Assembly (NCBI GenBank): GCA_028378565.1
Contig: JAONMX010000005.1
Coordinates: 1-57,520, forward strand
Origin: Bacteriovoracaceae bacterium
GTDB lineage: Bacteria; Bdellovibrionota; Bacteriovoracia; Bacteriovoracales; Bacteriovoracaceae
Direction: 5' to 3'
Length of the DNA: 57,520 nt
Part shown: positions 1 through 57,520 of the stretch, in pieces
Layout of the letters: each line of letters opens with the position of its first letter
Numbering within the stretch: the stretch's first letter is position 1
Position numbers and translations under genes: made by a program
The notes under the pieces: generated by a model
What the model saw: the letters and a program-made list of their open reading frames with translations, nothing else
Database searches by the model: none
Told to the model about the DNA's origin: nothing

Positions 1-324
1 CGACTAGCATATTGGCCCAATAGTGAAGAGTCTTATTGGAAAAGTTTTAACACCTCTAAAGAAAAAGAATATGGGAAGTATATAGCAGTCATTCATTTGC
101 GTTCGCCAGGCTTAGATCAGGGTTACAACCATCAAAATCCATTAAGAATTGAATCTGCGGTAGAAGCAAAGAAAATAGATGATAAGATTTATGAGATTTG
201 GAAGGATCATCCTAATTACACTGAAGTGGAAAGTCAGGAGAGCTTTTTAGAGAAAATTACGGAGGCAAACCGAAAAATTAGTTTTTTTGTTCCTTCTTGT
301 TGTGGAGAACATTTTAGTGATTGA
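1..324 (+). CDS. C-terminal part of an ATP-binding (AAA-type) protein, cut by window edge
   Basis: The reading frame is open from the first base and ends at a TGA, so the gene begins outside the window. The visible 107 residues include an AYWPNSEESYW stretch and a YIAVIHLRSPG strand. They end with charged helices and a final EANRKISFFVPSCC strand. This pattern resembles the C-terminal half of small AAA_28-like nucleotide-binding proteins; the Walker A part would lie upstream. Function is unknown. The small membrane-protein gene that follows overlaps its 3' end. Confidence 0.5.
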   Translation, partial: RLAYWPNSEESYWKSFNTSKEKEYGKYIAVIHLRSPGLDQGYNHQNPLRIESAVEAKKIDDKIYEIWKDHPNYTEVESQESFLEKITEANRKISFFVPSCCGEHFSD

Positions 325-469
325 GTGCTTACATGATCCTATTCACATCAATCATACGCATCCCCCCTATTTCTGGATTATTGGTAGTCTCGTTTTCCTA
401 GTGGGCTTTGGACTTGTTTTCTTGGCTACAAAGATTTTCATAAGAAAAAAGGAAAAGAAAAGCCTATGA
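317..469 (+). CDS. Small single-span membrane protein
   Basis: About 50 residues with one clear transmembrane helix (FWIIGSLVFLVGFGLVFLA) and a lysine/arginine-rich tail, so it is probably inner-membrane with the tail inside. I prefer the GTG start at 317, which has a GGAG about ten bases upstream. An ATG at 287 in the same frame would lengthen the overlap with the previous gene. The stop overlaps the ATG of the next gene (ATGA), so the two are probably translationally coupled. The N-terminal part is rich in His (DPIHINHTHP) and could bind metal, which is only a guess. Confidence 0.4.
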   Translation: MIECLHDPIHINHTHPPYFWIIGSLVFLVGFGLVFLATKIFIRKKEKKSL

Positions 470-1161
470 AGAAATTTCTGATTTATTTAATATTATATCG
501 AAACATGAAGAGGGTTTTAGTTGGGAAGCTTATTGACCCAAGCAATCTGAGTCGTGGTAGATTTACAAAGAAAAGAGTAAGAAAAGTCTATAGTAACACT
601 TGGCTAAATTTGGCTAGAATTCTTGAGACCACTGACTTCAAAGTTTATGAAACTAGAGGTAATCGCCTCATGGTTTTCTTAGTGGCTTGTTCGGCTTCTT
701 GTTATCAAGGATTTAGAGATGAACAAATCCCTGCTGATTGGGCCAAACAACTGTTTTCTGAAATAGGTTGGAGTGTCTACACAGCTCTTTCTATGCCCTT
801 TATTATCTTAGCAAAAATAAGACACCGAACGCCCCAAAAGCAATTGAACGCTTTTATTAAAATGTTATGTCTATTCCCATTTTCTCAAGACAAAAATGGT
901 TATCAATACAAATTTTGGGAAGAAGACCAAAGGTTATGCACTGATTGGTTTCAATGTGCTCCATGCAATTTCATTAAGTCCTTGAATAACTCGGATTATT
1001 TAGAGATGTTTAAAGAGTCTTGGTGCCAATACGATTTCGCTCTTCCACAATTGGATAATGAAAAAGGTTTCTATGAAAGAACTAAAACTCTCTCCCATGG
1101 TGATGATGTTTGTAATATGAGGTGGTATGCAGACCACAAGGTGTTAAATGACAAAAAATAG
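466..1161 (+). CDS. L-2-amino-thiazoline-4-carboxylic acid hydrolase-like protein
   Basis: 231 residues. The C-terminus carries GDDVCNMRWY (around residues 211-220), which fits the conserved Gly/Cys-Asp-like ending of the ATC hydrolase family (opening of a thiazoline ring on the way to cysteine). Several other Cys are present (CSASC, CAPC). No signal peptide is evident. The start ATG overlaps the stop of the small membrane gene, and the next gene overlaps its 3' end, so this is one operon. In such small-protein islands this family may have another role. The substrate is not proven by sequence. Confidence 0.55.
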   Translation: MKKFLIYLILYRNMKRVLVGKLIDPSNLSRGRFTKKRVRKVYSNTWLNLARILETTDFKVYETRGNRLMVFLVACSASCYQGFRDEQIPADWAKQLFSEIGWSVYTALSMPFIILAKIRHRTPQKQLNAFIKMLCLFPFSQDKNGYQYKFWEEDQRLCTDWFQCAPCNFIKSLNNSDYLEMFKESWCQYDFALPQLDNEKGFYERTKTLSHGDDVCNMRWYADHKVLNDKK

Positions 1162-1621
1162 ATACTCTTTGACTAATTTTTTCGCTATTTTGAGTTTGTT
1201 GTCATTTTTTCTTCATTTAATTTGGGAGTATGCCCAATGCATTCCTTTGTTTATTCATGGCGAAGTGAAGCCTACAACTATTAGTATGTTAAAAGTTTCT
1301 TTGGGTGATGTTATTCTTACTTGGATAGCATATCTAGCGGTGTCACTTTTTTCAAAAAGTCTTAGTTGGGGGCTTCAAACGTGGAATGCGTCCCAGTGGG
1401 TTACTCTTAGCATTTCGGCTGTAGCTTTAAGTGTTTTTATGGAGTTGCATGCACTAGAAACTGGAAGATGGTGGTATACAAGTATTAATCCAGTAATTTA
1501 TGGAAGAATATCTGTCATTCCAATTTTGCAACTGGTTTTTCTTTTTCCAACTTCAATTAAGTTAAGTAAATATTTATATTTTCGCTTTCATAAAGATAGC
1601 GGATGGAGGATTCATGAGTAA
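1148..1621 (+). CDS. Polytopic membrane protein, about four helices
   Basis: 157 residues with four hydrophobic segments. A conserved-looking central part has FMELHALETGRWWY followed by a polar loop and an IPILQLVFLFP helix. It overlaps both neighbours (14 bases upstream, 8 bases downstream), placing it firmly in the operon. I do not recognise a named family. The WEYAQ and ELHALETGRWWY motifs suggest polar residues within the membrane, as in small transporters or redox-linked proteins, but no function can be assigned. Confidence 0.6.
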   Translation: MTKNRYSLTNFFAILSLLSFFLHLIWEYAQCIPLFIHGEVKPTTISMLKVSLGDVILTWIAYLAVSLFSKSLSWGLQTWNASQWVTLSISAVALSVFMELHALETGRWWYTSINPVIYGRISVIPILQLVFLFPTSIKLSKYLYFRFHKDSGWRIHE

Positions 1622-2042
1622 TTTGTTAGTCTTAATGTTGACATTTTTTTCTTTAACAGCATTCGCAGAGAAGCCAATCTTTAAGGTTTATAAGAACCCC
1701 AGTTGTGGATGTTGTACAAAATGGGTTGAGCATATGCAGAGTAATGGCTTCAAGTTAAAAGAAATCCCTGTACCGAACTTGGAGGAGTTAAAAGATAAGT
1801 TTGGCGTGCCAAAAGATAAGAGAAGCTGCCATACGGCCGTTTATGGAAATTATGTTTTTGAGGGCCATATTCCAGCAGCAAGTATTAAAAATTTTCTCAA
1901 GAATCCTAAGGGAGCTAAAGGACTTGTTGTTCCTGATATGCCAATGGGTAGTCCTGGTATGGAATATGGAAGCCATAAGGATAAATTTACAGTTTTTAAA
2001 TTTCGAAAAGATGGCAAGGTAATACCTTATGATAAATATTAG
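1614..2042 (+). CDS. DUF411 exported metal-binding protein
   Basis: 142 residues: a signal peptide ending near AFA at residue 18, then the DUF411 core with C31-G-C33-C34, a SCHTAV motif near residue 72, and the typical VVPDMPMGSPGMEYG stretch. Family members are periplasmic and common in copper/heavy-metal resistance islands, where the Cys cluster is taken to bind metal. It overlaps the next gene by 14 bases. The neighbours (haem protein, SHOCT, DsrE, MerR relic) support a metal/redox role. Confidence 0.85.
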   Translation: MSNLLVLMLTFFSLTAFAEKPIFKVYKNPSCGCCTKWVEHMQSNGFKLKEIPVPNLEELKDKFGVPKDKRSCHTAVYGNYVFEGHIPAASIKNFLKNPKGAKGLVVPDMPMGSPGMEYGSHKDKFTVFKFRKDGKVIPYDKY

Positions 2043-2541
2043 GTTAAGGTGTAAGACCAAGATACTTGTTGTTTTTATTTTCTGCATTTTACCAATTTGC
2101 GTTTGGTCTCATGGAGGAGAAGATCACTCAAAGAGGCTGCCTACAGAAGGTCCTAAAAAGCCAAACGATTCAAGAGAGGCAATATATAAAGATATAAATA
2201 AAGAGTACCTAAAAACGATAAAACATATATTTAAGAAGTCATGTTTTGACTGCCATAGTAACCAGACAACTTATCCTTGGTACTACAAACTCCCAATAAT
2301 AAAAGGAATTATTGATAGCGACATACTTGAAGCTAAGAAGCACCTTGATTTTTCTGATGATTTTCCTTTTAAAAGTCATGAGGGACCACTTAAAGACTTG
2401 GAGGCCATAAAAGAAAGTATTGCCAAAGATGTAATGCCACCATTCAAATATAGAGTTTTTCATCATAAGTCCAAACTCACAGAAAAAGAGAGAAAGCAGA
2501 TATCTGTTTGGATTGAAAAATCTTTAAAGCAGTTTAATTAG
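2029..2541 (+). CDS. Haem-binding domain protein with CxxCH
   Basis: 170 residues. An N-terminal hydrophobic export signal is followed by HGGEDH. The c-type haem motif C72-F-D-C75-H76 is then followed by SNQTTYPWYYKLP, which is characteristic of the small haem-binding domain family. A later MPP motif could supply the distal Met ligand. Expected in the periplasm as a single-haem electron carrier. The start codon lies inside the DUF411 gene. Confidence 0.75.
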   Translation: MINIRLRCKTKILVVFIFCILPICVWSHGGEDHSKRLPTEGPKKPNDSREAIYKDINKEYLKTIKHIFKKSCFDCHSNQTTYPWYYKLPIIKGIIDSDILEAKKHLDFSDDFPFKSHEGPLKDLEAIKESIAKDVMPPFKYRVFHHKSKLTEKERKQISVWIEKSLKQFN

Positions 2542-2583
2542 GTCATGGCATTTTTTTAGAAAAAAGAAATAGGAGAAAGATTA

Positions 2584-2814
2584 ATGCACAATATGGATGG
2601 TTCTAGTTTTTTGGATTGGGGACATGGTTTTGGAATGTTTTTTTGGTGGGGAATTTTTATTGTGGCAATTGTTTTTGTGGTCATTTTTTTAGTCAAGAGG
2701 GGCTCACAAGACGAACAAGAAAAAGAGTCGCCTCTTGAGATTGCAAAAAGGCGTTATGCCAAAGGTGAAATTAGTAAAGAAGAATTTGAAGAAATTAAGA
2801 AAAACTTGGTTTAA
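2584..2814 (+). CDS. SHOCT-domain small membrane protein
   Basis: 76 residues: one transmembrane helix (FFWWGIFIVAIVFVVIFLV), a charged linker, then the short C-terminal SHOCT helix pair (LEIAKRRYAKGEISKEEFEEIKKNL). An AGGAGA ribosome-binding site lies about six bases before the ATG. SHOCT proteins often sit in metal-resistance and envelope operons. The domain is thought to be an oligomerisation or interaction module. Confidence 0.8.
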   Translation: MHNMDGSSFLDWGHGFGMFFWWGIFIVAIVFVVIFLVKRGSQDEQEKESPLEIAKRRYAKGEISKEEFEEIKKNLV

Positions 2815-2892
2815 GGGAAGAATTATAAAGGGGGAGGAAAAATTATTATTGAAATTATTGTTGGTATAAGTCTTTCTGTTGGAATTATATTC

Positions 2893-3258
2893 TTGGCATC
2901 CAAATTGAAATTAGAGGAAGATAAAAGTTTTTATCCTGTTCTTCTTATCGTTATAGCAACATATTACATTCTTTTTGGTGTAATGAGCAGGTCAACCTCT
3001 ACTGTTTTGATAGAATCGTCTATCGCACTTGTTTTTATTGTTTTGGGGTTATTGGGCATTTATAGGCCATTGATCACGGCCATGGGAATGATTGGACATG
3101 GAGTTTTTGACCTTCTTCATGACTTGGCTCTTAAAAATCCAAGTGTACCACATTGGTGGCCTGTATTCTGTGCTGTTGTCGATTTAGTATTAGGACTTTG
3201 GATTTTTTATAGTTTAAAGAATAGAGTGCTTGTTCCAATTAAAAAAGAAAGGGATTAG
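2893..3258 (+). CDS. Membrane protein, four helices, start codon uncertain
   Basis: 121 residues from the TTG at 2893, with several hydrophobic helices and a loop containing HGVFDLLHDLALKNPSVPHWWPVFC. No good ribosome-binding site precedes this TTG. A strong GGGGGAGG at about 2830-2837 instead points to a start around 2842-2848, where the only candidates are ATT codons. From there the frame adds a hydrophobic stretch that completes the first membrane helix. The gene stops directly before the ATG of the next membrane protein. The family was not recognised. Confidence 0.55.
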   Translation: MASKLKLEEDKSFYPVLLIVIATYYILFGVMSRSTSTVLIESSIALVFIVLGLLGIYRPLITAMGMIGHGVFDLLHDLALKNPSVPHWWPVFCAVVDLVLGLWIFYSLKNRVLVPIKKERD

Positions 3259-3942
3259 ATGGATATTAAAAAGCGTTATATATTACGTGTTCTTGGTCTC
3301 ACGGGCGTATTCGGTGGGCTCATATGTGTTCTTGCTGATGTGATGTCAGGTTATTCTCCGGAGTCTGAGGGTATGAGAACGGCTCTTTCGGTTACCTTAG
3401 ATCAGGTTCAAAAATTGCTGCTAAATAAAACTCATACGGAATTGCTACTAGGCCATTACCTGGCTTACTTCGGCATTCCGCTTGTCGGTGTAACTATAAT
3501 CCCCCAGACATACATCGCCTTGAAACCGGCAGGAACATTATTGTCTAAATGTTTTTTGGTATTAGGTCTTTATGTTTTTTCAATGGGGACGGCTTTTCAT
3601 ATTACTTTTGGGTTCATGGCTGAAGCTCTTCAACTAGGCAACAAAGGACTGGTCGATAGCTTTAAAGATTTTTTTGAACCTATGGGATTTGTTTTATTAG
3701 GGTTGGCAATTTTATTGTTGATTTTGTGGGAAATATTACTTCGTTCTGGACGAAGCCTGTACTCTCGTCGCATGTTGTTTTTCTCTCCTATAACTGTGGT
3801 CATTGCTACACTGGTTTTGACTGAGCTTCTTCCTCAGTCTCTAAATTCATTACGAGTTTTATTAGTTGTCACGGGGTTAAACCTACCAGTATTGGTATGG
3901 TCTATTGCTTCAACTACCGACTTGTGGAATCTAAAGGATTAA
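3259..3942 (+). CDS. Six-helix membrane protein of unknown function
   Basis: 227 residues with about six hydrophobic segments. The N-terminus has GLTGVFGGLICVLADVMSGY, and the middle has a polar GHYLAYFGIPLVG and a FHITFGFMAEAL helix. It starts immediately after the previous membrane-protein gene, so the two are co-translated and may form a complex. I cannot name the family with confidence. It lacks ATPase or enzyme motifs. Confidence 0.55.
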   Translation: MDIKKRYILRVLGLTGVFGGLICVLADVMSGYSPESEGMRTALSVTLDQVQKLLLNKTHTELLLGHYLAYFGIPLVGVTIIPQTYIALKPAGTLLSKCFLVLGLYVFSMGTAFHITFGFMAEALQLGNKGLVDSFKDFFEPMGFVLLGLAILLLILWEILLRSGRSLYSRRMLFFSPITVVIATLVLTELLPQSLNSLRVLLVVTGLNLPVLVWSIASTTDLWNLKD

Positions 3943-4038
3943 TTATGTTCTTATTAAACGAAAATTCACGACACAATTACATAAATTTAAAGTTTATTTA
4001 TAGAGTAGATAACTCTTAGATTGAGAAAGGAGAATAAA

Positions 4039-4392
4039 ATGCAAAAGATGTTATTTATATTAAACAAGGGTCCATACGGCTCAGAAGAAAGTTATAATGG
4101 ACTTCGTTTAGCTGGAGCAGTTCTTAAGGAAAAGCAAAATGAAGTGAAAGTCTTTTTTATCGGTGATGCAGCAGCTTGCTCTAAGTCAGGACAAAAAGTT
4201 CCTCAAGGTTTTTATAATATTGAGCTGATGATTAAAAATATTGTCAGAGGGGGTGGCCCAATCGGTGTTTGTGGTACTTGCATGGACGCCAGAGGAATTC
4301 ATGACGATGAATTAATTGATGGAACTCATAAAAGTACTCTAAGTGAATTAACTGAGTGGACTATTGAAGCAGATAAGGTGCTCACTTTTTAG
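4039..4392 (+). CDS. DsrE/DsrF-like sulfur-relay family protein
   Basis: 117 residues from the ATG at 4039, chosen because AAAGGAG lies just upstream. It has the compact DsrE fold pattern: a FILNKGPYGSEESYNGLRLA start, VKVFFIGDAAACSKSG in the middle, and GVCGTCMDARGI, whose paired Cys could carry sulfur. Family members shuttle sulfane sulfur or act in tRNA thiolation. Here the surroundings suggest thiol/metal chemistry. It is separated from the genes upstream by about 95 bases and probably has its own promoter. Confidence 0.75.
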   Translation: MQKMLFILNKGPYGSEESYNGLRLAGAVLKEKQNEVKVFFIGDAAACSKSGQKVPQGFYNIELMIKNIVRGGGPIGVCGTCMDARGIHDDELIDGTHKSTLSELTEWTIEADKVLTF

Positions 4393-4441
4393 CACTGGGT
4401 GTCAGGCTCTAACCTCCTGAAATAACGAGAGTAATAAGCTC

Positions 4442-4473
4442 TTTACTCCGTAGTATACTACAGGGTTTATAAT
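4442..4473 (+). promoter_or_regulatory. MerR-type promoter with 20-bp spacer and dyad operator
   Basis: TTTACT (4442-4447) and TATAAT (4468-4473) are separated by 20 bases, the over-long spacing that MerR-family activators untwist. The spacer holds a dyad centred on TAGTATACTA (4451-4460), flanked by ACTCCG and CAGGGT. This closely resembles the operators of the lead, zinc and cadmium sensors PbrR, ZntR and CadR. It points right, into the MerR relic that begins seven bases later. Confidence 0.7.
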
Positions 4474-4479
4474 AATTTT

Positions 4480-4679
4480 ATGAAAGAAGATTACACTATC
4501 GGAAAATTAGCAGAAGAGTCAGGCGTCACAGTCGAAACTGTGAGGTTTTATGAACAAAAAGGTTTAATAAGGGAACTCATTAAAACCTCAATATAAATAG
4601 TAATCTATATGATATTACTCGGTTAAATTGCCTAAAAACTTGAATGAAATTAATAGAATTATTAAATAAACTACTCTAG
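4480..4679 (+). pseudogene. MerR-family regulator relic
   Basis: The first 30 codons give a typical MerR winged-helix start (YTIGKLAEESGVTVETVRFY then EQKGL). The frame then breaks and stops at 4596. After a gap a second stretch encodes YDITRLNCLKT and LIELLNKLL, which fits the next conserved MerR segment (DI-x-RL-x-F-IK and the dimerisation helix start) with pieces missing. It is a decayed metal sensor. The rest of the gene and any operon it controlled are gone. Confidence 0.7.
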
Positions 4680-4726
4680 CCTAGATTAATCATGACCCTC
4701 TAAATGAATAAAAATCGACAACCTAA

Positions 4727-5449
4727 TTAATTAGTCCATTTAGAGTATGCCAAGACGTCAATCATCGGAACGGTTCCACAGAATTGAAGTTTAGAAATAA
4801 GATCAAAAATAAATGAAGTTACTGCCTTTTCGTCTTCTATATAGCAAAACTCATCTGAATTAGCATTCTTACTAAAATATCCAAAAGATGCTGCACATCC
4901 TATATCTACTTGTTGTTGATCACTCAATTTTGCCAGCACATTTCTTAAAGGATCTCCAAAGTTTGAATTCCAGTCACTATTTAGTGCTAAAATTCCACCA
5001 ATTATATGAAACGGCCTTTTGGGAGGATATGTTCCTCCAGCATGAGGAATAGGAAGACTTGTTCGATGTAATTTTCTGACTGATTCAATCTTTTTAGCTG
5101 CATAAACAACATCACCTTTTGATATTTTCTGCTTAGACTCAAAAATCGCATATACGCTTTCTGCTGGCACAATTACCTGCCCATCTCTCTTGAATATAAA
5201 AGGTGAATACTGTCGATCGAAAATTACAATATCAATCTGGTCACTGAAATTATTATTACTATCTACTACAAATGCCTTTTCTGCTTGATAACGAGCTGGT
5301 AGATAATCATTGAAAATATCCTTCCAAATCACCTCACTCCCATCTCCTTTTGAAGGAGCATGACCAATAGTAAGGTTGATACAATCTAAGCGAGATTCTA
5401 TATCTTTGTGAACACCCTCTAGCAATAAAGGTAAAGACCAACTTGCCAT
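4727..5449 (-). CDS. DUF6602-like protein with nuclease-like core
   Basis: About 240 residues from an ATG preceded by AAAGGAG, one base after the stop of the AAA gene, so the two are coupled. The core has a SDQIDIVIFD strand and then VPAESVYAIFESKQ. This is a D...E-x-K arrangement like PD-(D/E)XK nucleases and matches the DUF6602 pattern. These proteins recur in defence-type islands next to ATPases. The gene looks intact, unlike its partner. Enzymatic activity is inferred. Confidence 0.55.
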   Translation of the reverse strand: MASWSLPLLLEGVHKDIESRLDCINLTIGHAPSKGDGSEVIWKDIFNDYLPARYQAEKAFVVDSNNNFSDQIDIVIFDRQYSPFIFKRDGQVIVPAESVYAIFESKQKISKGDVVYAAKKIESVRKLHRTSLPIPHAGGTYPPKRPFHIIGGILALNSDWNSNFGDPLRNVLAKLSDQQQVDIGCAASFGYFSKNANSDEFCYIEDEKAVTSFIFDLISKLQFCGTVPMIDVLAYSKWTN

Positions 5450-5450
5450 T

Positions 5451-6098
5451 TTAAACTCCTTTGCTAAATGGAGGAGTAGGAAGCATCTCTTTAGCAATAG
5501 ACAATGCTCTTTCAGCTAATATTCTCTTATCAGGGTAGGCATCAAGAATAATAGTAGGGATAAGTCTTTGAATTAAATCTGAACAAGCAAACCCATAGTC
5601 TAAATCATTCGTTTCGCCAGTTACCTCAACTATATTATCAATTTCTTTATCTGATAAACCTAGATTTGATAAAACGGGATAAATTATTGCTTTACGGGCA
5701 TCTCTATTCGGTCGTTTGAATACTAGTACTTCAGAAGCACGCCTTTGTACAGCTGGATCAATAGACTCTAACCTATTCGTACACATTATAATACCTATAG
5801 GTAAACCACTTCGCTCTATCCTGCTGACACCTCTAATAAAAGCATTAACACCTGCTCTGTCTTCATGATGCATTTGCGATGACTCCCTTGACTGAGTTAG
5901 AGCATCTGCTTCATCTACTAGCAAAATAATTCCTCCAGAAAAACTATCTTTCTTAGTTCGAAACTTTTCTGCTTCATTTATTGCTAAATCAAAAGCACCA
6001 GAAACCAAACGAGTCATTTCACCAACACGCCCTTGTCCTCTAGAAGATAGGCTTAGTGGTAGCAATGTTATATCTATACCTTCCTGACGGGCAACCAT
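5451..6098 (-). pseudogene. AAA+ ATPase lacking its Walker A half
   Basis: 215 residues with Walker B (GGIILLVDEADAL), sensor 1 (IIMCTNR) and an arginine-finger-like QRRASEVLVFKRPNRDARK, followed by a helical lid. No Walker A precedes them: the frame begins only 15 codons before the first ATG, after an in-frame TGA. Without the P-loop it cannot bind ATP in the usual way, so I treat it as 5'-truncated. It would have been the ATPase partner of the DUF6602 protein downstream. Confidence 0.65.
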
Positions 6099-6227
6099 AT
6101 CCCCAATTTTAGAATAATAAGCGACAAAGACAATTTGATATCAAAAGCTCTAATAAACTTTAAAAAGTTTATCAACAAGTGCCCACAAAGAACATAAAAA
6201 TTGATTATCTCATAAAAATCTCATTCA

Positions 6228-6818
6228 CTAGAAACCGTATTTAAACCCAAGCACTAAATTATAGTGCTTTTCAAACTTATCGCCATGAAATATTTCATTA
6301 TTATATTCAAAATTATCAGCATTTATATTGATTAACTTAACTCCAAAATATCCATCTATTGATGTGTTGTTTTCATCATACTTTACTAACTCGTGTGTAA
6401 GAACAGCACCTACACCATATCCAAAATTTGTACTACTTTTTATTACTGTATTACTAGAAGACTTGAATTTATTCTTTCCATAAAGCACTAATCCCAATAG
6501 ATCAAAAGAGAGTTTTTCATCTATTTCAAAACTGTAACCAAAGGAAGCAGTAGCCATAGATATATCATAACTATATTCTGAATTACTCATATGATATTTA
6601 GACTTTGTAGATATATAACCTACTCCAATTATGTATTCATCCAAAAACTTTAAAAAATCTAGCGTTAATCCACTTTCAGTTTCATGCTTCAAAACAGGAC
6701 TTGATTTGTCGTTCGCCCCGACAGGAGGAGAGCTTAAGTAGCCAGCACCTATTGCATAGTTCTTAGCTGAAACTTGTAAAGATATTAACGTAAAAAATAG
6801 TATAGCAATTTTTTTCAT
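6228..6818 (-). CDS. Outer-membrane beta-barrel protein, candidate immunity partner
   Basis: 196 residues from the ATG at 6818 (GAGG upstream). It has a signal peptide (MKKIAILFFTLISLQVSA), then alternating amphipathic strands and a terminal LVLGFKYGF, with the C-terminal aromatic typical of porin-like barrels. It begins eight bases after the stop of the RHS tip carrying the phospholipase-like domain, so the two are co-translated. That position is where immunity genes sit. A protective role in the envelope is inference. Confidence 0.6.
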   Translation of the reverse strand: MKKIAILFFTLISLQVSAKNYAIGAGYLSSPPVGANDKSSPVLKHETESGLTLDFLKFLDEYIIGVGYISTKSKYHMSNSEYSYDISMATASFGYSFEIDEKLSFDLLGLVLYGKNKFKSSSNTVIKSSTNFGYGVGAVLTHELVKYDENNTSIDGYFGVKLININADNFEYNNEIFHGDKFEKHYNLVLGFKYGF

Positions 6819-6826
6819 TTTTCCTC

Positions 6827-7552
6827 TCAATCGAAAATAGATTTTATAATGTCTCCAAATTCGGAAATCGCCCATCTTGCAGAGCTGTAAATGGCTAATG
6901 TATAACCAAAGGCCGCAATACTTACCCCTGCAACAACTCCTTTAAAATTACCTTTTGACAAACTTTCTATAGAGTATAAAGTCCCCCTATACAATAAGTC
7001 ACTATCTGTATTAAACTGTTTTTTTGCTTGATAACTATCCGATATATTAAAAAATGATGCAGGATCATAATAAGCTAAGTCGTGTTGCATACAAGCTTCA
7101 TCAAGACTATCTGTCGCTGGAGGATTATCAGGGTTACTACCTCCCCCTGCCTCTGCACGATTTTCCTGATTACCACAGTAGTTGCCATGTACATCTGGTA
7201 CAAATTCTCCGCTCGGATCGATGAATCGAACAGGGTTGCCTAAAACATAAATATATTTATTAATTATAGTTTTAGGTCCAATTGCAATTCCATTATGTAC
7301 ATCTTTTTGTAAAAAACGACCAATATGTGCATCATATACTCTAGCACGGTAATAATAGAATCCAGATTCAGAGTCAAATTCTCTTCCTGTGTAAGAATAG
7401 TACGGCTTCAAGTTTTCAAAGCCAGTAATATCATTTCCTAATGAATTTTCTGTTTTAACAAGAACTCCAAAACTAGAATATACATTATGCTGGATCAGAT
7501 TCTCTACGACATCAAAACTGTTTCTTTCTGAATCTAATGAAATTACCGACAT
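6827..7552 (-). CDS. Orphan RHS tip with phospholipase A2-like toxin domain
   Basis: 241 residues. Residues 50-115 are the RHS-associated core (YTGREFDSESGFYYYRARVY, GRFLQKD, NKYIYVLGNPVRFIDPSGEF). The variable end has HGNYCG (122-127) and DSLDEACMQHDLAYYD (148-163), matching the PLA2 pattern of glycine-rich calcium loop plus His-Asp pair (H157-D158) with a neighbouring Cys. A hydrophobic tail follows. It has its own ATG but no export or shell region, so it is a displaced tip that would need recombination into a full RHS gene. The candidate immunity gene follows at once. Confidence 0.75.
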   Translation of the reverse strand: MSVISLDSERNSFDVVENLIQHNVYSSFGVLVKTENSLGNDITGFENLKPYYSYTGREFDSESGFYYYRARVYDAHIGRFLQKDVHNGIAIGPKTIINKYIYVLGNPVRFIDPSGEFVPDVHGNYCGNQENRAEAGGGSNPDNPPATDSLDEACMQHDLAYYDPASFFNISDSYQAKKQFNTDSDLLYRGTLYSIESLSKGNFKGVVAGVSIAAFGYTLAIYSSARWAISEFGDIIKSIFD

Positions 7553-7674
7553 ATAGAACTTATCGGCTGCGAAAAATATTGCTTAACTTGTGGATTTTTA
7601 CTTATTTTTTGTCAGAGTTTAGCCACGAAGAAAAAATTAGTAAAAATTTTAGTGCGGCCATTCAATTCAAATAA

Positions 7675-9111
7675 TTATCTGAATTCTGTATCAGTAAAGA
7701 ATGTGGGTTGTCCGCTCCAGATTTGTTCAGACATCGTTTTCATTCTTTCCAATTCATCATCACTATAAACCAGTTCTCCTCCAACAGATACATAATCTTC
7801 AGACCTCTCACTACAGTTCAAAGACTCTGTCGCAATTCCAATAACATTATCGAATCCAAACTTAAGTTTAGCGGTCTGACAGAGATTGCTGAGAAAGGTA
7901 ATTCTTTGTCTTCGAGTAAGTTCCCCTTCTTTAACTGCTAATGCAATAAAAGCTCTTCTCCCATTATCTCCGAATTGAATTAGCCTAAATGCTTCATTTC
8001 TCTTTTTGCTCACAAAATTTTCTTCAGCTCGAAATACACAGGTTTTCATAGCATCGCCCATACTTCTTCGCTCAACCCTATTGAAGTTTGAAAAATCTAT
8101 CAACGTCGCCAAATACGCTTCTTTTGTACCTGGGCCATAACTCAGCTCTTCATGGTTATCACCTAATGGGTTATAACCAATGGACATTTTAGACTTAGCA
8201 ACCAGTCTATCGTAGAGATAGGATATATTATTGTCCCTATTTCTTTGGTAAATATCCTTAGCTCGATTACTTACATATCCGTCCCAAATTCCACTTTCCA
8301 AATGAATTTTTGAGTTTTCTTTAAAATAGCTTTCAATGTCGGCAGTATTCATTTTATAAAAAGCAAGAAAATCTAGCTCTTTTGACATTTTCATACCTAC
8401 ATCGCTATAGAATTTCTTTCGGTAAGAGAAATAACCCAATAAATCAGGAAATGTATCCAGCTCCAATGAAACTTTATCGAAGTCATTTAAGTCAAATATA
8501 TGAAGGGACTTATCTTTATAAACACTGTAGCCGTTCATTACCTCAAATCTTTTATTCTCAGGAAAATCAATCATTCCCGGATACGCAACAACGGCGATAA
8601 GAATCAGTTCATCAAACTCATGCTCATCAAGATTGACACTAATTTCACTAAGAGTCTGCTGAACACCCAAAGAACTTGTTTCTAGTAACGATAAGATAGT
8701 AGAGAACTGTCCTTGAGCGTGACTGATGACACTATTTGCTCTATTAGCGATAATTTCAGCATCTTTATTCGCATTGAGAGTTTTATGCTTTACTTGAAAT
8801 ACAATTAATTTGTTACCAAGATTAATCAAAAGATCACAAATTTCTTTTTCTCTACCTTTAGTATCTCTGTATTTTGGGCTTTTAAATATAAGATCAGGAA
8901 ATCCAACTCTTAAACACAGTCTCTCTATAATTTCTTCTAGTTCCAATCCATTGCTAAATGAAGTTGATCTATTAAGATTATCTCTCCACAGGGCCAACTC
9001 AGACTCGTCAAAAAGTTTTAAATCTTGTTTCTGTTTATTTCGAGAGGAAATTTCTTTTTTTCTCTTTTTATTTTTCCTCTTCAGCTCCTTATTCTTCCTT
9101 TTTTGACTCAT
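7675..9111 (-). CDS. PD-(D/E)XK nuclease-like protein coupled to Doc module
   Basis: 478 residues. The first 30 are almost all Lys/Arg. Residues 53-110 hold GLELEEIIE, then GREKEICDLLIN and KLIVFQVKHK. E90/D93 followed by Q106-V-K108 is the Mrr-like form of the PD-(D/E)XK active site. The remaining 370 residues are unrecognised. Its ATG shares a base with the stop of the doc gene, so it belongs to the antitoxin-Doc operon. A DNA- or RNA-cleaving defence role is plausible but unproven. Confidence 0.55.
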   Translation of the reverse strand: MSQKRKNKELKRKNKKRKKEISSRNKQKQDLKLFDESELALWRDNLNRSTSFSNGLELEEIIERLCLRVGFPDLIFKSPKYRDTKGREKEICDLLINLGNKLIVFQVKHKTLNANKDAEIIANRANSVISHAQGQFSTILSLLETSSLGVQQTLSEISVNLDEHEFDELILIAVVAYPGMIDFPENKRFEVMNGYSVYKDKSLHIFDLNDFDKVSLELDTFPDLLGYFSYRKKFYSDVGMKMSKELDFLAFYKMNTADIESYFKENSKIHLESGIWDGYVSNRAKDIYQRNRDNNISYLYDRLVAKSKMSIGYNPLGDNHEELSYGPGTKEAYLATLIDFSNFNRVERRSMGDAMKTCVFRAEENFVSKKRNEAFRLIQFGDNGRRAFIALAVKEGELTRRQRITFLSNLCQTAKLKFGFDNVIGIATESLNCSERSEDYVSVGGELVYSDDELERMKTMSEQIWSGQPTFFTDTEFR

Positions 9112-9521
9112 TAAAAATCATCCGTTTTATGAAGGTCAAACCAGTCGATGAGGTCTTCTTTTTTTAGTCTACTGGCAGCGCATTTTTCAATGATGTTGGC
9201 CAAAGCGGATTTTCCATTTTCTTCTTCCTCTGGATAATTCAAATCCCACCCATTGATATTCATAAAGGTAATAACAACAAGTGCTCCTGTTCTTTTGTTT
9301 CCATCCATGAAAGCATGGGCCTGCACTAGATAAAAGCATAAGGCCCCTGCGATCTTTGCAATTCCACCAGCGGAAAATGGATAAGAACCGGGATAAAATG
9401 CCGTATGAATAGCACTTTCAATTTTGCCATGATCGAGCAGGTTAAAAGGGTTGCCTTGCTCTTCACAAATGTACTTATTAGTCGCAATGACTTGATCGAC
9501 AGTCGGAATTTTTACCTTCAT
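9111..9521 (-). CDS. doc: Doc-type Fic toxin (death on curing)
   Basis: 136 residues, the usual Doc length. The catalytic motif HAFMDGNKRTG (H69 to G79) matches the H-x-F-x-D-G-N-K-R Fic/Doc signature. Doc enzymes phosphorylate elongation factor Tu and stop translation. The gene starts directly after the antitoxin stop and ends overlapping the nuclease-like gene, so all three are translated together. Confidence 0.9.
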   Translation of the reverse strand: MKVKIPTVDQVIATNKYICEEQGNPFNLLDHGKIESAIHTAFYPGSYPFSAGGIAKIAGALCFYLVQAHAFMDGNKRTGALVVITFMNINGWDLNYPEEEENGKSALANIIEKCAASRLKKEDLIDWFDLHKTDDF

Positions 9522-9755
9522 TTACGCAAGCTCATCCATCGCTTTTTTATGCTTAGAAAAAGCTTTCTTCATGTTGGCATTCCATTCACCGTCATTGGTA
9601 TCCACAGGTTCAAGCTCAATAGCATTGGGCTCACTAATATATTTTTTAACAGCGATATTCACTAGCTGGTTGAGCTTTAATCCATTCTTATTGGTGTACT
9701 CATCGACCATTGAGTCGAGTTGCTCATTAAACCTAATAGTTCTAGCCTTGGACAT
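9522..9755 (-). CDS. Antitoxin with ribbon-helix-helix-like N-terminus
   Basis: 77 residues. The start ARTIRFNEQLDSMVDEYTNKNG followed by LKLNQLVNIAVKKYI fits a ribbon-helix-helix DNA-binding fold. The acidic, disordered-looking tail (EPNAIELEPVDTNDGEW) would be the toxin-neutralising arm. It is first in the operon and abuts doc, the usual type II arrangement, and probably represses its own promoter. Confidence 0.75.
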   Translation of the reverse strand: MSKARTIRFNEQLDSMVDEYTNKNGLKLNQLVNIAVKKYISEPNAIELEPVDTNDGEWNANMKKAFSKHKKAMDELA

Positions 9756-10227
9756 AAATACCTCCCAATTTGTGAGCCTTCTTAACTTCTCGACTTATTA
9801 TAACCTAAAATGAGTTGTTTTTCATCTTTTTGACGTAAAAATACATCATTTACATATTTTCAATCACTTGGAATTATTAAATTTTGAGTAAAATTTCAGA
9901 ATATTACGCAAGTTTGTGTAAGCCCAAAGGTCCATATAAGTACACAGCTTACTGTTATCACTCAAAATAAGAATTATGTGAGAAAAAATATCAATTTTTA
10001 TTTGACGGATTTATTCGGGTAAAGACAGAAAGAAAAATAGCACCCTAAAAAAGTGCTATGGGGATTTCTGCCAGCTCAAGCAATCTTCCCAGCCCCTATA
10101 CTATACGGGGATTCAGATTTAGGTAAGTTATCTGATCTCGATAAAAGAAAGGTAGAGTTACGCCTTTAAACTTCAAAATTACAACGATAAAAATAAGCTC
10201 ATATTTAGAATTAGAAAAAGGAAGGCC
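9756..10227. other. Intergenic region with palindromic box and hairpin
   Basis: No convincing gene. It separates the leftward antitoxin operon from the rightward element. Two structures are visible: a palindrome TTACGCAA-GT-TTGTGTAA at 9904-9921, whose left half recurs twice at the umuD promoter, and a 7-bp hairpin (ATAGCAC/GTGCTAT) at 10037-10059. A GGGGATT word is repeated near 10060 and 10107. This is a reasonable place for an element end or operator, but I could not define an attachment repeat. Confidence 0.4.
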
Positions 10228-11469
10228 ATGCAAACTTGCTCGCATCAAGAAGTCGTATGTCTAAACCCATACGAACTTATAAGAAAATACAGGTGTAACT
10301 CTTGTAGCGAAATTATGATGTGTTCATGTGAGCAAGATATTGGTGAAACATTTTTACCTCATCAAACTTCGGAGGCCTCCGTTCTTGATACAGGAGAAAG
10401 GCTTTCTGTGACACTTGGATTTCAAAAGAATATTTGCCCAACTTGTAGAGGTCAAAAAGAAGCTCCTTATCCAACAAATGCCTTCGGAGTTAATTCAAAA
10501 ATAAAAAAGTTCTACTGGCGAGAAATTTCTCACGAATCCATGAGATCATTTTCCAAATGGGCCTTAGAAAACGAAATTAGCGATATTCTGATGGCTGCCC
10601 ATGGGATGAATAACGATATTTACAAAGAACACCAAGAAAGGGCGTTGGAAAAAATCAAGAAGCTTCATGCAGAAAACCCAAAATATGAAATGGCTGAAAA
10701 AACTCAAGACGAAGTTTTGAAAGAAAACAACATCGAAGTTTTAAAATTCAATGCTGAACATATTAAGAGTGAAAAACGGAAAGGACTCAAGATTAAATAC
10801 AAAGACAAAGCTCTCACCCCAGAAGAGTTTGTCTCTCATCATCTACAAGAAAAAGGCTATCAAATTGTAGAACTTGAAAGCCGTCCTTTTCATGCTTTAT
10901 TTGGCGTATTTATGTGGATGCTGGTTCAAAGTATTGATGACGAGAAAAATAAAGTCGTATGTTTTGGAACAAGAAAAGGATATGACCCCAAAAAACCAAA
11001 TGAAAAAATGATTTATTCAACTCTACCTGAAGACTTTGGAAAGTCAGGTTACGGTGGAAGACGTAAGAAAGAAATCACCGAACATTTGGATTCATTACCG
11101 GAAGACAAAGAAGAACTTCTTTGGACGTTTGATTATTGGGTAGATCATAGTGAAAATCTAAGAGAGTATCTTTGGGCACATGAGGAAGTCGATGTTCAAA
11201 AGGCCAGAATACTAACGGAACGTCTTCCGACTCAAGTAATTAAAAATATTTTGAGATACTTGGTTGATAGCTACTGGGAAAGGCATTTAGGCTGGCCAGA
11301 TTTATTTGCTTATAACGAGGATGAGTTTCTTTTCGTTGAAGTCAAATCCTCCAAAGACAAACTGAGCGTCGATCAAAAGAACTGGATTGAGAATAACTCA
11401 AGCTACCTCAATCTCCCTTTTAAGCTGGCAAAGATACATAAAGAAAACAGTCAGTCCAAAGGACTATAA
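10228..11469 (+). CDS. VRR-NUC nuclease-domain protein with N-terminal zinc fingers
   Basis: 413 residues. The N-terminus has four Cys pairs (YRCNSCSEIMMCSCE, ICPTCRG) suggesting zinc ribbons. The C-terminal 90 residues contain GWPDLFAY, FLFVEVKSSKDKLSVDQKNW. This is the G-x-P-D...E-V-K...Q pattern of the VRR-NUC nuclease fold (as in FAN1 and phage nucleases), with D, E and K in catalytic positions. It opens the first mobile element and reads right. GGAAGG lies just before the ATG. A role in element DNA processing is likely. Confidence 0.75.
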   Translation: MQTCSHQEVVCLNPYELIRKYRCNSCSEIMMCSCEQDIGETFLPHQTSEASVLDTGERLSVTLGFQKNICPTCRGQKEAPYPTNAFGVNSKIKKFYWREISHESMRSFSKWALENEISDILMAAHGMNNDIYKEHQERALEKIKKLHAENPKYEMAEKTQDEVLKENNIEVLKFNAEHIKSEKRKGLKIKYKDKALTPEEFVSHHLQEKGYQIVELESRPFHALFGVFMWMLVQSIDDEKNKVVCFGTRKGYDPKKPNEKMIYSTLPEDFGKSGYGGRRKKEITEHLDSLPEDKEELLWTFDYWVDHSENLREYLWAHEEVDVQKARILTERLPTQVIKNILRYLVDSYWERHLGWPDLFAYNEDEFLFVEVKSSKDKLSVDQKNWIENNSSYLNLPFKLAKIHKENSQSKGL

Positions 11470-11709
11470 ATCTTTAGTGATCGCCCTACTATCATAACCA
11501 CAACGAAGAATATCTTCGAGGATGGATAGCTCTTTGGATTGCTGTTTTATAAGCTGGCCAATCCCGTGAAACTCGTCAGGGTCATAAACTGCTTCCCGTG
11601 ATTGAAACTCGAAGAGACTACCGAGACCGTTAAGACCCATTTGCACTTGAAATAAACGAAAACAAACGTCATCCATTTTTTCTTGTGTGAGATGCTTAAA
11701 TTTTGCCAT
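11464..11709 (-). CDS. Small hypothetical protein
   Basis: 81 residues, mostly helical, with EFHGIGQLIKQQSKELSILEDIL. It is convergent with the VRR-NUC gene and overlaps its last bases. The composition is normal and nothing else occupies the stretch, so it is probably real. Similar 80-residue helical proteins are common in integrative elements. No family was recognised and the ribosome-binding site is weak. Confidence 0.4.
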   Translation of the reverse strand: MAKFKHLTQEKMDDVCFRLFQVQMGLNGLGSLFEFQSREAVYDPDEFHGIGQLIKQQSKELSILEDILRCGYDSRAITKDL

Positions 11710-11830
11710 ATTTTTACCCTTATTTTTGTTAAGGCCGATGGCCTACACCCTTTTCGGCCGGAATGGGAAGGGCCAAATTTCTATTTTTAAATTTCAAATA
11801 GTTAATTGGGATATGTCACCCCAACGTAAC

Positions 11831-11890
11831 CCCTCTTTCCCTAAAGGGTGAGAGGGATTACTAAAAATAAATTTGGGCAATAACGCCCAA
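11831..11890 (+). other. Two hairpins upstream of the FtsK-like gene
   Basis: CCCTCT (11831-11836) pairs with AGAGGG (11851-11856), with an inner CCCT/AGGG. TTGGGC (11873-11878) pairs with GCCCAA (11885-11890) across a six-base loop and is followed by a short T run. They lie between the divergent small gene and the FtsK ribosome-binding site (AAGGAG). They could form a terminator/attenuator or a nicking-site structure. No clear choice is possible from sequence. Confidence 0.4.
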
Positions 11891-11912
11891 TTTTCCATAA
11901 GGAGTATTTTTT

Positions 11913-13445
11913 ATGAGTGATTCAAAATCACCACAACCGTCAAATTTTGACAAAGAAATGGCAAAGGTTTTCGACCAAGCAGCTATCGCTATTGGGATTA
12001 TCTGTGCCTTTAATTTTAAAATCCTGTGCCAAGGATTAAAGGAGGTTGGAACTTTAGGCCGATTTTTAAAATGGCTCATCCCGATTACGCTGATTTCGTA
12101 CATGGTTGTACGCTATCAGTGGCAGCTCGACTTTCTGTATTGGCTCTCACCAAAGTTTTTCCACAATGAAAGACTTGAGGCCATTTTTTATCTGGGAACG
12201 CTTAAAAATGTTTCTGGGGTGGCGGGCATCTCTACCCTAGTCTGGCTATGGATTTGTGGAATTATCCCCACCATTCGCCTGAGAGGTTATCAAAATGCCC
12301 TTGATTGTCTCGGGCTAAAAAACGCCAAGGATTTTGCCCCCAAAGTTGTCGATGCCACTAGGCTTGATACTTACAGGGTGTCGTTAAAAGTTTTGGCACC
12401 AGGTATTGGCGTGGAGAAAATCAAAGCAAGGCGTGATGAGCTTCAATCTTCTTTTGAAAAGGATATTGAAGAAATCAATCGCTTTAAAAATCCCAAGTAT
12501 GTGGAGATTATTCTCTCGACTAAATTTTTACCGGATTTTGTCGATTTTTCCCAAGCTTTGGAAAATTTAACAGAAAGTGGATCTTTCATTGTTGGAGAAT
12601 CAAAAAAAGAATTTGTCACCTGTGAGATCGCCAAGCTCCCTCACATGATGATTGCTGGTACAACTGGTGGAGGAAAGTCGCAATTTTTTAAGCAGCTTTT
12701 GACAGGGCTTTTAAAATCAACTGACCACCTGCAAATGCACCTGATTGACATGAAAGGCGGGCTTGAGTTTAGAGATTTTGCGACACTTCCCAATGTCAAA
12801 GTGGCCAAGACAATTGAGGCTTCTGTTTCAACTCTTAGAAAAGTTAAAAAAGAAATGGACGCTCGCTTTGATTACCTTGAAGAAAAAGGAGTGCAACAGA
12901 TTGAACCCGAAAGGCATCCATTTGACCGCATTGTGATCGGCGTTGATGAGGCCTCGGTCTTGTACGCTCAAGCACGAAGAGATGATGAGGACTATGATCT
13001 TATCTGTGAAGCCAGAAATCTCACGGAGAAGATCGCTAAACTTGGAAGGGCCGCTGCCATTAATTTGGTACTTGCTACCCAGAAAGTCTCAAAAGAGAGC
13101 ATTGACACTAGGATTCAAGAGAATATCACCGGAAGAATGTGTTTCAAAACTGGAACTCCAGAAGGGAGCGTGCGAGTGCTTGGAAATGCCAAGGCCTCTC
13201 ATCTTCCGGCAACTCCAGGGCGTGGGGTTTGGCAATTTGGTAATGAGGAATGTGAAGTTCAGGCCCCTTACTTGAGCACAAATGCCATGAAAGAAGTGCT
13301 TCAAGAGGTGAAAGAAGAGTACCAAACGGGAGCCAAGACAGTGAAGCAAAAGAATAAAGAAGTTGATACTCCTATGACAACCTCTGCACCAGTCACAACT
13401 AAACCTTTAACCAAGGAGATGCTATTGAATGATACTCAAAGCTAG
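11913..13445 (+). CDS. FtsK/SpoIIIE-family DNA-transfer ATPase
   Basis: 510 residues. Hydrophobic segments at about 50-68 and 100-120 anchor it in the membrane. Walker A GTTGGGKS lies at 249-256 and Walker B VIGVDEAS near 341-348, followed by an RAAAINLVLATQK stretch that fits the FtsK/HerA motor core. The length suits the coupling ATPases of integrative conjugative elements rather than cell-division FtsK (no gamma domain). The stop overlaps the ATG of the replication-relaxation gene, so the two work together in DNA processing and transfer. Confidence 0.8.
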   Translation: MSDSKSPQPSNFDKEMAKVFDQAAIAIGIICAFNFKILCQGLKEVGTLGRFLKWLIPITLISYMVVRYQWQLDFLYWLSPKFFHNERLEAIFYLGTLKNVSGVAGISTLVWLWICGIIPTIRLRGYQNALDCLGLKNAKDFAPKVVDATRLDTYRVSLKVLAPGIGVEKIKARRDELQSSFEKDIEEINRFKNPKYVEIILSTKFLPDFVDFSQALENLTESGSFIVGESKKEFVTCEIAKLPHMMIAGTTGGGKSQFFKQLLTGLLKSTDHLQMHLIDMKGGLEFRDFATLPNVKVAKTIEASVSTLRKVKKEMDARFDYLEEKGVQQIEPERHPFDRIVIGVDEASVLYAQARRDDEDYDLICEARNLTEKIAKLGRAAAINLVLATQKVSKESIDTRIQENITGRMCFKTGTPEGSVRVLGNAKASHLPATPGRGVWQFGNEECEVQAPYLSTNAMKEVLQEVKEEYQTGAKTVKQKNKEVDTPMTTSAPVTTKPLTKEMLLNDTQS

Positions 13446-14175
13446 AAAAGGAGTTATCATCACGAAACGTGATGAAAAACTTTTTCGCTACCTTTTTGTC
13501 AACAAAGTCGCTACTAATTCTCACCTTCAAGCTGACGTTTTTGAACACGCAAGTAAACAAGCAGTTCATCGCAGACTTGATAAACTCATCACCGCTGGAT
13601 TTATTGAGGCCATATACCTTCGGGGAAATGGCAACAGGCTGGTTTATTCTTTGAGTAAGAAGGCCCTCTTAAAGTTTATCGGTGGGCGGGAAGAATTGAA
13701 AAGGTTGCAGCGAAAAAGTTCATCAGTGCTTCATGATCTTGGACTTCTTGAAATCAAAAGACGGCTTTCCAAGTGTAACTATGTGGAAAACTATTTGAGC
13801 GAAAATGTACTGGTTTCTGGAATTTTTGACGATGAAAGCGACATCAGAGAGATAAGAAAAGTTCATCCTGACGCTATTCTGAAAGTTTCAATGCCAGATC
13901 GCCATTTTAATTTCCCACTGGAATATGAGGCATCTGCTAAGTTCGCGGGGAGATACGACAAGCTGATGGCGAAATATTATCTAATGGATGAAGTAAAAGC
14001 GGTTCTTTTCATCTCAAAAAGTATCACTATTCAAAAGAAAGTGATGCAAGCGGAGAAGAAAAGATGCAAAAACACTTCAGGAAAGTTTTTCTACTGCCTC
14101 TATGAAAATGTCATAGAGCTTGGAGAGAAAGCACAATTTATCAATAACCAAAAGGAGGTGCTAATTATGAATTAA
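13429..14175 (+). CDS. Replication-relaxation family protein
   Basis: 248 residues. An N-terminal winged-helix (RDEKLFRYLFVNKVATNSHLQ to HRRLDKLITAGFIEAIYLRGNG) is followed by a core with HPDAILKV and FPLEYEASAKFAGRYDKLMAKYY, a nuclease-like strand pattern typical of the Replic_Relax family. Members initiate replication or mobilisation of integrative elements together with an FtsK-like motor. It overlaps that gene by 17 bases. A dense hairpin tract follows directly and could be its DNA target. Confidence 0.75.
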   Translation: MILKARKGVIITKRDEKLFRYLFVNKVATNSHLQADVFEHASKQAVHRRLDKLITAGFIEAIYLRGNGNRLVYSLSKKALLKFIGGREELKRLQRKSSSVLHDLGLLEIKRRLSKCNYVENYLSENVLVSGIFDDESDIREIRKVHPDAILKVSMPDRHFNFPLEYEASAKFAGRYDKLMAKYYLMDEVKAVLFISKSITIQKKVMQAEKKRCKNTSGKFFYCLYENVIELGEKAQFINNQKEVLIMN

Positions 14176-14180
14176 ATCGT

Positions 14181-14329
14181 GGGCCTGTTGACGGGGCACT
14201 GTTGTAAGTGGCCTACAGGAGTCAACGGCCCTTTGGAATGACAAAATTCACTAAGTATCAAAAATCAAAGAGAAATAGTCTCTTTTAATCACCCCCAATT
14301 CTTGGGGACTAACTGTGGATATCACAGTT
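14181..14329 (+). other. Cluster of four hairpins after the replication-relaxation gene
   Basis: Outer arms GGGCCTGTTGAC (14181-14192) and GTCAACGGCCC (14221-14231) pair with one bulge and enclose a second stem (GGGCACT/AGTGGCC). Next come AAAGAGA/TCTCTTT (14267-14285), CCCCAA/TTGGGG (14293-14307, 3-base loop) and AACTGTG/CACAGTT (14311-14329). The tract fills the gap between two genes. Candidates are an origin of transfer or replication, or a structured leader RNA. It contains no open frame. Confidence 0.55.
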
Positions 14330-14351
14330 TTATCAATATGGAGTAAATTCT

Positions 14352-14726
14352 ATGCTTTCAATTAATTCAGGACTTCATGTCCTCTTTACCTTCCTATGCC
14401 TTTACACCGTCTGCGCCGTTGCCATCTACGGAGTTAGGGTCTTCGTTGTCGGTCGCATCAAGAGACTTGAGTTTTTCATCGAAATGCTCAAGCAAGAATA
14501 CGTTTTACGAGAATATTCTGATTTTGATGAGGCCATGGAAAATCTTGAGTACACCTGTGATTGCTCTCACGACGTATTCTACAAGGCCCGTGAAGTTAGA
14601 AGATTTAAAATTAGAGCTGCCACGCTTATTTTTATCTTTTGCTTATCACTGGTTGGAATGAATTTCACCGATTCAGGATTAAAAGTCAACTGCGAAAAAA
14701 ATGTTTCCGTGAGGAAATTGAAATGA
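14352..14726 (+). CDS. Small two-helix membrane protein of the element
   Basis: 124 residues with a helix at about 8-30 and another at about 90-108, and a charged, Cys-containing cytosolic part between (LEYTCDCSHDVFYKAREVRR). GGAG precedes the ATG. The stop overlaps the next gene's ATG. No family was recognised. Small membrane proteins in this position are often transfer accessory or entry-exclusion factors, which is speculative here. Confidence 0.5.
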   Translation: MLSINSGLHVLFTFLCLYTVCAVAIYGVRVFVVGRIKRLEFFIEMLKQEYVLREYSDFDEAMENLEYTCDCSHDVFYKAREVRRFKIRAATLIFIFCLSLVGMNFTDSGLKVNCEKNVSVRKLK

Positions 14727-14857
14727 GTTCACTTTCAAAGATCATCGACTCACTTAAAAAAGTGATGAGTGAAAACTTTTGGGGTGAAGTGGTTATTAAA
14801 TTTAAAAACGGACGTCCCGTATTAATCACCACTGTTTCGCAAACTAAAATCGACTAG
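14723..14857 (+). CDS. 44-residue DUF2292-like protein
   Basis: The ATG at 14723 has GAGG eight bases upstream and overlaps the previous stop. The sequence (KIIDSLKKVM, then WGEVVIKFKNGRPVLITTVS) resembles the tiny DUF2292 proteins: one helix, then a beta-hairpin with a conserved G-x-V-x-I-x-x-x-x-G pattern. Function is unknown. The length is normal for that group. Confidence 0.5.
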   Translation: MSSLSKIIDSLKKVMSENFWGEVVIKFKNGRPVLITTVSQTKID

Positions 14858-14930
14858 GAGATTTTTAAATGACAATACTGGCGGTCAGTAGGAAGCACCA
14901 CGGCCGCCTCCTTTTTTGGAGGCGACTATG
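14855..14930 (+). promoter_or_regulatory. Hairpin hiding the ribosome-binding site of the Mom-like gene
   Basis: CGCCTCC (14905-14911) and GGAGGCG (14918-14924) form a perfect 7-bp stem around six T. The 3' arm contains the GGAGG Shine-Dalgarno of the ATG at 14928. A short frame from ATG 14869, with its own TAGGAG, runs through the hairpin and ends at 15018. Ribosomes on that leader could open the stem. Translational coupling or attenuation is inferred. Confidence 0.55.
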
Positions 14931-15833
14931 CTTACACCTACTACTGATAGGGAAACCTATACCAAAAATCATTGCTGGCAATATGAGATTAGAAAACAAA
15001 ATCTTGCCAGTGATCTGAATGAATCAAAACTTACTTATGAAAAAGCAAGTTCTCTTAAAATATCAGACTTTTCTTTTTCGTATGTCCCGAAAGTTGATAA
15101 AGAAACGTGCCAAAAGATAAAGGAATTTATCACAAAGCACGAATGGCTGGGCACGATGCCCCACCGTCCCACTCATCGTTTTATCGCAACTTACAAAGAT
15201 GAGCTGGCGGGCGTAGTGGTCATGAGTACACCCAATGCCTTTTCACTTCTTCTTGGGAAAGAGAATCGAGATAAAGAAAAGCTGATCTCACGGGGAGCTT
15301 GCATTTCTTGGAGTCCCAAAAATCTGGCATCTGCTCTTATCATGTATTCGATAAGATGGATGGTAGCAAATACCGAGTTTCGCTATTTCACAGCGTACAG
15401 TGATACCGAGGCAAAAGAGCTAGGCACTATTTATCAGGCCTGCAACTTCACCTACCTTGGTAAAAATAGCGGAGCGCGTGCCAAATACTTTGATCCCAAA
15501 GAACCTGACAAGGGCTGGTTTACGGATCGGGTATTTCGGCACATTCGCTATTACAAACGCTATGCCAACGAACTTAGTATTTCTTGGCAAAATGATTGGA
15601 ACACTCGTCACTCAATGCTCTGGAAAAATGTCCCGCCACTAATTGAAGTCGAGCTTAAGAGAATGGCAAGAGTTCATCAATCCAGATGCTACAAGAAGAA
15701 GATTTCAAGAAAGCATAAGTATGTCTACGTCTTGGGCAGAGATAAAAGGGAGACAAAAAAACTGCGCTCCCTTTTATTTTCCTTAAACCCAAAGCTTTTA
15801 AATCTAACCTATCCAAAACAACGAGGTACCTAA
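14928..15833 (+). CDS. GNAT-like protein resembling Mom DNA-modification enzymes
   Basis: 301 residues from ATG 14928 (GGAGG five bases upstream). The centre has GTMPHRPTHRFIATYKDELAG, then SRGACISWSPKNLASALIMYSIRW and a YFTAYSDTEAKELGTIYQACNF segment. This is the acetyltransferase-like fold seen in phage Mom and related proteins that modify adenine to evade restriction. The basic tail (KKKISRKHKYVYVLGRDKR) fits nucleic-acid binding. The gene precedes excisionase and integrase in one operon. Anti-restriction modification is a reasonable guess only. Confidence 0.5.
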   Translation: MLTPTTDRETYTKNHCWQYEIRKQNLASDLNESKLTYEKASSLKISDFSFSYVPKVDKETCQKIKEFITKHEWLGTMPHRPTHRFIATYKDELAGVVVMSTPNAFSLLLGKENRDKEKLISRGACISWSPKNLASALIMYSIRWMVANTEFRYFTAYSDTEAKELGTIYQACNFTYLGKNSGARAKYFDPKEPDKGWFTDRVFRHIRYYKRYANELSISWQNDWNTRHSMLWKNVPPLIEVELKRMARVHQSRCYKKKISRKHKYVYVLGRDKRETKKLRSLLFSLNPKLLNLTYPKQRGT

Positions 15834-16178
15834 ATGAATACAGAGATGACTAGAGAAGAAAATAACACGGCCGTTCATTGTAACGGCCACTTGACTGAAC
15901 AAGATGGTCCGCGTAGGCCGCATGGACACGGAGAAATAACCAGAAAGCGTTATCTCTCGGTTAAAGAGCTATCAAAGGAATACCAGATGAGCCTTAGAGT
16001 AATCTATTCACTGATTAAACGGGAAGCTGATTTTCCCTTTGTGAATATGGGACTCAAAAAGAAATACATGGTTGATCGTGAGGCCTTTGAGACATGGCTT
16101 TTCAAGAGAACCTACAAAGAGCAAGGCGAATATTTGAAAATTCCAGATATTAACGAACTAACAGGCTATAGGAGGTAA
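15834..16178 (+). CDS. Excisionase-like helix-turn-helix protein, element 1
   Basis: 114 residues. The core YLSVKELSKEYQMSLRVIYSLIK followed by FPFVNMGLKKKYMVDREAFETWL is the MerR-like/HTH_17 fold used by Xis proteins. It ends six bases before the integrase. The N-terminal 38 residues are unusual (His/Gly/Pro-rich, HCNGH and RRPHGHGE), and their DNA contains a GGCCGTT/AACGGCC hairpin. It is paralogous to the excisionase at 26008-26331. Confidence 0.7.
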   Translation: MNTEMTREENNTAVHCNGHLTEQDGPRRPHGHGEITRKRYLSVKELSKEYQMSLRVIYSLIKREADFPFVNMGLKKKYMVDREAFETWLFKRTYKEQGEYLKIPDINELTGYRR

Positions 16179-16183
16179 AAATT

Positions 16184-17224
16184 ATGCAAAATTTTACAGT
16201 CAAAATTCACTCACTTCAAAATGGGAACTACCAGAGCGATTACGTCTGTCCCATCGACAAACGAAGAAAAAGAAAGACCTTCAAAAATAAAAAGGAGGCA
16301 AAAGAACACAAAAACCGTCTTGAGGTGAAGTTTCATCAAAAAGATATGTCCTACTTCCTTGAGCTGCCCATTGGGCAGCTCATCGAGTACCATTTGAAAA
16401 GATGCCCTGAAAGTAAACTAAACCAAAGGGGCGTACCTTTTCGTGATTTTTATGAAACTTTCTCTAGACACAAGCTCTATGAGATTAACACCACCAAGCT
16501 TAGAGAATGGTTTGAAGTGCTGAGGATTAAACACGATTATTCGGAAAAATCCCTTCATGCAACTAAAATTTGCCTGACTCATTTCTTTAGATTTTTGGTT
16601 GAAGAAGAGATCATGGCAAGCAATCCCTTAAAGCCAATTGTGTTTAAAAAGCGAGTGGCACCCAAACGCCCAAGAATTTATTTTTCTAAAGAAGAAATTA
16701 AAGAAATTCTGGAAAAAGCAAAGGATTGGAGTAAAAAAGATCATTACACCGATTATTTTTACCCATTTCTTTATACTCTGGTGCAAACGGGTGCCCGTCG
16801 TGGTGAAATCCTCAAACTCAAGTGGCGTGATGTGGACTTCAAACTTAACTCCATTACCTTTCGAGATACCAAGGTGCATGATGATCGCTCTATTATCATG
16901 TCTAAAGGACTTCGAGAGCTTATTGAATCACTTCCTCGCCACGGTGAGCATGTTTTCACCAAGGAGGATGGAACGCCCTTAGAAGCGAATATGCCGAGTC
17001 GTCATCTCGTACTTTTTAAAAATGAGTTTTCGATGATTGGGCATAAGAAAGATTGGGGCTTTCACTCGCTCAGACATTCTTTTGCCTATAACTATCTCAA
17101 GCGTGGGGGCAGTATGTATCAGCTTCAAGCAATTCTTGGGCATTACAATATCACTTCAACGGTTAATACTTACGGAAGAATTAAGGCCAGTGATGATGAA
17201 ATGCCCTCGCCCTACGACTTTTAA
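16184..17224 (+). CDS. Tyrosine recombinase (integrase), element 1
   Basis: 346 residues with an Arm-type N-terminus, a SAM-like core-binding domain (about 55-145) and a full catalytic domain: R205 in TGARRGE, H294-x-x-R297 in HSLRHSF, H320 in LGH and nucleophile Y330. All key residues are present, so it should be active. It is preceded by the excisionase gene and followed by a strong terminator. Its C-terminal ending (PSPYDF) closely matches the second element's integrase (PSPYNF). Confidence 0.9.
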   Translation: MQNFTVKIHSLQNGNYQSDYVCPIDKRRKRKTFKNKKEAKEHKNRLEVKFHQKDMSYFLELPIGQLIEYHLKRCPESKLNQRGVPFRDFYETFSRHKLYEINTTKLREWFEVLRIKHDYSEKSLHATKICLTHFFRFLVEEEIMASNPLKPIVFKKRVAPKRPRIYFSKEEIKEILEKAKDWSKKDHYTDYFYPFLYTLVQTGARRGEILKLKWRDVDFKLNSITFRDTKVHDDRSIIMSKGLRELIESLPRHGEHVFTKEDGTPLEANMPSRHLVLFKNEFSMIGHKKDWGFHSLRHSFAYNYLKRGGSMYQLQAILGHYNITSTVNTYGRIKASDDEMPSPYDF

Positions 17225-17231
17225 ATTAGTT

Positions 17232-17253
17232 AAGCGCCCTTAAATGGGCGCTT
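17232..17253 (+). terminator. Terminator after integrase 1
   Basis: AAGCGCCC and GGGCGCTT pair perfectly across a six-base loop, just after the integrase stop. The downstream T run is short (TTTCTT). The second integrase has an equivalent hairpin at the same place. Confidence 0.7.
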
Positions 17254-17317
17254 TCTTGTACTTCTACTTAGACACCTTAAAAGTAAGTATGATAGAAATT
17301 TGGCAGGAGAGATTAAA

Positions 17318-18262
17318 ATGGCAAGAGATAAAATTCAAGAAATTCTTGATAAGAATCAAAGAAACAAAAAACTATCAAGTCTATCCTCATTGATTGAGTG
17401 GCATATAGAAAGACTTCAAGAGGAATTTTTAGGTGAACAAAAACATTCTGATGAAATCGTAAAGTATTTCCCTGTCGCCCTCGTTGTAACAATCGAAACT
17501 CATATTAGAAATACCATTAAGGATATTGTAGATAGCGATAGTCAGTATTCTGATAATATTTCAAAGTTTGACAATATAAAGCTCGATATGAATATCCTTA
17601 AAGCTCTATATCGAAAGGAAGTCACTTTAGGTGATTTTATATCGCACCTTTTACCGATAAGTAATTTAGACTCTATTAACAAAACTTTATCAACCCTTCT
17701 TGACATTAAGTTTCTTTTAGAACTTAAAAACCATAGAGAACCTGATTACCTTGACCTTAATGGAAATAATGGAGAAAAGACCCTTCAAAACCCTGAAAAA
17801 ATATTTTTAGACTTAAAAGAACTTTATAAATTAAGAAATATTTATGCCCATGAGCTTGCACCAGATTGTCCTCCTGATAGAGAGCAACTACTTTCCATAT
17901 CGAAAAGTGCAATTAGTTTTATAAAAGCAAGTGTATCAATGGTTTCAGATATACTTTATCCAAATGCACCTATTTCAAATGCAGCAATGAAAGAGGAAGC
18001 AGGCAAGAAACTTGAAGAGCAAGAAGAAAAGTTAGGACATCTTATAGAAAATCTTAAAAATACTATCGAAGATAATGATCTTAAAGACTTTGATAAATCT
18101 CATAAATCTTGGCTAGAGTTCAGAGAACAAGAATCTAACTTTAGAGCTAATTACTTCGCTGGTGGTGGAACCATGTGGGGACTTGTTTATTTAACAACAA
18201 AAGACAAACTTACATATGATAGAACTCAAAGTCTAAAAGACATTATTGAAGATATTATCTAA
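17318..18262 (+). CDS. HEPN-type protein with LprI/DUF1311-like C-terminus
   Basis: 314 residues from ATG 17318 (AGGAGAG upstream). The middle is all-helical and contains LYKLRNIYAHE; R173-x4-H178 is the RNase motif of HEPN domains. A Glu-rich coiled coil follows at about 225-250. The last 60 residues (HKSWLEFREQES, GGGTMWGLVYLTTKDKLTYDRTQSL) resemble the DUF1311/LprI domain, normally a secreted lysozyme inhibitor, yet no signal peptide is present. It lies as cargo behind the integrase with its own terminators. An abortive-infection role is inferred. Confidence 0.55.
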   Translation: MARDKIQEILDKNQRNKKLSSLSSLIEWHIERLQEEFLGEQKHSDEIVKYFPVALVVTIETHIRNTIKDIVDSDSQYSDNISKFDNIKLDMNILKALYRKEVTLGDFISHLLPISNLDSINKTLSTLLDIKFLLELKNHREPDYLDLNGNNGEKTLQNPEKIFLDLKELYKLRNIYAHELAPDCPPDREQLLSISKSAISFIKASVSMVSDILYPNAPISNAAMKEEAGKKLEEQEEKLGHLIENLKNTIEDNDLKDFDKSHKSWLEFREQESNFRANYFAGGGTMWGLVYLTTKDKLTYDRTQSLKDIIEDII

Positions 18263-18282
18263 TTTTTCCCAATTTTTTGTCA

Positions 18283-18302
18283 CAGGACGGACAATCGTCC
18301 TG
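18283..18302 (+). terminator. Hairpin after the HEPN-like gene
   Basis: CAGGACG and CGTCCTG pair perfectly across six bases, about 20 bases after the stop. There is no long T tract immediately after, so termination may be weak or Rho-assisted. Confidence 0.45.
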
Positions 18303-18376
18303 CGGCCTTCTTTAATTCTCTCCAAATTTTTACCTGATTTTTTTCTTTGCAAATTTTGACCTATTTTTACCGTCTG

Positions 18377-18403
18377 CGGCCACTTCACAAGGTGGCCGTT
18401 TTT
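18377..18403 (+). terminator. Rho-independent terminator
   Basis: CGGCCAC (18377-18383) pairs with GTGGCCG (18392-18398) across an eight-base loop, and five T follow. It separates the HEPN-like gene from the recombinase at 18446. Confidence 0.75.
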
Positions 18404-18445
18404 CATGTAGGCCGCATATATAACCAAATATGTGGAGGCGAAAAC

Positions 18446-19501
18446 GTGAAGATTAAAGCAAAAATCTATAAGAAATCCAGTACCGGAAAATGGACGCTTA
18501 ACTATATTGAACCAAAAACAGAGAAAAGAGTCAGAAAGAGCTTTAACATCAAACGGGCCGCGAGTGTTTATCTTGATGAGCTTCAAAATTCACTCATCCA
18601 GAAAAAGAGGAATCGAGATCAGGACAAGGCCAAATTAGGTTCAATTATTGATTCTTATATTGAGAAATACCCTGAATCATCATTTCTTAAAGTTAAATTT
18701 TACGTTGAGTTATTTCGAGGGAAGTTTGGAAAAGAAAATCCCAAAAAGATCACTCCTACTGTGCTACAAGAATGGCTTATTGAAATTCGGAAAGAATATA
18801 ACCTTTCAGTAAAGACTCTTGGAAATATGAAAGGACAGCTTCAAGTGATTTTTACCCACATGAAACGAGAAGGATATATCGCTGCCAATCCCTTTAAGAA
18901 AATCAAATTTAGAAACCGAATTGATGTCTATAGGAGAAATAAGCTCTCTCAAGAGGATATGAAAAAGATTTTTGAAAATCTCTATTATTATAGTCCTTAT
19001 TTTCTGTATCGGTTTATTTATGTCATGTACTACACGGGAATGACCAAGATTGAACTTGCTAGAGTCAAACATGAGCATTTTGATTATGAAGCGAAAAGAA
19101 TAAACATCGTCAGTCCACGAGCCGGTTTTGTGAGATCATTCGTAATTGAAGATCATGTGGCAGAACTGCTTAAGGGGCAACCCAAGAGGAATGAATATCT
19201 GATGACTAATAGACTTGGGCGAGTGATTGACACCAACCATATTTGCAGGCATTTAAGGCGATTTAGAGAGAGATACCCTGATACGCCAGACTTTAACATG
19301 GATAGCATCAGAAACGCTTTTGCCTTTCACTTCCTCGAACGAGGGAGAACGCTAACTGATTTGTCAGTGATCTTGGGTCATTCAAATAGAGATCATACCG
19401 TCAGGCTTTATGGGAGACCGAGAAGAATATTTTTACAAAATGAGGCGGCCACCAATGAGCTAATCATGTCGGCCGATTGGGGTATTGAGGTCACAGATTG
19501 A
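18446..19501 (+). CDS. Tyrosine-recombinase-like protein lacking catalytic residues
   Basis: 351 residues from a GTG with GGAGG upstream. It aligns end to end with integrase architecture (N-terminal arm KIKAKIYKKSSTGKW, core-binding helices, catalytic fold). But the first catalytic Arg is Thr200 (YYTGMTKIEL where TGxR is expected), and the box II His is Asp286 (MDSIRN where H-x-L-R is expected). R289, H312 and Y322 remain. The frame is intact, so the gene may be kept as a DNA-binding or architectural factor rather than an active recombinase. Confidence 0.7.
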   Translation: MKIKAKIYKKSSTGKWTLNYIEPKTEKRVRKSFNIKRAASVYLDELQNSLIQKKRNRDQDKAKLGSIIDSYIEKYPESSFLKVKFYVELFRGKFGKENPKKITPTVLQEWLIEIRKEYNLSVKTLGNMKGQLQVIFTHMKREGYIAANPFKKIKFRNRIDVYRRNKLSQEDMKKIFENLYYYSPYFLYRFIYVMYYTGMTKIELARVKHEHFDYEAKRINIVSPRAGFVRSFVIEDHVAELLKGQPKRNEYLMTNRLGRVIDTNHICRHLRRFRERYPDTPDFNMDSIRNAFAFHFLERGRTLTDLSVILGHSNRDHTVRLYGRPRRIFLQNEAATNELIMSADWGIEVTD

Positions 19502-19531
19502 CGCGGACCTTAGCCAAAATTCTGGCAAATT

Positions 19532-20176
19532 TTAAATAACTTTATCTTTTTTCAGGTCTGCAACAAGTCGTTTTGTAATATTTTTGACCATTTCCTTTGT
19601 GGCTGAATCGCTCTGATAAAAAAGTGCCAAAGGAAGTAAAAAGAGATGTTTGACATCCGTAGCTTCTTCTAAATAACTATATTTTTTCTTTACTTTACCT
19701 CTAGGGTCTAACAGCTCGGCAGTAAGTTTTACATTTCGTTTTTGCCAAAAAGGCACTAGGCCAACAGTAACTGCGGTTAACCACTGCCATGAGTAGTGAG
19801 CATCATCATATTCGCCATCGTAGATATAGTGCAGTCTCAGATTTAGATTTGCCTTTTTTTTCTTCCCAGTTAAAAAAGTATTAATTTTCCCATCATGCTC
19901 AAAAATGCTTGTAATTTGCCTTATCCCTTCATCTAGTTTTTCGTAGTCAAATGTTTTATCTTCTCGACTTCGATAGGCTTCATTGATATTTGATGTAGAG
20001 ACCTTATCACGATAGCCTTTTACAGTTAAGTGTATGTCCAAGGCTACAGAAGAGTTTTTCAACGAGGGCTTAAAACTATCTTTACTTTCTTTAGGTGTAT
20101 AAAATGTCGCACACCCTCCCAGTAAATTAGAAAGTAAAAGTATAACTAGTATATCTCGAATAATAAGTTTTCTCAT
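19532..20176 (-). CDS. Lipoprotein downstream of an RHS tip, candidate immunity
   Basis: 214 residues from ATG 20176 (GAGGTG upstream). A type II signal with lipobox LLGGC puts it on the outer or inner membrane facing the periplasm. The rest has no recognised domain; it contains a long hydrophobic stretch (SWQWLTAVTVGLVPFW) and ends in a basic helix. It begins 21 bases after the RHS tip stop, the position of an immunity gene. That role is inferred from position only. Confidence 0.55.
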   Translation of the reverse strand: MRKLIIRDILVILLLSNLLGGCATFYTPKESKDSFKPSLKNSSVALDIHLTVKGYRDKVSTSNINEAYRSREDKTFDYEKLDEGIRQITSIFEHDGKINTFLTGKKKKANLNLRLHYIYDGEYDDAHYSWQWLTAVTVGLVPFWQKRNVKLTAELLDPRGKVKKKYSYLEEATDVKHLFLLPLALFYQSDSATKEMVKNITKRLVADLKKDKVI

Positions 20177-20197
20177 AGCAATCACCTCAATATTATA

Positions 20198-20851
20198 TTA
20201 ATTTGGTGCCAAAGTTCCAAGGGTTAATAAAAATAACCCAATACCTCTTCGTTCTGCTCGCTCTTCACTTGATAGCCCACCTTGGAATGAACTCAATCCT
20301 ACTGTCAGTCCAGCACTATTTACGAACGTTCTGTTTGCCGTAGTAAAAAATCCTTCATTTGCCTGCTTGCCAAAGAATGGATCATTCCCACCCGGAAGCA
20401 ACAGGGATGCACCATAAGTTATTCCAAAGGACAAAGCAAACTCGCCAGCAAAATGGAGATCATCAAAAGGGTTTCCTTTATCTTTTCTCGAAAATGCTGT
20501 ACCTGCGAGAACACCAGCAGCAATTCCGGGGGAGAGATAGGCTGCACCGGCAACCACTGCTATCGTAATTGCAGCATTTGTAATTCTTCGTGTATCCTTT
20601 TCGCTAAAAACCCCACCATCAATGTTTATGTAAGCAAGTGCAGCTAATGGATTAATCACACCCAAACCTATTGCAAGAGCTTTTTTGAAACTAAATCGTC
20701 CATTTGGATCAACTCTATTAATGGGGTCATTTAATGAGTAGGCATATTTATTAATGACTGTTAAAGGATTAATTCTCCTTCCAGCGTCAGGGTCAGACTG
20801 TAAGAAACGGCCAATCTCGGGCGAATAGTACCTGGCACACGAAATGTTCTT
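20198..20851 (-). pseudogene. Second orphan RHS tip, 5'-truncated
   Basis: The open frame begins after a TGA at 20852-20854. RHS homology starts abruptly at CARYYSPEIGRFLQSDPDAG, followed by NKYAYSLNDPINRVDPNGRF. The preceding YTGRE part of the core is missing and no ATG precedes the homology. The C-terminal 150 residues are Gly/Ala-rich and hydrophobic. They resemble the end of the full-length RHS protein (KGNPFDDLHFAGEFALSFGITYG against KGNFFDNLGDFTTDFAFNFAVSYA). Translation from an internal TTG is possible, but this looks like a recombination cassette. Confidence 0.7.
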
Positions 20852-21110
20852 TCAATCTACAACAGCAATCATTCTTTAATTCTAATAGCTTATTAATATG
20901 ACCAGCACCCTGAATTTTCTGTATTGTTCAAATATTCTTCATTTCCCAGTCATTTCTTGGCAACAGAAATTTTCCAATGTTGTTCATACAGGCCAATACA
21001 CATTCTTTCATAACAAACACAAATCAGTTAGGTTTTACGGTCGGCGTACTGAACTATGGTCGGTGAAACAACTATCATTTATCTAAAGGGAAAAACATAA
21101 CGAAACTGTA

Positions 21111-21449
21111 ATGATGGAAGAAATTAAAATTGGAAAAGTCCTTTCGTTCTTGATGAAAGAAAAAGGATTCACATTTAAAAAGCTAAGTGAACTATCAGGT
21201 GTTTCAATGTCCACCATTAAGGGATGGTCAGCAAATACAGAACCAAAATCAATGGTGTCAGTTAGAAAGGTTGCAAGAATCTTTGGTGTGACCAGTGAAT
21301 ATCTTATCTTTGGTGAAGACCCTGGAAACACCATCGACCTAAATCAGCTTATTACCCAGAAACTTTATTCAGGCTGGGTCAAGATAACTGTCGAAACGTC
21401 TATGGGCCAACCAATGACCAAAACATTTAATGACGATGAAGGGGAATAG
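21111..21449 (+). CDS. Xre-family repressor, element 2
   Basis: 112 residues. FLMKEKGFTFKKLSELSGVSMSTIKGW and then SVRKVARIFGVTSEYLIFGED is a clear Cro/cI-type helix-turn-helix followed by the usual YLI-F-G-E-D hinge. The C-terminal 40 residues are unique. Two adjacent ATG codons (21111, 21114) could serve as start. It is the first gene of the second element and overlaps or abuts the next gene. Confidence 0.75.
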   Translation: MMEEIKIGKVLSFLMKEKGFTFKKLSELSGVSMSTIKGWSANTEPKSMVSVRKVARIFGVTSEYLIFGEDPGNTIDLNQLITQKLYSGWVKITVETSMGQPMTKTFNDDEGE

Positions 21450-21450
21450 C

Positions 21451-22089
21451 ATGAAATGGTTTTTAATTATAACTTTAAGTTTAATGACCCAATCAGTATT
21501 TGCACTGACAAAGGAAGACATTCAAAGAATAAAGAAACAAAACGCCGCAGCTGATAAAGCAATTCGGGAAGACCCAAATGGTGGGTTGCCCTATCTTCCA
21601 AAATCACAAGTTGAATCGTCACCTGTTTCACAGAAGCAGTTTAAAAAGAAGCAGGCTGAAATAAGGAAGAAGCAAAAGAAATATTCTAAACACACCCCAG
21701 TTGCTGGGTCAGTCACTTTAATCTCTAATCCAGCAACTAAAGGAAAGAAGTACAGAATTATGATAGAAGCTGAAAAAGTAAATAATGCAAGTGCCTTCAA
21801 TGGCGGTTATACCTTCACTTATATGAACCATGAAGATACAGGTTTTAGACATTCTGGAAAAGGCCATTATCTATTAAGCTGTAAATCAAAGAAATGTTTC
21901 AACGCCGCCTATTGGGACACCGAAACTTATACCGCCAACGATGCCAGGGGAACATTCAAAAAACGTGATGTACTAAAAATTAACAACACAGAAGCAATAG
22001 TTCAATTCACTGGGAAGACAGTAAGTGGCGTAAATGGACTTGGCCAAAAGATAGTTCTTCCAGTCTTAAACATGCTTGAAATCTATTAA
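21451..22089 (+). CDS. Secreted hypothetical protein
   Basis: 212 residues from ATG 21451, with GAAGGGG just upstream. A signal peptide (MKWFLIITLSLMTQSVFA) precedes a Lys/Gln-rich helical segment (QKQFKKKQAEIRKKQKKYSKH), and then a beta-rich domain with GGYTFTYMNHEDTG, two Cys (CKSKKC) and QFTGKTVSG. No known family was recognised. Pairing an exported protein with the repressor in a mobile element hints at a cargo or morphogenesis function, which is not provable here. Confidence 0.55.
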   Translation: MKWFLIITLSLMTQSVFALTKEDIQRIKKQNAAADKAIREDPNGGLPYLPKSQVESSPVSQKQFKKKQAEIRKKQKKYSKHTPVAGSVTLISNPATKGKKYRIMIEAEKVNNASAFNGGYTFTYMNHEDTGFRHSGKGHYLLSCKSKKCFNAAYWDTETYTANDARGTFKKRDVLKINNTEAIVQFTGKTVSGVNGLGQKIVLPVLNMLEIY

Positions 22090-22353
22090 TTAATGGGTAA
22101 AAGTAGAATCGAAAATATATCATAACCTTAAAGTAGTAATTCAAACAGTTGTGTTTAACCAAACTTAACAAACAGTAAAAATTCATGTTTAAGACCCCCA
22201 CAAGTGTACGCCCTGACCCCAACAATGGGCGGTTATAAAATAACCAAACTAGAAGAAAAATAAGGTTATATGCCCCACCTGTCTGTCTATTTGGAGGGGG
22301 CCATTTCACACAAATTAGGTTATAAGAAATAAACAGTTTGTGAGAGTGAAAAT

Positions 22354-23700
22354 ATGATTAAGTTAGGAAAGTCTGAATCTAAGAATGATGATTCTGTAAA
22401 AACCAAAGTAGTGGCGTTTGGCTTCGACCAGTGTGGTTTTGAAGTTGATAGTTACAAAAAAATATCTAATGGATTTGAGTATAATTTTGTGAAATATGAT
22501 ACGCATACTGACATCAATCAATATGATATTTGCATAATACCATCTGGGATTTTTGAAGAACTAGAAAGACGTTCTAATTACATGGATTCTTATGTCAATT
22601 GCAACTTTGACAAAGCAAGGCTTTTAGAGTTTGAACGAATGATATTAAACTTCATTAGGAATAAAAAAACATTAATCTTTCTGATGACAGAAATCGTAAA
22701 AGAAATTTCTGCTGGTAGCTATAGAACGCAGAACATTGAAGAAACAGACTTAGCAAAAAAATATCTATTATCGTTTTTTCCACGTTCTGAATCAAGAAAC
22801 GAAGTCCCACACCTAAACCATAATAGAAATGAATTTCAAAAGTTCACTGAAAAATATGGAGTGGGAAAAACTTTAATATTAACTGGATATAATAGTGAAT
22901 TGGAATTTACCCCATTAATTTCCAGTGGGTCTAGTACGTTTGGAGTCGAATTATTAGATAAGCGATTGTTTTTTCTTCCATATCACACGACTAAATATAA
23001 CTTCCAATCATTACACGACCTTATTAGTTCAACTGTGGAATCTGCTACAAGCTATATTCAAAACCATACTGTTAATGTCCCAGACTGGGTTAAAGACTAT
23101 AATTTCACAAGTGAAGAACTATGTAATAAAAAAATTATAGAATTAGAAAAGGAAATTGAAGAAGAATCAAATAAACTTGCAAAGATAGAAGGCTATAAGT
23201 CAATTTTATGTAATCAAAGTGATGCTTTGGCAATTGAAGTCACAAAAATACTTAAATCTTTTTTTGGATTAAATATTGATGACATTGATGAAAAGCTAGA
23301 TGATTTTTCAATTTTGAATGATGAAAACAATGTCATTTGTAGTGGTGAAATAAAAGGGGTCGCTGGGAATTGTAAACGGAAGTACCTAAGTCAGCTAAAT
23401 GCTAACCGTGACATGAAGGAATATCCTGATGGTACCAAGGGTCTTCTTGTTATTAACGACAACCTTAAAATAAAGACTATCCCAGAAAAATTTGAAACAG
23501 ATATTCCAAATGATTGCTTAGTTTATTCTATCAAAGAAAACATAAATATCATTAGAACTATTGACCTAATCAATTTAATGAAACTTCACGAAGAAAATAG
23601 CATAGAAGAAAGACTGACTTTAATTAATAGTTTCATAACTGGTGAACCTGGATGGATTAAATGTGATGGTGAATCATTTGAAATAGTGAAAAACAAGTAG
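22354..23700 (+). CDS. Restriction-endonuclease-fold protein with coiled coil
   Basis: 448 residues. The N-terminal 240 residues look like an alpha/beta sensor-type domain (VVAFGFDQCGFEVD, DICIIPSGIFEEL, KKTLIFLMTEIV). A coiled coil follows (CNKKIIELEKEIEEESNKLAKIEG, about 257-280). The C-terminal domain has D317, then SGEIKG (E332-x-K334), a conserved LSQLN helix and KGLLVINDN, the PD-(D/E)XK arrangement seen in coiled-coil/REase-fold proteins of defence islands. The membrane-protein gene follows eight bases later. A two-gene defence unit is a reasonable inference. Confidence 0.55.
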   Translation: MIKLGKSESKNDDSVKTKVVAFGFDQCGFEVDSYKKISNGFEYNFVKYDTHTDINQYDICIIPSGIFEELERRSNYMDSYVNCNFDKARLLEFERMILNFIRNKKTLIFLMTEIVKEISAGSYRTQNIEETDLAKKYLLSFFPRSESRNEVPHLNHNRNEFQKFTEKYGVGKTLILTGYNSELEFTPLISSGSSTFGVELLDKRLFFLPYHTTKYNFQSLHDLISSTVESATSYIQNHTVNVPDWVKDYNFTSEELCNKKIIELEKEIEEESNKLAKIEGYKSILCNQSDALAIEVTKILKSFFGLNIDDIDEKLDDFSILNDENNVICSGEIKGVAGNCKRKYLSQLNANRDMKEYPDGTKGLLVINDNLKIKTIPEKFETDIPNDCLVYSIKENINIIRTIDLINLMKLHEENSIEERLTLINSFITGEPGWIKCDGESFEIVKNK

Positions 23701-23708
23701 AGTTTATA

Positions 23709-24170
23709 ATGCCCCTAAGTCATGATGAAATAAGACATTTAAGCAACACAGACCTATGTGACCTTAGTGAAGAAGAAATAAAAAGTTACATTAAAAGGTT
23801 AATCCAGTCTGGTGCTGGTAATTATAAGGACGATGTAGTTATCACAGCATTGATTGCAGAAGAAAATAGAAGGTCAAGTGAACAAAATGCAAAATCAAAC
23901 TCTACCTTTTCCAAGGTTGCAATAGGAATTGCAGTTAGTTCCTTGTTAATCACTGTTTTGTTTTCATTTTTAGACTGGCAAGGTGACAAGACATGGCAAG
24001 ACGAACAGTTGAAGGAACTAAAACTTATTAATATCAACCTTAAACTAATATCTACTAAGCAAGAAGTCCAAGTTGAATCAATTCACAAGTCAATAACTAA
24101 GGTTGAAAAACAAATATCAGTTCTATCTAAAAATCTATTAAACAAAAAGAAAACTGCTAAAAAGAAATGA
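23709..24170 (+). CDS. Single-span membrane protein with coiled coil, partner of nuclease-like protein
   Basis: 153 residues: an acidic helical N-terminus, one transmembrane helix (VAIGIAVSSLLITVLFSFL, about 75-95), a coiled coil (KELKLININLKLISTKQ onward) and a polylysine tail (KKKTAKKK). It is separated from the upstream gene by eight bases. It could be the membrane effector or anchor of a two-gene system; no family was recognised. Confidence 0.55.
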   Translation: MPLSHDEIRHLSNTDLCDLSEEEIKSYIKRLIQSGAGNYKDDVVITALIAEENRRSSEQNAKSNSTFSKVAIGIAVSSLLITVLFSFLDWQGDKTWQDEQLKELKLININLKLISTKQEVQVESIHKSITKVEKQISVLSKNLLNKKKTAKKK

Positions 24171-24251
24171 CCCAAAAACAAGTGGTTTTGTGCCAGTAAA
24201 AACTATCCAGTTTATCTTTTGAATTTCAATTGGTTATATCGCCGAAAATGA

Positions 24252-24884
24252 CTATGGTTTTGGGACACCCAATTTTTTAAGGATTCGTTGAATCGTAGTT
24301 CTGGAAACCTTGCCGTCCAGCTTTCTTTCAATCGCCCTGATTGATAACCCTTTCTTTCTAAGTGAAACAATTCTATCTTTCAGCTTATCATCAGTTGCTG
24401 GTGGCCTGCCACAACGCCATTCAATCCCAAGTTCTTGGGCCGATAACTTCTTGGCCGCTAATGCTGTTCTAATTCTTTCCCTGGTCAATTCCCTTTCTAG
24501 TTCAGCAATAGCACCCAAAATTGTTAATGTGGCCTGGCCCATTGGTGTAGTGAAGTCTAGACTTTCCCTTAATGATATAAGCGATACTCCATACCCTGCT
24601 AGTTCGTGGATAAGGTTTAGAAGGTGTCGAGTGTTTCTTCCTATCCTATCTATTCCTGTGACAATAAGAACTTTAAACTTACCCTGTCGGGCATGTAGGA
24701 TTAAATCATCAAGTGCTGGTCTTTTTTCTTTAGCACCACTAATGCCCTTATCTACATATTCAAGTTGTAAATCAAAGTTTCTGGCCTTGGCAAATTCCCT
24801 TATTCTGACCAGTTGAAGTTCAGGGTCTTGACCCAATAGTGTAGAAACGCGTGAATATGCAACGGCCTTGACCTTTTTAATCAT
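24252..24884 (-). CDS. Serine recombinase (resolvase/invertase family)
   Basis: 210 residues from ATG 24884. The catalytic N-terminus has AYSRVSTLLGQDPELQ with the active-site Ser, then VDKGISGAKEKRPALDDL, GIDRIGRN and the ELERELTRERI long helix. A resolvase helix-turn-helix ends the protein (IRAIERKLDGKVSRTTIQRIL). Full length for the Tn3-resolvase/DNA-invertase family. It is divergent from a small gene, and the 83-bp gap carries repeats suitable for its recombination site. Confidence 0.9.
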   Translation of the reverse strand: MIKKVKAVAYSRVSTLLGQDPELQLVRIREFAKARNFDLQLEYVDKGISGAKEKRPALDDLILHARQGKFKVLIVTGIDRIGRNTRHLLNLIHELAGYGVSLISLRESLDFTTPMGQATLTILGAIAELERELTRERIRTALAAKKLSAQELGIEWRCGRPPATDDKLKDRIVSLRKKGLSIRAIERKLDGKVSRTTIQRILKKLGVPKP

Positions 24885-24893
24885 GTATTCAAT

Positions 24894-24958
24894 ATAACAC
24901 AAAGCAGTATTTATGTGTAACAATTTATTGTATAACAATAATTCTTACAATGTGTTAT
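24894..24958. promoter_or_regulatory. Divergent control region with inverted repeats, possible res site
   Basis: ATAACACA (24894-24901) and TGTGTTAT (24951-24958) form an inverted repeat around an AT-rich core that holds further TGTAACAA, TTGTATAACAA and TTACAA words. It lies between the resolvase start and the next gene. Typical uses are a res/crossover site and shared operator for the resolvase. Confidence 0.45.
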
Positions 24959-24967
24959 CTTATACTT

Positions 24968-25186
24968 ATGAAAACTAACAAAAAGAAAAGTCCTTCTGAT
25001 TACCCTATGTTTTCTTTTAGGGTCAGTGAAGACGATAAGGAAATGCTAAACATCCAAATTGAAAAGGCCGTTAAACTTCTTAATAAGAAGCTGGATGAAG
25101 ATGATAGGGCCATTAGAAAGAACGATGTCATTGTAAAAGCACTCAATATTGGTCTTAAAGAAGTAATCAAGAAAAAGAAGTTATAA
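24968..25186 (+). CDS. Small basic protein, ribbon-helix-helix-like
   Basis: 72 residues from ATG 24968. FSFRVSEDDKEMLNIQIEKAVKLLNKK, then RAIRKNDVIVKALNIGLKEVIKKKK, fits a ribbon-helix-helix-type DNA-binding protein similar to mobilisation accessory or partition proteins. It is transcribed away from the serine recombinase. The noncoding structured region follows. Confidence 0.5.
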   Translation: MKTNKKKSPSDYPMFSFRVSEDDKEMLNIQIEKAVKLLNKKLDEDDRAIRKNDVIVKALNIGLKEVIKKKKL

Positions 25187-25359
25187 GCCTGGGGGCCTAT
25201 GACCGACTTTCTATTTCCAGAAACTATTTGTTAATGGGAAGCCATGTCCTAATCTGTTGAAATTCAACGCTAACAAAATTTATTATAACTTTTTTTAGTT
25301 TTCTGTGTTGACCTTCAGATTATAAAAAATTATTTCTAAAGTATCTAAGAAGTGGCGTC

Positions 25360-25498
25360 CACCCCAAATCCTATTGGGTGTCGGTCAGGATGGTGATGGT
25401 CGTAGGATGAAAGATTCCTACATATCAATAACATTTGCTTTGAACCACTGAAAGCAAAGTCAAAATTTTTATTATTAAATTTTGGGATTCATCACCAT
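25360..25498 (+). ncRNA. Candidate structured RNA or DNA: hairpin plus closed three-hairpin junction
   Basis: A hairpin CACCC/GGGTG (25360-25380) is followed by a perfect 9-bp stem ATGGTGATG (25390-25398) with CATCACCAT (25490-25498). It encloses three perfect hairpins: GTAGGA/TCCTAC (25402-25421), TTTGCTTT/AAAGCAAA (25434-25458) and CAAAATTT/AAATTTTG (25461-25484). The stretch is noncoding in all frames. It lies 80 bases before the Xre gene. It could be an RNA leader, an independent RNA or an origin; no known class was recognised. Confidence 0.5.
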
Positions 25499-25542
25499 TT
25501 AGGCAATTAATTGTTTTTTCCTATTTTTTCATTTGTATGAAT

Positions 25543-25581
25543 CCCCACAGATTCCAGTTATCTGGAAAGGGGAAAACTATG
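25543..25581 (+). promoter_or_regulatory. Hairpin covering the ribosome-binding site of the Xre gene
   Basis: CCCC (25543-25546) with GGGG (25569-25572) and TTCCAG (25552-25557) with CTGGAA (25562-25567) form a stem with a four-base loop. The 3' arm includes the AAGGGG that serves the ATG at 25579. An alternative in-frame ATG at 25537 precedes the hairpin, so translation from there would melt it. Element 1 has the same arrangement at 14905-14930. Confidence 0.55.
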
Positions 25582-25815
25582 TCCAATTTTTTCGATTTTA
25601 AACGTAAACGACCAAAGAAGAAGGTTCATCGGTTCAAGAAGCTAAGACTTACTTTTGGTATCACCCAAGCAGAACTAGCTAATTATCTAAACTGTTCCCA
25701 GGCCTTTGTTTCAAATGTTGAAAAACGTCACAAGAAAGCACCAAAGGAAATGCTTAGAAAGTTTAAGAAACTTAGAAGCGAACTTATGGAAGAAATGAAT
25801 GGGGGTTCAAAATGA
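25579..25815 (+). CDS. Small Xre-family DNA-binding protein
   Basis: 78 residues, strongly basic N-terminus (FKRKRPKKKVHRFKKLR), then the helix-turn-helix TFGITQAELANYLNCSQAFVSNVEK. The start at 25579 is chosen for its AAGGGG; an in-frame ATG at 25537 would add 14 residues. Its end overlaps the next gene. Probably the switch protein of the excisionase-integrase operon. Confidence 0.75.
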   Translation: MSNFFDFKRKRPKKKVHRFKKLRLTFGITQAELANYLNCSQAFVSNVEKRHKKAPKEMLRKFKKLRSELMEEMNGGSK

Positions 25816-26018
25816 ACCTGGAACAAATACCAAGTAAGTTTCAAAATTTATTGAAAAAGACTTTTAGTGGTGATGTTTCACCAAGGAAGGCCATTAAAGC
25901 AAAATGCTATGACTGTGTATGTTTTGAAAATGTTAAGGAACAAATATCAAACTGTTCAATTACTGCTTGTCCACTCTACCAATATAGACCCTACAAGGAT
26001 GTTAAAAATGAAAACTAG
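25812..26018 (+). CDS. Cys-rich small protein of integrative elements
   Basis: 68 residues. PRKAIKAKCYDCVCFENVKEQISNCSITACPLYQYRPY has the C-x2-C...C-x4-C-P-L-Y pattern of a small zinc-binding protein often found in phage and integrative-element operons. The ATG overlaps the previous stop (ATGA), and the last codons overlap the excisionase gene. Confidence 0.7.
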   Translation: MNLEQIPSKFQNLLKKTFSGDVSPRKAIKAKCYDCVCFENVKEQISNCSITACPLYQYRPYKDVKNEN

Positions 26019-26331
26019 CAACGTAATTCAGTTTCCAGAAATAAAACATAACCAATCCGTCCCACAAACTTGTGCTGATGATAGTGACGGCCTTAAACAA
26101 GGGCAAGAATTTGTTTCAGTCAAAGAGATTGGAAAGTTATTCGGAATTTCAAGGTCAATGATTTATGAACTAATCCACCATGAACCGAACTTTCCAGCTG
26201 TCAATGTAGGAAGGAAGAAAAAATATGTAATTCATTTAGATGGATTTTGTGAATGGTATAAAAACAGGCAACAAAGGCAAGAAGCTGATGTGCCCAATGG
26301 TTTTGAACTAATAAGAAGGTATAAAAAATGA
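26008..26331 (+). CDS. Excisionase-like helix-turn-helix protein, element 2
   Basis: 107 residues from ATG 26008 (AAGGA upstream, overlapping the previous stop). The core FVSVKEIGKLFGISRSMIYELIH and FPAVNVGRKKKYVIHLDGFCEWY matches the excisionase of element 1 almost position by position. The stop overlaps the integrase ATG, so excision and integration proteins are co-translated. Confidence 0.7.
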   Translation: MKTSNVIQFPEIKHNQSVPQTCADDSDGLKQGQEFVSVKEIGKLFGISRSMIYELIHHEPNFPAVNVGRKKKYVIHLDGFCEWYKNRQQRQEADVPNGFELIRRYKK

Positions 26332-27338
26332 ACAATCAAGTAGCAATTCACAAACTCCAAGGTAACTTCTGGCAAACATCAGCAATTTATCCAGGCAGTC
26401 AAAAAAGGGTAAGGGCAAGATTTTCAAGTTACAAAGACGTTAAGAAAAATGAAAAGTATCTTAAAACACTACTGGCCGATGGTAAAAACCCAAACGCCAA
26501 CAGAAAGATTGGCGACCTATTAGAATTACATTTACAGAAATGCCCTGAAACAAAGGTCATAGAAAGAAAAAATGTGTTTATCATGTTCTGTGAACGGTTT
26601 TGTAAAACAAAAATCTGTGACCTAAATGTTTACGACCTAAAAAAGTGGTTTCGGGATATTCAAAAGGCTAGGGACTATTCGGACTTAACACTCAACCATA
26701 TCAAAGGAAATTTGAACCATTTCTTTTATTACCTAGTCGATGAAGGGATAATTATGGAATCACCACTTTCCCAGATACGTTTCAATCGAAACCCACCACC
26801 GAAAAAGCCAAGGGTATATCTGACAGTAAATGAAATCAAAGAACTTCTGGATAATGCCAAAGAGTATAGTCCACTATTTCTTTATCCATTTTTATACTGT
26901 CTTGCCCATACAGGTGCTAGACGAAGTGAAGTTGTTGGCCTTCGCTGGAAAGATGTTGATTTTCCCAGGGGCGTTTTAACTTTTATTGAAACTAAGAATG
27001 GAACTAACAGAACCATCAAGATGTCACCACAACTGACAAAGCTATTGCAGGGGCAACCTAGGACTTCCAGCTATGTTTTTACTAACCCAAAGGGCGAACA
27101 AGTTGGCCGAAGCCAGTTAAACCGACATATTTATGCTTTTAAGGCCCATTATCCTTTTCATAAGGATTGGCAATGCCACGCTTTCAGACATTCATTTGCC
27201 TACAATAACTTAAAGGGTGGAATGAATATGTATGAATTGCAGGCCTTACTGGGCCACAAGTCGATTCAACTGACAATTGACCTTTATGGCCAACTTCTTA
27301 GTGAAGACGTTGAAAAGCCAAGTCCCTACAACTTTTAA
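26328..27338 (+). CDS. Tyrosine recombinase (integrase), element 2
   Basis: 336 residues, clear paralogue of the protein at 16184-17224. Catalytic set complete: R198 in TGARRSE, H284-x-x-R287 in HAFRHSF, H310 in LGH, Y320. It overlaps the excisionase gene by four bases and ends with a hairpin terminator. It should be active on the second element's attachment sites, which I could not locate. Confidence 0.9.
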   Translation: MNNQVAIHKLQGNFWQTSAIYPGSQKRVRARFSSYKDVKKNEKYLKTLLADGKNPNANRKIGDLLELHLQKCPETKVIERKNVFIMFCERFCKTKICDLNVYDLKKWFRDIQKARDYSDLTLNHIKGNLNHFFYYLVDEGIIMESPLSQIRFNRNPPPKKPRVYLTVNEIKELLDNAKEYSPLFLYPFLYCLAHTGARRSEVVGLRWKDVDFPRGVLTFIETKNGTNRTIKMSPQLTKLLQGQPRTSSYVFTNPKGEQVGRSQLNRHIYAFKAHYPFHKDWQCHAFRHSFAYNNLKGGMNMYELQALLGHKSIQLTIDLYGQLLSEDVEKPSPYNF

Positions 27339-27344
27339 CCTAGC

Positions 27345-27368
27345 AAGGGCCATTTAATAATGGCCCTT
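27345..27368 (+). terminator. Terminator after integrase 2
   Basis: AAGGGCCATT (27345-27354) and AATGGCCCTT (27359-27368) form a perfect 10-bp stem with a four-base loop directly after the integrase stop. Only three T follow. Same position as the hairpin after integrase 1. Confidence 0.65.
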
Positions 27369-27383
27369 TCATACATTGGATTA

Positions 27384-27845
27384 ATGATGATAGACGTAAG
27401 AACACCTGACGATGATGAAATTCATTTTATGAAATGCCATTTCACTGGGATTGATAAACTTATTAACGATGTTATATCTAAGAAAATATCTTCTAGGGAA
27501 GCATTACTTCTTATTTGGATGTCAAGTTATGCCTGGAAGGACCAAAAGAAAAAAAGAAATCGCTTCATGTTATCTACCAGAAGAATTGCAAAACTATGGG
27601 GTGTAACAAAGGTTACGATGGAAAGGTATTTGAAAAGTTTAAAACTTGCAGGACATCTTAAACCTATTTATAGAATTGAAGAAGATGGGCAAGTCAAAAC
27701 ATTTACTAAACAAGCAAATGCCTGGAACCATAGAAAATTAAATGGTGGTTCCCAGAAACATTCTTATCATAAAATACTCAATGAATATTTTTCAGTTGAA
27801 ACAGGTAAGAATGGTCAAAACTACAAAACAACAGAAGACGATTAA
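27384..27845 (+). CDS. Winged-helix protein, possible replication or regulatory factor
   Basis: About 153 residues. SSREALLLIWMSSYAWKDQ is followed by a helix-turn-helix STRRIAKLWGVTKVTMERYLKSL and a wing GHLKPIYRIEEDGQ, a layout found in replication initiators and plasmid regulators. I put the start at the ATG at 27384 because the in-frame ATG at 27360 lies inside the terminator stem, though that start cannot be excluded. A set of three iteron-like repeats begins 24 bases after the stop, which favours a replication or partition role. Confidence 0.5.
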   Translation: MMIDVRTPDDDEIHFMKCHFTGIDKLINDVISKKISSREALLLIWMSSYAWKDQKKKRNRFMLSTRRIAKLWGVTKVTMERYLKSLKLAGHLKPIYRIEEDGQVKTFTKQANAWNHRKLNGGSQKHSYHKILNEYFSVETGKNGQNYKTTEDD

Positions 27846-27868
27846 ACCTAATTCAGCTTTATCTTACA

Positions 27869-27931
27869 AACAGGTGCAGCTGTTATCATTCAACAGGTAG
27901 TAGCTGTATATATAAAACAGTTATAGCTGTT
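27869..27931. repeat. Three iteron-like repeats AACAG-N6/7-CTGTT
   Basis: Copies at 27869-27884, 27892-27908 and 27916-27931, spaced 23 and 24 bases apart. Each is itself a dyad (AACAG then CTGTT or CTGTA). Regular spacing of about two helical turns behind a winged-helix gene is what an initiator or repressor array looks like. Confidence 0.6.
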
Positions 27932-28408
27932 TGTTTTATGCCGATATTAGAATAAGAAGAAGGTTAAGTAGAAGAATATGAAAAAGAAAAAGTATAATAC
28001 TGACTTCCGTCAGATTGCTTTTTTTATTTTTTGATTTCCAGTTCTGGAAGAAAAACTAATTTAATATCAAAGGCCACCCCAACACTGACTACCAAATTAA
28101 TTCTACGTCTTCCCAGAAGCATTTAATCGCCCCAAATCAGTCTTATCCATATCAACCCATACATTCTTCACCAAAAATTATTAAAGTCACTGACAGGGCC
28201 ATGTGAAGGCCAATAAATTAATACTGTGATTGAAGCTAAGGCCAGTGTTCTTTTTCCATAATCCAAACACTGATTCTTGCAATGGTCGGTTCACCGACTT
28301 CGTGCATGGATTATTTTCGTGTCTGGGTCATAGGCCTTGTTTCAGACCAGATTTTCCACATATTCTGGCAAGATTGTGGCAACGTGCTTGGGTTGTAGAT
28401 GTAAGAAA
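27932..28408. other. Noncoding tract between element 2 and the RHS locus
   Basis: No credible gene. A hairpin CTGAC/GTCAG at 28000-28013 is followed by a T-rich run, a likely terminator. A small GTCGG/CCGAC hairpin lies near 28290. The rest is unremarkable and probably contains the right end of element 2. Confidence 0.4.
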
Positions 28409-28861
28409 CTAAGTTTTTAGCATACAGTTTTCAGAAGTTACGGGGTCAGTCTGTATAACTTGTTCCATTGATTCATAAATGGCCTTTGGTGTCTTTTCAA
28501 AACCTTCACCATAGATTTGTATGAAATTATTTTGGAAAAGACCAGGAAGGGCATTACGGCCAGTTTCATTGCACCCTGAAAGTGAAGCATAAGCTGAAAT
28601 ATACTCACCATCACGACGTGCCGAATCGACTTGAATATTTTCCAAGTTATGGGCAAGAAAAACCTTCTTATCGTGGGATGCCATGCCAATCATTGCACAA
28701 TCACCAGTTGATGAAAGATAACTACTACTAGACATCCCAGCTGCTGTTGTAGAAAAAATTAAATTATTACTACCTTTGTAAATCTTTTTACATTTTTCCC
28801 ATTTAAATGCAAAGCACTGGGTTGATATAAAAACTGTAAACATAACTAAAATGTACTTCAT
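28409..28861 (-). CDS. Small secreted DUF3015-like protein after the main RHS gene
   Basis: 150 residues: a signal peptide (MKYILVMFTVFISTQCFA), then a domain with SSSSYLSSTGDCAMIGM, KKVFLAHNLENIQVDSARRDGEYISAYASLSGC, consistent with DUF3015 proteins of delta-proteobacteria-like predators. Four Cys may form disulfides. It starts 15 bases after the RHS stop, the position of an immunity gene. That role is inferred from position; the family is otherwise uncharacterised. Confidence 0.6.
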   Translation of the reverse strand: MKYILVMFTVFISTQCFAFKWEKCKKIYKGSNNLIFSTTAAGMSSSSYLSSTGDCAMIGMASHDKKVFLAHNLENIQVDSARRDGEYISAYASLSGCNETGRNALPGLFQNNFIQIYGEGFEKTPKAIYESMEQVIQTDPVTSENCMLKT

Positions 28862-28876
28862 AAAAACTCCATAATT

Positions 28877-31800
28877 CTAATCGCAAGTAGTTCTTATCCT
28901 GTCAGCAACAAAACCTAAGCCATTGGCAACGTCACCAATAAGACTACCAGGAATATGTTTCTTATTATTACACAGAGTTTCTTTAATAAAAACCCCTGTT
29001 AAGCCTGTCCCAGCTTCAACGGCCAAAGCATTAACTGGAAGGTTAAAGCCAAATAAGGAACCAGCAGCATTAGGGTCTATATCACTTCCACCATTGAGTG
29101 CGTAGCTAACAGCAAAGTTAAATGCAAAGTCCGTCGTAAAATCTCCAAGATTATCAAAAAAGTTTCCTTTTTTATTTCGATTTTGAACAACTGTTACCCC
29201 TGCTGCAACCCCAGCTGTGACTGGTGCTGTATAAACAGCCGCTGCAACAACGGCCGATGCAATAATGATATTATCCAATCTATTTTCATACTTATCATTT
29301 AAAAATGGTCTAAAAATTGCCGTTCCAGGTGAAATTGCAATCGCTAAAACTCTTTTAAGTTTTATTGCACCTGATGGGTCAACAAACATAACAGGATTGT
29401 TGCCAACATAAGTATATTTATTAATATGGGTTATCGGACTTCTTATGTCCCCAGCGTCAGGGTCAACTGTAAGAAAACGTCCCGTGCTAGGGTCCAAATA
29501 ACGTGCGCGATAGTAGTACAAGCCGCTCTCAGCATCCCACTCTCTGCCCGTGTAAGTGAAGTACGGAGCGACTGGTGGTGCGTCCGTCACATCGTTGCCA
29601 TTTCCATCAGTGATCTTGAGCAATTTGCCAAAAGCACTGTAGGCATGATGTTGCACCTTGGATCCTGAATTATCAACGAGATCAACAACTGTTCCCTGAG
29701 CGTCTTTGATATATTGAAATGACCCAACTGTTGTTCCTAAATTTTTATCAACACCTGCTTGAGTCAGCTCAACAGAAAGTACATCATCGGTTCTTAAACC
29801 TGAATGTGTATAGCGAGTTAGCTCAACATTATTTTCATCAAGCTGAGCGATAATTTCATTACCGTCGTAGACAAACTTTCTAGTGAAGTTATTTGTGTTG
29901 TCTTGTTGATCGATGATTTCTTTTTGCACTCTTCTTCCTAGTGCATCGTAGAGATAGTGGGCTTCTTTAGTTAGAGTTGTTCCGTCATACCACTGAATTC
30001 TAATCAACTGATTTTCAGATGAATAAGAATAATTAATTGTTTTAGAGTGATCTTTAGTAACCTTAGTTGTGAGATTTCCATTATTATCATAGCTATAAAA
30101 GAAATTATAATCCTCACTAAGTCTTTGTTTTTTCGGCTCAAAGGAATAGCTTCCATCTTGATCAGTTGTTCTATTACCTATTTCATCATAGCTAAACGTC
30201 TCATCAACCGAGTCCGGGTTAACCGCACTCGTTAACTGATTATTTAAGTCATAATCATACTCATGAACCCCCGAGTTCGTCGTCATCTTCTTACGATTTC
30301 CAATATTGTCTCTAACATAAGCAAACTTAGAGAGTTCACTACTATTTGAAACTTTCGAATGAATAAGTGATGTTAAAAAATTTCCATCATCAAAACTAAG
30401 AACACTTCGAGAGCCTGGACGGTTAATCGCACTTAGGCGATTTCCACCATCATATTCAAAACTAAAGCCTTCATTAAGATGATTGGTAAGACCTGTCAGT
30501 CTGTTTCCATTATCGTAAGTGTAATTTACCTCTCCAAAAGAAGTAATCATCTTGGTTCTGTTTCCGGAAACATCATAATCATAACCAATTTCATAGCTTG
30601 GGAGATTAAGGTAAGATCCTAGTCCTTCAAAGTTTACTGCTGAAACAACATCCCCTGCTTCATTTCTCTTATAGAGATAATCAATCTTTGTTTTACCATC
30701 AGAAATAGAGCTTACATTTCCTCTAGCATCATAAACAAACTCATAGATATTATCGGGAAGTATTCTTTTAACAAGTTGATCGAGACTATCATATTCAAAA
30801 GTTTTTATGTTTCCATTCGGATCAATCTCTTGCGTAACATTCCCATTTACGTCATAAGAAATCTTTGTTTTAAACCCTAATGGATCAGTTTTTTCAATCA
30901 TCTGTCCTAAAATATTATAAGAAAAGAGAGTTTCATTCCCTAGTGGATCAATAATTTTTGCAAGTTCTCCAGTAGCTAAATATTGATACGTTGTGATCTC
31001 TCCTTTAGGCGTTTTAACTGATAACAATCTGTTGAAAGCATCATAAGTATTAATCGTTTCTTGATTATTTGCATTTATCACTTTTGTAACATTCCCTGCA
31101 CCGTCTCTTTCATACTTCGTTTCTAATCCAAGTGGATCTAGTTGAGAAATAAGATTTCCATTATTATCATAATTAAATATGACTTTTTGATTAAAAGAAT
31201 TTGTACGTGACTTAAGAACACCTAAATCATAATACTCGTTCGTTGTTGTTTGATTCAACTGGTTTTTACTAGAAATAAGAAGACCTGTCGTATCATTATA
31301 AATATTTTCGGCCCAATTTCCTCTTGGATCACTTTGTCCAAGCAGTTGACCATATTGATTATACACATACTCAATTACAACCTCAGTTGCACTATCAATC
31401 TTCTTAATCAAGTCTCCATCTTCATTATAGGTAAAAAGAACAACTGAATCATCGAAGCGGATTATTTTAGTAGGTCGCCCCTCTAAATCTCTTTCGACTT
31501 TTGTTACCTTCCCTTCACTATCTGTTATCTCAGAAACGTAACCATCTTTGTCTTTAGAAAATGTCGTAACATTAGATTTAGCATCTTTAATTCCATCGGC
31601 CAGTTCCTCAGAGCCCACTTGAGCAAGTTGACCGACGACACCACCAGTAAAGTTATTTGACATAATTTCAGAGGTAGAGTCATTGACTGTGACAACAGCA
31701 CCATCAGCTCTTTCTACACTTTCAAGTCTTGCCCACTCATTATAATGATAAGTGGTCGCAATACCCCGTTGATTTATTTCACTTGTCATGAGCCCAGTAG

Positions 31801-34800
31801 CAGGTTCATAACTAAACTGTCTTGTAGAACCATCTGGAAAGTTTACTTTCGTAAGAAGATTTACGTCATATTCAAAAGTTGTAACTCTCCCCGCAGGATC
31901 GGTGATTGATTGTAATAAATCATTATTGTAAGAATAAGTTTCTTGGTTACCAACAGAGTCTGTTACTGTAACTAATTTTCCAGCATCATATGAGTAGTCT
32001 ATATAACGACCATTACGACTCTCACTTGATGTGTGGAGTCCATCGGTGTTGAAGTAAGAAAAACCACCATCACGATACTCTCTTCTAAAACTATTATCGG
32101 CTAGTTTTACAACCTTAGTTCCCTTTCCTTTCATAGGTAAGTATGTAAGGAATTCCGAGTTAGTCCCATGATTCAGTAAAACTCTACGGATATATCCATG
32201 CCCCTTATCTTCAACTAGTAAATTTTTGTCAGCATCTAATCCTAATTGTTCTGGCAAGCATAGTGATGTTAATAGTGCAGGCTTTCCTTCAGAAACATCT
32301 TCAGAATGACATTGTCCTGAACCAGCGATTGTTTTATATGATTTATCTAAGAGATTTATTTGAATGACTCGATGATGTCCTGTATCGGCAATATAGAAGA
32401 AATCATTTACTTCATCTATTACCATACCTGTTGGATCATTAAGCACCAGATCAGAAATGTAACCTGAGTTTGCTAGAACGCCACCACCAGAACTATTACC
32501 TGCAAAGTTTGTAATTTGTCCTTGAGGACTTATTTTCCTAATTTCTCCAGCTTCAACACTGACATAAATATTACCAACTGAATCTAAAAGAACTCCCTTA
32601 GGGTGATAAATACTTGCTTGAAGAGCTGGACCTCCATTTCCATTATTATATGTTTGTCCATTACCCGCAATTGTTGAAATAGTACTTGTTTCTAAGTTAA
32701 TTTTTCTTACTCTATGATTTCCATGATCTGCAAAAATCAGAGTTTTAGGATCAGCTCCAGCAGTAATTCCCCAAGGCCTATTAACAGCACCGTGATCTAG
32801 CCAACCATCGTTAAAGCCTTGAACTTGTACTTGTCCAGTACCTTGAACCGGCCAATAGCAACCAATCGCAGGATAATCTCTAATGACTGTTTTATTCCTA
32901 CAAAAAGTTCCAGGTTTTCCACAAAAATCATACTCTGGCATAATCCAATTATTTGGAGTTTGTCCCATTTGACCAACAACCTTTGAAGTAGCAGTGCTAT
33001 CTAAATTGACTCTAAAGATTTGACCATTAACGTCTGTCGCAAAAACATTTCTATCTGCTCTAAAAAGTTGTTTTGGCCACCTATAGCGATTAAAAGGAAC
33101 ATACCTTTCGTAACAGAACCAAGCTCCCGGCCATGCGGGGAAAGAGTCAACCCAACCAAAATTACCTTGAAAATATTCAACTTCATTTAAGTATTGAGAC
33201 GATTTATTTTCAATATTTATTTCTGTTAACTGATTATTATCTTCTAACACTAGAACGTTATATGGATCACTTAAATCTGAAGCAACAAGATTATTAACTG
33301 CTTTATGAATATTTTCCACAGTATTATTGGCTGCATATTCTGTTAACGAACCATCAGCCTCTTCAATAAGAAGTCGTTCATCATCAGGATTTAAAATTCT
33401 TTGCTTTCCGGCAATTTCCCAACCTCTCCCAACAGGGGAATGTATTTTATTTTGAAATTTATAACTTCCGGCAACTTCTAGTGGAAATACCTTAGCAATC
33501 TGGCTTTCAATTCTTGAAGAAGAAAGACTTTGCTTATAAGAAAAGAGACTTCCTTGAGCTCTTTGAATTGTTGTAATCTTTATTCTCTTAAGTCTAATTT
33601 CGTACTTTGCTGAATATGGATAAATACCAGACTCAATATCTGAAAGAGGCATTTTATAAGATACAACTGAGTAATTAGGAATATCTCGATATTCTACCTT
33701 TGCTCCTGTTTGATCATAAGTTTTAAATTGAACTTTAACAGATTCAGGTTGTACCCATGTATCAATTTGACCAGCTCCTCCAGAACTACTAAAGAGTGAT
33801 CTTTTAGTCTTAATGGCAAATGGTATACTGACATGATTATCAGGAACTTCTAAAAGTGCAGAGACTAATGCACTTGGGTTGGCCCACAAACTATTATAAA
33901 TAAGAGTTGGTGATCTATCACTTCCTAAAGATTTATAACTTGGAAGCTTAATGGAGTTTGTTAGAGCACCATTAAAAGTATCTGTAAGATGGCCTTTTTC
34001 AAATTCTGAAATTTTTGGAGGAAGAGGAACGGCATAAACTTCTGAAAAGTGAGAAATCCCTTCTCCTTCTTTTGTTCGAATGCTTCCCCCATCGTCTGTA
34101 ACTTGTGCAGCACCATCAATATCCCAAGTACCATCCTCACTATTTTTAGAAAAGATAATGACCTCACTTCCTGGAGGCAAATCATTATCATTTGGCAGAA
34201 TTAATTCAACAGACTGAGAAAAGGAAACTCCTGATGGCTCAAGAGCATAAACAGTTTCAGGTACCGCAAAATCAACAGGAGGTATCGTTGTTGCATCACT
34301 AGATATCTCTTGGATACTAATGGCCCTTTTTTCAATTCCGTCAGGAAAAGTCGTTGCTCCTGCTGGAATATACAACTCAACTCCCGGAGCGTGTGGAGAA
34401 GTAACAACAACCGCGGTATTATCATCAGGAATTTCAGTTTCAGTTCCATCTAGAATAACTGGTGAAAGATATATTGGACGGTCAAGGGCATTGAGCTGTG
34501 TCACCCCAATACTAACAGTCATACTTGTTTTTGAAAATTTTCGATTTGGTCCAGTTACGTTTACAGGAATACTTGTTCCATCTATAACAAGAGTTTGGTC
34601 GCCTGTTAAAGGGTTAGGGATACTAAAAACCCCCGAAGAGTCTGTAACAGTTGTTTGATTTGTCCCATAGATCGAAACACCTACCCCTGGCAATGGGTTC
34701 TTATCAGAGTCTTTTACAATTCCTGACAAGGTCGTATCAACGTTATAATTTAATCTAACTGTGTCTGTTCTATTTATCTGATAATCTGTAGCAGACAAGA

Positions 34801-35242
34801 TAATATCTTGAAAGAACTTCATTGAAATTTCAAAACTTCCATCTGAATTAGAAATAACTTCTTCACGATTTAAAAATCCTGCATCTAGATCAATTTTGAC
34901 ATTAGGTCTTGACGCACCTTTCATCCCTTTAACTATTATTTTTGAAATATCACTTGAATCAGGCATAAGCGTAATAAGATCCCCATTAAGAACCTTTAAG
35001 ACAACTTCAACACTAAAATTAACTTCAGTAATATTACCTGCTAAATCAGAAGCAGTTATTTTTATAGGATAAGTTCCTTCAACTGGAGTGTATAACGATT
35101 GAGTAAAACTCAAGTCATTACTAAGGCTTGAAGATAGCCCATTTATGTTTAGTGAACCTAGCGACTCATTTGATTTTCCCTTAAGATCAAAGCTTAGGGT
35201 ATTAACAAAGTCGCCATCGTTTAAGTTTAAACTTGAAAGCAT
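28877..35242 (-). CDS. Giant teneurin-like RHS/YD-repeat protein
   Basis: 2121 residues. In order: an Ig-like segment, a carboxypeptidase-regulatory-like repeat (TLSGIVKDSDKNPLPGVGVS, about 170), a ZU5-like stretch (GVELYIPAGATTFPDG, about 285), NHL propeller repeats (about 830-1050: KTLIFADHGNHRVRKI, FFYIADTGHHRVIQI), a long run of YD repeats, and the RHS core (YTGREWDAESGLYYYRARYL, about 1915). The last 180 residues form a variable, Gly/Ala-rich hydrophobic tip. RHS shells enclose and deliver toxin tips. The ATG lies 41 bases inside the PilZ gene and no signal peptide is visible, so the 5' end may be lost. Confidence 0.85.
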   Translation of the reverse strand: MLSSLNLNDGDFVNTLSFDLKGKSNESLGSLNINGLSSSLSNDLSFTQSLYTPVEGTYPIKITASDLAGNITEVNFSVEVVLKVLNGDLITLMPDSSDISKIIVKGMKGASRPNVKIDLDAGFLNREEVISNSDGSFEISMKFFQDIILSATDYQINRTDTVRLNYNVDTTLSGIVKDSDKNPLPGVGVSIYGTNQTTVTDSSGVFSIPNPLTGDQTLVIDGTSIPVNVTGPNRKFSKTSMTVSIGVTQLNALDRPIYLSPVILDGTETEIPDDNTAVVVTSPHAPGVELYIPAGATTFPDGIEKRAISIQEISSDATTIPPVDFAVPETVYALEPSGVSFSQSVELILPNDNDLPPGSEVIIFSKNSEDGTWDIDGAAQVTDDGGSIRTKEGEGISHFSEVYAVPLPPKISEFEKGHLTDTFNGALTNSIKLPSYKSLGSDRSPTLIYNSLWANPSALVSALLEVPDNHVSIPFAIKTKRSLFSSSGGAGQIDTWVQPESVKVQFKTYDQTGAKVEYRDIPNYSVVSYKMPLSDIESGIYPYSAKYEIRLKRIKITTIQRAQGSLFSYKQSLSSSRIESQIAKVFPLEVAGSYKFQNKIHSPVGRGWEIAGKQRILNPDDERLLIEEADGSLTEYAANNTVENIHKAVNNLVASDLSDPYNVLVLEDNNQLTEINIENKSSQYLNEVEYFQGNFGWVDSFPAWPGAWFCYERYVPFNRYRWPKQLFRADRNVFATDVNGQIFRVNLDSTATSKVVGQMGQTPNNWIMPEYDFCGKPGTFCRNKTVIRDYPAIGCYWPVQGTGQVQVQGFNDGWLDHGAVNRPWGITAGADPKTLIFADHGNHRVRKINLETSTISTIAGNGQTYNNGNGGPALQASIYHPKGVLLDSVGNIYVSVEAGEIRKISPQGQITNFAGNSSGGGVLANSGYISDLVLNDPTGMVIDEVNDFFYIADTGHHRVIQINLLDKSYKTIAGSGQCHSEDVSEGKPALLTSLCLPEQLGLDADKNLLVEDKGHGYIRRVLLNHGTNSEFLTYLPMKGKGTKVVKLADNSFRREYRDGGFSYFNTDGLHTSSESRNGRYIDYSYDAGKLVTVTDSVGNQETYSYNNDLLQSITDPAGRVTTFEYDVNLLTKVNFPDGSTRQFSYEPATGLMTSEINQRGIATTYHYNEWARLESVERADGAVVTVNDSTSEIMSNNFTGGVVGQLAQVGSEELADGIKDAKSNVTTFSKDKDGYVSEITDSEGKVTKVERDLEGRPTKIIRFDDSVVLFTYNEDGDLIKKIDSATEVVIEYVYNQYGQLLGQSDPRGNWAENIYNDTTGLLISSKNQLNQTTTNEYYDLGVLKSRTNSFNQKVIFNYDNNGNLISQLDPLGLETKYERDGAGNVTKVINANNQETINTYDAFNRLLSVKTPKGEITTYQYLATGELAKIIDPLGNETLFSYNILGQMIEKTDPLGFKTKISYDVNGNVTQEIDPNGNIKTFEYDSLDQLVKRILPDNIYEFVYDARGNVSSISDGKTKIDYLYKRNEAGDVVSAVNFEGLGSYLNLPSYEIGYDYDVSGNRTKMITSFGEVNYTYDNGNRLTGLTNHLNEGFSFEYDGGNRLSAINRPGSRSVLSFDDGNFLTSLIHSKVSNSSELSKFAYVRDNIGNRKKMTTNSGVHEYDYDLNNQLTSAVNPDSVDETFSYDEIGNRTTDQDGSYSFEPKKQRLSEDYNFFYSYDNNGNLTTKVTKDHSKTINYSYSSENQLIRIQWYDGTTLTKEAHYLYDALGRRVQKEIIDQQDNTNNFTRKFVYDGNEIIAQLDENNVELTRYTHSGLRTDDVLSVELTQAGVDKNLGTTVGSFQYIKDAQGTVVDLVDNSGSKVQHHAYSAFGKLLKITDGNGNDVTDAPPVAPYFTYTGREWDAESGLYYYRARYLDPSTGRFLTVDPDAGDIRSPITHINKYTYVGNNPVMFVDPSGAIKLKRVLAIAISPGTAIFRPFLNDKYENRLDNIIIASAVVAAAVYTAPVTAGVAAGVTVVQNRNKKGNFFDNLGDFTTDFAFNFAVSYALNGGSDIDPNAAGSLFGFNLPVNALAVEAGTGLTGVFIKETLCNNKKHIPGSLIGDVANGLGFVADRIRTTCD

Positions 35243-35843
35243 AAGGTGTACTCTCTAAATTAAAAGGTTTTGTTTTTCTAACTTTTACAACGCTCGCCTC
35301 TAATGGGATATCAATTGAGTTTAGCTGTAAAACAACCTTATCAAAACTTTCATTCTCTTTAATAGAAACAACATCATCCTTACTCAGTAATATACTAAAG
35401 CCACCAGCACTTACGTCATAAAGTTTTCTTGTTAGAAATTTTTCATTATTTTTATAAATGATAACAGTTGCATCCTTTAAAGAATAGTAACGATCAAGCT
35501 CTCGACGTTCATGTATTTTTAAAGTTTCAGGTTGCCCAAACCACCACGGTCCTCTTTGTCCACCATTTGTAAAATGAGAATAGAACTCAATTCCCAAGTT
35601 AGGGATATAAAACCGAGTAGCAGTCTTAAGGCTAACATTATTTGTTTCAAATACATCTGGCTCGTCAAGAACAATACGAAATTCATTTAAAGTCTGATTA
35701 AAATTATTAATCTTTCCACTACTTGCGAGTAATCCAACTTTAACAGGGGCCCAAAAATCTACACGAGAATGAGAATCAATTATTTTCAATAATTGTAATT
35801 TAATCTCATTATCTTCATCTACGATTTTCAAAAGAACTTCCAA
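35202..35843 (-). CDS. PilZ-domain protein, c-di-GMP-binding type
   Basis: 213 residues. The C-terminal half carries RRELDRYYSLKDATV (the R-x3-R motif) and YDVSAGGFSILLS (the D-x-S-x2-G motif), the two c-di-GMP contacts of PilZ. The N-terminal 100 residues resemble a YcgR-N-like or unrelated beta domain. Its end overlaps the RHS start by 41 bases, and the last residues (KRWRLC) lie in the overlap. It may tie RHS expression or assembly to c-di-GMP, which is inference. Confidence 0.7.
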   Translation of the reverse strand: MEVLLKIVDEDNEIKLQLLKIIDSHSRVDFWAPVKVGLLASSGKINNFNQTLNEFRIVLDEPDVFETNNVSLKTATRFYIPNLGIEFYSHFTNGGQRGPWWFGQPETLKIHERRELDRYYSLKDATVIIYKNNEKFLTRKLYDVSAGGFSILLSKDDVVSIKENESFDKVVLQLNSIDIPLEASVVKVRKTKPFNLESTPYAFKFKLKRWRLC

Positions 35844-35873
35844 ATTATTAAGAATAATTTATAAATATATTAT

Positions 35874-35888
35874 TGTTAACTATTAACA
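35874..35888. promoter_or_regulatory. Palindrome in divergent promoter region
   Basis: TGTTAA and TTAACA flank CTA in the AT-rich 101-base gap between the leftward PilZ/RHS genes and the rightward HPt-REC gene. It may be an operator shared by both; no regulator can be assigned. Confidence 0.4.
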
Positions 35889-35944
35889 TAACAATTTAAT
35901 ATACCGATATTATAGATGTATTTAATAAAAATAAAAGGTTTAAA

Positions 35945-36880
35945 ATGCTTGATCAATTATCAGAAGAATTTTCCCTTGAAGCACAAGATTTATTTGATGA
36001 ATCAGAAGAATCACTATTATGTATAGATAATGGAGAGGAATTTGAACCTCACTTTAATTCTATTTTTAGATGTTTTCACTCATTGAAGGGTGCTGCAGGA
36101 ATGTTTGAGCTAAATGATCTACAAAACCACATGCATAAGATTGAAGATCAATTTGAAAAAGAAAAAGAAATTGGAAAAATAAGTAAAGAAAAAATTGATT
36201 ATTATCTAAATGCTATAGATTATGCAAAAGAGATACTCAATAATACTGCAACGAAAGAGTTTAATTATAATTTTCGAAATGATAAAAATATTGAAGAAAA
36301 GACATCTAAGGACGTTCCGACTCTTGACGCAAAAAAAGTAGACATAATTAATAAGAAAAAATCAATTGGTTCCATCGTCATTGTAGATGACGAAGAGGTT
36401 ATTTGTGAATTATTATCTGATATATTAGAAGACTATGGTTATACAACACGCTCTTTTACTGAAGCTAGCAAGGCCATCGAAGAAATAAAGAAAATAAAAC
36501 CAGATTTAATCTTTATAGACCTTAAGATGCCCACCATGGATAGTACAGAGATGGTAAAGTGCCTTGAGGCAGAAAAAATGGATATACCTGTTTGTGTAAT
36601 ATCTGATTGTCTTACAAAAGATAGGATACTAGAGCTCTATGAACTCGGAGTGAAAGGATTTATAAATAAGCCCTTTGATAGTTCACAATTGATTAGTCTT
36701 GTAAATAGTATCATCGAACAAAAAAAGACAATGAGGCTTCTTAATCAAAGTATACATTTTATTCTTTATCAATTTCAAGATATTGATAACTATTTAAAAA
36801 AGAATGGTAAAAATAATATAAGGAATAGCTTTAAAGCTGAGTTAGAAAATATTATGATTCTTAGAGACAAGTTAAAATGA
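35945..36880 (+). CDS. HPt-REC two-component phosphorelay protein
   Basis: 311 residues. An N-terminal HPt domain has the phospho-acceptor H45 in FRCFHSLKGAAGMF. A linker follows, then a receiver domain from about 145 with IVIVDDEEVI, the Asp acceptor in FIDLKMP near 195, and the conserved FINKPF Lys. No output domain. Acts as an intermediate of a phosphorelay in the cytosol. Divergent from the PilZ-RHS operon, with AAGG before the ATG. Confidence 0.85.
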   Translation: MLDQLSEEFSLEAQDLFDESEESLLCIDNGEEFEPHFNSIFRCFHSLKGAAGMFELNDLQNHMHKIEDQFEKEKEIGKISKEKIDYYLNAIDYAKEILNNTATKEFNYNFRNDKNIEEKTSKDVPTLDAKKVDIINKKKSIGSIVIVDDEEVICELLSDILEDYGYTTRSFTEASKAIEEIKKIKPDLIFIDLKMPTMDSTEMVKCLEAEKMDIPVCVISDCLTKDRILELYELGVKGFINKPFDSSQLISLVNSIIEQKKTMRLLNQSIHFILYQFQDIDNYLKKNGKNNIRNSFKAELENIMILRDKLK

Positions 36881-36946
36881 TAAAAATAAAGATTTTAAAA
36901 CTAACTGCAATATTAAAATCCTTGATGAGAAATAAATCTTCTCAAA

Positions 36947-37507
36947 ATGATATCGCTTGGCTTAGGCATGAATTCAAAAAGTTACTCTAATCAATTCCAA
37001 TTACATTCAATTGCCTCTTGTCATCCAAATCAAATTTCTTTATATTATAAAAAAAAAAGAAACTTTCATTTATCAACTTCACCAAAAAGAAGTGAGAACT
37101 TCTTCACAGATCATTATTGGAAGAAAGCAATCCCTATTCATTTAGAAGAACAGGAAAAAGAAAGTGCCATAAGATTCTTTATTTTAAATAATGAGCAAGT
37201 CATCATTGGAAATATTAATTTTTCAAATATCCAAGGCTTTCCCATTCACTCTTGTAATCTTGGATATTCTCTTGATGAAGATTATACAGGAAAAGGTATT
37301 ATGACTTACTTTTTAAATCAGGCCATTGAATTTGTCTTTCATAAAACAAGTGTTCATAAGGTATTTGCGAATCACACTCCTTGGAATATTTCCAGTGCTA
37401 GAGTTCTTAACAAACTTGGATTTTCAAAGATTGGTGAGTGCAAAGACTACTTACTCATTAATGATAATTGGGAAGATCATGTTCTCAATGTACTCTTTAA
37501 AAAATAA
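36947..37507 (+). CDS. GNAT acetyltransferase, RimJ/RimL-like
   Basis: 186 residues. The RimJ-like core is seen in IIGNINFSNIQGF, YSLDEDYTGKGIMTYFLNQAIEFVF (acetyl-CoA loop with a modified Q/R-x2-G-x-G/A), HKVFANHTPWNISSARVLNKLGF. It would acetylate a protein N-terminus or a small amine. The ribosome-binding site is weak at both candidate ATGs (36947, 36968). It stands alone before the peptide-exporter operon. Confidence 0.75.
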   Translation: MISLGLGMNSKSYSNQFQLHSIASCHPNQISLYYKKKRNFHLSTSPKRSENFFTDHYWKKAIPIHLEEQEKESAIRFFILNNEQVIIGNINFSNIQGFPIHSCNLGYSLDEDYTGKGIMTYFLNQAIEFVFHKTSVHKVFANHTPWNISSARVLNKLGFSKIGECKDYLLINDNWEDHVLNVLFKK

Positions 37508-37534
37508 TCTTTTTTATTTTTTTTAAATTAATTG

Positions 37535-37562
37535 TTGACTTTGATAAAAAATAATCTATCTT
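37535..37562 (+). promoter_or_regulatory. Promoter of the peptide/exporter operon
   Basis: TTGACT (37535-37540) and TATCTT (37557-37562), 16-base AT-rich spacer, 33 bases before the ATG of the 41-residue gene. A good sigma-70-type match. Confidence 0.55.
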
Positions 37563-37595
37563 AGTAAATAACCATACCTATAAAAGGAGGTAACC

Positions 37596-37721
37596 ATGAT
37601 TAACATTCAAAAAATAAAAGCTTTTAACCTATCGGTAAATGCAGTTGTGGTGACCTCAGACCTTAAGGCACCAACCAGACTCTGTCTTGGTGATGCCGAT
37701 ACAAACAAACTTACCCACTAG
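37596..37721 (+). CDS. 41-residue peptide with strong ribosome-binding site, candidate exported peptide
   Basis: The ATG follows AGGAGG at ideal distance, the strongest Shine-Dalgarno site in this part of the window, under its own promoter. The product starts MINIQKIKAFNLSVNAVV, then VTSDLKAPTRLCLGDADT and ends NKLTH: a helical leader-like half and a short polar half with one Cys. It precedes an 85-residue protein and an ABC exporter. Precursor peptides of export systems look like this, but no modification enzyme is adjacent, so function remains open. Confidence 0.55.
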   Translation: MINIQKIKAFNLSVNAVVVTSDLKAPTRLCLGDADTNKLTH

Positions 37722-37856
37722 CAAGCCCGTAAGTTTAAAAATCACCAAAATTAAAACATTTTAAGGTTTATGCAGAATAAGCTTAGGGATTCCTTTGTCT
37801 ATTCTACGTAATTATTAACTAACTTAATGAATTTATTAAAATACATAGGAGTATTT

Positions 37857-38114
37857 ATGTCTCATTACAACGTAGAACAACTTGAATTATTTCAAGAGTT
37901 CAAAAAATTATTTAGTGCAAGCGAACAAATAGGAAGAAGTAGCTTAAAAATAGCTTCTTTCATGATCGCTCCCCCAATTCAACTACTGAAGTTGATGCTT
38001 GATCGCCCTCGATTAAGAAAGAATCTAGCTCCAGGCAAGTGGATTGATGTACCAGGAAATCAAAGTGAGTATGTTTCACCATTTTGGCGGCCCCCTAGTA
38101 GTAACGATATATAG
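37857..38114 (+). CDS. 85-residue protein upstream of ABC exporter
   Basis: ATG 37857 with AGGAG upstream. The N-terminal half is helical (EQLELFQEFKKLFSASEQIG), the middle has a short hydrophobic stretch (IASFMIAPPIQLLKLML), and the C-terminus is Pro/Trp-rich (APGKWIDVPGN, SPFWRPPSSNDI). It ends 14 bases before the exporter gene. No family was recognised. It may be a second small substrate or an accessory factor. Confidence 0.55.
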   Translation: MSHYNVEQLELFQEFKKLFSASEQIGRSSLKIASFMIAPPIQLLKLMLDRPRLRKNLAPGKWIDVPGNQSEYVSPFWRPPSSNDI

Positions 38115-38128
38115 AAAAGGAAATAGTA

Positions 38129-40393
38129 ATGAAAACTATAAGAGAAAAAGAAAACAAATTTACAAAGTATTTCGGACAAGAGTCCAGTTTAGACAGCAGA
38201 ACTAAAGGATTTATTGAAAATCTTGAACAAGAAATAAAGTATTTCTGTCTTAGTGACCTAAATGATGAAGAGATGATTCACCATCAATGGGTCGTTTTAA
38301 CAAAAGACTTTCTTGTCCTTAGTTCAAATAACCAATGTCAGTCTTACGAGATTAAAAACTTTATTAAGCTAAGAGAAAAAGAGAGCTTAAGTTATTCCAC
38401 ATGGTACTTACTAAAGTCCCACGATGAAGCTCCAGTGGTAACAATAAAGTTTACAAAAAGACAAAGTATCAACTTCTCAAAATTGAAGTTCTTACTCGAA
38501 GAATCTATCAAAGGTAATGATATTAACTTTGATGAAAACTGGTGTGCTGAAAGTGAGTACCAAAAAGGTCTTTTAAAACCTCTTCAAGAAGCTCAAGCGG
38601 CTATAGAAGGTAAAGAGCAATCTGTTCTTTTTAGGCTTTTAAATTACTTATCTCCGTATCGTAAAGAATTAACGATAGGTATTTTTGGAGCCTTTGGTGC
38701 AACGCTAACGGGATTAGTTCCTGCTTTTATGTCAGGTCGTTTGATTGATGAGGTTGTTAGACCTTATCAAACGGGAGTTATTGATACTAATGGTGCTTTT
38801 TCTAAAGCATGACTTTTCTTTGGCCTATTTGTAGCAAGTTTAGGCCTAAAGGAATTCTTCATGTGGATGAGATTAAATAAAATGAGCATCCTTGGAGAAA
38901 AAGTAGCTAAAGACTTACGAGATGATTTATATGCTCACCTACAAAAGTTGAACCTTGATTTCTATAGCAAGAAAAATACAGGCTCAATCATAAGTAGAGT
39001 GAGTTCAGATACTGATCGGATTTGGGACTTTATTGCTTTTGGTATTGTTGAGTCGAGCATTGCTGTACTCTCTTTGGTTTGTTTAAGTAGTGTTCTTATC
39101 TATCTAGATTGGAAGCTAGGGCTTTTGATGACTATTCCCGTGCCAATATTACTTTTTAGTATTTATAAGCATGGAGAAAGAATGAAGTCACTTTTTACCA
39201 AAGCATGGAGGAAGTGGTCTTCTGTTACTGCCATATTAAGTGACACAATTCCAGGAATCCAAGTGGTAAAAGCTTTTGGACAAGAAAATAAAGAAGTGCG
39301 GAAGTTTAGTAAGTCGAATGTTGAAGTGACCAATGAGTTTGAAAAAATTCATATGGCATGGACAAAATTTTGGCCGATACTAATGCTTTCCATTCATAGT
39401 ATCTCTATAACGGTTTGGTTTTTTGCCATTCCAAGATTACTTGCTGACGGAAAGAATGGATTAAGCGCAGGGACTTTTATTAGTTTCCTACTTTATATGA
39501 CCATGTTCTCTCAACCAATTGAGGTTATTGGACAAGTCAGTAGGATGCTTAACCGTGCTATTAGTAGTGCACACCGTATTTTTGAAATTTTGGATACAAG
39601 ACCAACAATGAAGCAAAAGAAAAATGCTCAAAAGGTAACTATTGATGGAGGTATTACTTTTAAAAATGTCACATTTTCTTACGATGGAGTTCGTCCTATT
39701 CTTAAAAAAATGTCTTTTGACATTCAACAAGGAGAGATGATTGGACTCGTTGGAAAAAGTGGAGGTGGGAAAAGTACAATTTCAAAACTACTTGCTCGCT
39801 TTTATGATGTAAACAGTGGAGAGGTTTTAATAGATGGAATGAATGTTAATAGTTTCGACTTATCTTTTTATCGCAAACAAGTAGGTATGGTGTTGCAAGA
39901 CCCATATCTCTTCCAGGGAAGTATTTGGGAAAATATATCTTACGGGGTTGATAAAAAGAATATCTACGAGATTATAAAGGCCTCAAAGGCCGCCAACGCT
40001 CATGACTTTATCTGTTCTCTTCCACAAGGTTACGACACGGTTATTGGTGAAAGAGGTCATACTCTCTCGGGTGGTGAAAGACAAAGAATCTCTATTGCAC
40101 GAGCGATTTTAGCCGACCCTAAAATTTTAATTTTAGATGAAGCAACCTCAGCAGTAGATACAGAAACGGAACGTTTTATTCAAGATGCTCTTGATAAGTT
40201 GATTGAAGGAAGAACCGTGATTGCCATTGCTCACCTTCTTTCAACACTGAGAAAGGCAGACCGTATTTTTGTTATTGGAAATGGTGGCATTGTTGAGAGT
40301 GGTACCCATGGAAATCTTATGCAAAAAGATGATGGTGCTTATAAGAAACTTCATCAAATGCAACAAGAAATGAGCGAGAGCTTCATTTTATAA
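38129..40393 (+). pseudogene. ABC exporter interrupted by one in-frame TGA (DUF1854-associated type)
   Basis: One continuous frame of about 755 codons except for TGA at 38810-38812. The N-terminal 140 residues form an extra cytosolic domain, then a six-helix exporter domain begins (YLSPYRKELTIGIFGAFGATL). The TGA falls in its second helix. Downstream are Walker A GKSGGGKST, signature LSGGERQR, Walker B ILILDEATSA and the H-loop IAHLL. The architecture matches the exporters that accompany DUF1854 proteins in cyanophycin-linked loci. Either a recent nonsense mutation or readthrough; the rest of the frame is undamaged. Confidence 0.8.
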
Positions 40394-40402
40394 GGAGGAT
40401 TT

Positions 40403-40873
40403 ATGAAACAAATAGAAGAGATATCTTTTGATTTGAAAAATAACTTTATTCTTCAGGCAAAGATTAAGGAAAGATCGATGGAGGTTTACCTCAAGCGTTG
40501 TTTTCCTTGGTCTCATCCTCACCAATTTATTAGCGTGAGAGATACTGAAGATAAAGAAGTTTTTTTTATTCAAAATATTGATGATTTACCAGAAGAAGAG
40601 CGCGGACTACTTTTGAAACAACTTGAAAGTGATACTTTTGTTTTAGAAATAACAAAAATAAATAGTATTGATGATGAAGTTGAAATTAGAAAGTTTGATG
40701 TTCAAACAGACAAAGGTCATCGGGTGTTTCAAACAATGATTGATTACTGGCCAGAAATGCTTAATGGTACTGATGTACTCATTAATGATATCTCTGGTGA
40801 CATGTATAAGATTACCAACTGGAAAAATTTAGATTTTGAAAGTTGTAAGCTGATTGAGCAATATATTGATTAA
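40403..40873 (+). CDS. DUF1854 family partner of ABC exporter
   Basis: 156 residues. FPWSHPHQFISVRDTEDKEVFFIQNIDDL, then TDKGHRVFQ and LINDISGDMYKITNWKNLDFESCKLI, are the DUF1854 signatures. It begins nine bases after the exporter stop with AAGGAGG. The family occurs together with this exporter type. Its role is unknown, probably substrate handling or regulation of transport. The 3' end overlaps the convergent YihY gene by four bases. Confidence 0.8.
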   Translation: MKQIEEISFDLKNNFILQAKIKERSMEVYLKRCFPWSHPHQFISVRDTEDKEVFFIQNIDDLPEEERGLLLKQLESDTFVLEITKINSIDDEVEIRKFDVQTDKGHRVFQTMIDYWPEMLNGTDVLINDISGDMYKITNWKNLDFESCKLIEQYID

Positions 40874-41853
40874 GCAGCTTTGTTTGGAACTTCTGGCGGA
40901 TCGTTCTTCGCTTTGATATCTTGTGATGGGGTCTGTGATGTACTTTTAAGAAGTCCTCCATAGATCTCATCATATTTTAGGTAAGCAACACTTGCTCCAA
41001 AATAGAAAGTACACATCAAATAATAAACCCATAGTACTGCAATAATAATTGTCTCAAAATTTCCATATGTCTGAGTTAAAGAACTCTTTGCCATGGTCAT
41101 ATATATCCAATGAAAACTCTTCCCCATAACAAAACATGATACAAAAGTTAGAGAACCATAAAAGGCATCAGAAATTGATATTTTTCTCGTTGTTCCTACT
41201 TTAAAAAAGAATGTAAAAAATACTAAGCTTAATATAGCTGGAAGCATTCCCCCTTTATAAAGGAAATCCATGTACACCATTGAACTCTCACTCATTTTAG
41301 TAAGGGCATAGAATAAGTTTTTATTTGAAATCACTAACAATGAAAAAATAAAACTCGTAAACATTAAACCAACACCAAGAGATTTCATGTCTTCAAAAAT
41401 AAAACCACCCTTTTGCTCTGTTTTACTGGTATGATGAAGTCCAAACATCAGCGAGCTAACGACACCTAAAGTTGCATAAAAAAGCAGAAAAACATTTACA
41501 ATATTTGTTCCACTAATACCTTTTAACTGTCCTTCAACAATCTTACTAATACTATCCATGATCCATGGGGCAAGGTTGGGAAAACTAGAATTAACAACTT
41601 CAAGAACATGAGTCTTCGCCATTTCAAAGTCGTTTGTCACATATCCAGTCATAGAAATAAATAAAAGAATGATGGGACAAAAACTTAAGATGGAGAAGAA
41701 GGTTGCCGAGCCAGCAAGGATCTCACCTTTACGTTTTTTAAAATAAAAGAATCCATGAATCAGTCTATGGCCAAGTTTGGCCATTATTTTAAAGCTAGAG
41801 CTCTCATAGTGTGATGTGTATTCTGTTATTTTCTTGGTCGGCTTTTTTTCCAT
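40870..41853 (-). CDS. YihY/BrkB family inner-membrane protein
   Basis: 327 residues. Six hydrophobic segments, with the family features GEILAGSATFFSILSFCPIILLFI and the terminal YGNFETIIIAVLWVYYLMCTFYFGA helix pair. Members are inner-membrane proteins of uncertain transport function. A Pro/Lys-rich tail (TSQTPSQDIKAKNDPPE) is cytosolic. Single gene, convergent with DUF1854. Confidence 0.85.
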   Translation of the reverse strand: MEKKPTKKITEYTSHYESSSFKIMAKLGHRLIHGFFYFKKRKGEILAGSATFFSILSFCPIILLFISMTGYVTNDFEMAKTHVLEVVNSSFPNLAPWIMDSISKIVEGQLKGISGTNIVNVFLLFYATLGVVSSLMFGLHHTSKTEQKGGFIFEDMKSLGVGLMFTSFIFSLLVISNKNLFYALTKMSESSMVYMDFLYKGGMLPAILSLVFFTFFFKVGTTRKISISDAFYGSLTFVSCFVMGKSFHWIYMTMAKSSLTQTYGNFETIIIAVLWVYYLMCTFYFGASVAYLKYDEIYGGLLKSTSQTPSQDIKAKNDPPEVPNKAA

Positions 41854-41909
41854 GTAGGCGTATCGGATTACTTGAGTATTTTCTTCACTTATATTTTCAA
41901 CTTATTGAT

Positions 41910-43178
41910 TTAATAGCATTTCTTAAGGTTATTCCAACCGGTTACATAGCGAGGACTCTTCATATCTTGCCTCATCTTCCATGCCCTATTATCTACCCCA
42001 CAGGCCATGGACTTTATAGTCTGCGGCCCCTCTCTTCTATTGATTCGATCGATTACTTCCATGAGTTTTTTAGATTTATCTATATTTGAATTTTCAAAAA
42101 GAGAAAGCTGGCACTGATCTCCATCTCTTATTCCAGAAATTCTAACCATACCTTTTTTATATTCAAAGCCCTGCTGAAAAAGTTCATCTAATACCCGCCA
42201 AGCATATTTAATAATTGTCCTCGTATCATTGGTATGACAATTAAAACGATGCCCCTTAGCTGCATAATATTGAGAGACATTTTTATAAGGGTTTGTTCTC
42301 ACGACAACTTCAATGCTGGCACAAACCGAATCTTGTAAACGAAGTTTTTCACTAGCAAGTGTTGCATAATTGGCAATTGATTCTCTTAAAGACTTTAGAT
42401 CAAATACTGGTGCTCCAAAGGTTCGACTACTAATAATCTCTTTTTTCTTTTCCACAACAGTATTAAGCTCAAGACAAGTCTTTCCTTTAAGCTCATCTTG
42501 AGTTCTACGTCCAACCTTCGTGAATATTTTTTGAATTTGTCTTTCGTTCTTGTAATCGCGAAACTGTTTAGCATTATAGACTCCAAGCCCATTGAGTTTC
42601 TCACTACTTCTTCTGCCAATCCCCCAAATATCTTCGACCTTCGTCTTCTCCAGTGACCATTCAATCCTTTCCCTTGAGGAGAGGTGAAGCACTCCTCCTA
42701 GCTTGTCATAGTTCTTAGCAATTTTATTGGCGACTTTTGACAAGGTCTTGGTATTTGCAATCCCAATACTCACAGGGATGCCCACATTTCTTAAGATCGT
42801 TTCTCTAATTTCTCTACAATACTCTTCAATATTTCCCTGTATCCCTGTTAAGTCGAGGAAGGCCTCATCTACAGAGTAAACTTCAACAATGGGTGCAAAG
42901 TTAATAAGTGTTCTCATCACTCTATCTGAAATATTTGTGTATAAAGAAAAGTTGGCAGAAAAGACTGCTACATTATTTTTTTCACAAAGCTCTTTGACTT
43001 TAAAATAGGGCTCCCCCATTTTTACACCAAGAGCTTTTAATTCATTTGTCCTAGAGACAAAACAACCATCATTATTTGATAAAACCCCAATGGGTGTCTT
43101 AAGAAGATCGGGACGAAAGAGTCGTTCGCAAGAGCAATAGAAGCTGTTACAATCCACCAAGGCAATAACCTTTTCCAT
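41910..43178 (-). CDS. umuC: UmuC, Y-family DNA polymerase V subunit
   Basis: 422 residues from ATG 43178, overlapping the umuD stop (TAATG). Catalytic motifs ALVDCNSFYCSCERLFRPDL and VYSVDEAFLDLTG carry the metal-binding Asp/Glu. The helix-hairpin-helix region has VEDIWGIGRRSSEKL. The C-terminus has the DUF4113-like ending with SPRYVTGW. Performs error-prone translesion synthesis with processed UmuD. Confidence 0.95.
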   Translation of the reverse strand: MEKVIALVDCNSFYCSCERLFRPDLLKTPIGVLSNNDGCFVSRTNELKALGVKMGEPYFKVKELCEKNNVAVFSANFSLYTNISDRVMRTLINFAPIVEVYSVDEAFLDLTGIQGNIEEYCREIRETILRNVGIPVSIGIANTKTLSKVANKIAKNYDKLGGVLHLSSRERIEWSLEKTKVEDIWGIGRRSSEKLNGLGVYNAKQFRDYKNERQIQKIFTKVGRRTQDELKGKTCLELNTVVEKKKEIISSRTFGAPVFDLKSLRESIANYATLASEKLRLQDSVCASIEVVVRTNPYKNVSQYYAAKGHRFNCHTNDTRTIIKYAWRVLDELFQQGFEYKKGMVRISGIRDGDQCQLSLFENSNIDKSKKLMEVIDRINRREGPQTIKSMACGVDNRAWKMRQDMKSPRYVTGWNNLKKCY

Positions 43179-43597
43179 TAGCGAACCTGCCCGACTCTTG
43201 AAATAACAACTCCCCAAAATAAAGTACTCATATCATCATAGACCGCAATATCCTTAAATTGCGGATTATCAGATTTTAAAATCACTTTATCTGGATAAAC
43301 GAATACTCTCTTGCAAAGTAACTCTCCATTATAAGCAATCACGCAAACTTTTCGATCGAAGCTTTTAATAGAGCGATCCACAACTAAAATATCATCTTCA
43401 AAAACAGTTGGCTCCATAGACTTTCCTTTCGCTAGCAGAAAGTATGTCGCCGACTTATTCTTAATCACTTTTTCATCAAGGCTTTGATACTCTTCCAAAA
43501 AATCTTCGCTAACTCCAAAGAGTCCGCATTCCACATGTTGTAGGAGCAGAGGTTGCTTGCTATCCTTTAAAAGTGTTTTGAGTGCTTGCTTCGTCAT
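43178..43597 (-). CDS. umuD: UmuD-type S24 self-cleaving protein
   Basis: 139 residues from ATG 43597. Ser nucleophile in AKGKSMEPTVFEDD and Lys in LLCKRVFV form the S24 dyad. A Cys-Gly near the N-terminus (HVECGLFGVS) is the likely RecA-stimulated cleavage site. Operon with umuC. Two TTACGCAA repeats lie 18 bases upstream and probably belong to its control. Confidence 0.9.
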   Translation of the reverse strand: MTKQALKTLLKDSKQPLLLQHVECGLFGVSEDFLEEYQSLDEKVIKNKSATYFLLAKGKSMEPTVFEDDILVVDRSIKSFDRKVCVIAYNGELLCKRVFVYPDKVILKSDNPQFKDIAVYDDMSTLFWGVVISRVGQVR

Positions 43598-43614
43598 AGA
43601 ATCTATTTTATTAC

Positions 43615-43633
43615 TTACGCAAAACTTACGCAA
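43615..43633. promoter_or_regulatory. Tandem TTACGCAA repeats, candidate SOS operator
   Basis: TTACGCAA at 43615-43622 and again at 43626-43633, 11 bases apart (one helical turn), between the divergent umuDC and SRAP genes. A palindromic version occurs at 9904-9921. A damage-response operator for both genes is the simplest reading; the repressor is not in the window. Confidence 0.5.
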
Positions 43634-43655
43634 GACGCGGTACTTTTGACCTAAA

Positions 43656-44265
43656 ATGAGAGGTAACCATCTGTTTTTCTGTAGAAGTAGAACGAGATAT
43701 GAAGCTGCTGCAAAAGCGCTTCAATGCCGAGCTTAATGCCAAGGCCTATCAGGATTATTCCAACCTGCTCTCCTTAGAAAGTGAGAAAGGCCCTGAGTAT
43801 GTAAAAGAACAACTTGGTCTAAAAAGAAAACCAAGTGGCAGTTCCTTTAAGTCACCTGATGAAGACAATCGAATATTTCCAAATACCTTTGCTCATGTCT
43901 TAACCTCTATTCAAAATATAAATATGTTCTCCCCTATGCGCTACCGAATCAGACCAAGCCATTCAGCAGAAGAGATTCCTTCTAAGTATAATGTGTTCAA
44001 TGCGAGATTAGACTCTCTTCAATCAAGAGCAACATGGAATTCTATTTTTATGAAAAATCATGGGCTTTTTCCCTTTCGAAAATTCTACGAATGGGTTGAC
44101 TATAAAGTCGATGATCAAAATAAAAAAACGCTTATCCATTTCTCACCAAAAGAGATAGACCTCATGTATGCCCCATGCCTCTATGCAGGTAAGAAAAAAG
44201 GCATCATCACTGAGGCCATAAAAAGTAATGAAATAAGAGGAACCCCTCTAATTAATTCAATATAA
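43656..44265 (+). pseudogene. SRAP (HMCES/YedK-like) gene with three lesions
   Basis: The coding trace starts ATG-AGA-GGT-AAC-CAT (M-R-G-N-H), where the family needs M-C-G; the Cys2 that crosslinks abasic DNA is Arg. A one-base shift at the T tract near 43675 then changes frame. The rest reads VEVERDMKLLQKRF, YNVFNARLDSL, GLFPFRKFYEWVDY and stops after APCLYAGKK, losing the final His-containing part. The remaining residues come from the neighbouring aapM strand. It is divergent from umuDC, as expected for an SOS gene. Confidence 0.75.
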
Positions 44266-44815
44266 ATAACACAAGAGCTTTTTATAATTGGCATATGAGA
44301 GCGTCTTCCTAGGGCCAATAAAATTCCCATTGGATAGCTGAAAATAATCCCGAAAAAAGCAAGCATCAGTGTAAGTGGTAAGCCCCCCCACTTTTCGATT
44401 TCAACAGCTTCAAAACCAAACATTCCCCCTCTCATTAATAAAGCGGCAAGAAGTAAAAACTTTGCCCATCGCCAAAGCAGACGGCTATTCCAACGCTTTG
44501 GTTCTTTCGAGTACCAAACCATAGCTATGAATAAAATCACTGTAGTGATAGGACGCCATAGTAGCTCTCTTGGATAGAATCCAAAGAGGATGAAGGTTGA
44601 TTTTTCTCTTATAAAAGCAAGACAAGCACCTTCAGCTTGACGACAATCCGCAGCTGTTCCGCTCCAAACACTATCAATAAGAAGCCATTGGATAAAAGGT
44701 ACTGAAACTTTAAAGAGAATGGTAATTAAAATAATACTGACAACAGAATTCATCGGGTAGAAAAGAGATTTTTCTTTAGCCACTGTCCTAATTTTTCAGA
44801 GCTTACACTAATCAT
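44181..44815 (-). pseudogene. aapM: AapM-type amino-acid ABC permease, frameshifted and 3'-truncated
   Basis: From ATG 44815, four bases after aapQ, the frame reads SEKLGQWLKKNLFST, typical AapM. A lost C at 44755-44757 then shifts it; homology resumes as FYPMNSVVSIILITILF and continues through GACLAFIREKSTFILFGFYPRELLWRP to YIELIRGVPLISLLFMASVMMPFFLP. There it ends at the SRAP junction, removing the last third of the permease. The partner ATPase aapP is absent, so transport by this system is probably dead. Confidence 0.8.
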
Positions 44816-44816
44816 C

Positions 44817-45986
44817 TTATCTCTCCACCAAGGCAATTTTCTTATTATACCAATTCATAAATAAGGAAGTTGAGAGGCTGAAAATCAAATAGACACCCAT
44901 AATAAGAAGAACACACTCAATGGCCTGTCCTGTTTGATTCATTGTTGTATTGGCCACAGAAACAAAGTCAGCAAAACCTATGGCAACAGCTAAAGAACTA
45001 TTCTTTGTGAGATTGAGAATTTGACTTGTAACAGGTGGAATAATAACCCGTAGGGCCTGAGGTAAAACAACCAAGGCCATAGTTTGATTTTTTGTAATAC
45101 CAAGACTTTCACTAGCTTCCCATTGACCATGACTAACACTTAGAATTCCTGCTCGTACAATCTCAGCAATAAAAGCACTGGTATAAACAATAAGGCCAAT
45201 CATTAAGGCCACAAGTTCAGGACTAATGGTATAACCACCTCTAAAATTAAAACCTCCCATTTCAGGGGATGTAATTTCAGTAGGTGCTCCACCAATGGCC
45301 CATGTTATAAGCGGAAGAATGATCATAGTAAGAAGAACAGGAATCCGATAATTCACTGTTTTACCAGTTTCTTCTCTTCTTTTTAAAATAGATTTTCTGA
45401 TAAAGTAAGAAATAATAGATGATGCAAAAATAGCTATCCAAACATACTTCCAGACCGGATGTTCGGCGAAAACAGGAAAGACGATCCCTCTTTGGGAAAC
45501 AAAAATATTACCTATCGGATTTAAGGCATCTCTGACGCCAGGAAAAATGTCCGCAAAAATCGCATACCAAAAAAAGAGTTGTAATAATAAAGGGATATTT
45601 CTAACGACTTCAACATATGACTTAGCAAGTTTTGAAGCTAACCAGTTCTTACTTAAAAGTACGATTCCCATAACTGTTCCAAAAAGGATCGCAAAGAAGT
45701 TGCCAATGAAGGCCACTTTAAAAGTATTGAGAACCCCAACCACAAGTGCTTTCCAGTATGGATCATCACTCCAATACTCAATAGGAGAATCAGCTATATC
45801 AAAACCCGCTTCCAAATTTAAAAAGCCAAATCCAGTGGCAATATTTTGCTTGGCCAAATTAAATTGAGCATTTCTATACAGGTAATATCCGAAACTAGAA
45901 ATCGCAATGAGAGCAAGTAGCTGAAAAGCAATCGAGCGTTTGGAAGGATCACTCCAAAAAGGAATTTTCTGTGAAGAATTTGTCAT
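44817..45986 (-). CDS. aapQ: AapQ-type amino-acid ABC permease
   Basis: 389 residues, the long form of polar amino-acid permeases with a large insert. The N-terminal helix has SIAFQLLALIAISSFGYYLY, then IATGFGFLNLEAGFDI and VGVLNTFKVAFIGNFFAILFGTVMG. The coupling EAA loop is EASESLGITKNQTMALVVLPQALRVI. It would pair with AapM in the inner membrane for glutamate/general amino-acid uptake. Intact, but its partner is broken. Confidence 0.9.
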   Translation of the reverse strand: MTNSSQKIPFWSDPSKRSIAFQLLALIAISSFGYYLYRNAQFNLAKQNIATGFGFLNLEAGFDIADSPIEYWSDDPYWKALVVGVLNTFKVAFIGNFFAILFGTVMGIVLLSKNWLASKLAKSYVEVVRNIPLLLQLFFWYAIFADIFPGVRDALNPIGNIFVSQRGIVFPVFAEHPVWKYVWIAIFASSIISYFIRKSILKRREETGKTVNYRIPVLLTMIILPLITWAIGGAPTEITSPEMGGFNFRGGYTISPELVALMIGLIVYTSAFIAEIVRAGILSVSHGQWEASESLGITKNQTMALVVLPQALRVIIPPVTSQILNLTKNSSLAVAIGFADFVSVANTTMNQTGQAIECVLLIMGVYLIFSLSTSLFMNWYNKKIALVER

Positions 45987-46046
45987 AGTTTATTTTAGGA
46001 ATTATCTACACTTTCTGGCAAATACGCTTGGCGTAAAACTTTCCCT

Positions 46047-48488
46047 ATGTCTTTAAAAAATATAGACTTAAGCATGGATGAAAATCTTTATAAAATAAAA
46101 ATCGATAAACGAAAATTGAATTATCGTTTCAGTAATTGGATCGTGAACTCTCCATGGAAGTCCATCATCCTTTCAATAGTGCTGATCTGTATTTTTGCTC
46201 CCGGTCTTTTAAACTTTCAGGCCAGATGGTCCAGTCGAATTTGGTTTGATGAAGATCATCCAATGCTTCAAAAACTTGATCAATTTGAAAATACTTTTGG
46301 CAATGATCAATACGTTAGTATTGGATTAAATAATGACAATGGACTTTTTAATGAGAAAAGTTTAGCTCTCATTCAAGAACTCACAGAAAGAATGTGGCTT
46401 ATTCAAGATGTCATTCGAGTTGAATCCCTTGCCAACTATAGTCTGATCCAGTCCGTTGGAGACGATATTAATATTTCTCGTTTCTTAGAAGAAGAAAAGA
46501 AAAAGTTCTCCATTAAAGAGATTAATCAATTAAAAAATCTTGCGACCCATGATGAAGTTCTCCCTGAATTCTATATTAGTCGAGATCACTCCTTCACTCT
46601 TATTTTGGGCTATTTAAAACCAAGTATTCATGGTGACCCAAACTTTGAAATCGTGATTAAACAAGTAAGAGAACTTGTTAAAGAATTTAAAGAAAAGTAT
46701 CCAGGCCATGATTATTATATAACCGGAGCTGCCGCTGGAAACGACTCTTTTAGAGAGATCTCAGCTTCTGACAACCAGACACTCATACCATTCATGGTTC
46801 TCTTTATTTTCCTTATGCTCTATTTTCAGTTTCGATCCTTTATCACCATGGTATCCCCCTTAGCTCTTATGGGAGTTGTTGTCCTCATGACCTATGGGAT
46901 CATGGGCCATTTAGGCATTATCTTTAACTCACTACTGGCCGCAATCCCTGGGGTTTTATTGGCCATTTGTATTGCCGATGCGGTCCATATCTTTACCTCT
47001 TACTTTCATTTCCGCTCCATTAACACAAACTCTTTGGAGTCTATTAAGTTATCTCTCATTAAAAACTATGCACCAACACTACTAACCTCTATTACAACGA
47101 CAATAAGCTTCTTTAGTATTACCATCTCTGAAATTGCTCCTATTCGTGACCTAGGAATCCTCTGTGGTTTTGGTACGGCCATGGCATGGCTACTTTCCTA
47201 TACTTTAATTGGAGCCATCGTCGCTCTACTCTCACCTAAGCTAGATAAGTATCCTGTTAAGACTATTAACTGGGGCCAAGTTTTTAGCCGTAGAAAAGAA
47301 AGAAGAGATAATACTGTCATGTCAAAGAAGCTATCTATCTTTGTTTTTAACTTTCGTTGGCAGATAATTATTTCCTTTAGTCTCTTTATCATTATTAGCT
47401 TTTTCATTGCCATACAAAATGAAGTTAACTCTGATCCCATTAAATATTTTCATGAAAAAGTTCCGGTAAGAATTGCATACGATATTACTGCTAAGAAAAT
47501 GGGTGGCCTTCGTGGAATTGAGTTAGTTGCTGATGCAGGAACACCAGAGGGTATTAAGAATCCAGAGTTCTTAAGAAAGCTTGAGGCCTATATTGCTCAT
47601 GTAAAAAAAGATAAAGACATTATGAAAGTGAAGAGCATTATTGAAGTCATTAAAAAAATGAATAAAATGCTTCACGAAAACCAAGAATCTTATTATCGAA
47701 TACCTGATAGTCAAAAGTCAGTGGCAGAAATTCTCTTTCTTTATACTCTTGGATTACCAGAAGGGGTAAGTATTAATAATCAATTTGATATGCAAAATCA
47801 GAAACTAAGAATGCGGGTGACTTGGATGCTCGAGTCTAGTAAAGAAAGTGAAGCTAAGAGTAAGTGGCTTGAAAGAGAGGCCAAGAAATTTGACCTCAAT
47901 ATAACCAGTGAAGGAAATGCCCCTATTTATCTTTCCATGAATACTCTCGTGGTTAAAAGCTTCTTTACCAGTATGGCCATGGCGCTGTTCTTTGTAGCAA
48001 TTCTTCTCTTCTTTGTTTATAAAGACTTCTTTGTTTCCACCTTGGCCATGCTCCCCAATGTTATTCCTCTTATTTTTGGCGGGGCCTTAATGCAGCTACT
48101 TAATAAACCAATTGATATTGGAACTTCCATTGTGAGTACTGTTTGTTTAGGTATTGCTGTGGATGACACCATTCATTTTATTAATAGCTATAAAAACTTT
48201 AGGTCTATGGGACATTCCCCTGTGGAGTCAGTTGAAGAAACTTTTAACGTTACAGGAAAGGCCCTTGTGGTCACCACTATTCTTTTAGTTGTTGGCTTTG
48301 GAAGTTTTGTCTTTGCTGATTTTGTTCCAAATAGAAACTTCGGGATGCTCTGTAGCTTAATTCTCTTCTTTGCACTTGTGACTGACCTACTCTTTCTACC
48401 GGCCATTCTCTTTGTAACGGAGAAAAAAGAAGCGAGAGAAAAAGAATTAGATCAATTAAGCTCTTCTAACAACTCATCAATTTCTTGA
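46047..48488 (+). CDS. RND-superfamily (MMPL-like) exporter
   Basis: 813 residues with the duplicated RND layout: a TM helix near 35-50, a large periplasmic loop, then helices 2-6 with GVLLAICIADAVHIFTSYFHF. A second half follows with IIISFFIAI, a second loop and the mirrored GIAVDDTIHFINSY (paired Asp of the proton relay). Resembles MMPL/HpnN-like lipid exporters rather than AcrB. It ends overlapping the convergent cytochrome gene. Confidence 0.85.
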   Translation: MSLKNIDLSMDENLYKIKIDKRKLNYRFSNWIVNSPWKSIILSIVLICIFAPGLLNFQARWSSRIWFDEDHPMLQKLDQFENTFGNDQYVSIGLNNDNGLFNEKSLALIQELTERMWLIQDVIRVESLANYSLIQSVGDDINISRFLEEEKKKFSIKEINQLKNLATHDEVLPEFYISRDHSFTLILGYLKPSIHGDPNFEIVIKQVRELVKEFKEKYPGHDYYITGAAAGNDSFREISASDNQTLIPFMVLFIFLMLYFQFRSFITMVSPLALMGVVVLMTYGIMGHLGIIFNSLLAAIPGVLLAICIADAVHIFTSYFHFRSINTNSLESIKLSLIKNYAPTLLTSITTTISFFSITISEIAPIRDLGILCGFGTAMAWLLSYTLIGAIVALLSPKLDKYPVKTINWGQVFSRRKERRDNTVMSKKLSIFVFNFRWQIIISFSLFIIISFFIAIQNEVNSDPIKYFHEKVPVRIAYDITAKKMGGLRGIELVADAGTPEGIKNPEFLRKLEAYIAHVKKDKDIMKVKSIIEVIKKMNKMLHENQESYYRIPDSQKSVAEILFLYTLGLPEGVSINNQFDMQNQKLRMRVTWMLESSKESEAKSKWLEREAKKFDLNITSEGNAPIYLSMNTLVVKSFFTSMAMALFFVAILLFFVYKDFFVSTLAMLPNVIPLIFGGALMQLLNKPIDIGTSIVSTVCLGIAVDDTIHFINSYKNFRSMGHSPVESVEETFNVTGKALVVTTILLVVGFGSFVFADFVPNRNFGMLCSLILFFALVTDLLFLPAILFVTEKKEAREKELDQLSSSNNSSIS

Positions 48489-49345
48489 GCCTTATACTTT
48501 CTTTTGGTCTTAGCCTTATGTGGATTATTTTTTTCTAGATAGCGAAGGTAAGCAACGATATCTTTTATTCTTTTTATTCTTAAATCAATTCGCAGTGGAA
48601 ACTCTGCCATCTTACTATCTTTTATTACAGAAGTAGGGTTTCCAATATAAAGAGCAAGCTTTTTATCAGAATACTTTTTAGTAAGACCATTTGAAATGAT
48701 TTCACCATTACTCTCCCCTCCAATGCCGTAAGCTTGGTGGCACATAAAGCATTGCTTAATATAGTTCTTATATCCCCAGTACTCACTAGAATTCTTATCT
48801 TTATTTGGAATAAGTTTTACTGGAGGATTTTTCTCTAAACTGAAACTAACCACTTGATATGGCCAGTGATGTCTTCTTCTAGCAGCATTTTTATTCTTAT
48901 AGTCTTCAATCCATACCAAATAATAGGGACCAAGGTTAACAAGTTTCTTCTTATCTTTAGCATATGATTTAAAAGGTTTTCCATCCACTCTTTCATAGGC
49001 CAAAAAAGGCTCACGTTCTTTAAACTTATACATCTCTACTAATGGCTCATACTTATCTTTTGTAAGAACTTTGATACCAAAACCTTTCTGCCAAGATTTA
49101 TTAGGATAAAGAACATTAAAGATAGTTCTTAAGTTAATGGCCTTATAGTTTTCTATGGAAAGAGTAGCCGGATTCATCACAGTAACTTCTTTCACACCAC
49201 TTATTTTAATAAGATTTTCAAAAGAAAGTACTTTCTCTTTTCCCTCAAAATCATAAAACTTTAATGGAACTTTGCCTTGGGTAGCTTGGATGGTAAGCCC
49301 CAAGACAAAGAATATTGTGATCGTTAAAAAAAGTTTTTTAAACAT
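48452..49345 (-). CDS. Exported c-type cytochrome-like protein
   Basis: 297 residues. A signal peptide (to about residue 24) precedes a domain with MNPATLSIENYKAINLRTIFNVLYP, which resembles molybdopterin-oxidoreductase-type folds. A mono-haem domain then has CFMCHQAYGIGGESNG (CxxCH) and a late Met (DSKMAEFPLRI). It probably transfers electrons in the periplasm. It lies just downstream of aapJ, and its 3' end overlaps the RND gene by 37 bases. Confidence 0.75.
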   Translation of the reverse strand: MFKKLFLTITIFFVLGLTIQATQGKVPLKFYDFEGKEKVLSFENLIKISGVKEVTVMNPATLSIENYKAINLRTIFNVLYPNKSWQKGFGIKVLTKDKYEPLVEMYKFKEREPFLAYERVDGKPFKSYAKDKKKLVNLGPYYLVWIEDYKNKNAARRRHHWPYQVVSFSLEKNPPVKLIPNKDKNSSEYWGYKNYIKQCFMCHQAYGIGGESNGEIISNGLTKKYSDKKLALYIGNPTSVIKDSKMAEFPLRIDLRIKRIKDIVAYLRYLEKNNPHKAKTKRKYKAQEIDELLEELN

Positions 49346-49352
49346 TTATAAA

Positions 49353-50366
49353 TTATCTCACTGGTGGAGCGTAATGAAGTCCACCCTTTGTCCAAAGAGC
49401 ATTTACTCCTCTTTCAAGTTTTAGTGGGCTATCCATTCCAACATTTCTTTCAAAGACTTCACCGTAGTTTCCGACTTGTTTAACAATATTGTAGGCCCAC
49501 TTCTCACTAATTCCCAGAGACTTTCCATTCCCTTTAGTCTTCCCTAAGAATCTCTTGATCCCAGGCTTTTTTGAACTCTTAAGCATTTTATCAACATTCT
49601 TAGAAGTAATTCCTTTCTCTTCTGCTTCTATCATGGCATAGACACTCCATTTCACGATATCAAACCATTGGTCATCGCCGTGAGCAACTGCAGGACCTAG
49701 TGGTTCCTTACTGATAAGCTCTTTTAGAATCACATAATCATCTGGATTTTTTGTCTTACTTCTTTGGGCCACAAGACCAGAAGCATCTGTTGTAAAGGCA
49801 TCACATCTTCCTTTAAAGAAAGTTTGCGTAACTTCATCATTTGATTCAAAAACAACAGTCTTCATTTTTAATTTATTAGCACGAAAGTAATCCGTTAAAT
49901 TTAATTCTGTTGTTGTTCCTTGTTGAGTACAAATCGTTGCACCATCAAGCTGCTTTAAAGATGTGATTTTATCTTTTTTACGAACCATAAAACCTTGTCC
50001 ATCATAGAAAGTTGTTGGTGCAAAATTTAATCCTAACGATGTATCTCTTGAGAGTGTCCAAGTTGTAACTCTTGAAAGCATATCAATTTCACCTGATTGA
50101 AGTGCTGTAAATCTAGCTTGAGCGCTTAATGAGATAAACTGAACTTTATTTGCATCTCCTAAAACTGCAGCAGCAACTGCACGACAAACGTCGACTTCTA
50201 GGCCAGACCAGTTTCCTTTGCTGTCAGGAGCTGAAAAACCTGCAACACCTTGAGTCACTCCACATTTAAGCTTTCCTCTCTTTTGCGCGGCTTTTAATAC
50301 CGATTTAGCACTAACTGTTTGAGATAACAGGGCCAGTGATAATAATGTAAATAGTATGCGTCGCAT
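49353..50366 (-). CDS. aapJ: AapJ-type periplasmic amino-acid-binding protein
   Basis: 337 residues. A signal peptide (MRRILFTLLSLALLSQTVSA) precedes a full SBP_bac_3 fold with GKLKCGVTQGVAGFSAPDSKGNWSGLEVDVCRAVAAAV, RVTTWTLSRDTSLG and ICTQQGTTTELNL. The ending VGMDSPLKLERGVNALWTKGGLHYAPPVR is characteristic of AapJ. It captures amino acids for AapQM. Here it is separated from aapQ by the cytochrome and RND genes. Confidence 0.92.
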   Translation of the reverse strand: MRRILFTLLSLALLSQTVSAKSVLKAAQKRGKLKCGVTQGVAGFSAPDSKGNWSGLEVDVCRAVAAAVLGDANKVQFISLSAQARFTALQSGEIDMLSRVTTWTLSRDTSLGLNFAPTTFYDGQGFMVRKKDKITSLKQLDGATICTQQGTTTELNLTDYFRANKLKMKTVVFESNDEVTQTFFKGRCDAFTTDASGLVAQRSKTKNPDDYVILKELISKEPLGPAVAHGDDQWFDIVKWSVYAMIEAEEKGITSKNVDKMLKSSKKPGIKRFLGKTKGNGKSLGISEKWAYNIVKQVGNYGEVFERNVGMDSPLKLERGVNALWTKGGLHYAPPVR

Positions 50367-50512
50367 AATTAAACCCCTTCATTGTTAAACAACTCAATTA
50401 AAACAATTTCCACACCACACGTCTACCTCACTTAAGCTTACGGCTCTTGTCATATGCTCTTAGTTATTCCTAAACTAATAGCATTCTTATTTAGGTTACA
50501 AGGAGAGAAACC

Positions 50513-51349
50513 ATGAAAAAGCTATTATTAGCAATGCTCTTAACATTTAGTTCAATAGCATTTGCACAAGATTCTCGTACAAAAAATTTTTTAATTGAAG
50601 AAGTTTATAGAAATTCTGATTTGAGTGTTCGTCAGCAAATCATTAAGACCATGAGAACTTATATTTCTAACAATGATATTCAAAGAACATTGAAGTCAAT
50701 CGTAACTGATCCGAGAGAAATGACTATGATCAGACAAGAAGCAGCAAGAAGTCTAAGTGCTGTTGCTTCAGATAACGATATTGAAAGAGCACTAACAACT
50801 GCTCATGACGGAAGTACAGATATTGATCTAAGAGCGACAATTCTTAGAAGTCTTTATAAAGCTGCTTCAGAAAATAACAGAATCAAAAATGTTATGATTA
50901 ATAACCTTTTACAAAATCACGATGTAAGAATTCAAAAAGCATCTGCTTTTGGTTTAATGAGAGCTATTGAAAGTTCATCTGATGCCAACACTTTAATCAC
51001 TCTTGCAGAAAGACCAGGTCTTCATCCAGATGTTAAAGTTGATATTATTAAATCTCTTTTCAATGCAACAGGAAGAAGCTCAACTTTAAACTCACTGGAA
51101 ATGATTGCAACAAACGCATCAGAAAACGCAAATGTTAGAGCGGCTGCTATCAGAGTTCTTGGTTCAGCTCCTTATACATCATCAAGAAGAAACCTACTTT
51201 TCTCTCTTGCTTCTAATGACTATAGTGCAATTGTTAAGGCACAAGCTGCTTCAGCACTTAAGTTTACTTTGACTGAAACGGATATACGCTGGCTTCGCCT
51301 TGATCGCAACCCAGGAACTCGCTCTGAACGTAACCCATTTGAGCTGTGA
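50513..51349 (+). CDS. Exported HEAT-repeat protein
   Basis: 278 residues. A signal peptide (MKKLLLAMLLTFSSIAFA) is followed by about six HEAT/armadillo-like helical repeats (for example DIDLRATILRSLYKAASEN, HDVRIQKASAFGLMRAIES). Likely a periplasmic protein-protein scaffold. AGGAGAG precedes the ATG. The following 150 bases are noncoding and end in a strong terminator. Confidence 0.75.
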   Translation: MKKLLLAMLLTFSSIAFAQDSRTKNFLIEEVYRNSDLSVRQQIIKTMRTYISNNDIQRTLKSIVTDPREMTMIRQEAARSLSAVASDNDIERALTTAHDGSTDIDLRATILRSLYKAASENNRIKNVMINNLLQNHDVRIQKASAFGLMRAIESSSDANTLITLAERPGLHPDVKVDIIKSLFNATGRSSTLNSLEMIATNASENANVRAAAIRVLGSAPYTSSRRNLLFSLASNDYSAIVKAQAASALKFTLTETDIRWLRLDRNPGTRSERNPFEL

Positions 51350-51502
51350 GGTGCGTGCAATTTGCAAAGCAAATTGACGACCGCTTTACCGTAACGCATA
51401 TGCAGAAACGTTAGTGCCTGCATTGCGTGAGCGGAATGAACCGGCGGAATGAACGAAACGAAGAACTCTCTGTTGTTAGCAATAGTTTATTTTAAGAATA
51501 AT
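51350..51502. other. GC-richer noncoding insert after HEAT gene
   Basis: This stretch is clearly richer in G and C than the surrounding DNA. It contains AATTTGC/GCAAATT as a tight hairpin and repeated GCGGAATGAAC-like words, without a reading frame. It may be a remnant of a mobile or repeat element. Confidence 0.35.
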
Positions 51503-51528
51503 GCCCGAAGAAATTCGGGCCTTTTTTT
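51503..51528 (+). terminator. Strong Rho-independent terminator
   Basis: GCCCGAA and TTCGGGC pair around GAAA and are followed by C and seven T. It ends transcription from the HEAT-repeat gene. Confidence 0.85.
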
Positions 51529-51572
51529 AGGCAGATAATTTTTCTAATTTCCTCGAATACTTCTTAGAGCAC

Positions 51573-52082
51573 TTAATACACTTTAGGTTTTTTCTTCTTC
51601 TTTTTACTAACTTTCCATCCAACGATCATCCTTGAGTAATTATCAACTACAACTTGTAAATATAACTTCTAACCTTCTTTCGTTCTAACTTCTGTAAGGT
51701 CTATATGCCATATTTCATTTGCACACCATGCTCTAATTCCTTCTTTAAATCCTTTTCTTATATGCTTAAAAGTATTTCTTTTTATTCCATAAAGCTTCCT
51801 ATGTTTATACCAGCTATCTAGAGAGCAAGTAAGAATTTTATTTCTTTTGCAGTAAAACATTAAACTTATAGTAGAGAATTTTTTAAAATTTTGATCTTTT
51901 GCAAATTGAATTAATTTTTCTTGCTCAATTAATGTCAACTGATTCGATCTTGTGATCTTACATCTTTTGCCTTCAAAAAAAGTACATCCTCTGAATTCCG
52001 TTTTCCATCTATAATATTGTGTAGAAGACACACCAACCAATGACAAAATTTCTTTTATTGATATAACCGTTTTATCAATCAC
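51573..52082 (-). pseudogene. IS3/IS481-type transposase relic
   Basis: The N-terminus has a helix-turn-helix (SIKEILSLVGVSSTQYYRWKTEF). The integrase-core start follows, with AWCANEIWHIDLTEVRT (first catalytic Asp). A TAG then interrupts the same frame, and homology continues with LYLQVVVDNYSRMIVGWKVS (second Asp) until a final stop before the catalytic Glu. No terminal repeats were identified. Inactive. Confidence 0.75.
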
Positions 52083-52235
52083 ACCACTTCACAAATATAA
52101 GCAACTACGCCAACAAATTTGCTTCATCGATAAAAGTACAATTTACTTTTTCATCCAACATGATAGCCCTCTTTTAGGATATGAAAGCGAATTATTCCAA
52201 AAAACTGATACACACAAAGCGGACGAGGACTGGCT

Positions 52236-52613
52236 ATGAACAAAAATTTAATCGAAAGATCAGCAATTGCGATACTAATTACAATAACAATGACACTTTC
52301 ATATTACACAATAAATATTAATGAAAACTCTTTTAAAGATGTTGCTAGAATTATTTATGCAGTTGATACAGAAGTTGGAAACCTAAGAGAAAAACCCTCT
52401 ACTGCTTCAAAAGTTATAGTAAAAATGAATTCAGGTGATCATCTAAGACTAATCTCATCTGCCAATAAAACTGGTGGATGGTATAAAGCAAGGCACCTAA
52501 CTAGCCTAATGGAAGGTTACGTCCACAAAAGTATTCTAAGCAAGTATGTCTATCTTGGTTATTATGATGAATTTATCATTGGTAAATCTTTGTTGGAATT
52601 AAGGTGGGATTAG
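52236..52613 (+). CDS. Membrane-anchored bacterial SH3 protein
   Basis: 125 residues. One N-terminal hydrophobic anchor (IAILITITMTLSYYTI) precedes an SH3b domain: GNLREKPSTASKVIVKMNSGDHLRLI, GGWYKARHL, EGYVHKSIL. SH3b domains bind cell-wall peptides or proteins. GAGGA precedes the ATG. It is surrounded by decayed mobile DNA. Confidence 0.7.
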   Translation: MNKNLIERSAIAILITITMTLSYYTININENSFKDVARIIYAVDTEVGNLREKPSTASKVIVKMNSGDHLRLISSANKTGGWYKARHLTSLMEGYVHKSILSKYVYLGYYDEFIIGKSLLELRWD

Positions 52614-52665
52614 ATCTCTTTTACCCAATAACTAAAGCGAAGGCGATGATCTGAGCCTGAGGGAG

Positions 52666-52697
52666 TCGACACTTAGCCGTGACTCCCCCACTCGATT
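52666..52697. repeat. Left inverted repeat of AT-rich cassette
   Basis: On the minus strand it reads AATCGAGTGGGGGAGTCACG and continues GCTAAGTGTC. It matches the repeat at 54909-54940 in inverted orientation at about 24 of 29 positions. It also contains a local hairpin (GGGAGT with ACTCCC). The aminomutase fragment stops exactly here. Confidence 0.65.
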
Positions 52698-52995
52698 ACT
52701 TATAAACTCTCTGAATAATGTTTTCAATATCTTTTTCTTGTAAGGTTCCTTTTGGATTGCCTATTTGTCTAATTCGTGTACAAAATCTACAATGTGCGGC
52801 ACATAAATAACTAACTTTAATTAAGGCTCTATTTTTATATTTGTGTACTAGACCTTTTATCATTTCGTGGCTGTCTTCCATTAATGGGTCATTGTAATCT
52901 TGAGAAATTGTTTCTGACAAGCTGATTACATATTGTGTAGCAATTCCTTTTTTATGAGTTATCTTTTTAAGATAGGGTGTGATTTTTTCTTTCAT
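52696..52995 (-). pseudogene. Lysine 2,3-aminomutase-like fragment
   Basis: 99 residues of a radical-SAM aminomutase N-terminus: YVISLSETISQDYNDPLMED and then YLCAAHCRFCTR with the C-x3-C-x2-C cluster motif. Full proteins are near 400 residues; this one ends at the inverted repeat and lacks the barrel and PLP site. It directly follows the GNAT gene, as ablA-ablB pairs (N-acetyl-beta-lysine synthesis) do. Confidence 0.7.
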
Positions 52996-53616
52996 TTATA
53001 ATTCATTAGATTTTAGAAAATTATAAAATACTAATGTTTTAATTTTCTTATAAAAAGTATTTTTTTTAATGAGGTAAACATCAGAATTAATATTTCCGAC
53101 TATAGGATATGTTTCATCTATGTTTCCTATTTTAAAACCACCAATTGATTTAATATAAGGTATTGCAGCAGTATTTAGAACAGGCTTTTTTACTGTAGTA
53201 GTTAAAATAAAATTTGTTCCGCCATCAAAAATTGATTTAACTAAATTGTAAGATAAGGCGATAGATAACATTCTATGCCCGCTTACAAATGCTAACTGCT
53301 CAAGATATGACACATTACCTTCTTCTAAATCGGTGAAATTTATTGTCCATTTTACTTGTTTTCTCTTTTCCCATAATTCACTATTCTTTACCAATTGATT
53401 GGGCAAAATAATTCCAAAACCAACAATTTCATCTTTAACAACAGCAGTTAAACAATGTCCATTTTCAATATAAAATTTGTAGGTATTAATGTCTGTACCT
53501 AATAAAAAGCCACCTTTTATTGTGTCTTTTTTTTCTTTTGGCAGAGGAAGAGTATTTTTTATACGTACAAAATGTTGAGCATCTTGTATAGTTGATTTTC
53601 TAATCTTTTGTTTCAT
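52996..53616 (-). CDS. GNAT-type acetyltransferase in AT-rich cassette
   Basis: 206 residues. IRKSTIQDAQHFVRIKNTLP, AVVKDEIVGFGIILPN and LEQLAFVSGHRMLSIALSYNLVKSIFDGG follow the GNAT fold. Its start overlaps the desaturase 3' end and its stop abuts the aminomutase fragment. A beta-lysine acetyltransferase role (AblB-like) is suggested only by that neighbour. Confidence 0.6.
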   Translation of the reverse strand: MKQKIRKSTIQDAQHFVRIKNTLPLPKEKKDTIKGGFLLGTDINTYKFYIENGHCLTAVVKDEIVGFGIILPNQLVKNSELWEKRKQVKWTINFTDLEEGNVSYLEQLAFVSGHRMLSIALSYNLVKSIFDGGTNFILTTTVKKPVLNTAAIPYIKSIGGFKIGNIDETYPIVGNINSDVYLIKKNTFYKKIKTLVFYNFLKSNEL

Positions 53617-54538
53617 CTATTATCCTAGGGCCTTTTATTTGTTGAAAAATGGCAGTAAATAAATTCCAAGTATTTTGATTTTTATCCGAAAATTCTTTCG
53701 GTAAATCTGCTCTTTTTATTGGAAGTTCATACCAAGGGATATTAGGTAGTTGATGATGAGTTGCATGCTCATTAAAATTCATCAATATCCAAGAGAAAAA
53801 AGGTATACGTTTTACAGACCTTACATTGTATCGTACTTGCCTGCCGACTGTTGTTTTGTAATGAAATATGTAAACAAATAATGACAATATCCAAGCAAAA
53901 GAAAGCAAAGGATAACCCAGTGTCCATAAATAAATATCTTTTCCAAACAGGTAAAAAATAGAGAAATGAAAACCGACACCCAAACTAAATAATAGTATTG
54001 CTTTTAATTGGTCTTTTAGTGTCCAACCGTTAAATGCAGGCGATATTTTTCTTGCCCATTTTGGTGGAATAAAAAGAAATAGGATTACAGAGATTAGAGA
54101 GTGAAGAAATAAACCGCCAAAAAACACACTTAGATACCAAAGTATGTAAAAGTATATTGTCTTTATACGTGATGGATTTTGGGTTGTAAAAGTATCTAAA
54201 ACAGACGTGTGATTATCTTTTCTGTTAAATCCGTGATGAAACATATGAATTTTACGATAAATATTTATTGGTGTCATCAAAGGAAGAAGGATAATACTGC
54301 CCACAATATCATTTATTGTTTTATTTGACATAAATAATTTTCTGTGAGAACTTTCGTGTCCAACAATATAAAATCGGTAAAACCATAGACCTTGAAAAAG
54401 TAATATCGTGATATAAATTAACCATTTCAAAAAAACATTTTGTATCTGAAGCTTGTGAATATAAACAGACAAAATACTTATGCCAATAAAAACTAAAATA
54501 GTTTCAATTACTAATTTTATATTTTTTGATGTATTCAT
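53600..54538 (-). CDS. Fatty-acid desaturase family membrane enzyme
   Basis: 312 residues from ATG 54538. All three histidine boxes are present: GHESSHRKLF, HMFHHGFNRKDNH and NEHATHHQLP, between four or more membrane helices. This is the acyl-lipid desaturase/carotenoid-hydroxylase di-iron membrane fold. First gene of a three-gene leftward operon. The region is more AT-rich than its surroundings, suggesting import. Confidence 0.8.
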   Translation of the reverse strand: MNTSKNIKLVIETILVFIGISILSVYIHKLQIQNVFLKWLIYITILLFQGLWFYRFYIVGHESSHRKLFMSNKTINDIVGSIILLPLMTPINIYRKIHMFHHGFNRKDNHTSVLDTFTTQNPSRIKTIYFYILWYLSVFFGGLFLHSLISVILFLFIPPKWARKISPAFNGWTLKDQLKAILLFSLGVGFHFSIFYLFGKDIYLWTLGYPLLSFAWILSLFVYIFHYKTTVGRQVRYNVRSVKRIPFFSWILMNFNEHATHHQLPNIPWYELPIKRADLPKEFSDKNQNTWNLFTAIFQQIKGPRIIDETKD

Positions 54539-54627
54539 TTTTTTAATTTCTCTTTTAATTCTACATTTCAATTTGGTATATAGTATTGATGAAATTTTTT
54601 GTTATGAGTAATTACTGCCAACTTGCG

Positions 54628-54649
54628 AATAAAGCATATGTGCTTTATT
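54628..54649. terminator. 9-bp hairpin between desaturase and recombinase relic
   Basis: AATAAAGCA and TGCTTTATT pair perfectly around TATG. On the plus strand a T-rich run follows. Probable bidirectional terminator. Confidence 0.5.
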
Positions 54650-54677
54650 TCTTTTATATGTTTACTAGCTAAGATAG

Positions 54678-54910
54678 TCAATCAAATGGACTTTTCACCT
54701 GTTGCATATGGCCGAGACTCACCTGAGTGTAAATTTCAGTAGTTTTACTTGAATTGTGCCCAAGTAAGGTTTGTATGTATCTTAAATCAGTTCCAGCTTC
54801 AAGCAAATGAGTTGCAAAACTATGTCTTAACATATGTGGCGTAACTTTTTTGCCAATTTTCGCTCTTTTTGCAGCATCGTTTAGAATTTTATTCAGATAA
54901 TTAGCAGCAA
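54678..54910 (-). pseudogene. C-terminal fragment of XerD/IntI-like tyrosine recombinase
   Basis: The frame reads [20 protein letters not shown], then [36 protein letters not shown] and ends in VKSPFD plus TGA. Box II H-x-L-R, the LGH His and the nucleophilic Tyr are intact. Everything N-terminal is lost at the inverted repeat at 54909. The sequence type resembles recombinases of Bacteroidetes-like mobile DNA. Confidence 0.75.
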
Positions 54911-54940
54911 TCGAGTGGGGTAGTCGCGGTTAAGTGGCCA
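54909..54940. repeat. Right inverted repeat of AT-rich cassette
   Basis: AATCGAGTGGGGTAGTCGCG then GTTAAGTGGC on the plus strand, the mirror copy of the repeat at 52666-52697. It marks the point where the recombinase fragment begins. Confidence 0.65.
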
Positions 54941-55110
54941 TTATACTTTTAGATATCCGATAGAATAGCCCTAATTCAGACTTACCTCGCCCAAATATTA
55001 AATATTAAATCATATGCAAAGGTTCTCCGCGTGCTCCCTCGGGCGCTAACGCTTCCTCATCGCTTTACGATAACTTTGCACAAAAACCCTTTGGATTTTT
55101 TTGCAAGTTA

Positions 55111-55488
55111 TTACTCTGCGACACACTTAACTTTTACAACTTCTCCACCAGGAAGAGTTAGCTTTCCTTTCATGTCTGGTGAATTTCTTTTGTAACGAGC
55201 GATTAGCTTAACAACAATTTCCATTGCGTTGTCATCAGTAATAGCTAGTTTAAACTGACGTCCCATATTCCAGTAACCAACAACTTGGTTTCTAGGGAAA
55301 ACTTGTGCAGTCTCAACGTTTCCAACAGTCATAAAGACATCAGATACAAGTGGATTACCAACAACATGTCCAGTTGTTCCAAAAATCTCTACTTTCTCAC
55401 CATTTGCTTTATTACCAACGCAATCAAAGCCACCAGTAGCGTGGGCGTTCATAGTAAAAGCAAGGGCCAATAGTGCCAAATATTTCAT
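55111..55488 (-). CDS. Small secreted protein
   Basis: 125 residues. A signal peptide (MKYLALLALAFTMNAHA) precedes a beta-rich domain with two Cys (FDCVG near the start, VKCVAE at the end) that could form a disulfide. AAGGAGA precedes the ATG. No family was recognised. Similar single-domain secreted proteins are common in this group of bacteria. Confidence 0.6.
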   Translation of the reverse strand: MKYLALLALAFTMNAHATGGFDCVGNKANGEKVEIFGTTGHVVGNPLVSDVFMTVGNVETAQVFPRNQVVGYWNMGRQFKLAITDDNAMEIVVKLIARYKRNSPDMKGKLTLPGGEVVKVKCVAE

Positions 55489-55601
55489 AAGTATCTCCTT
55501 AAAGTTTTAACAAAAGTCTTTTAACAGATTGAAAATTTAAGGGTGAATAAAAGCTAACAGGCTGAAAACTTTACACTACAGTTTTGGGACAATATCTAAC
55601 T

Positions 55602-56162
55602 ATGAGAATTCTCGTATGCCTACTCTTCCCTTTAAGCCTCTGGGCCTCATCAGTATCCGATATTTTGGATGTTGAAGTTTACAAGACAAAGCGCCAAAAA
55701 CCTCAAGTTACAAGCTTCTGTGAACGCCACCCCATTGAATGTGACCGTTCAGGAGAGCAGGTTCTAAAGCTCACACCAGAGCTTCTAAAAACTATTAAAT
55801 CTGTAAATTTAGAGGTTAACCAATCGATTAGTTTTGTTCTAGACCCAGATCAGTATGATCAAGAAGAGTTTTGGAATATACCGAGCTCAGGTATGGGTGA
55901 TTGTGAAGATAATGCTCTTGAAAAACGCCGCCGTTTGGCCTTACTTGGTTTATCGAGAGGCTCAATGAGTATGGCCACGGCTTTTCATAAAACTCAGCTC
56001 TATGCTCACGGACTTCTCATCATCGAAACAGACAAGGGATCTTTAGTTTTAGATCAAGACAATGATGAAGTTCTTCTTTGGCATGAAACGGTCTATGGTT
56101 TTGAATCTCGCGAAAGAGTTGATGGTTCGTGGGAATATTTTGTTCAGGATTGGCTCTTATAA
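55602..56162 (+). CDS. Exported transglutaminase-like cysteine peptidase (BTLCP)
   Basis: 186 residues from ATG 55602. A signal peptide (MRILVCLLFPLSLWAS) precedes the BTLCP core with catalytic Cys in SGMGDCEDNALEKR, His in YAHGLLIIETDKG and Asp in VLDQDND. The family is periplasmic and in some bacteria (LapG) cleaves surface adhesins under c-di-GMP control. No adhesin is visible nearby. Convergent with the lysozyme-like lipoprotein gene. Confidence 0.8.
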   Translation: MRILVCLLFPLSLWASSVSDILDVEVYKTKRQKPQVTSFCERHPIECDRSGEQVLKLTPELLKTIKSVNLEVNQSISFVLDPDQYDQEEFWNIPSSGMGDCEDNALEKRRRLALLGLSRGSMSMATAFHKTQLYAHGLLIIETDKGSLVLDQDNDEVLLWHETVYGFESRERVDGSWEYFVQDWLL

Positions 56163-56167
56163 GAATT

Positions 56168-57340
56168 CTATTTGCAGATTTTCTCTTTATTCTTTGCAAT
56201 TGATTTAAAGACTCCATGACATGAAGGTTTCATGTAAGATTTAAAAAATTTATCATCTGTTCTGTTTGCATTTTTATGTTCTGAGCTTAGAACAAGCGGT
56301 CCATTATGTTTTCTATTAATTCGAGCAACTCCCGCTGCATACTTAATTGCAAATGAAGGACAAGATTTTGTTAATGTTCTAAAACAACCACTCACCTTTT
56401 TATCGCTAAAGTTAATCTTACTTACCAAACTTTTAGTCCCATTACAGGCTCCGCTGGTAAAGAGTTTTTCTAGGTCCCCCACACTCGCTGGAGACCTTGT
56501 TTCTTTAGTCCCTGCGATTTTATCTGTAAGGCATAGCTTTCCTTTTTCCTCACTAGAAGAAGAGTCTAACTTCTCAACAAAAGATTTGAACACTCATCTT
56601 AGGAAGTTTTTTGTTTTCGCTTTTTTCTGACCTAAATTTAGAGAGTTTGCTGAAACCTGAAACAGTCCAGCTTCTTCAGTAACAGCAGATTTATTATTGG
56701 CAGAAGTATCTCTTCCTTCTTTTAGGTTACCATCTGATTCCCTCTGCCCTAGTCCATACATTAGAGCGTAGGTAGTTGCTAAATTATCTATACTCTTTTC
56801 AGGTTTCATCCCTTTATTAAATAAGCTTAAACTCATAGCATCGTAGCTTCCAAGAGAAGGCTCAGATAGCATGCTTCCAATGTTTGAGCTCTCGGGGTTA
56901 CACATATCTTGAATCATAGAGTAAGCAAGAGTTTTCGCGTAGGGTCCCCCCGCACTTGTGGTATTTCCTGAGTTGCCTGTGTAAACAGTTTTACAACTAT
57001 TATCACCATTATAAGCATCAAGAATCATCTGATCGATTTCAGTATTATCTTTTAGTTCTGCCAGCGTATAGGAAGTCAGGGCGATTTGATGACAAATTGT
57101 GGACCCGCTTTTAGCAGTAACCGCTTCATTAACAGCTCCAGAAAGTCCCACCTCAATCGTTCGTCTCGTAAAGTCAGCTTCAAAGGTATCTTCACTTGGT
57201 TTAGATCTTCTTTTAACCTTGTACCCTTTACCTGGGGGACCAATAAATCTGTACTTATTTGAAGGTGCAGAAAAGCCTGCAGGTGTTTCACATGAAGACA
57301 CAAGAAAACCTAATAATATAAAGACGATACAAACTCTCAC
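56168..57340 (-). pseudogene. Lysozyme-like lipoprotein gene split by one in-frame TGA
   Basis: The lipobox is LVSSC near residue 17. The N-terminal part carries YALMYGLGQRESDGNLKEGRDTS and EEAGLFQVSANSLNL, an E-x-x-G-N...LFQ pattern like lytic transglycosylases. A TGA at 56594-56596 follows KNFLR. The same frame continues directly with VFKSFVEKLDSSSSEEKG and the domain's second half (KSCPSFAIKYAAGVARINRKHNGP). The GTG after the TGA has no ribosome-binding site, so these are two halves of one protein. The GTG start at 57340 is weakly supported. Confidence 0.7.
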
Positions 57341-57520
57341 TTGTCTATTATCGGCTTATATAAGGCTTCTACTAAGCTCAAACTAATTTCTCATTAATTT
57401 CAAGTACTTGAAGCTAGTCCGATCTTTTATTATAGGCCTGCATTGTAGGCACTTTTCAAGATCTAATGCTTGCTTACATTGCTGCGTAAAGACGGGAAAA
57501 GCTAATTTCTCCATGCTATT

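Follow-up and report, generated by a model that had tools for sequence, protein, structure and literature searches.

The window, as we call the whole 57,520-nucleotide stretch of DNA analysed here, is one contig of a Bacteriovoracaceae assembly that is 56% complete and comprises 1.96 Mb in 166 contigs. It contains a three-hairpin junction with gene groups on both sides (Table 1). On the left, a serine recombinase gene and a gene for a ribbon-helix-helix (RHH)-like protein form a divergent pair. On the right, 80 nt separate the 3' end of the junction from the first start codon of an operon that encodes, in this order, an HTH regulator, a Cys-rich protein, an HTH_17 excisionase and a tyrosine integrase. 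The operon genes overlap by 4, 11 and 4 nt, from which we take them to be translationally coupled.

For the XRE/HTH_3 regulator no relative was found in the other 128 genomes of the family that were searched. The Cys-rich protein has relatives in genome G368 (54% identity) and on two viral contigs; in G368 its gene adjoins an unrelated HTH gene and has a leader of only about 30 nt. The excisionase-like protein scored below the family cut-off of TIGR01764. Relatives of the integrase (36-56%) occur in Bacteriovoracaceae and related MAGs, the genomes that harbor them belonging by title to Bacteriovoracaceae, Halobacteriovoraceae and Oligoflexia. The RHH-like protein was matched, by distant relatives, in 13 of the 134 genomes searched, its own included. 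The divergent serine recombinase/RHH-like pair recurs within the phylum at loci L051 and L062 of genome G039 and at locus L055 of genome G130.

Table 1. Genes and structural elements at and near the junction, in window coordinates (RBS, ribosome-binding site)
Feature	Position	Strand	Remarks
Mom gene of neighbouring element	14928-15833		own leader hairpin
Serine recombinase (Resolvase N-terminal domain, invertase-like)	24252-24938	-	Pfam PF00239, E 8e-41; phrog_125 DNA invertase, E 3e-49
Small protein, RHH-like by eye	24959-25186	+	without Pfam match
Fourth hairpin, core CCCAA/TTGGG	25361-25381 (core 25363-25367/25374-25378)	+	5 bp, bulged extension, outside P1
Three-hairpin junction	25389-25499	+	non-coding, perfectly paired
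Closing stem P1, ATGGTGATG/CATCACCAT	25390-25398/25490-25498	+	9 bp, perfect
Hairpin P2, GTAGGA/TCCTAC	25402-25407/25416-25421	+	6 bp, perfect, inside P1
Hairpin P3, TTTGCTTT/AAAGCAAA	25434-25441/25451-25458	+	8 bp, perfect, inside P1
Hairpin P4, CAAAATTT/AAATTTTG	25461-25468/25477-25484	+	8 bp, perfect, inside P1
GGGATTCAT, 5' side of competing 9-bp helix	25484-25492	+	shares 3 nt with the 3' strand of P1
ATGAATCCC, 3' side of competing 9-bp helix	25537-25545	+	overlaps the RBS-pairing CCCC
RBS hairpin, CCCC...TTCCAG-TTAT-CTGGAA.GGGG	25543-25572	+	GGGG 25569-25572 paired in the predicted fold
XRE/HTH_3 regulator, first operon gene	25579-25815	+	Pfam HTH_3, E 6e-6
Cys-rich protein, 68 aa	25812-26018	+	ATGA overlap with regulator gene
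Excisionase-like HTH_17 protein	26008-26331	+	phrog_66, E 1.5e-5; start overlaps end of Cys-rich gene
Tyrosine integrase	26328-27338	+	PF00589, E 5e-26; ATGA overlap with excisionase gene

Fold of the junction and comparison with shuffled sequences

The layout in the original prediction, with three hairpins inside a perfect 9-bp stem and a fourth one outside, was found again with the same arms, and the prediction that the stretch has no reading frame agrees with a longest stop-free run of 47 codons in 25187-25578. On the + strand, and only there, P1 is extended by two G-U pairs (25389-25499 and 25388-25500). In the partition function the pairs of P1 to P4 have probabilities of about 1, except for the outer G-U pair, for which 0.55 was obtained; the fourth hairpin is weaker (0.7-0.9).

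The stretch 25388-25500 folds with a free energy of -35.8 against a mean of -18.5 for shuffled sequences, which corresponds to z -5.5 on the + strand, the - strand reaching z -4.5; none of 1000 dinucleotide shuffles folded as well. Only one place in the 57.5 kb window has three or more perfect hairpins, each of 6 bp or longer, enclosed by a perfect stem of 9 bp or longer; shuffled windows have 0.04 such places on average. By these figures, which were computed post hoc, 3% of the shuffled windows contain any such junction, and 0.5% contain one that reaches 22 bp in the enclosed hairpins. Since shuffles so rarely match either the fold energy or the count of perfect junctions, the order of the junction is real, as had been claimed before. 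When both strands were scanned from end to end in steps of 35 nt, the junction ranked tenth by fold among 3282 scan windows and is therefore unusual, not unique; elsewhere in the contig there are places that are equally or better structured.

Searches for homologues and known RNA classes

A DNA search of 143 relatives gave only short A+T-rich matches, without structure around those inspected, and R1, a covariance model built from the single sequence, found no junction homologue in 125 genomes of the family and 369 of the phylum. Weak R1 matches at loci L047 and L048 were rejected: they overlap unrelated protein genes on the opposite strand, and matches of this kind are expected by chance over 125 genomes. 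The junction is also absent from the eight loci with relatives of the RHH-like protein that were scanned with the model (such relatives occur in 12 other genomes) and from the neighbourhood of 23 integrase relatives, a scan from which the Clostridium locus L085 was left out. Viral contigs searched with the neighbouring proteins, four other proteins and a 17-mer yielded nothing relevant, and plasmid and phage searches revealed no similarity. Because none of these searches gave a homologue, the junction has to be regarded as an orphan sequence.

That the fold matches no known RNA class, as first noted from the letters, holds against Rfam 15, which has no match in the window at gathering thresholds; a relaxed scan of 25187-25620 gave only chance-level matches with E 2.7 or more. 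A tRNA- or tmRNA-like cloverleaf was discarded, ARAGORN finding neither tRNA nor tmRNA in the window. So was a MITE, suggested by 25200-25207 and 25380-25387, since an 8-bp match like theirs is expected by chance.

A candidate leader of the recombination operon

Integrative elements must hold excision silent until a trigger. A regulatory RNA is the reading that fits the junction best, because the junction lies 5' of a coupled operon, the fold is better on the + strand, the G-U pairs form only on that strand and the RBS of the first gene is predicted to be paired. We tentatively propose, at somewhat less than an even chance, that the junction belongs to the 5' untranslated leader of the xre-cys-xis-int operon, carried by an integrative element in a Bacteriovoracaceae-like bacterium, and acts in cis as RNA to keep the operon low. 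The fold, its position, the gene overlaps and the competing helices were derived from the sequence by computation.

With the junction closed, the GGGG of the RBS (25569-25572) would pair with CCCC (25543-25546) or with UUUUCC (about 25513-25522), the modelled fractions being 0.73 and 0.25, respectively, and initiation at the first gene would be low. If P1 were opened or unable to form, GGGATTCAT would be free to pair with ATGAATCCC, and the resulting helix would remove CCCC, one of the two partners that sequester the RBS, and partly free the RBS. In the model the competing helix goes from 0.00 with P1 to 0.24-0.89 with the 5' strand of P1 blocked, and the unpaired fraction of the RBS is 0.04-0.16 with P1 formed versus 0.25-0.42 with P1 blocked, a modest change that varies with the assumed 5' end of the transcript. 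The RBS hairpin alone has a z of -2.1. Because the four genes overlap, control at the first start would reach the excisionase and the integrase. We infer that the junction is transcribed, that control runs in this direction and that a trigger opens the junction; a protein, a ligand, a ribosome or temperature are candidates for the opener.

Counting against the leader are the absence of a homologue, and with it of covariation or conservation, and the modest size of the modelled change at the RBS. By estimate, chance alone would supply about one competing helix of 9 bp in a stretch of this length; 25500-25595, taken by itself, shows no unusual structure (z -0.9), and promoter-like sites are no commoner than in shuffles (9 found, 9.5 expected). 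Related Xis-Int operons retain excisionase and integrase but contain neither the HTH regulator nor this leader.

The main rival to the RNA leader is a DNA control region, in which the fold would be a by-product of inverted repeats that serve as operators for the HTH regulator, the serine recombinase or the RHH-like protein. Regulators of this class often control their own expression from sites of this sort, which counts in favour of operators. We consider them somewhat unlikely, and nevertheless a serious alternative, because the four GATTC/GAATC boxes in 25413-25554 form a cluster denser than any other of its kind in the window (rate 0.26 per 150 bases) and because folding with DNA parameters is good and equally strong for the two strands (z -4.5 and -5.5). 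Two of the boxes form GAATC-N6-GATTC directly 5' of the regulator gene. The box motif was, however, picked after looking; no motif is common to the closing stem and the 8-bp arms of P3 and P4, although repeated operators should share one, and a nested junction is more than operators require. Order that arose by chance in an intergenic stretch rich in A+T and has no function is unlikely: it would agree with the lack of conservation in any relative searched, with the rank of the junction behind other windows of the contig that fold equally well or better and with its having been noticed post hoc by a reader, but it is hard to reconcile with the shuffles, both those of the fold energy and those of the perfect junction and its enclosed base pairs.

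A discrete small RNA between the two gene groups would explain why the fold is compact and self-contained; we hold it to be decidedly improbable, since the + strand has no terminator-like site 3' of the junction, promoters are not above expectation and the junction lies directly 5' of the operon. The slimmest chance is left to the element's having its transfer or replication origin, or a recombination site, here. Such sites typically hold hairpin clusters, and recombinase genes flank the junction on both sides, but Pfam and PHROG scans of the neighbours found no relaxase or strong Rep gene beside it, the sole Rep-like signal being a weak one (HTH_36/phrog_428, E 2e-4, 27360-27845). No attachment-site-like direct repeat involves the junction stretch, and similarity to plasmids or phages was not found. 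The original prediction had offered a regulatory RNA or an origin; position, + strand fold and RBS pairing point to the RNA, whereas the origin is left unsupported by the absence of a neighbouring relaxase or strong Rep gene.

Returning to the RNA leader, several known systems invite comparison. As in riboswitches and protein-responsive translational leaders with the layout of a SAM-I type four-way junction, in which P1 closes an aptamer and another strand competes, the closing stem encloses several hairpins immediately upstream of a coding region, and a predicted alternative helix takes up part of the 3' strand of P1 and reaches into the sequestering strand. In contrast to riboswitches, the junction has neither an Rfam match at the gathering threshold nor a credible one in the relaxed scan, is known from one sequence without an identifiable conserved core, and comes without a ligand or a controlled metabolic gene. 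With the mom leader of phage Mu under Com (PMC6483171), the locus shares a small set of mobile-element genes combined with RNA structure where translation starts. The parallel extends to the Cys-rich protein encoded in the junction's own operon, but the junction is not located at a Mom gene; the Mom gene in the neighbouring element has a leader hairpin of its own. Palindromes just 5' of an XRE-type gene are likewise found in the operators of XRE/Cro-type autoregulators of integrative elements, from which the junction differs by being nested and by the unrelated sequences of its arms; an operator role is putative.

If the leader works as proposed, these bacteria would control excision partly through RNA, at the first gene of the recombination operon. 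It is improbable that the junction represents a new class of regulatory RNA in mobile elements of predatory bacteria, a four-way junction that would sense a protein or small molecule and thereby time excisionase and integrase.

The Mom-gene hairpin and other structured places

Nowhere in the window is folding better (z -6.9) than at the Mom gene of the neighbouring element, where a hairpin lies at 14880-14948. This hairpin is shared with L072 (2216-2275) and L065 (2199-2260), two elements in one other genome of the family, and has a conserved box, TCAGTAGGA...ACCACG. The shared hairpin covers the start of the Mom-family gene and a purine-rich, ribosome-binding-site-like stretch. In the three sequences 3 of the 15 pairs show paired changes, not significantly above shuffles (100 of 500), and a model of this hairpin does not match the junction. 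In phage Mu, the zinc finger protein Com binds the mom mRNA and thereby activates its translation (PMC6483171); the shared hairpin recalls this Com/mom control by analogy.

The Mom-family genes with the shared hairpin either precede the HTH_17 excisionase gene of integrative elements or form a fusion with it. A Mom-family domain is encoded 5' of the integrase in related elements at L066, L067, L068, L070, L071, L072 and L081, and at L068, L070, L071, L072 and L081 Mom and HTH_17 are fused in one frame of about 400 aa.

Dense hairpins are also present at 11740-11860 (z -6.4, - strand), directly 5' of the gene for an FtsK/SpoIIIE-type ATPase (11913-13445) in element 1; they are possibly a transfer origin or a leader. 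To the right of the operon, just behind the Rep-like gene, 27854-27931 consists of 3.3 copies of a 24-base tandem repeat with ACAGCTGT-like palindromes and is iteron-like, and the non-coding stretch 28190-28370, flanked by the Rep-like HTH_36 gene and by a DUF3015 gene, folds with z -5.2. In a related element, L074, a long near-perfect hairpin (2890-3130, z -5.8) lies between the DnaG/AAA-type and excisionase genes.
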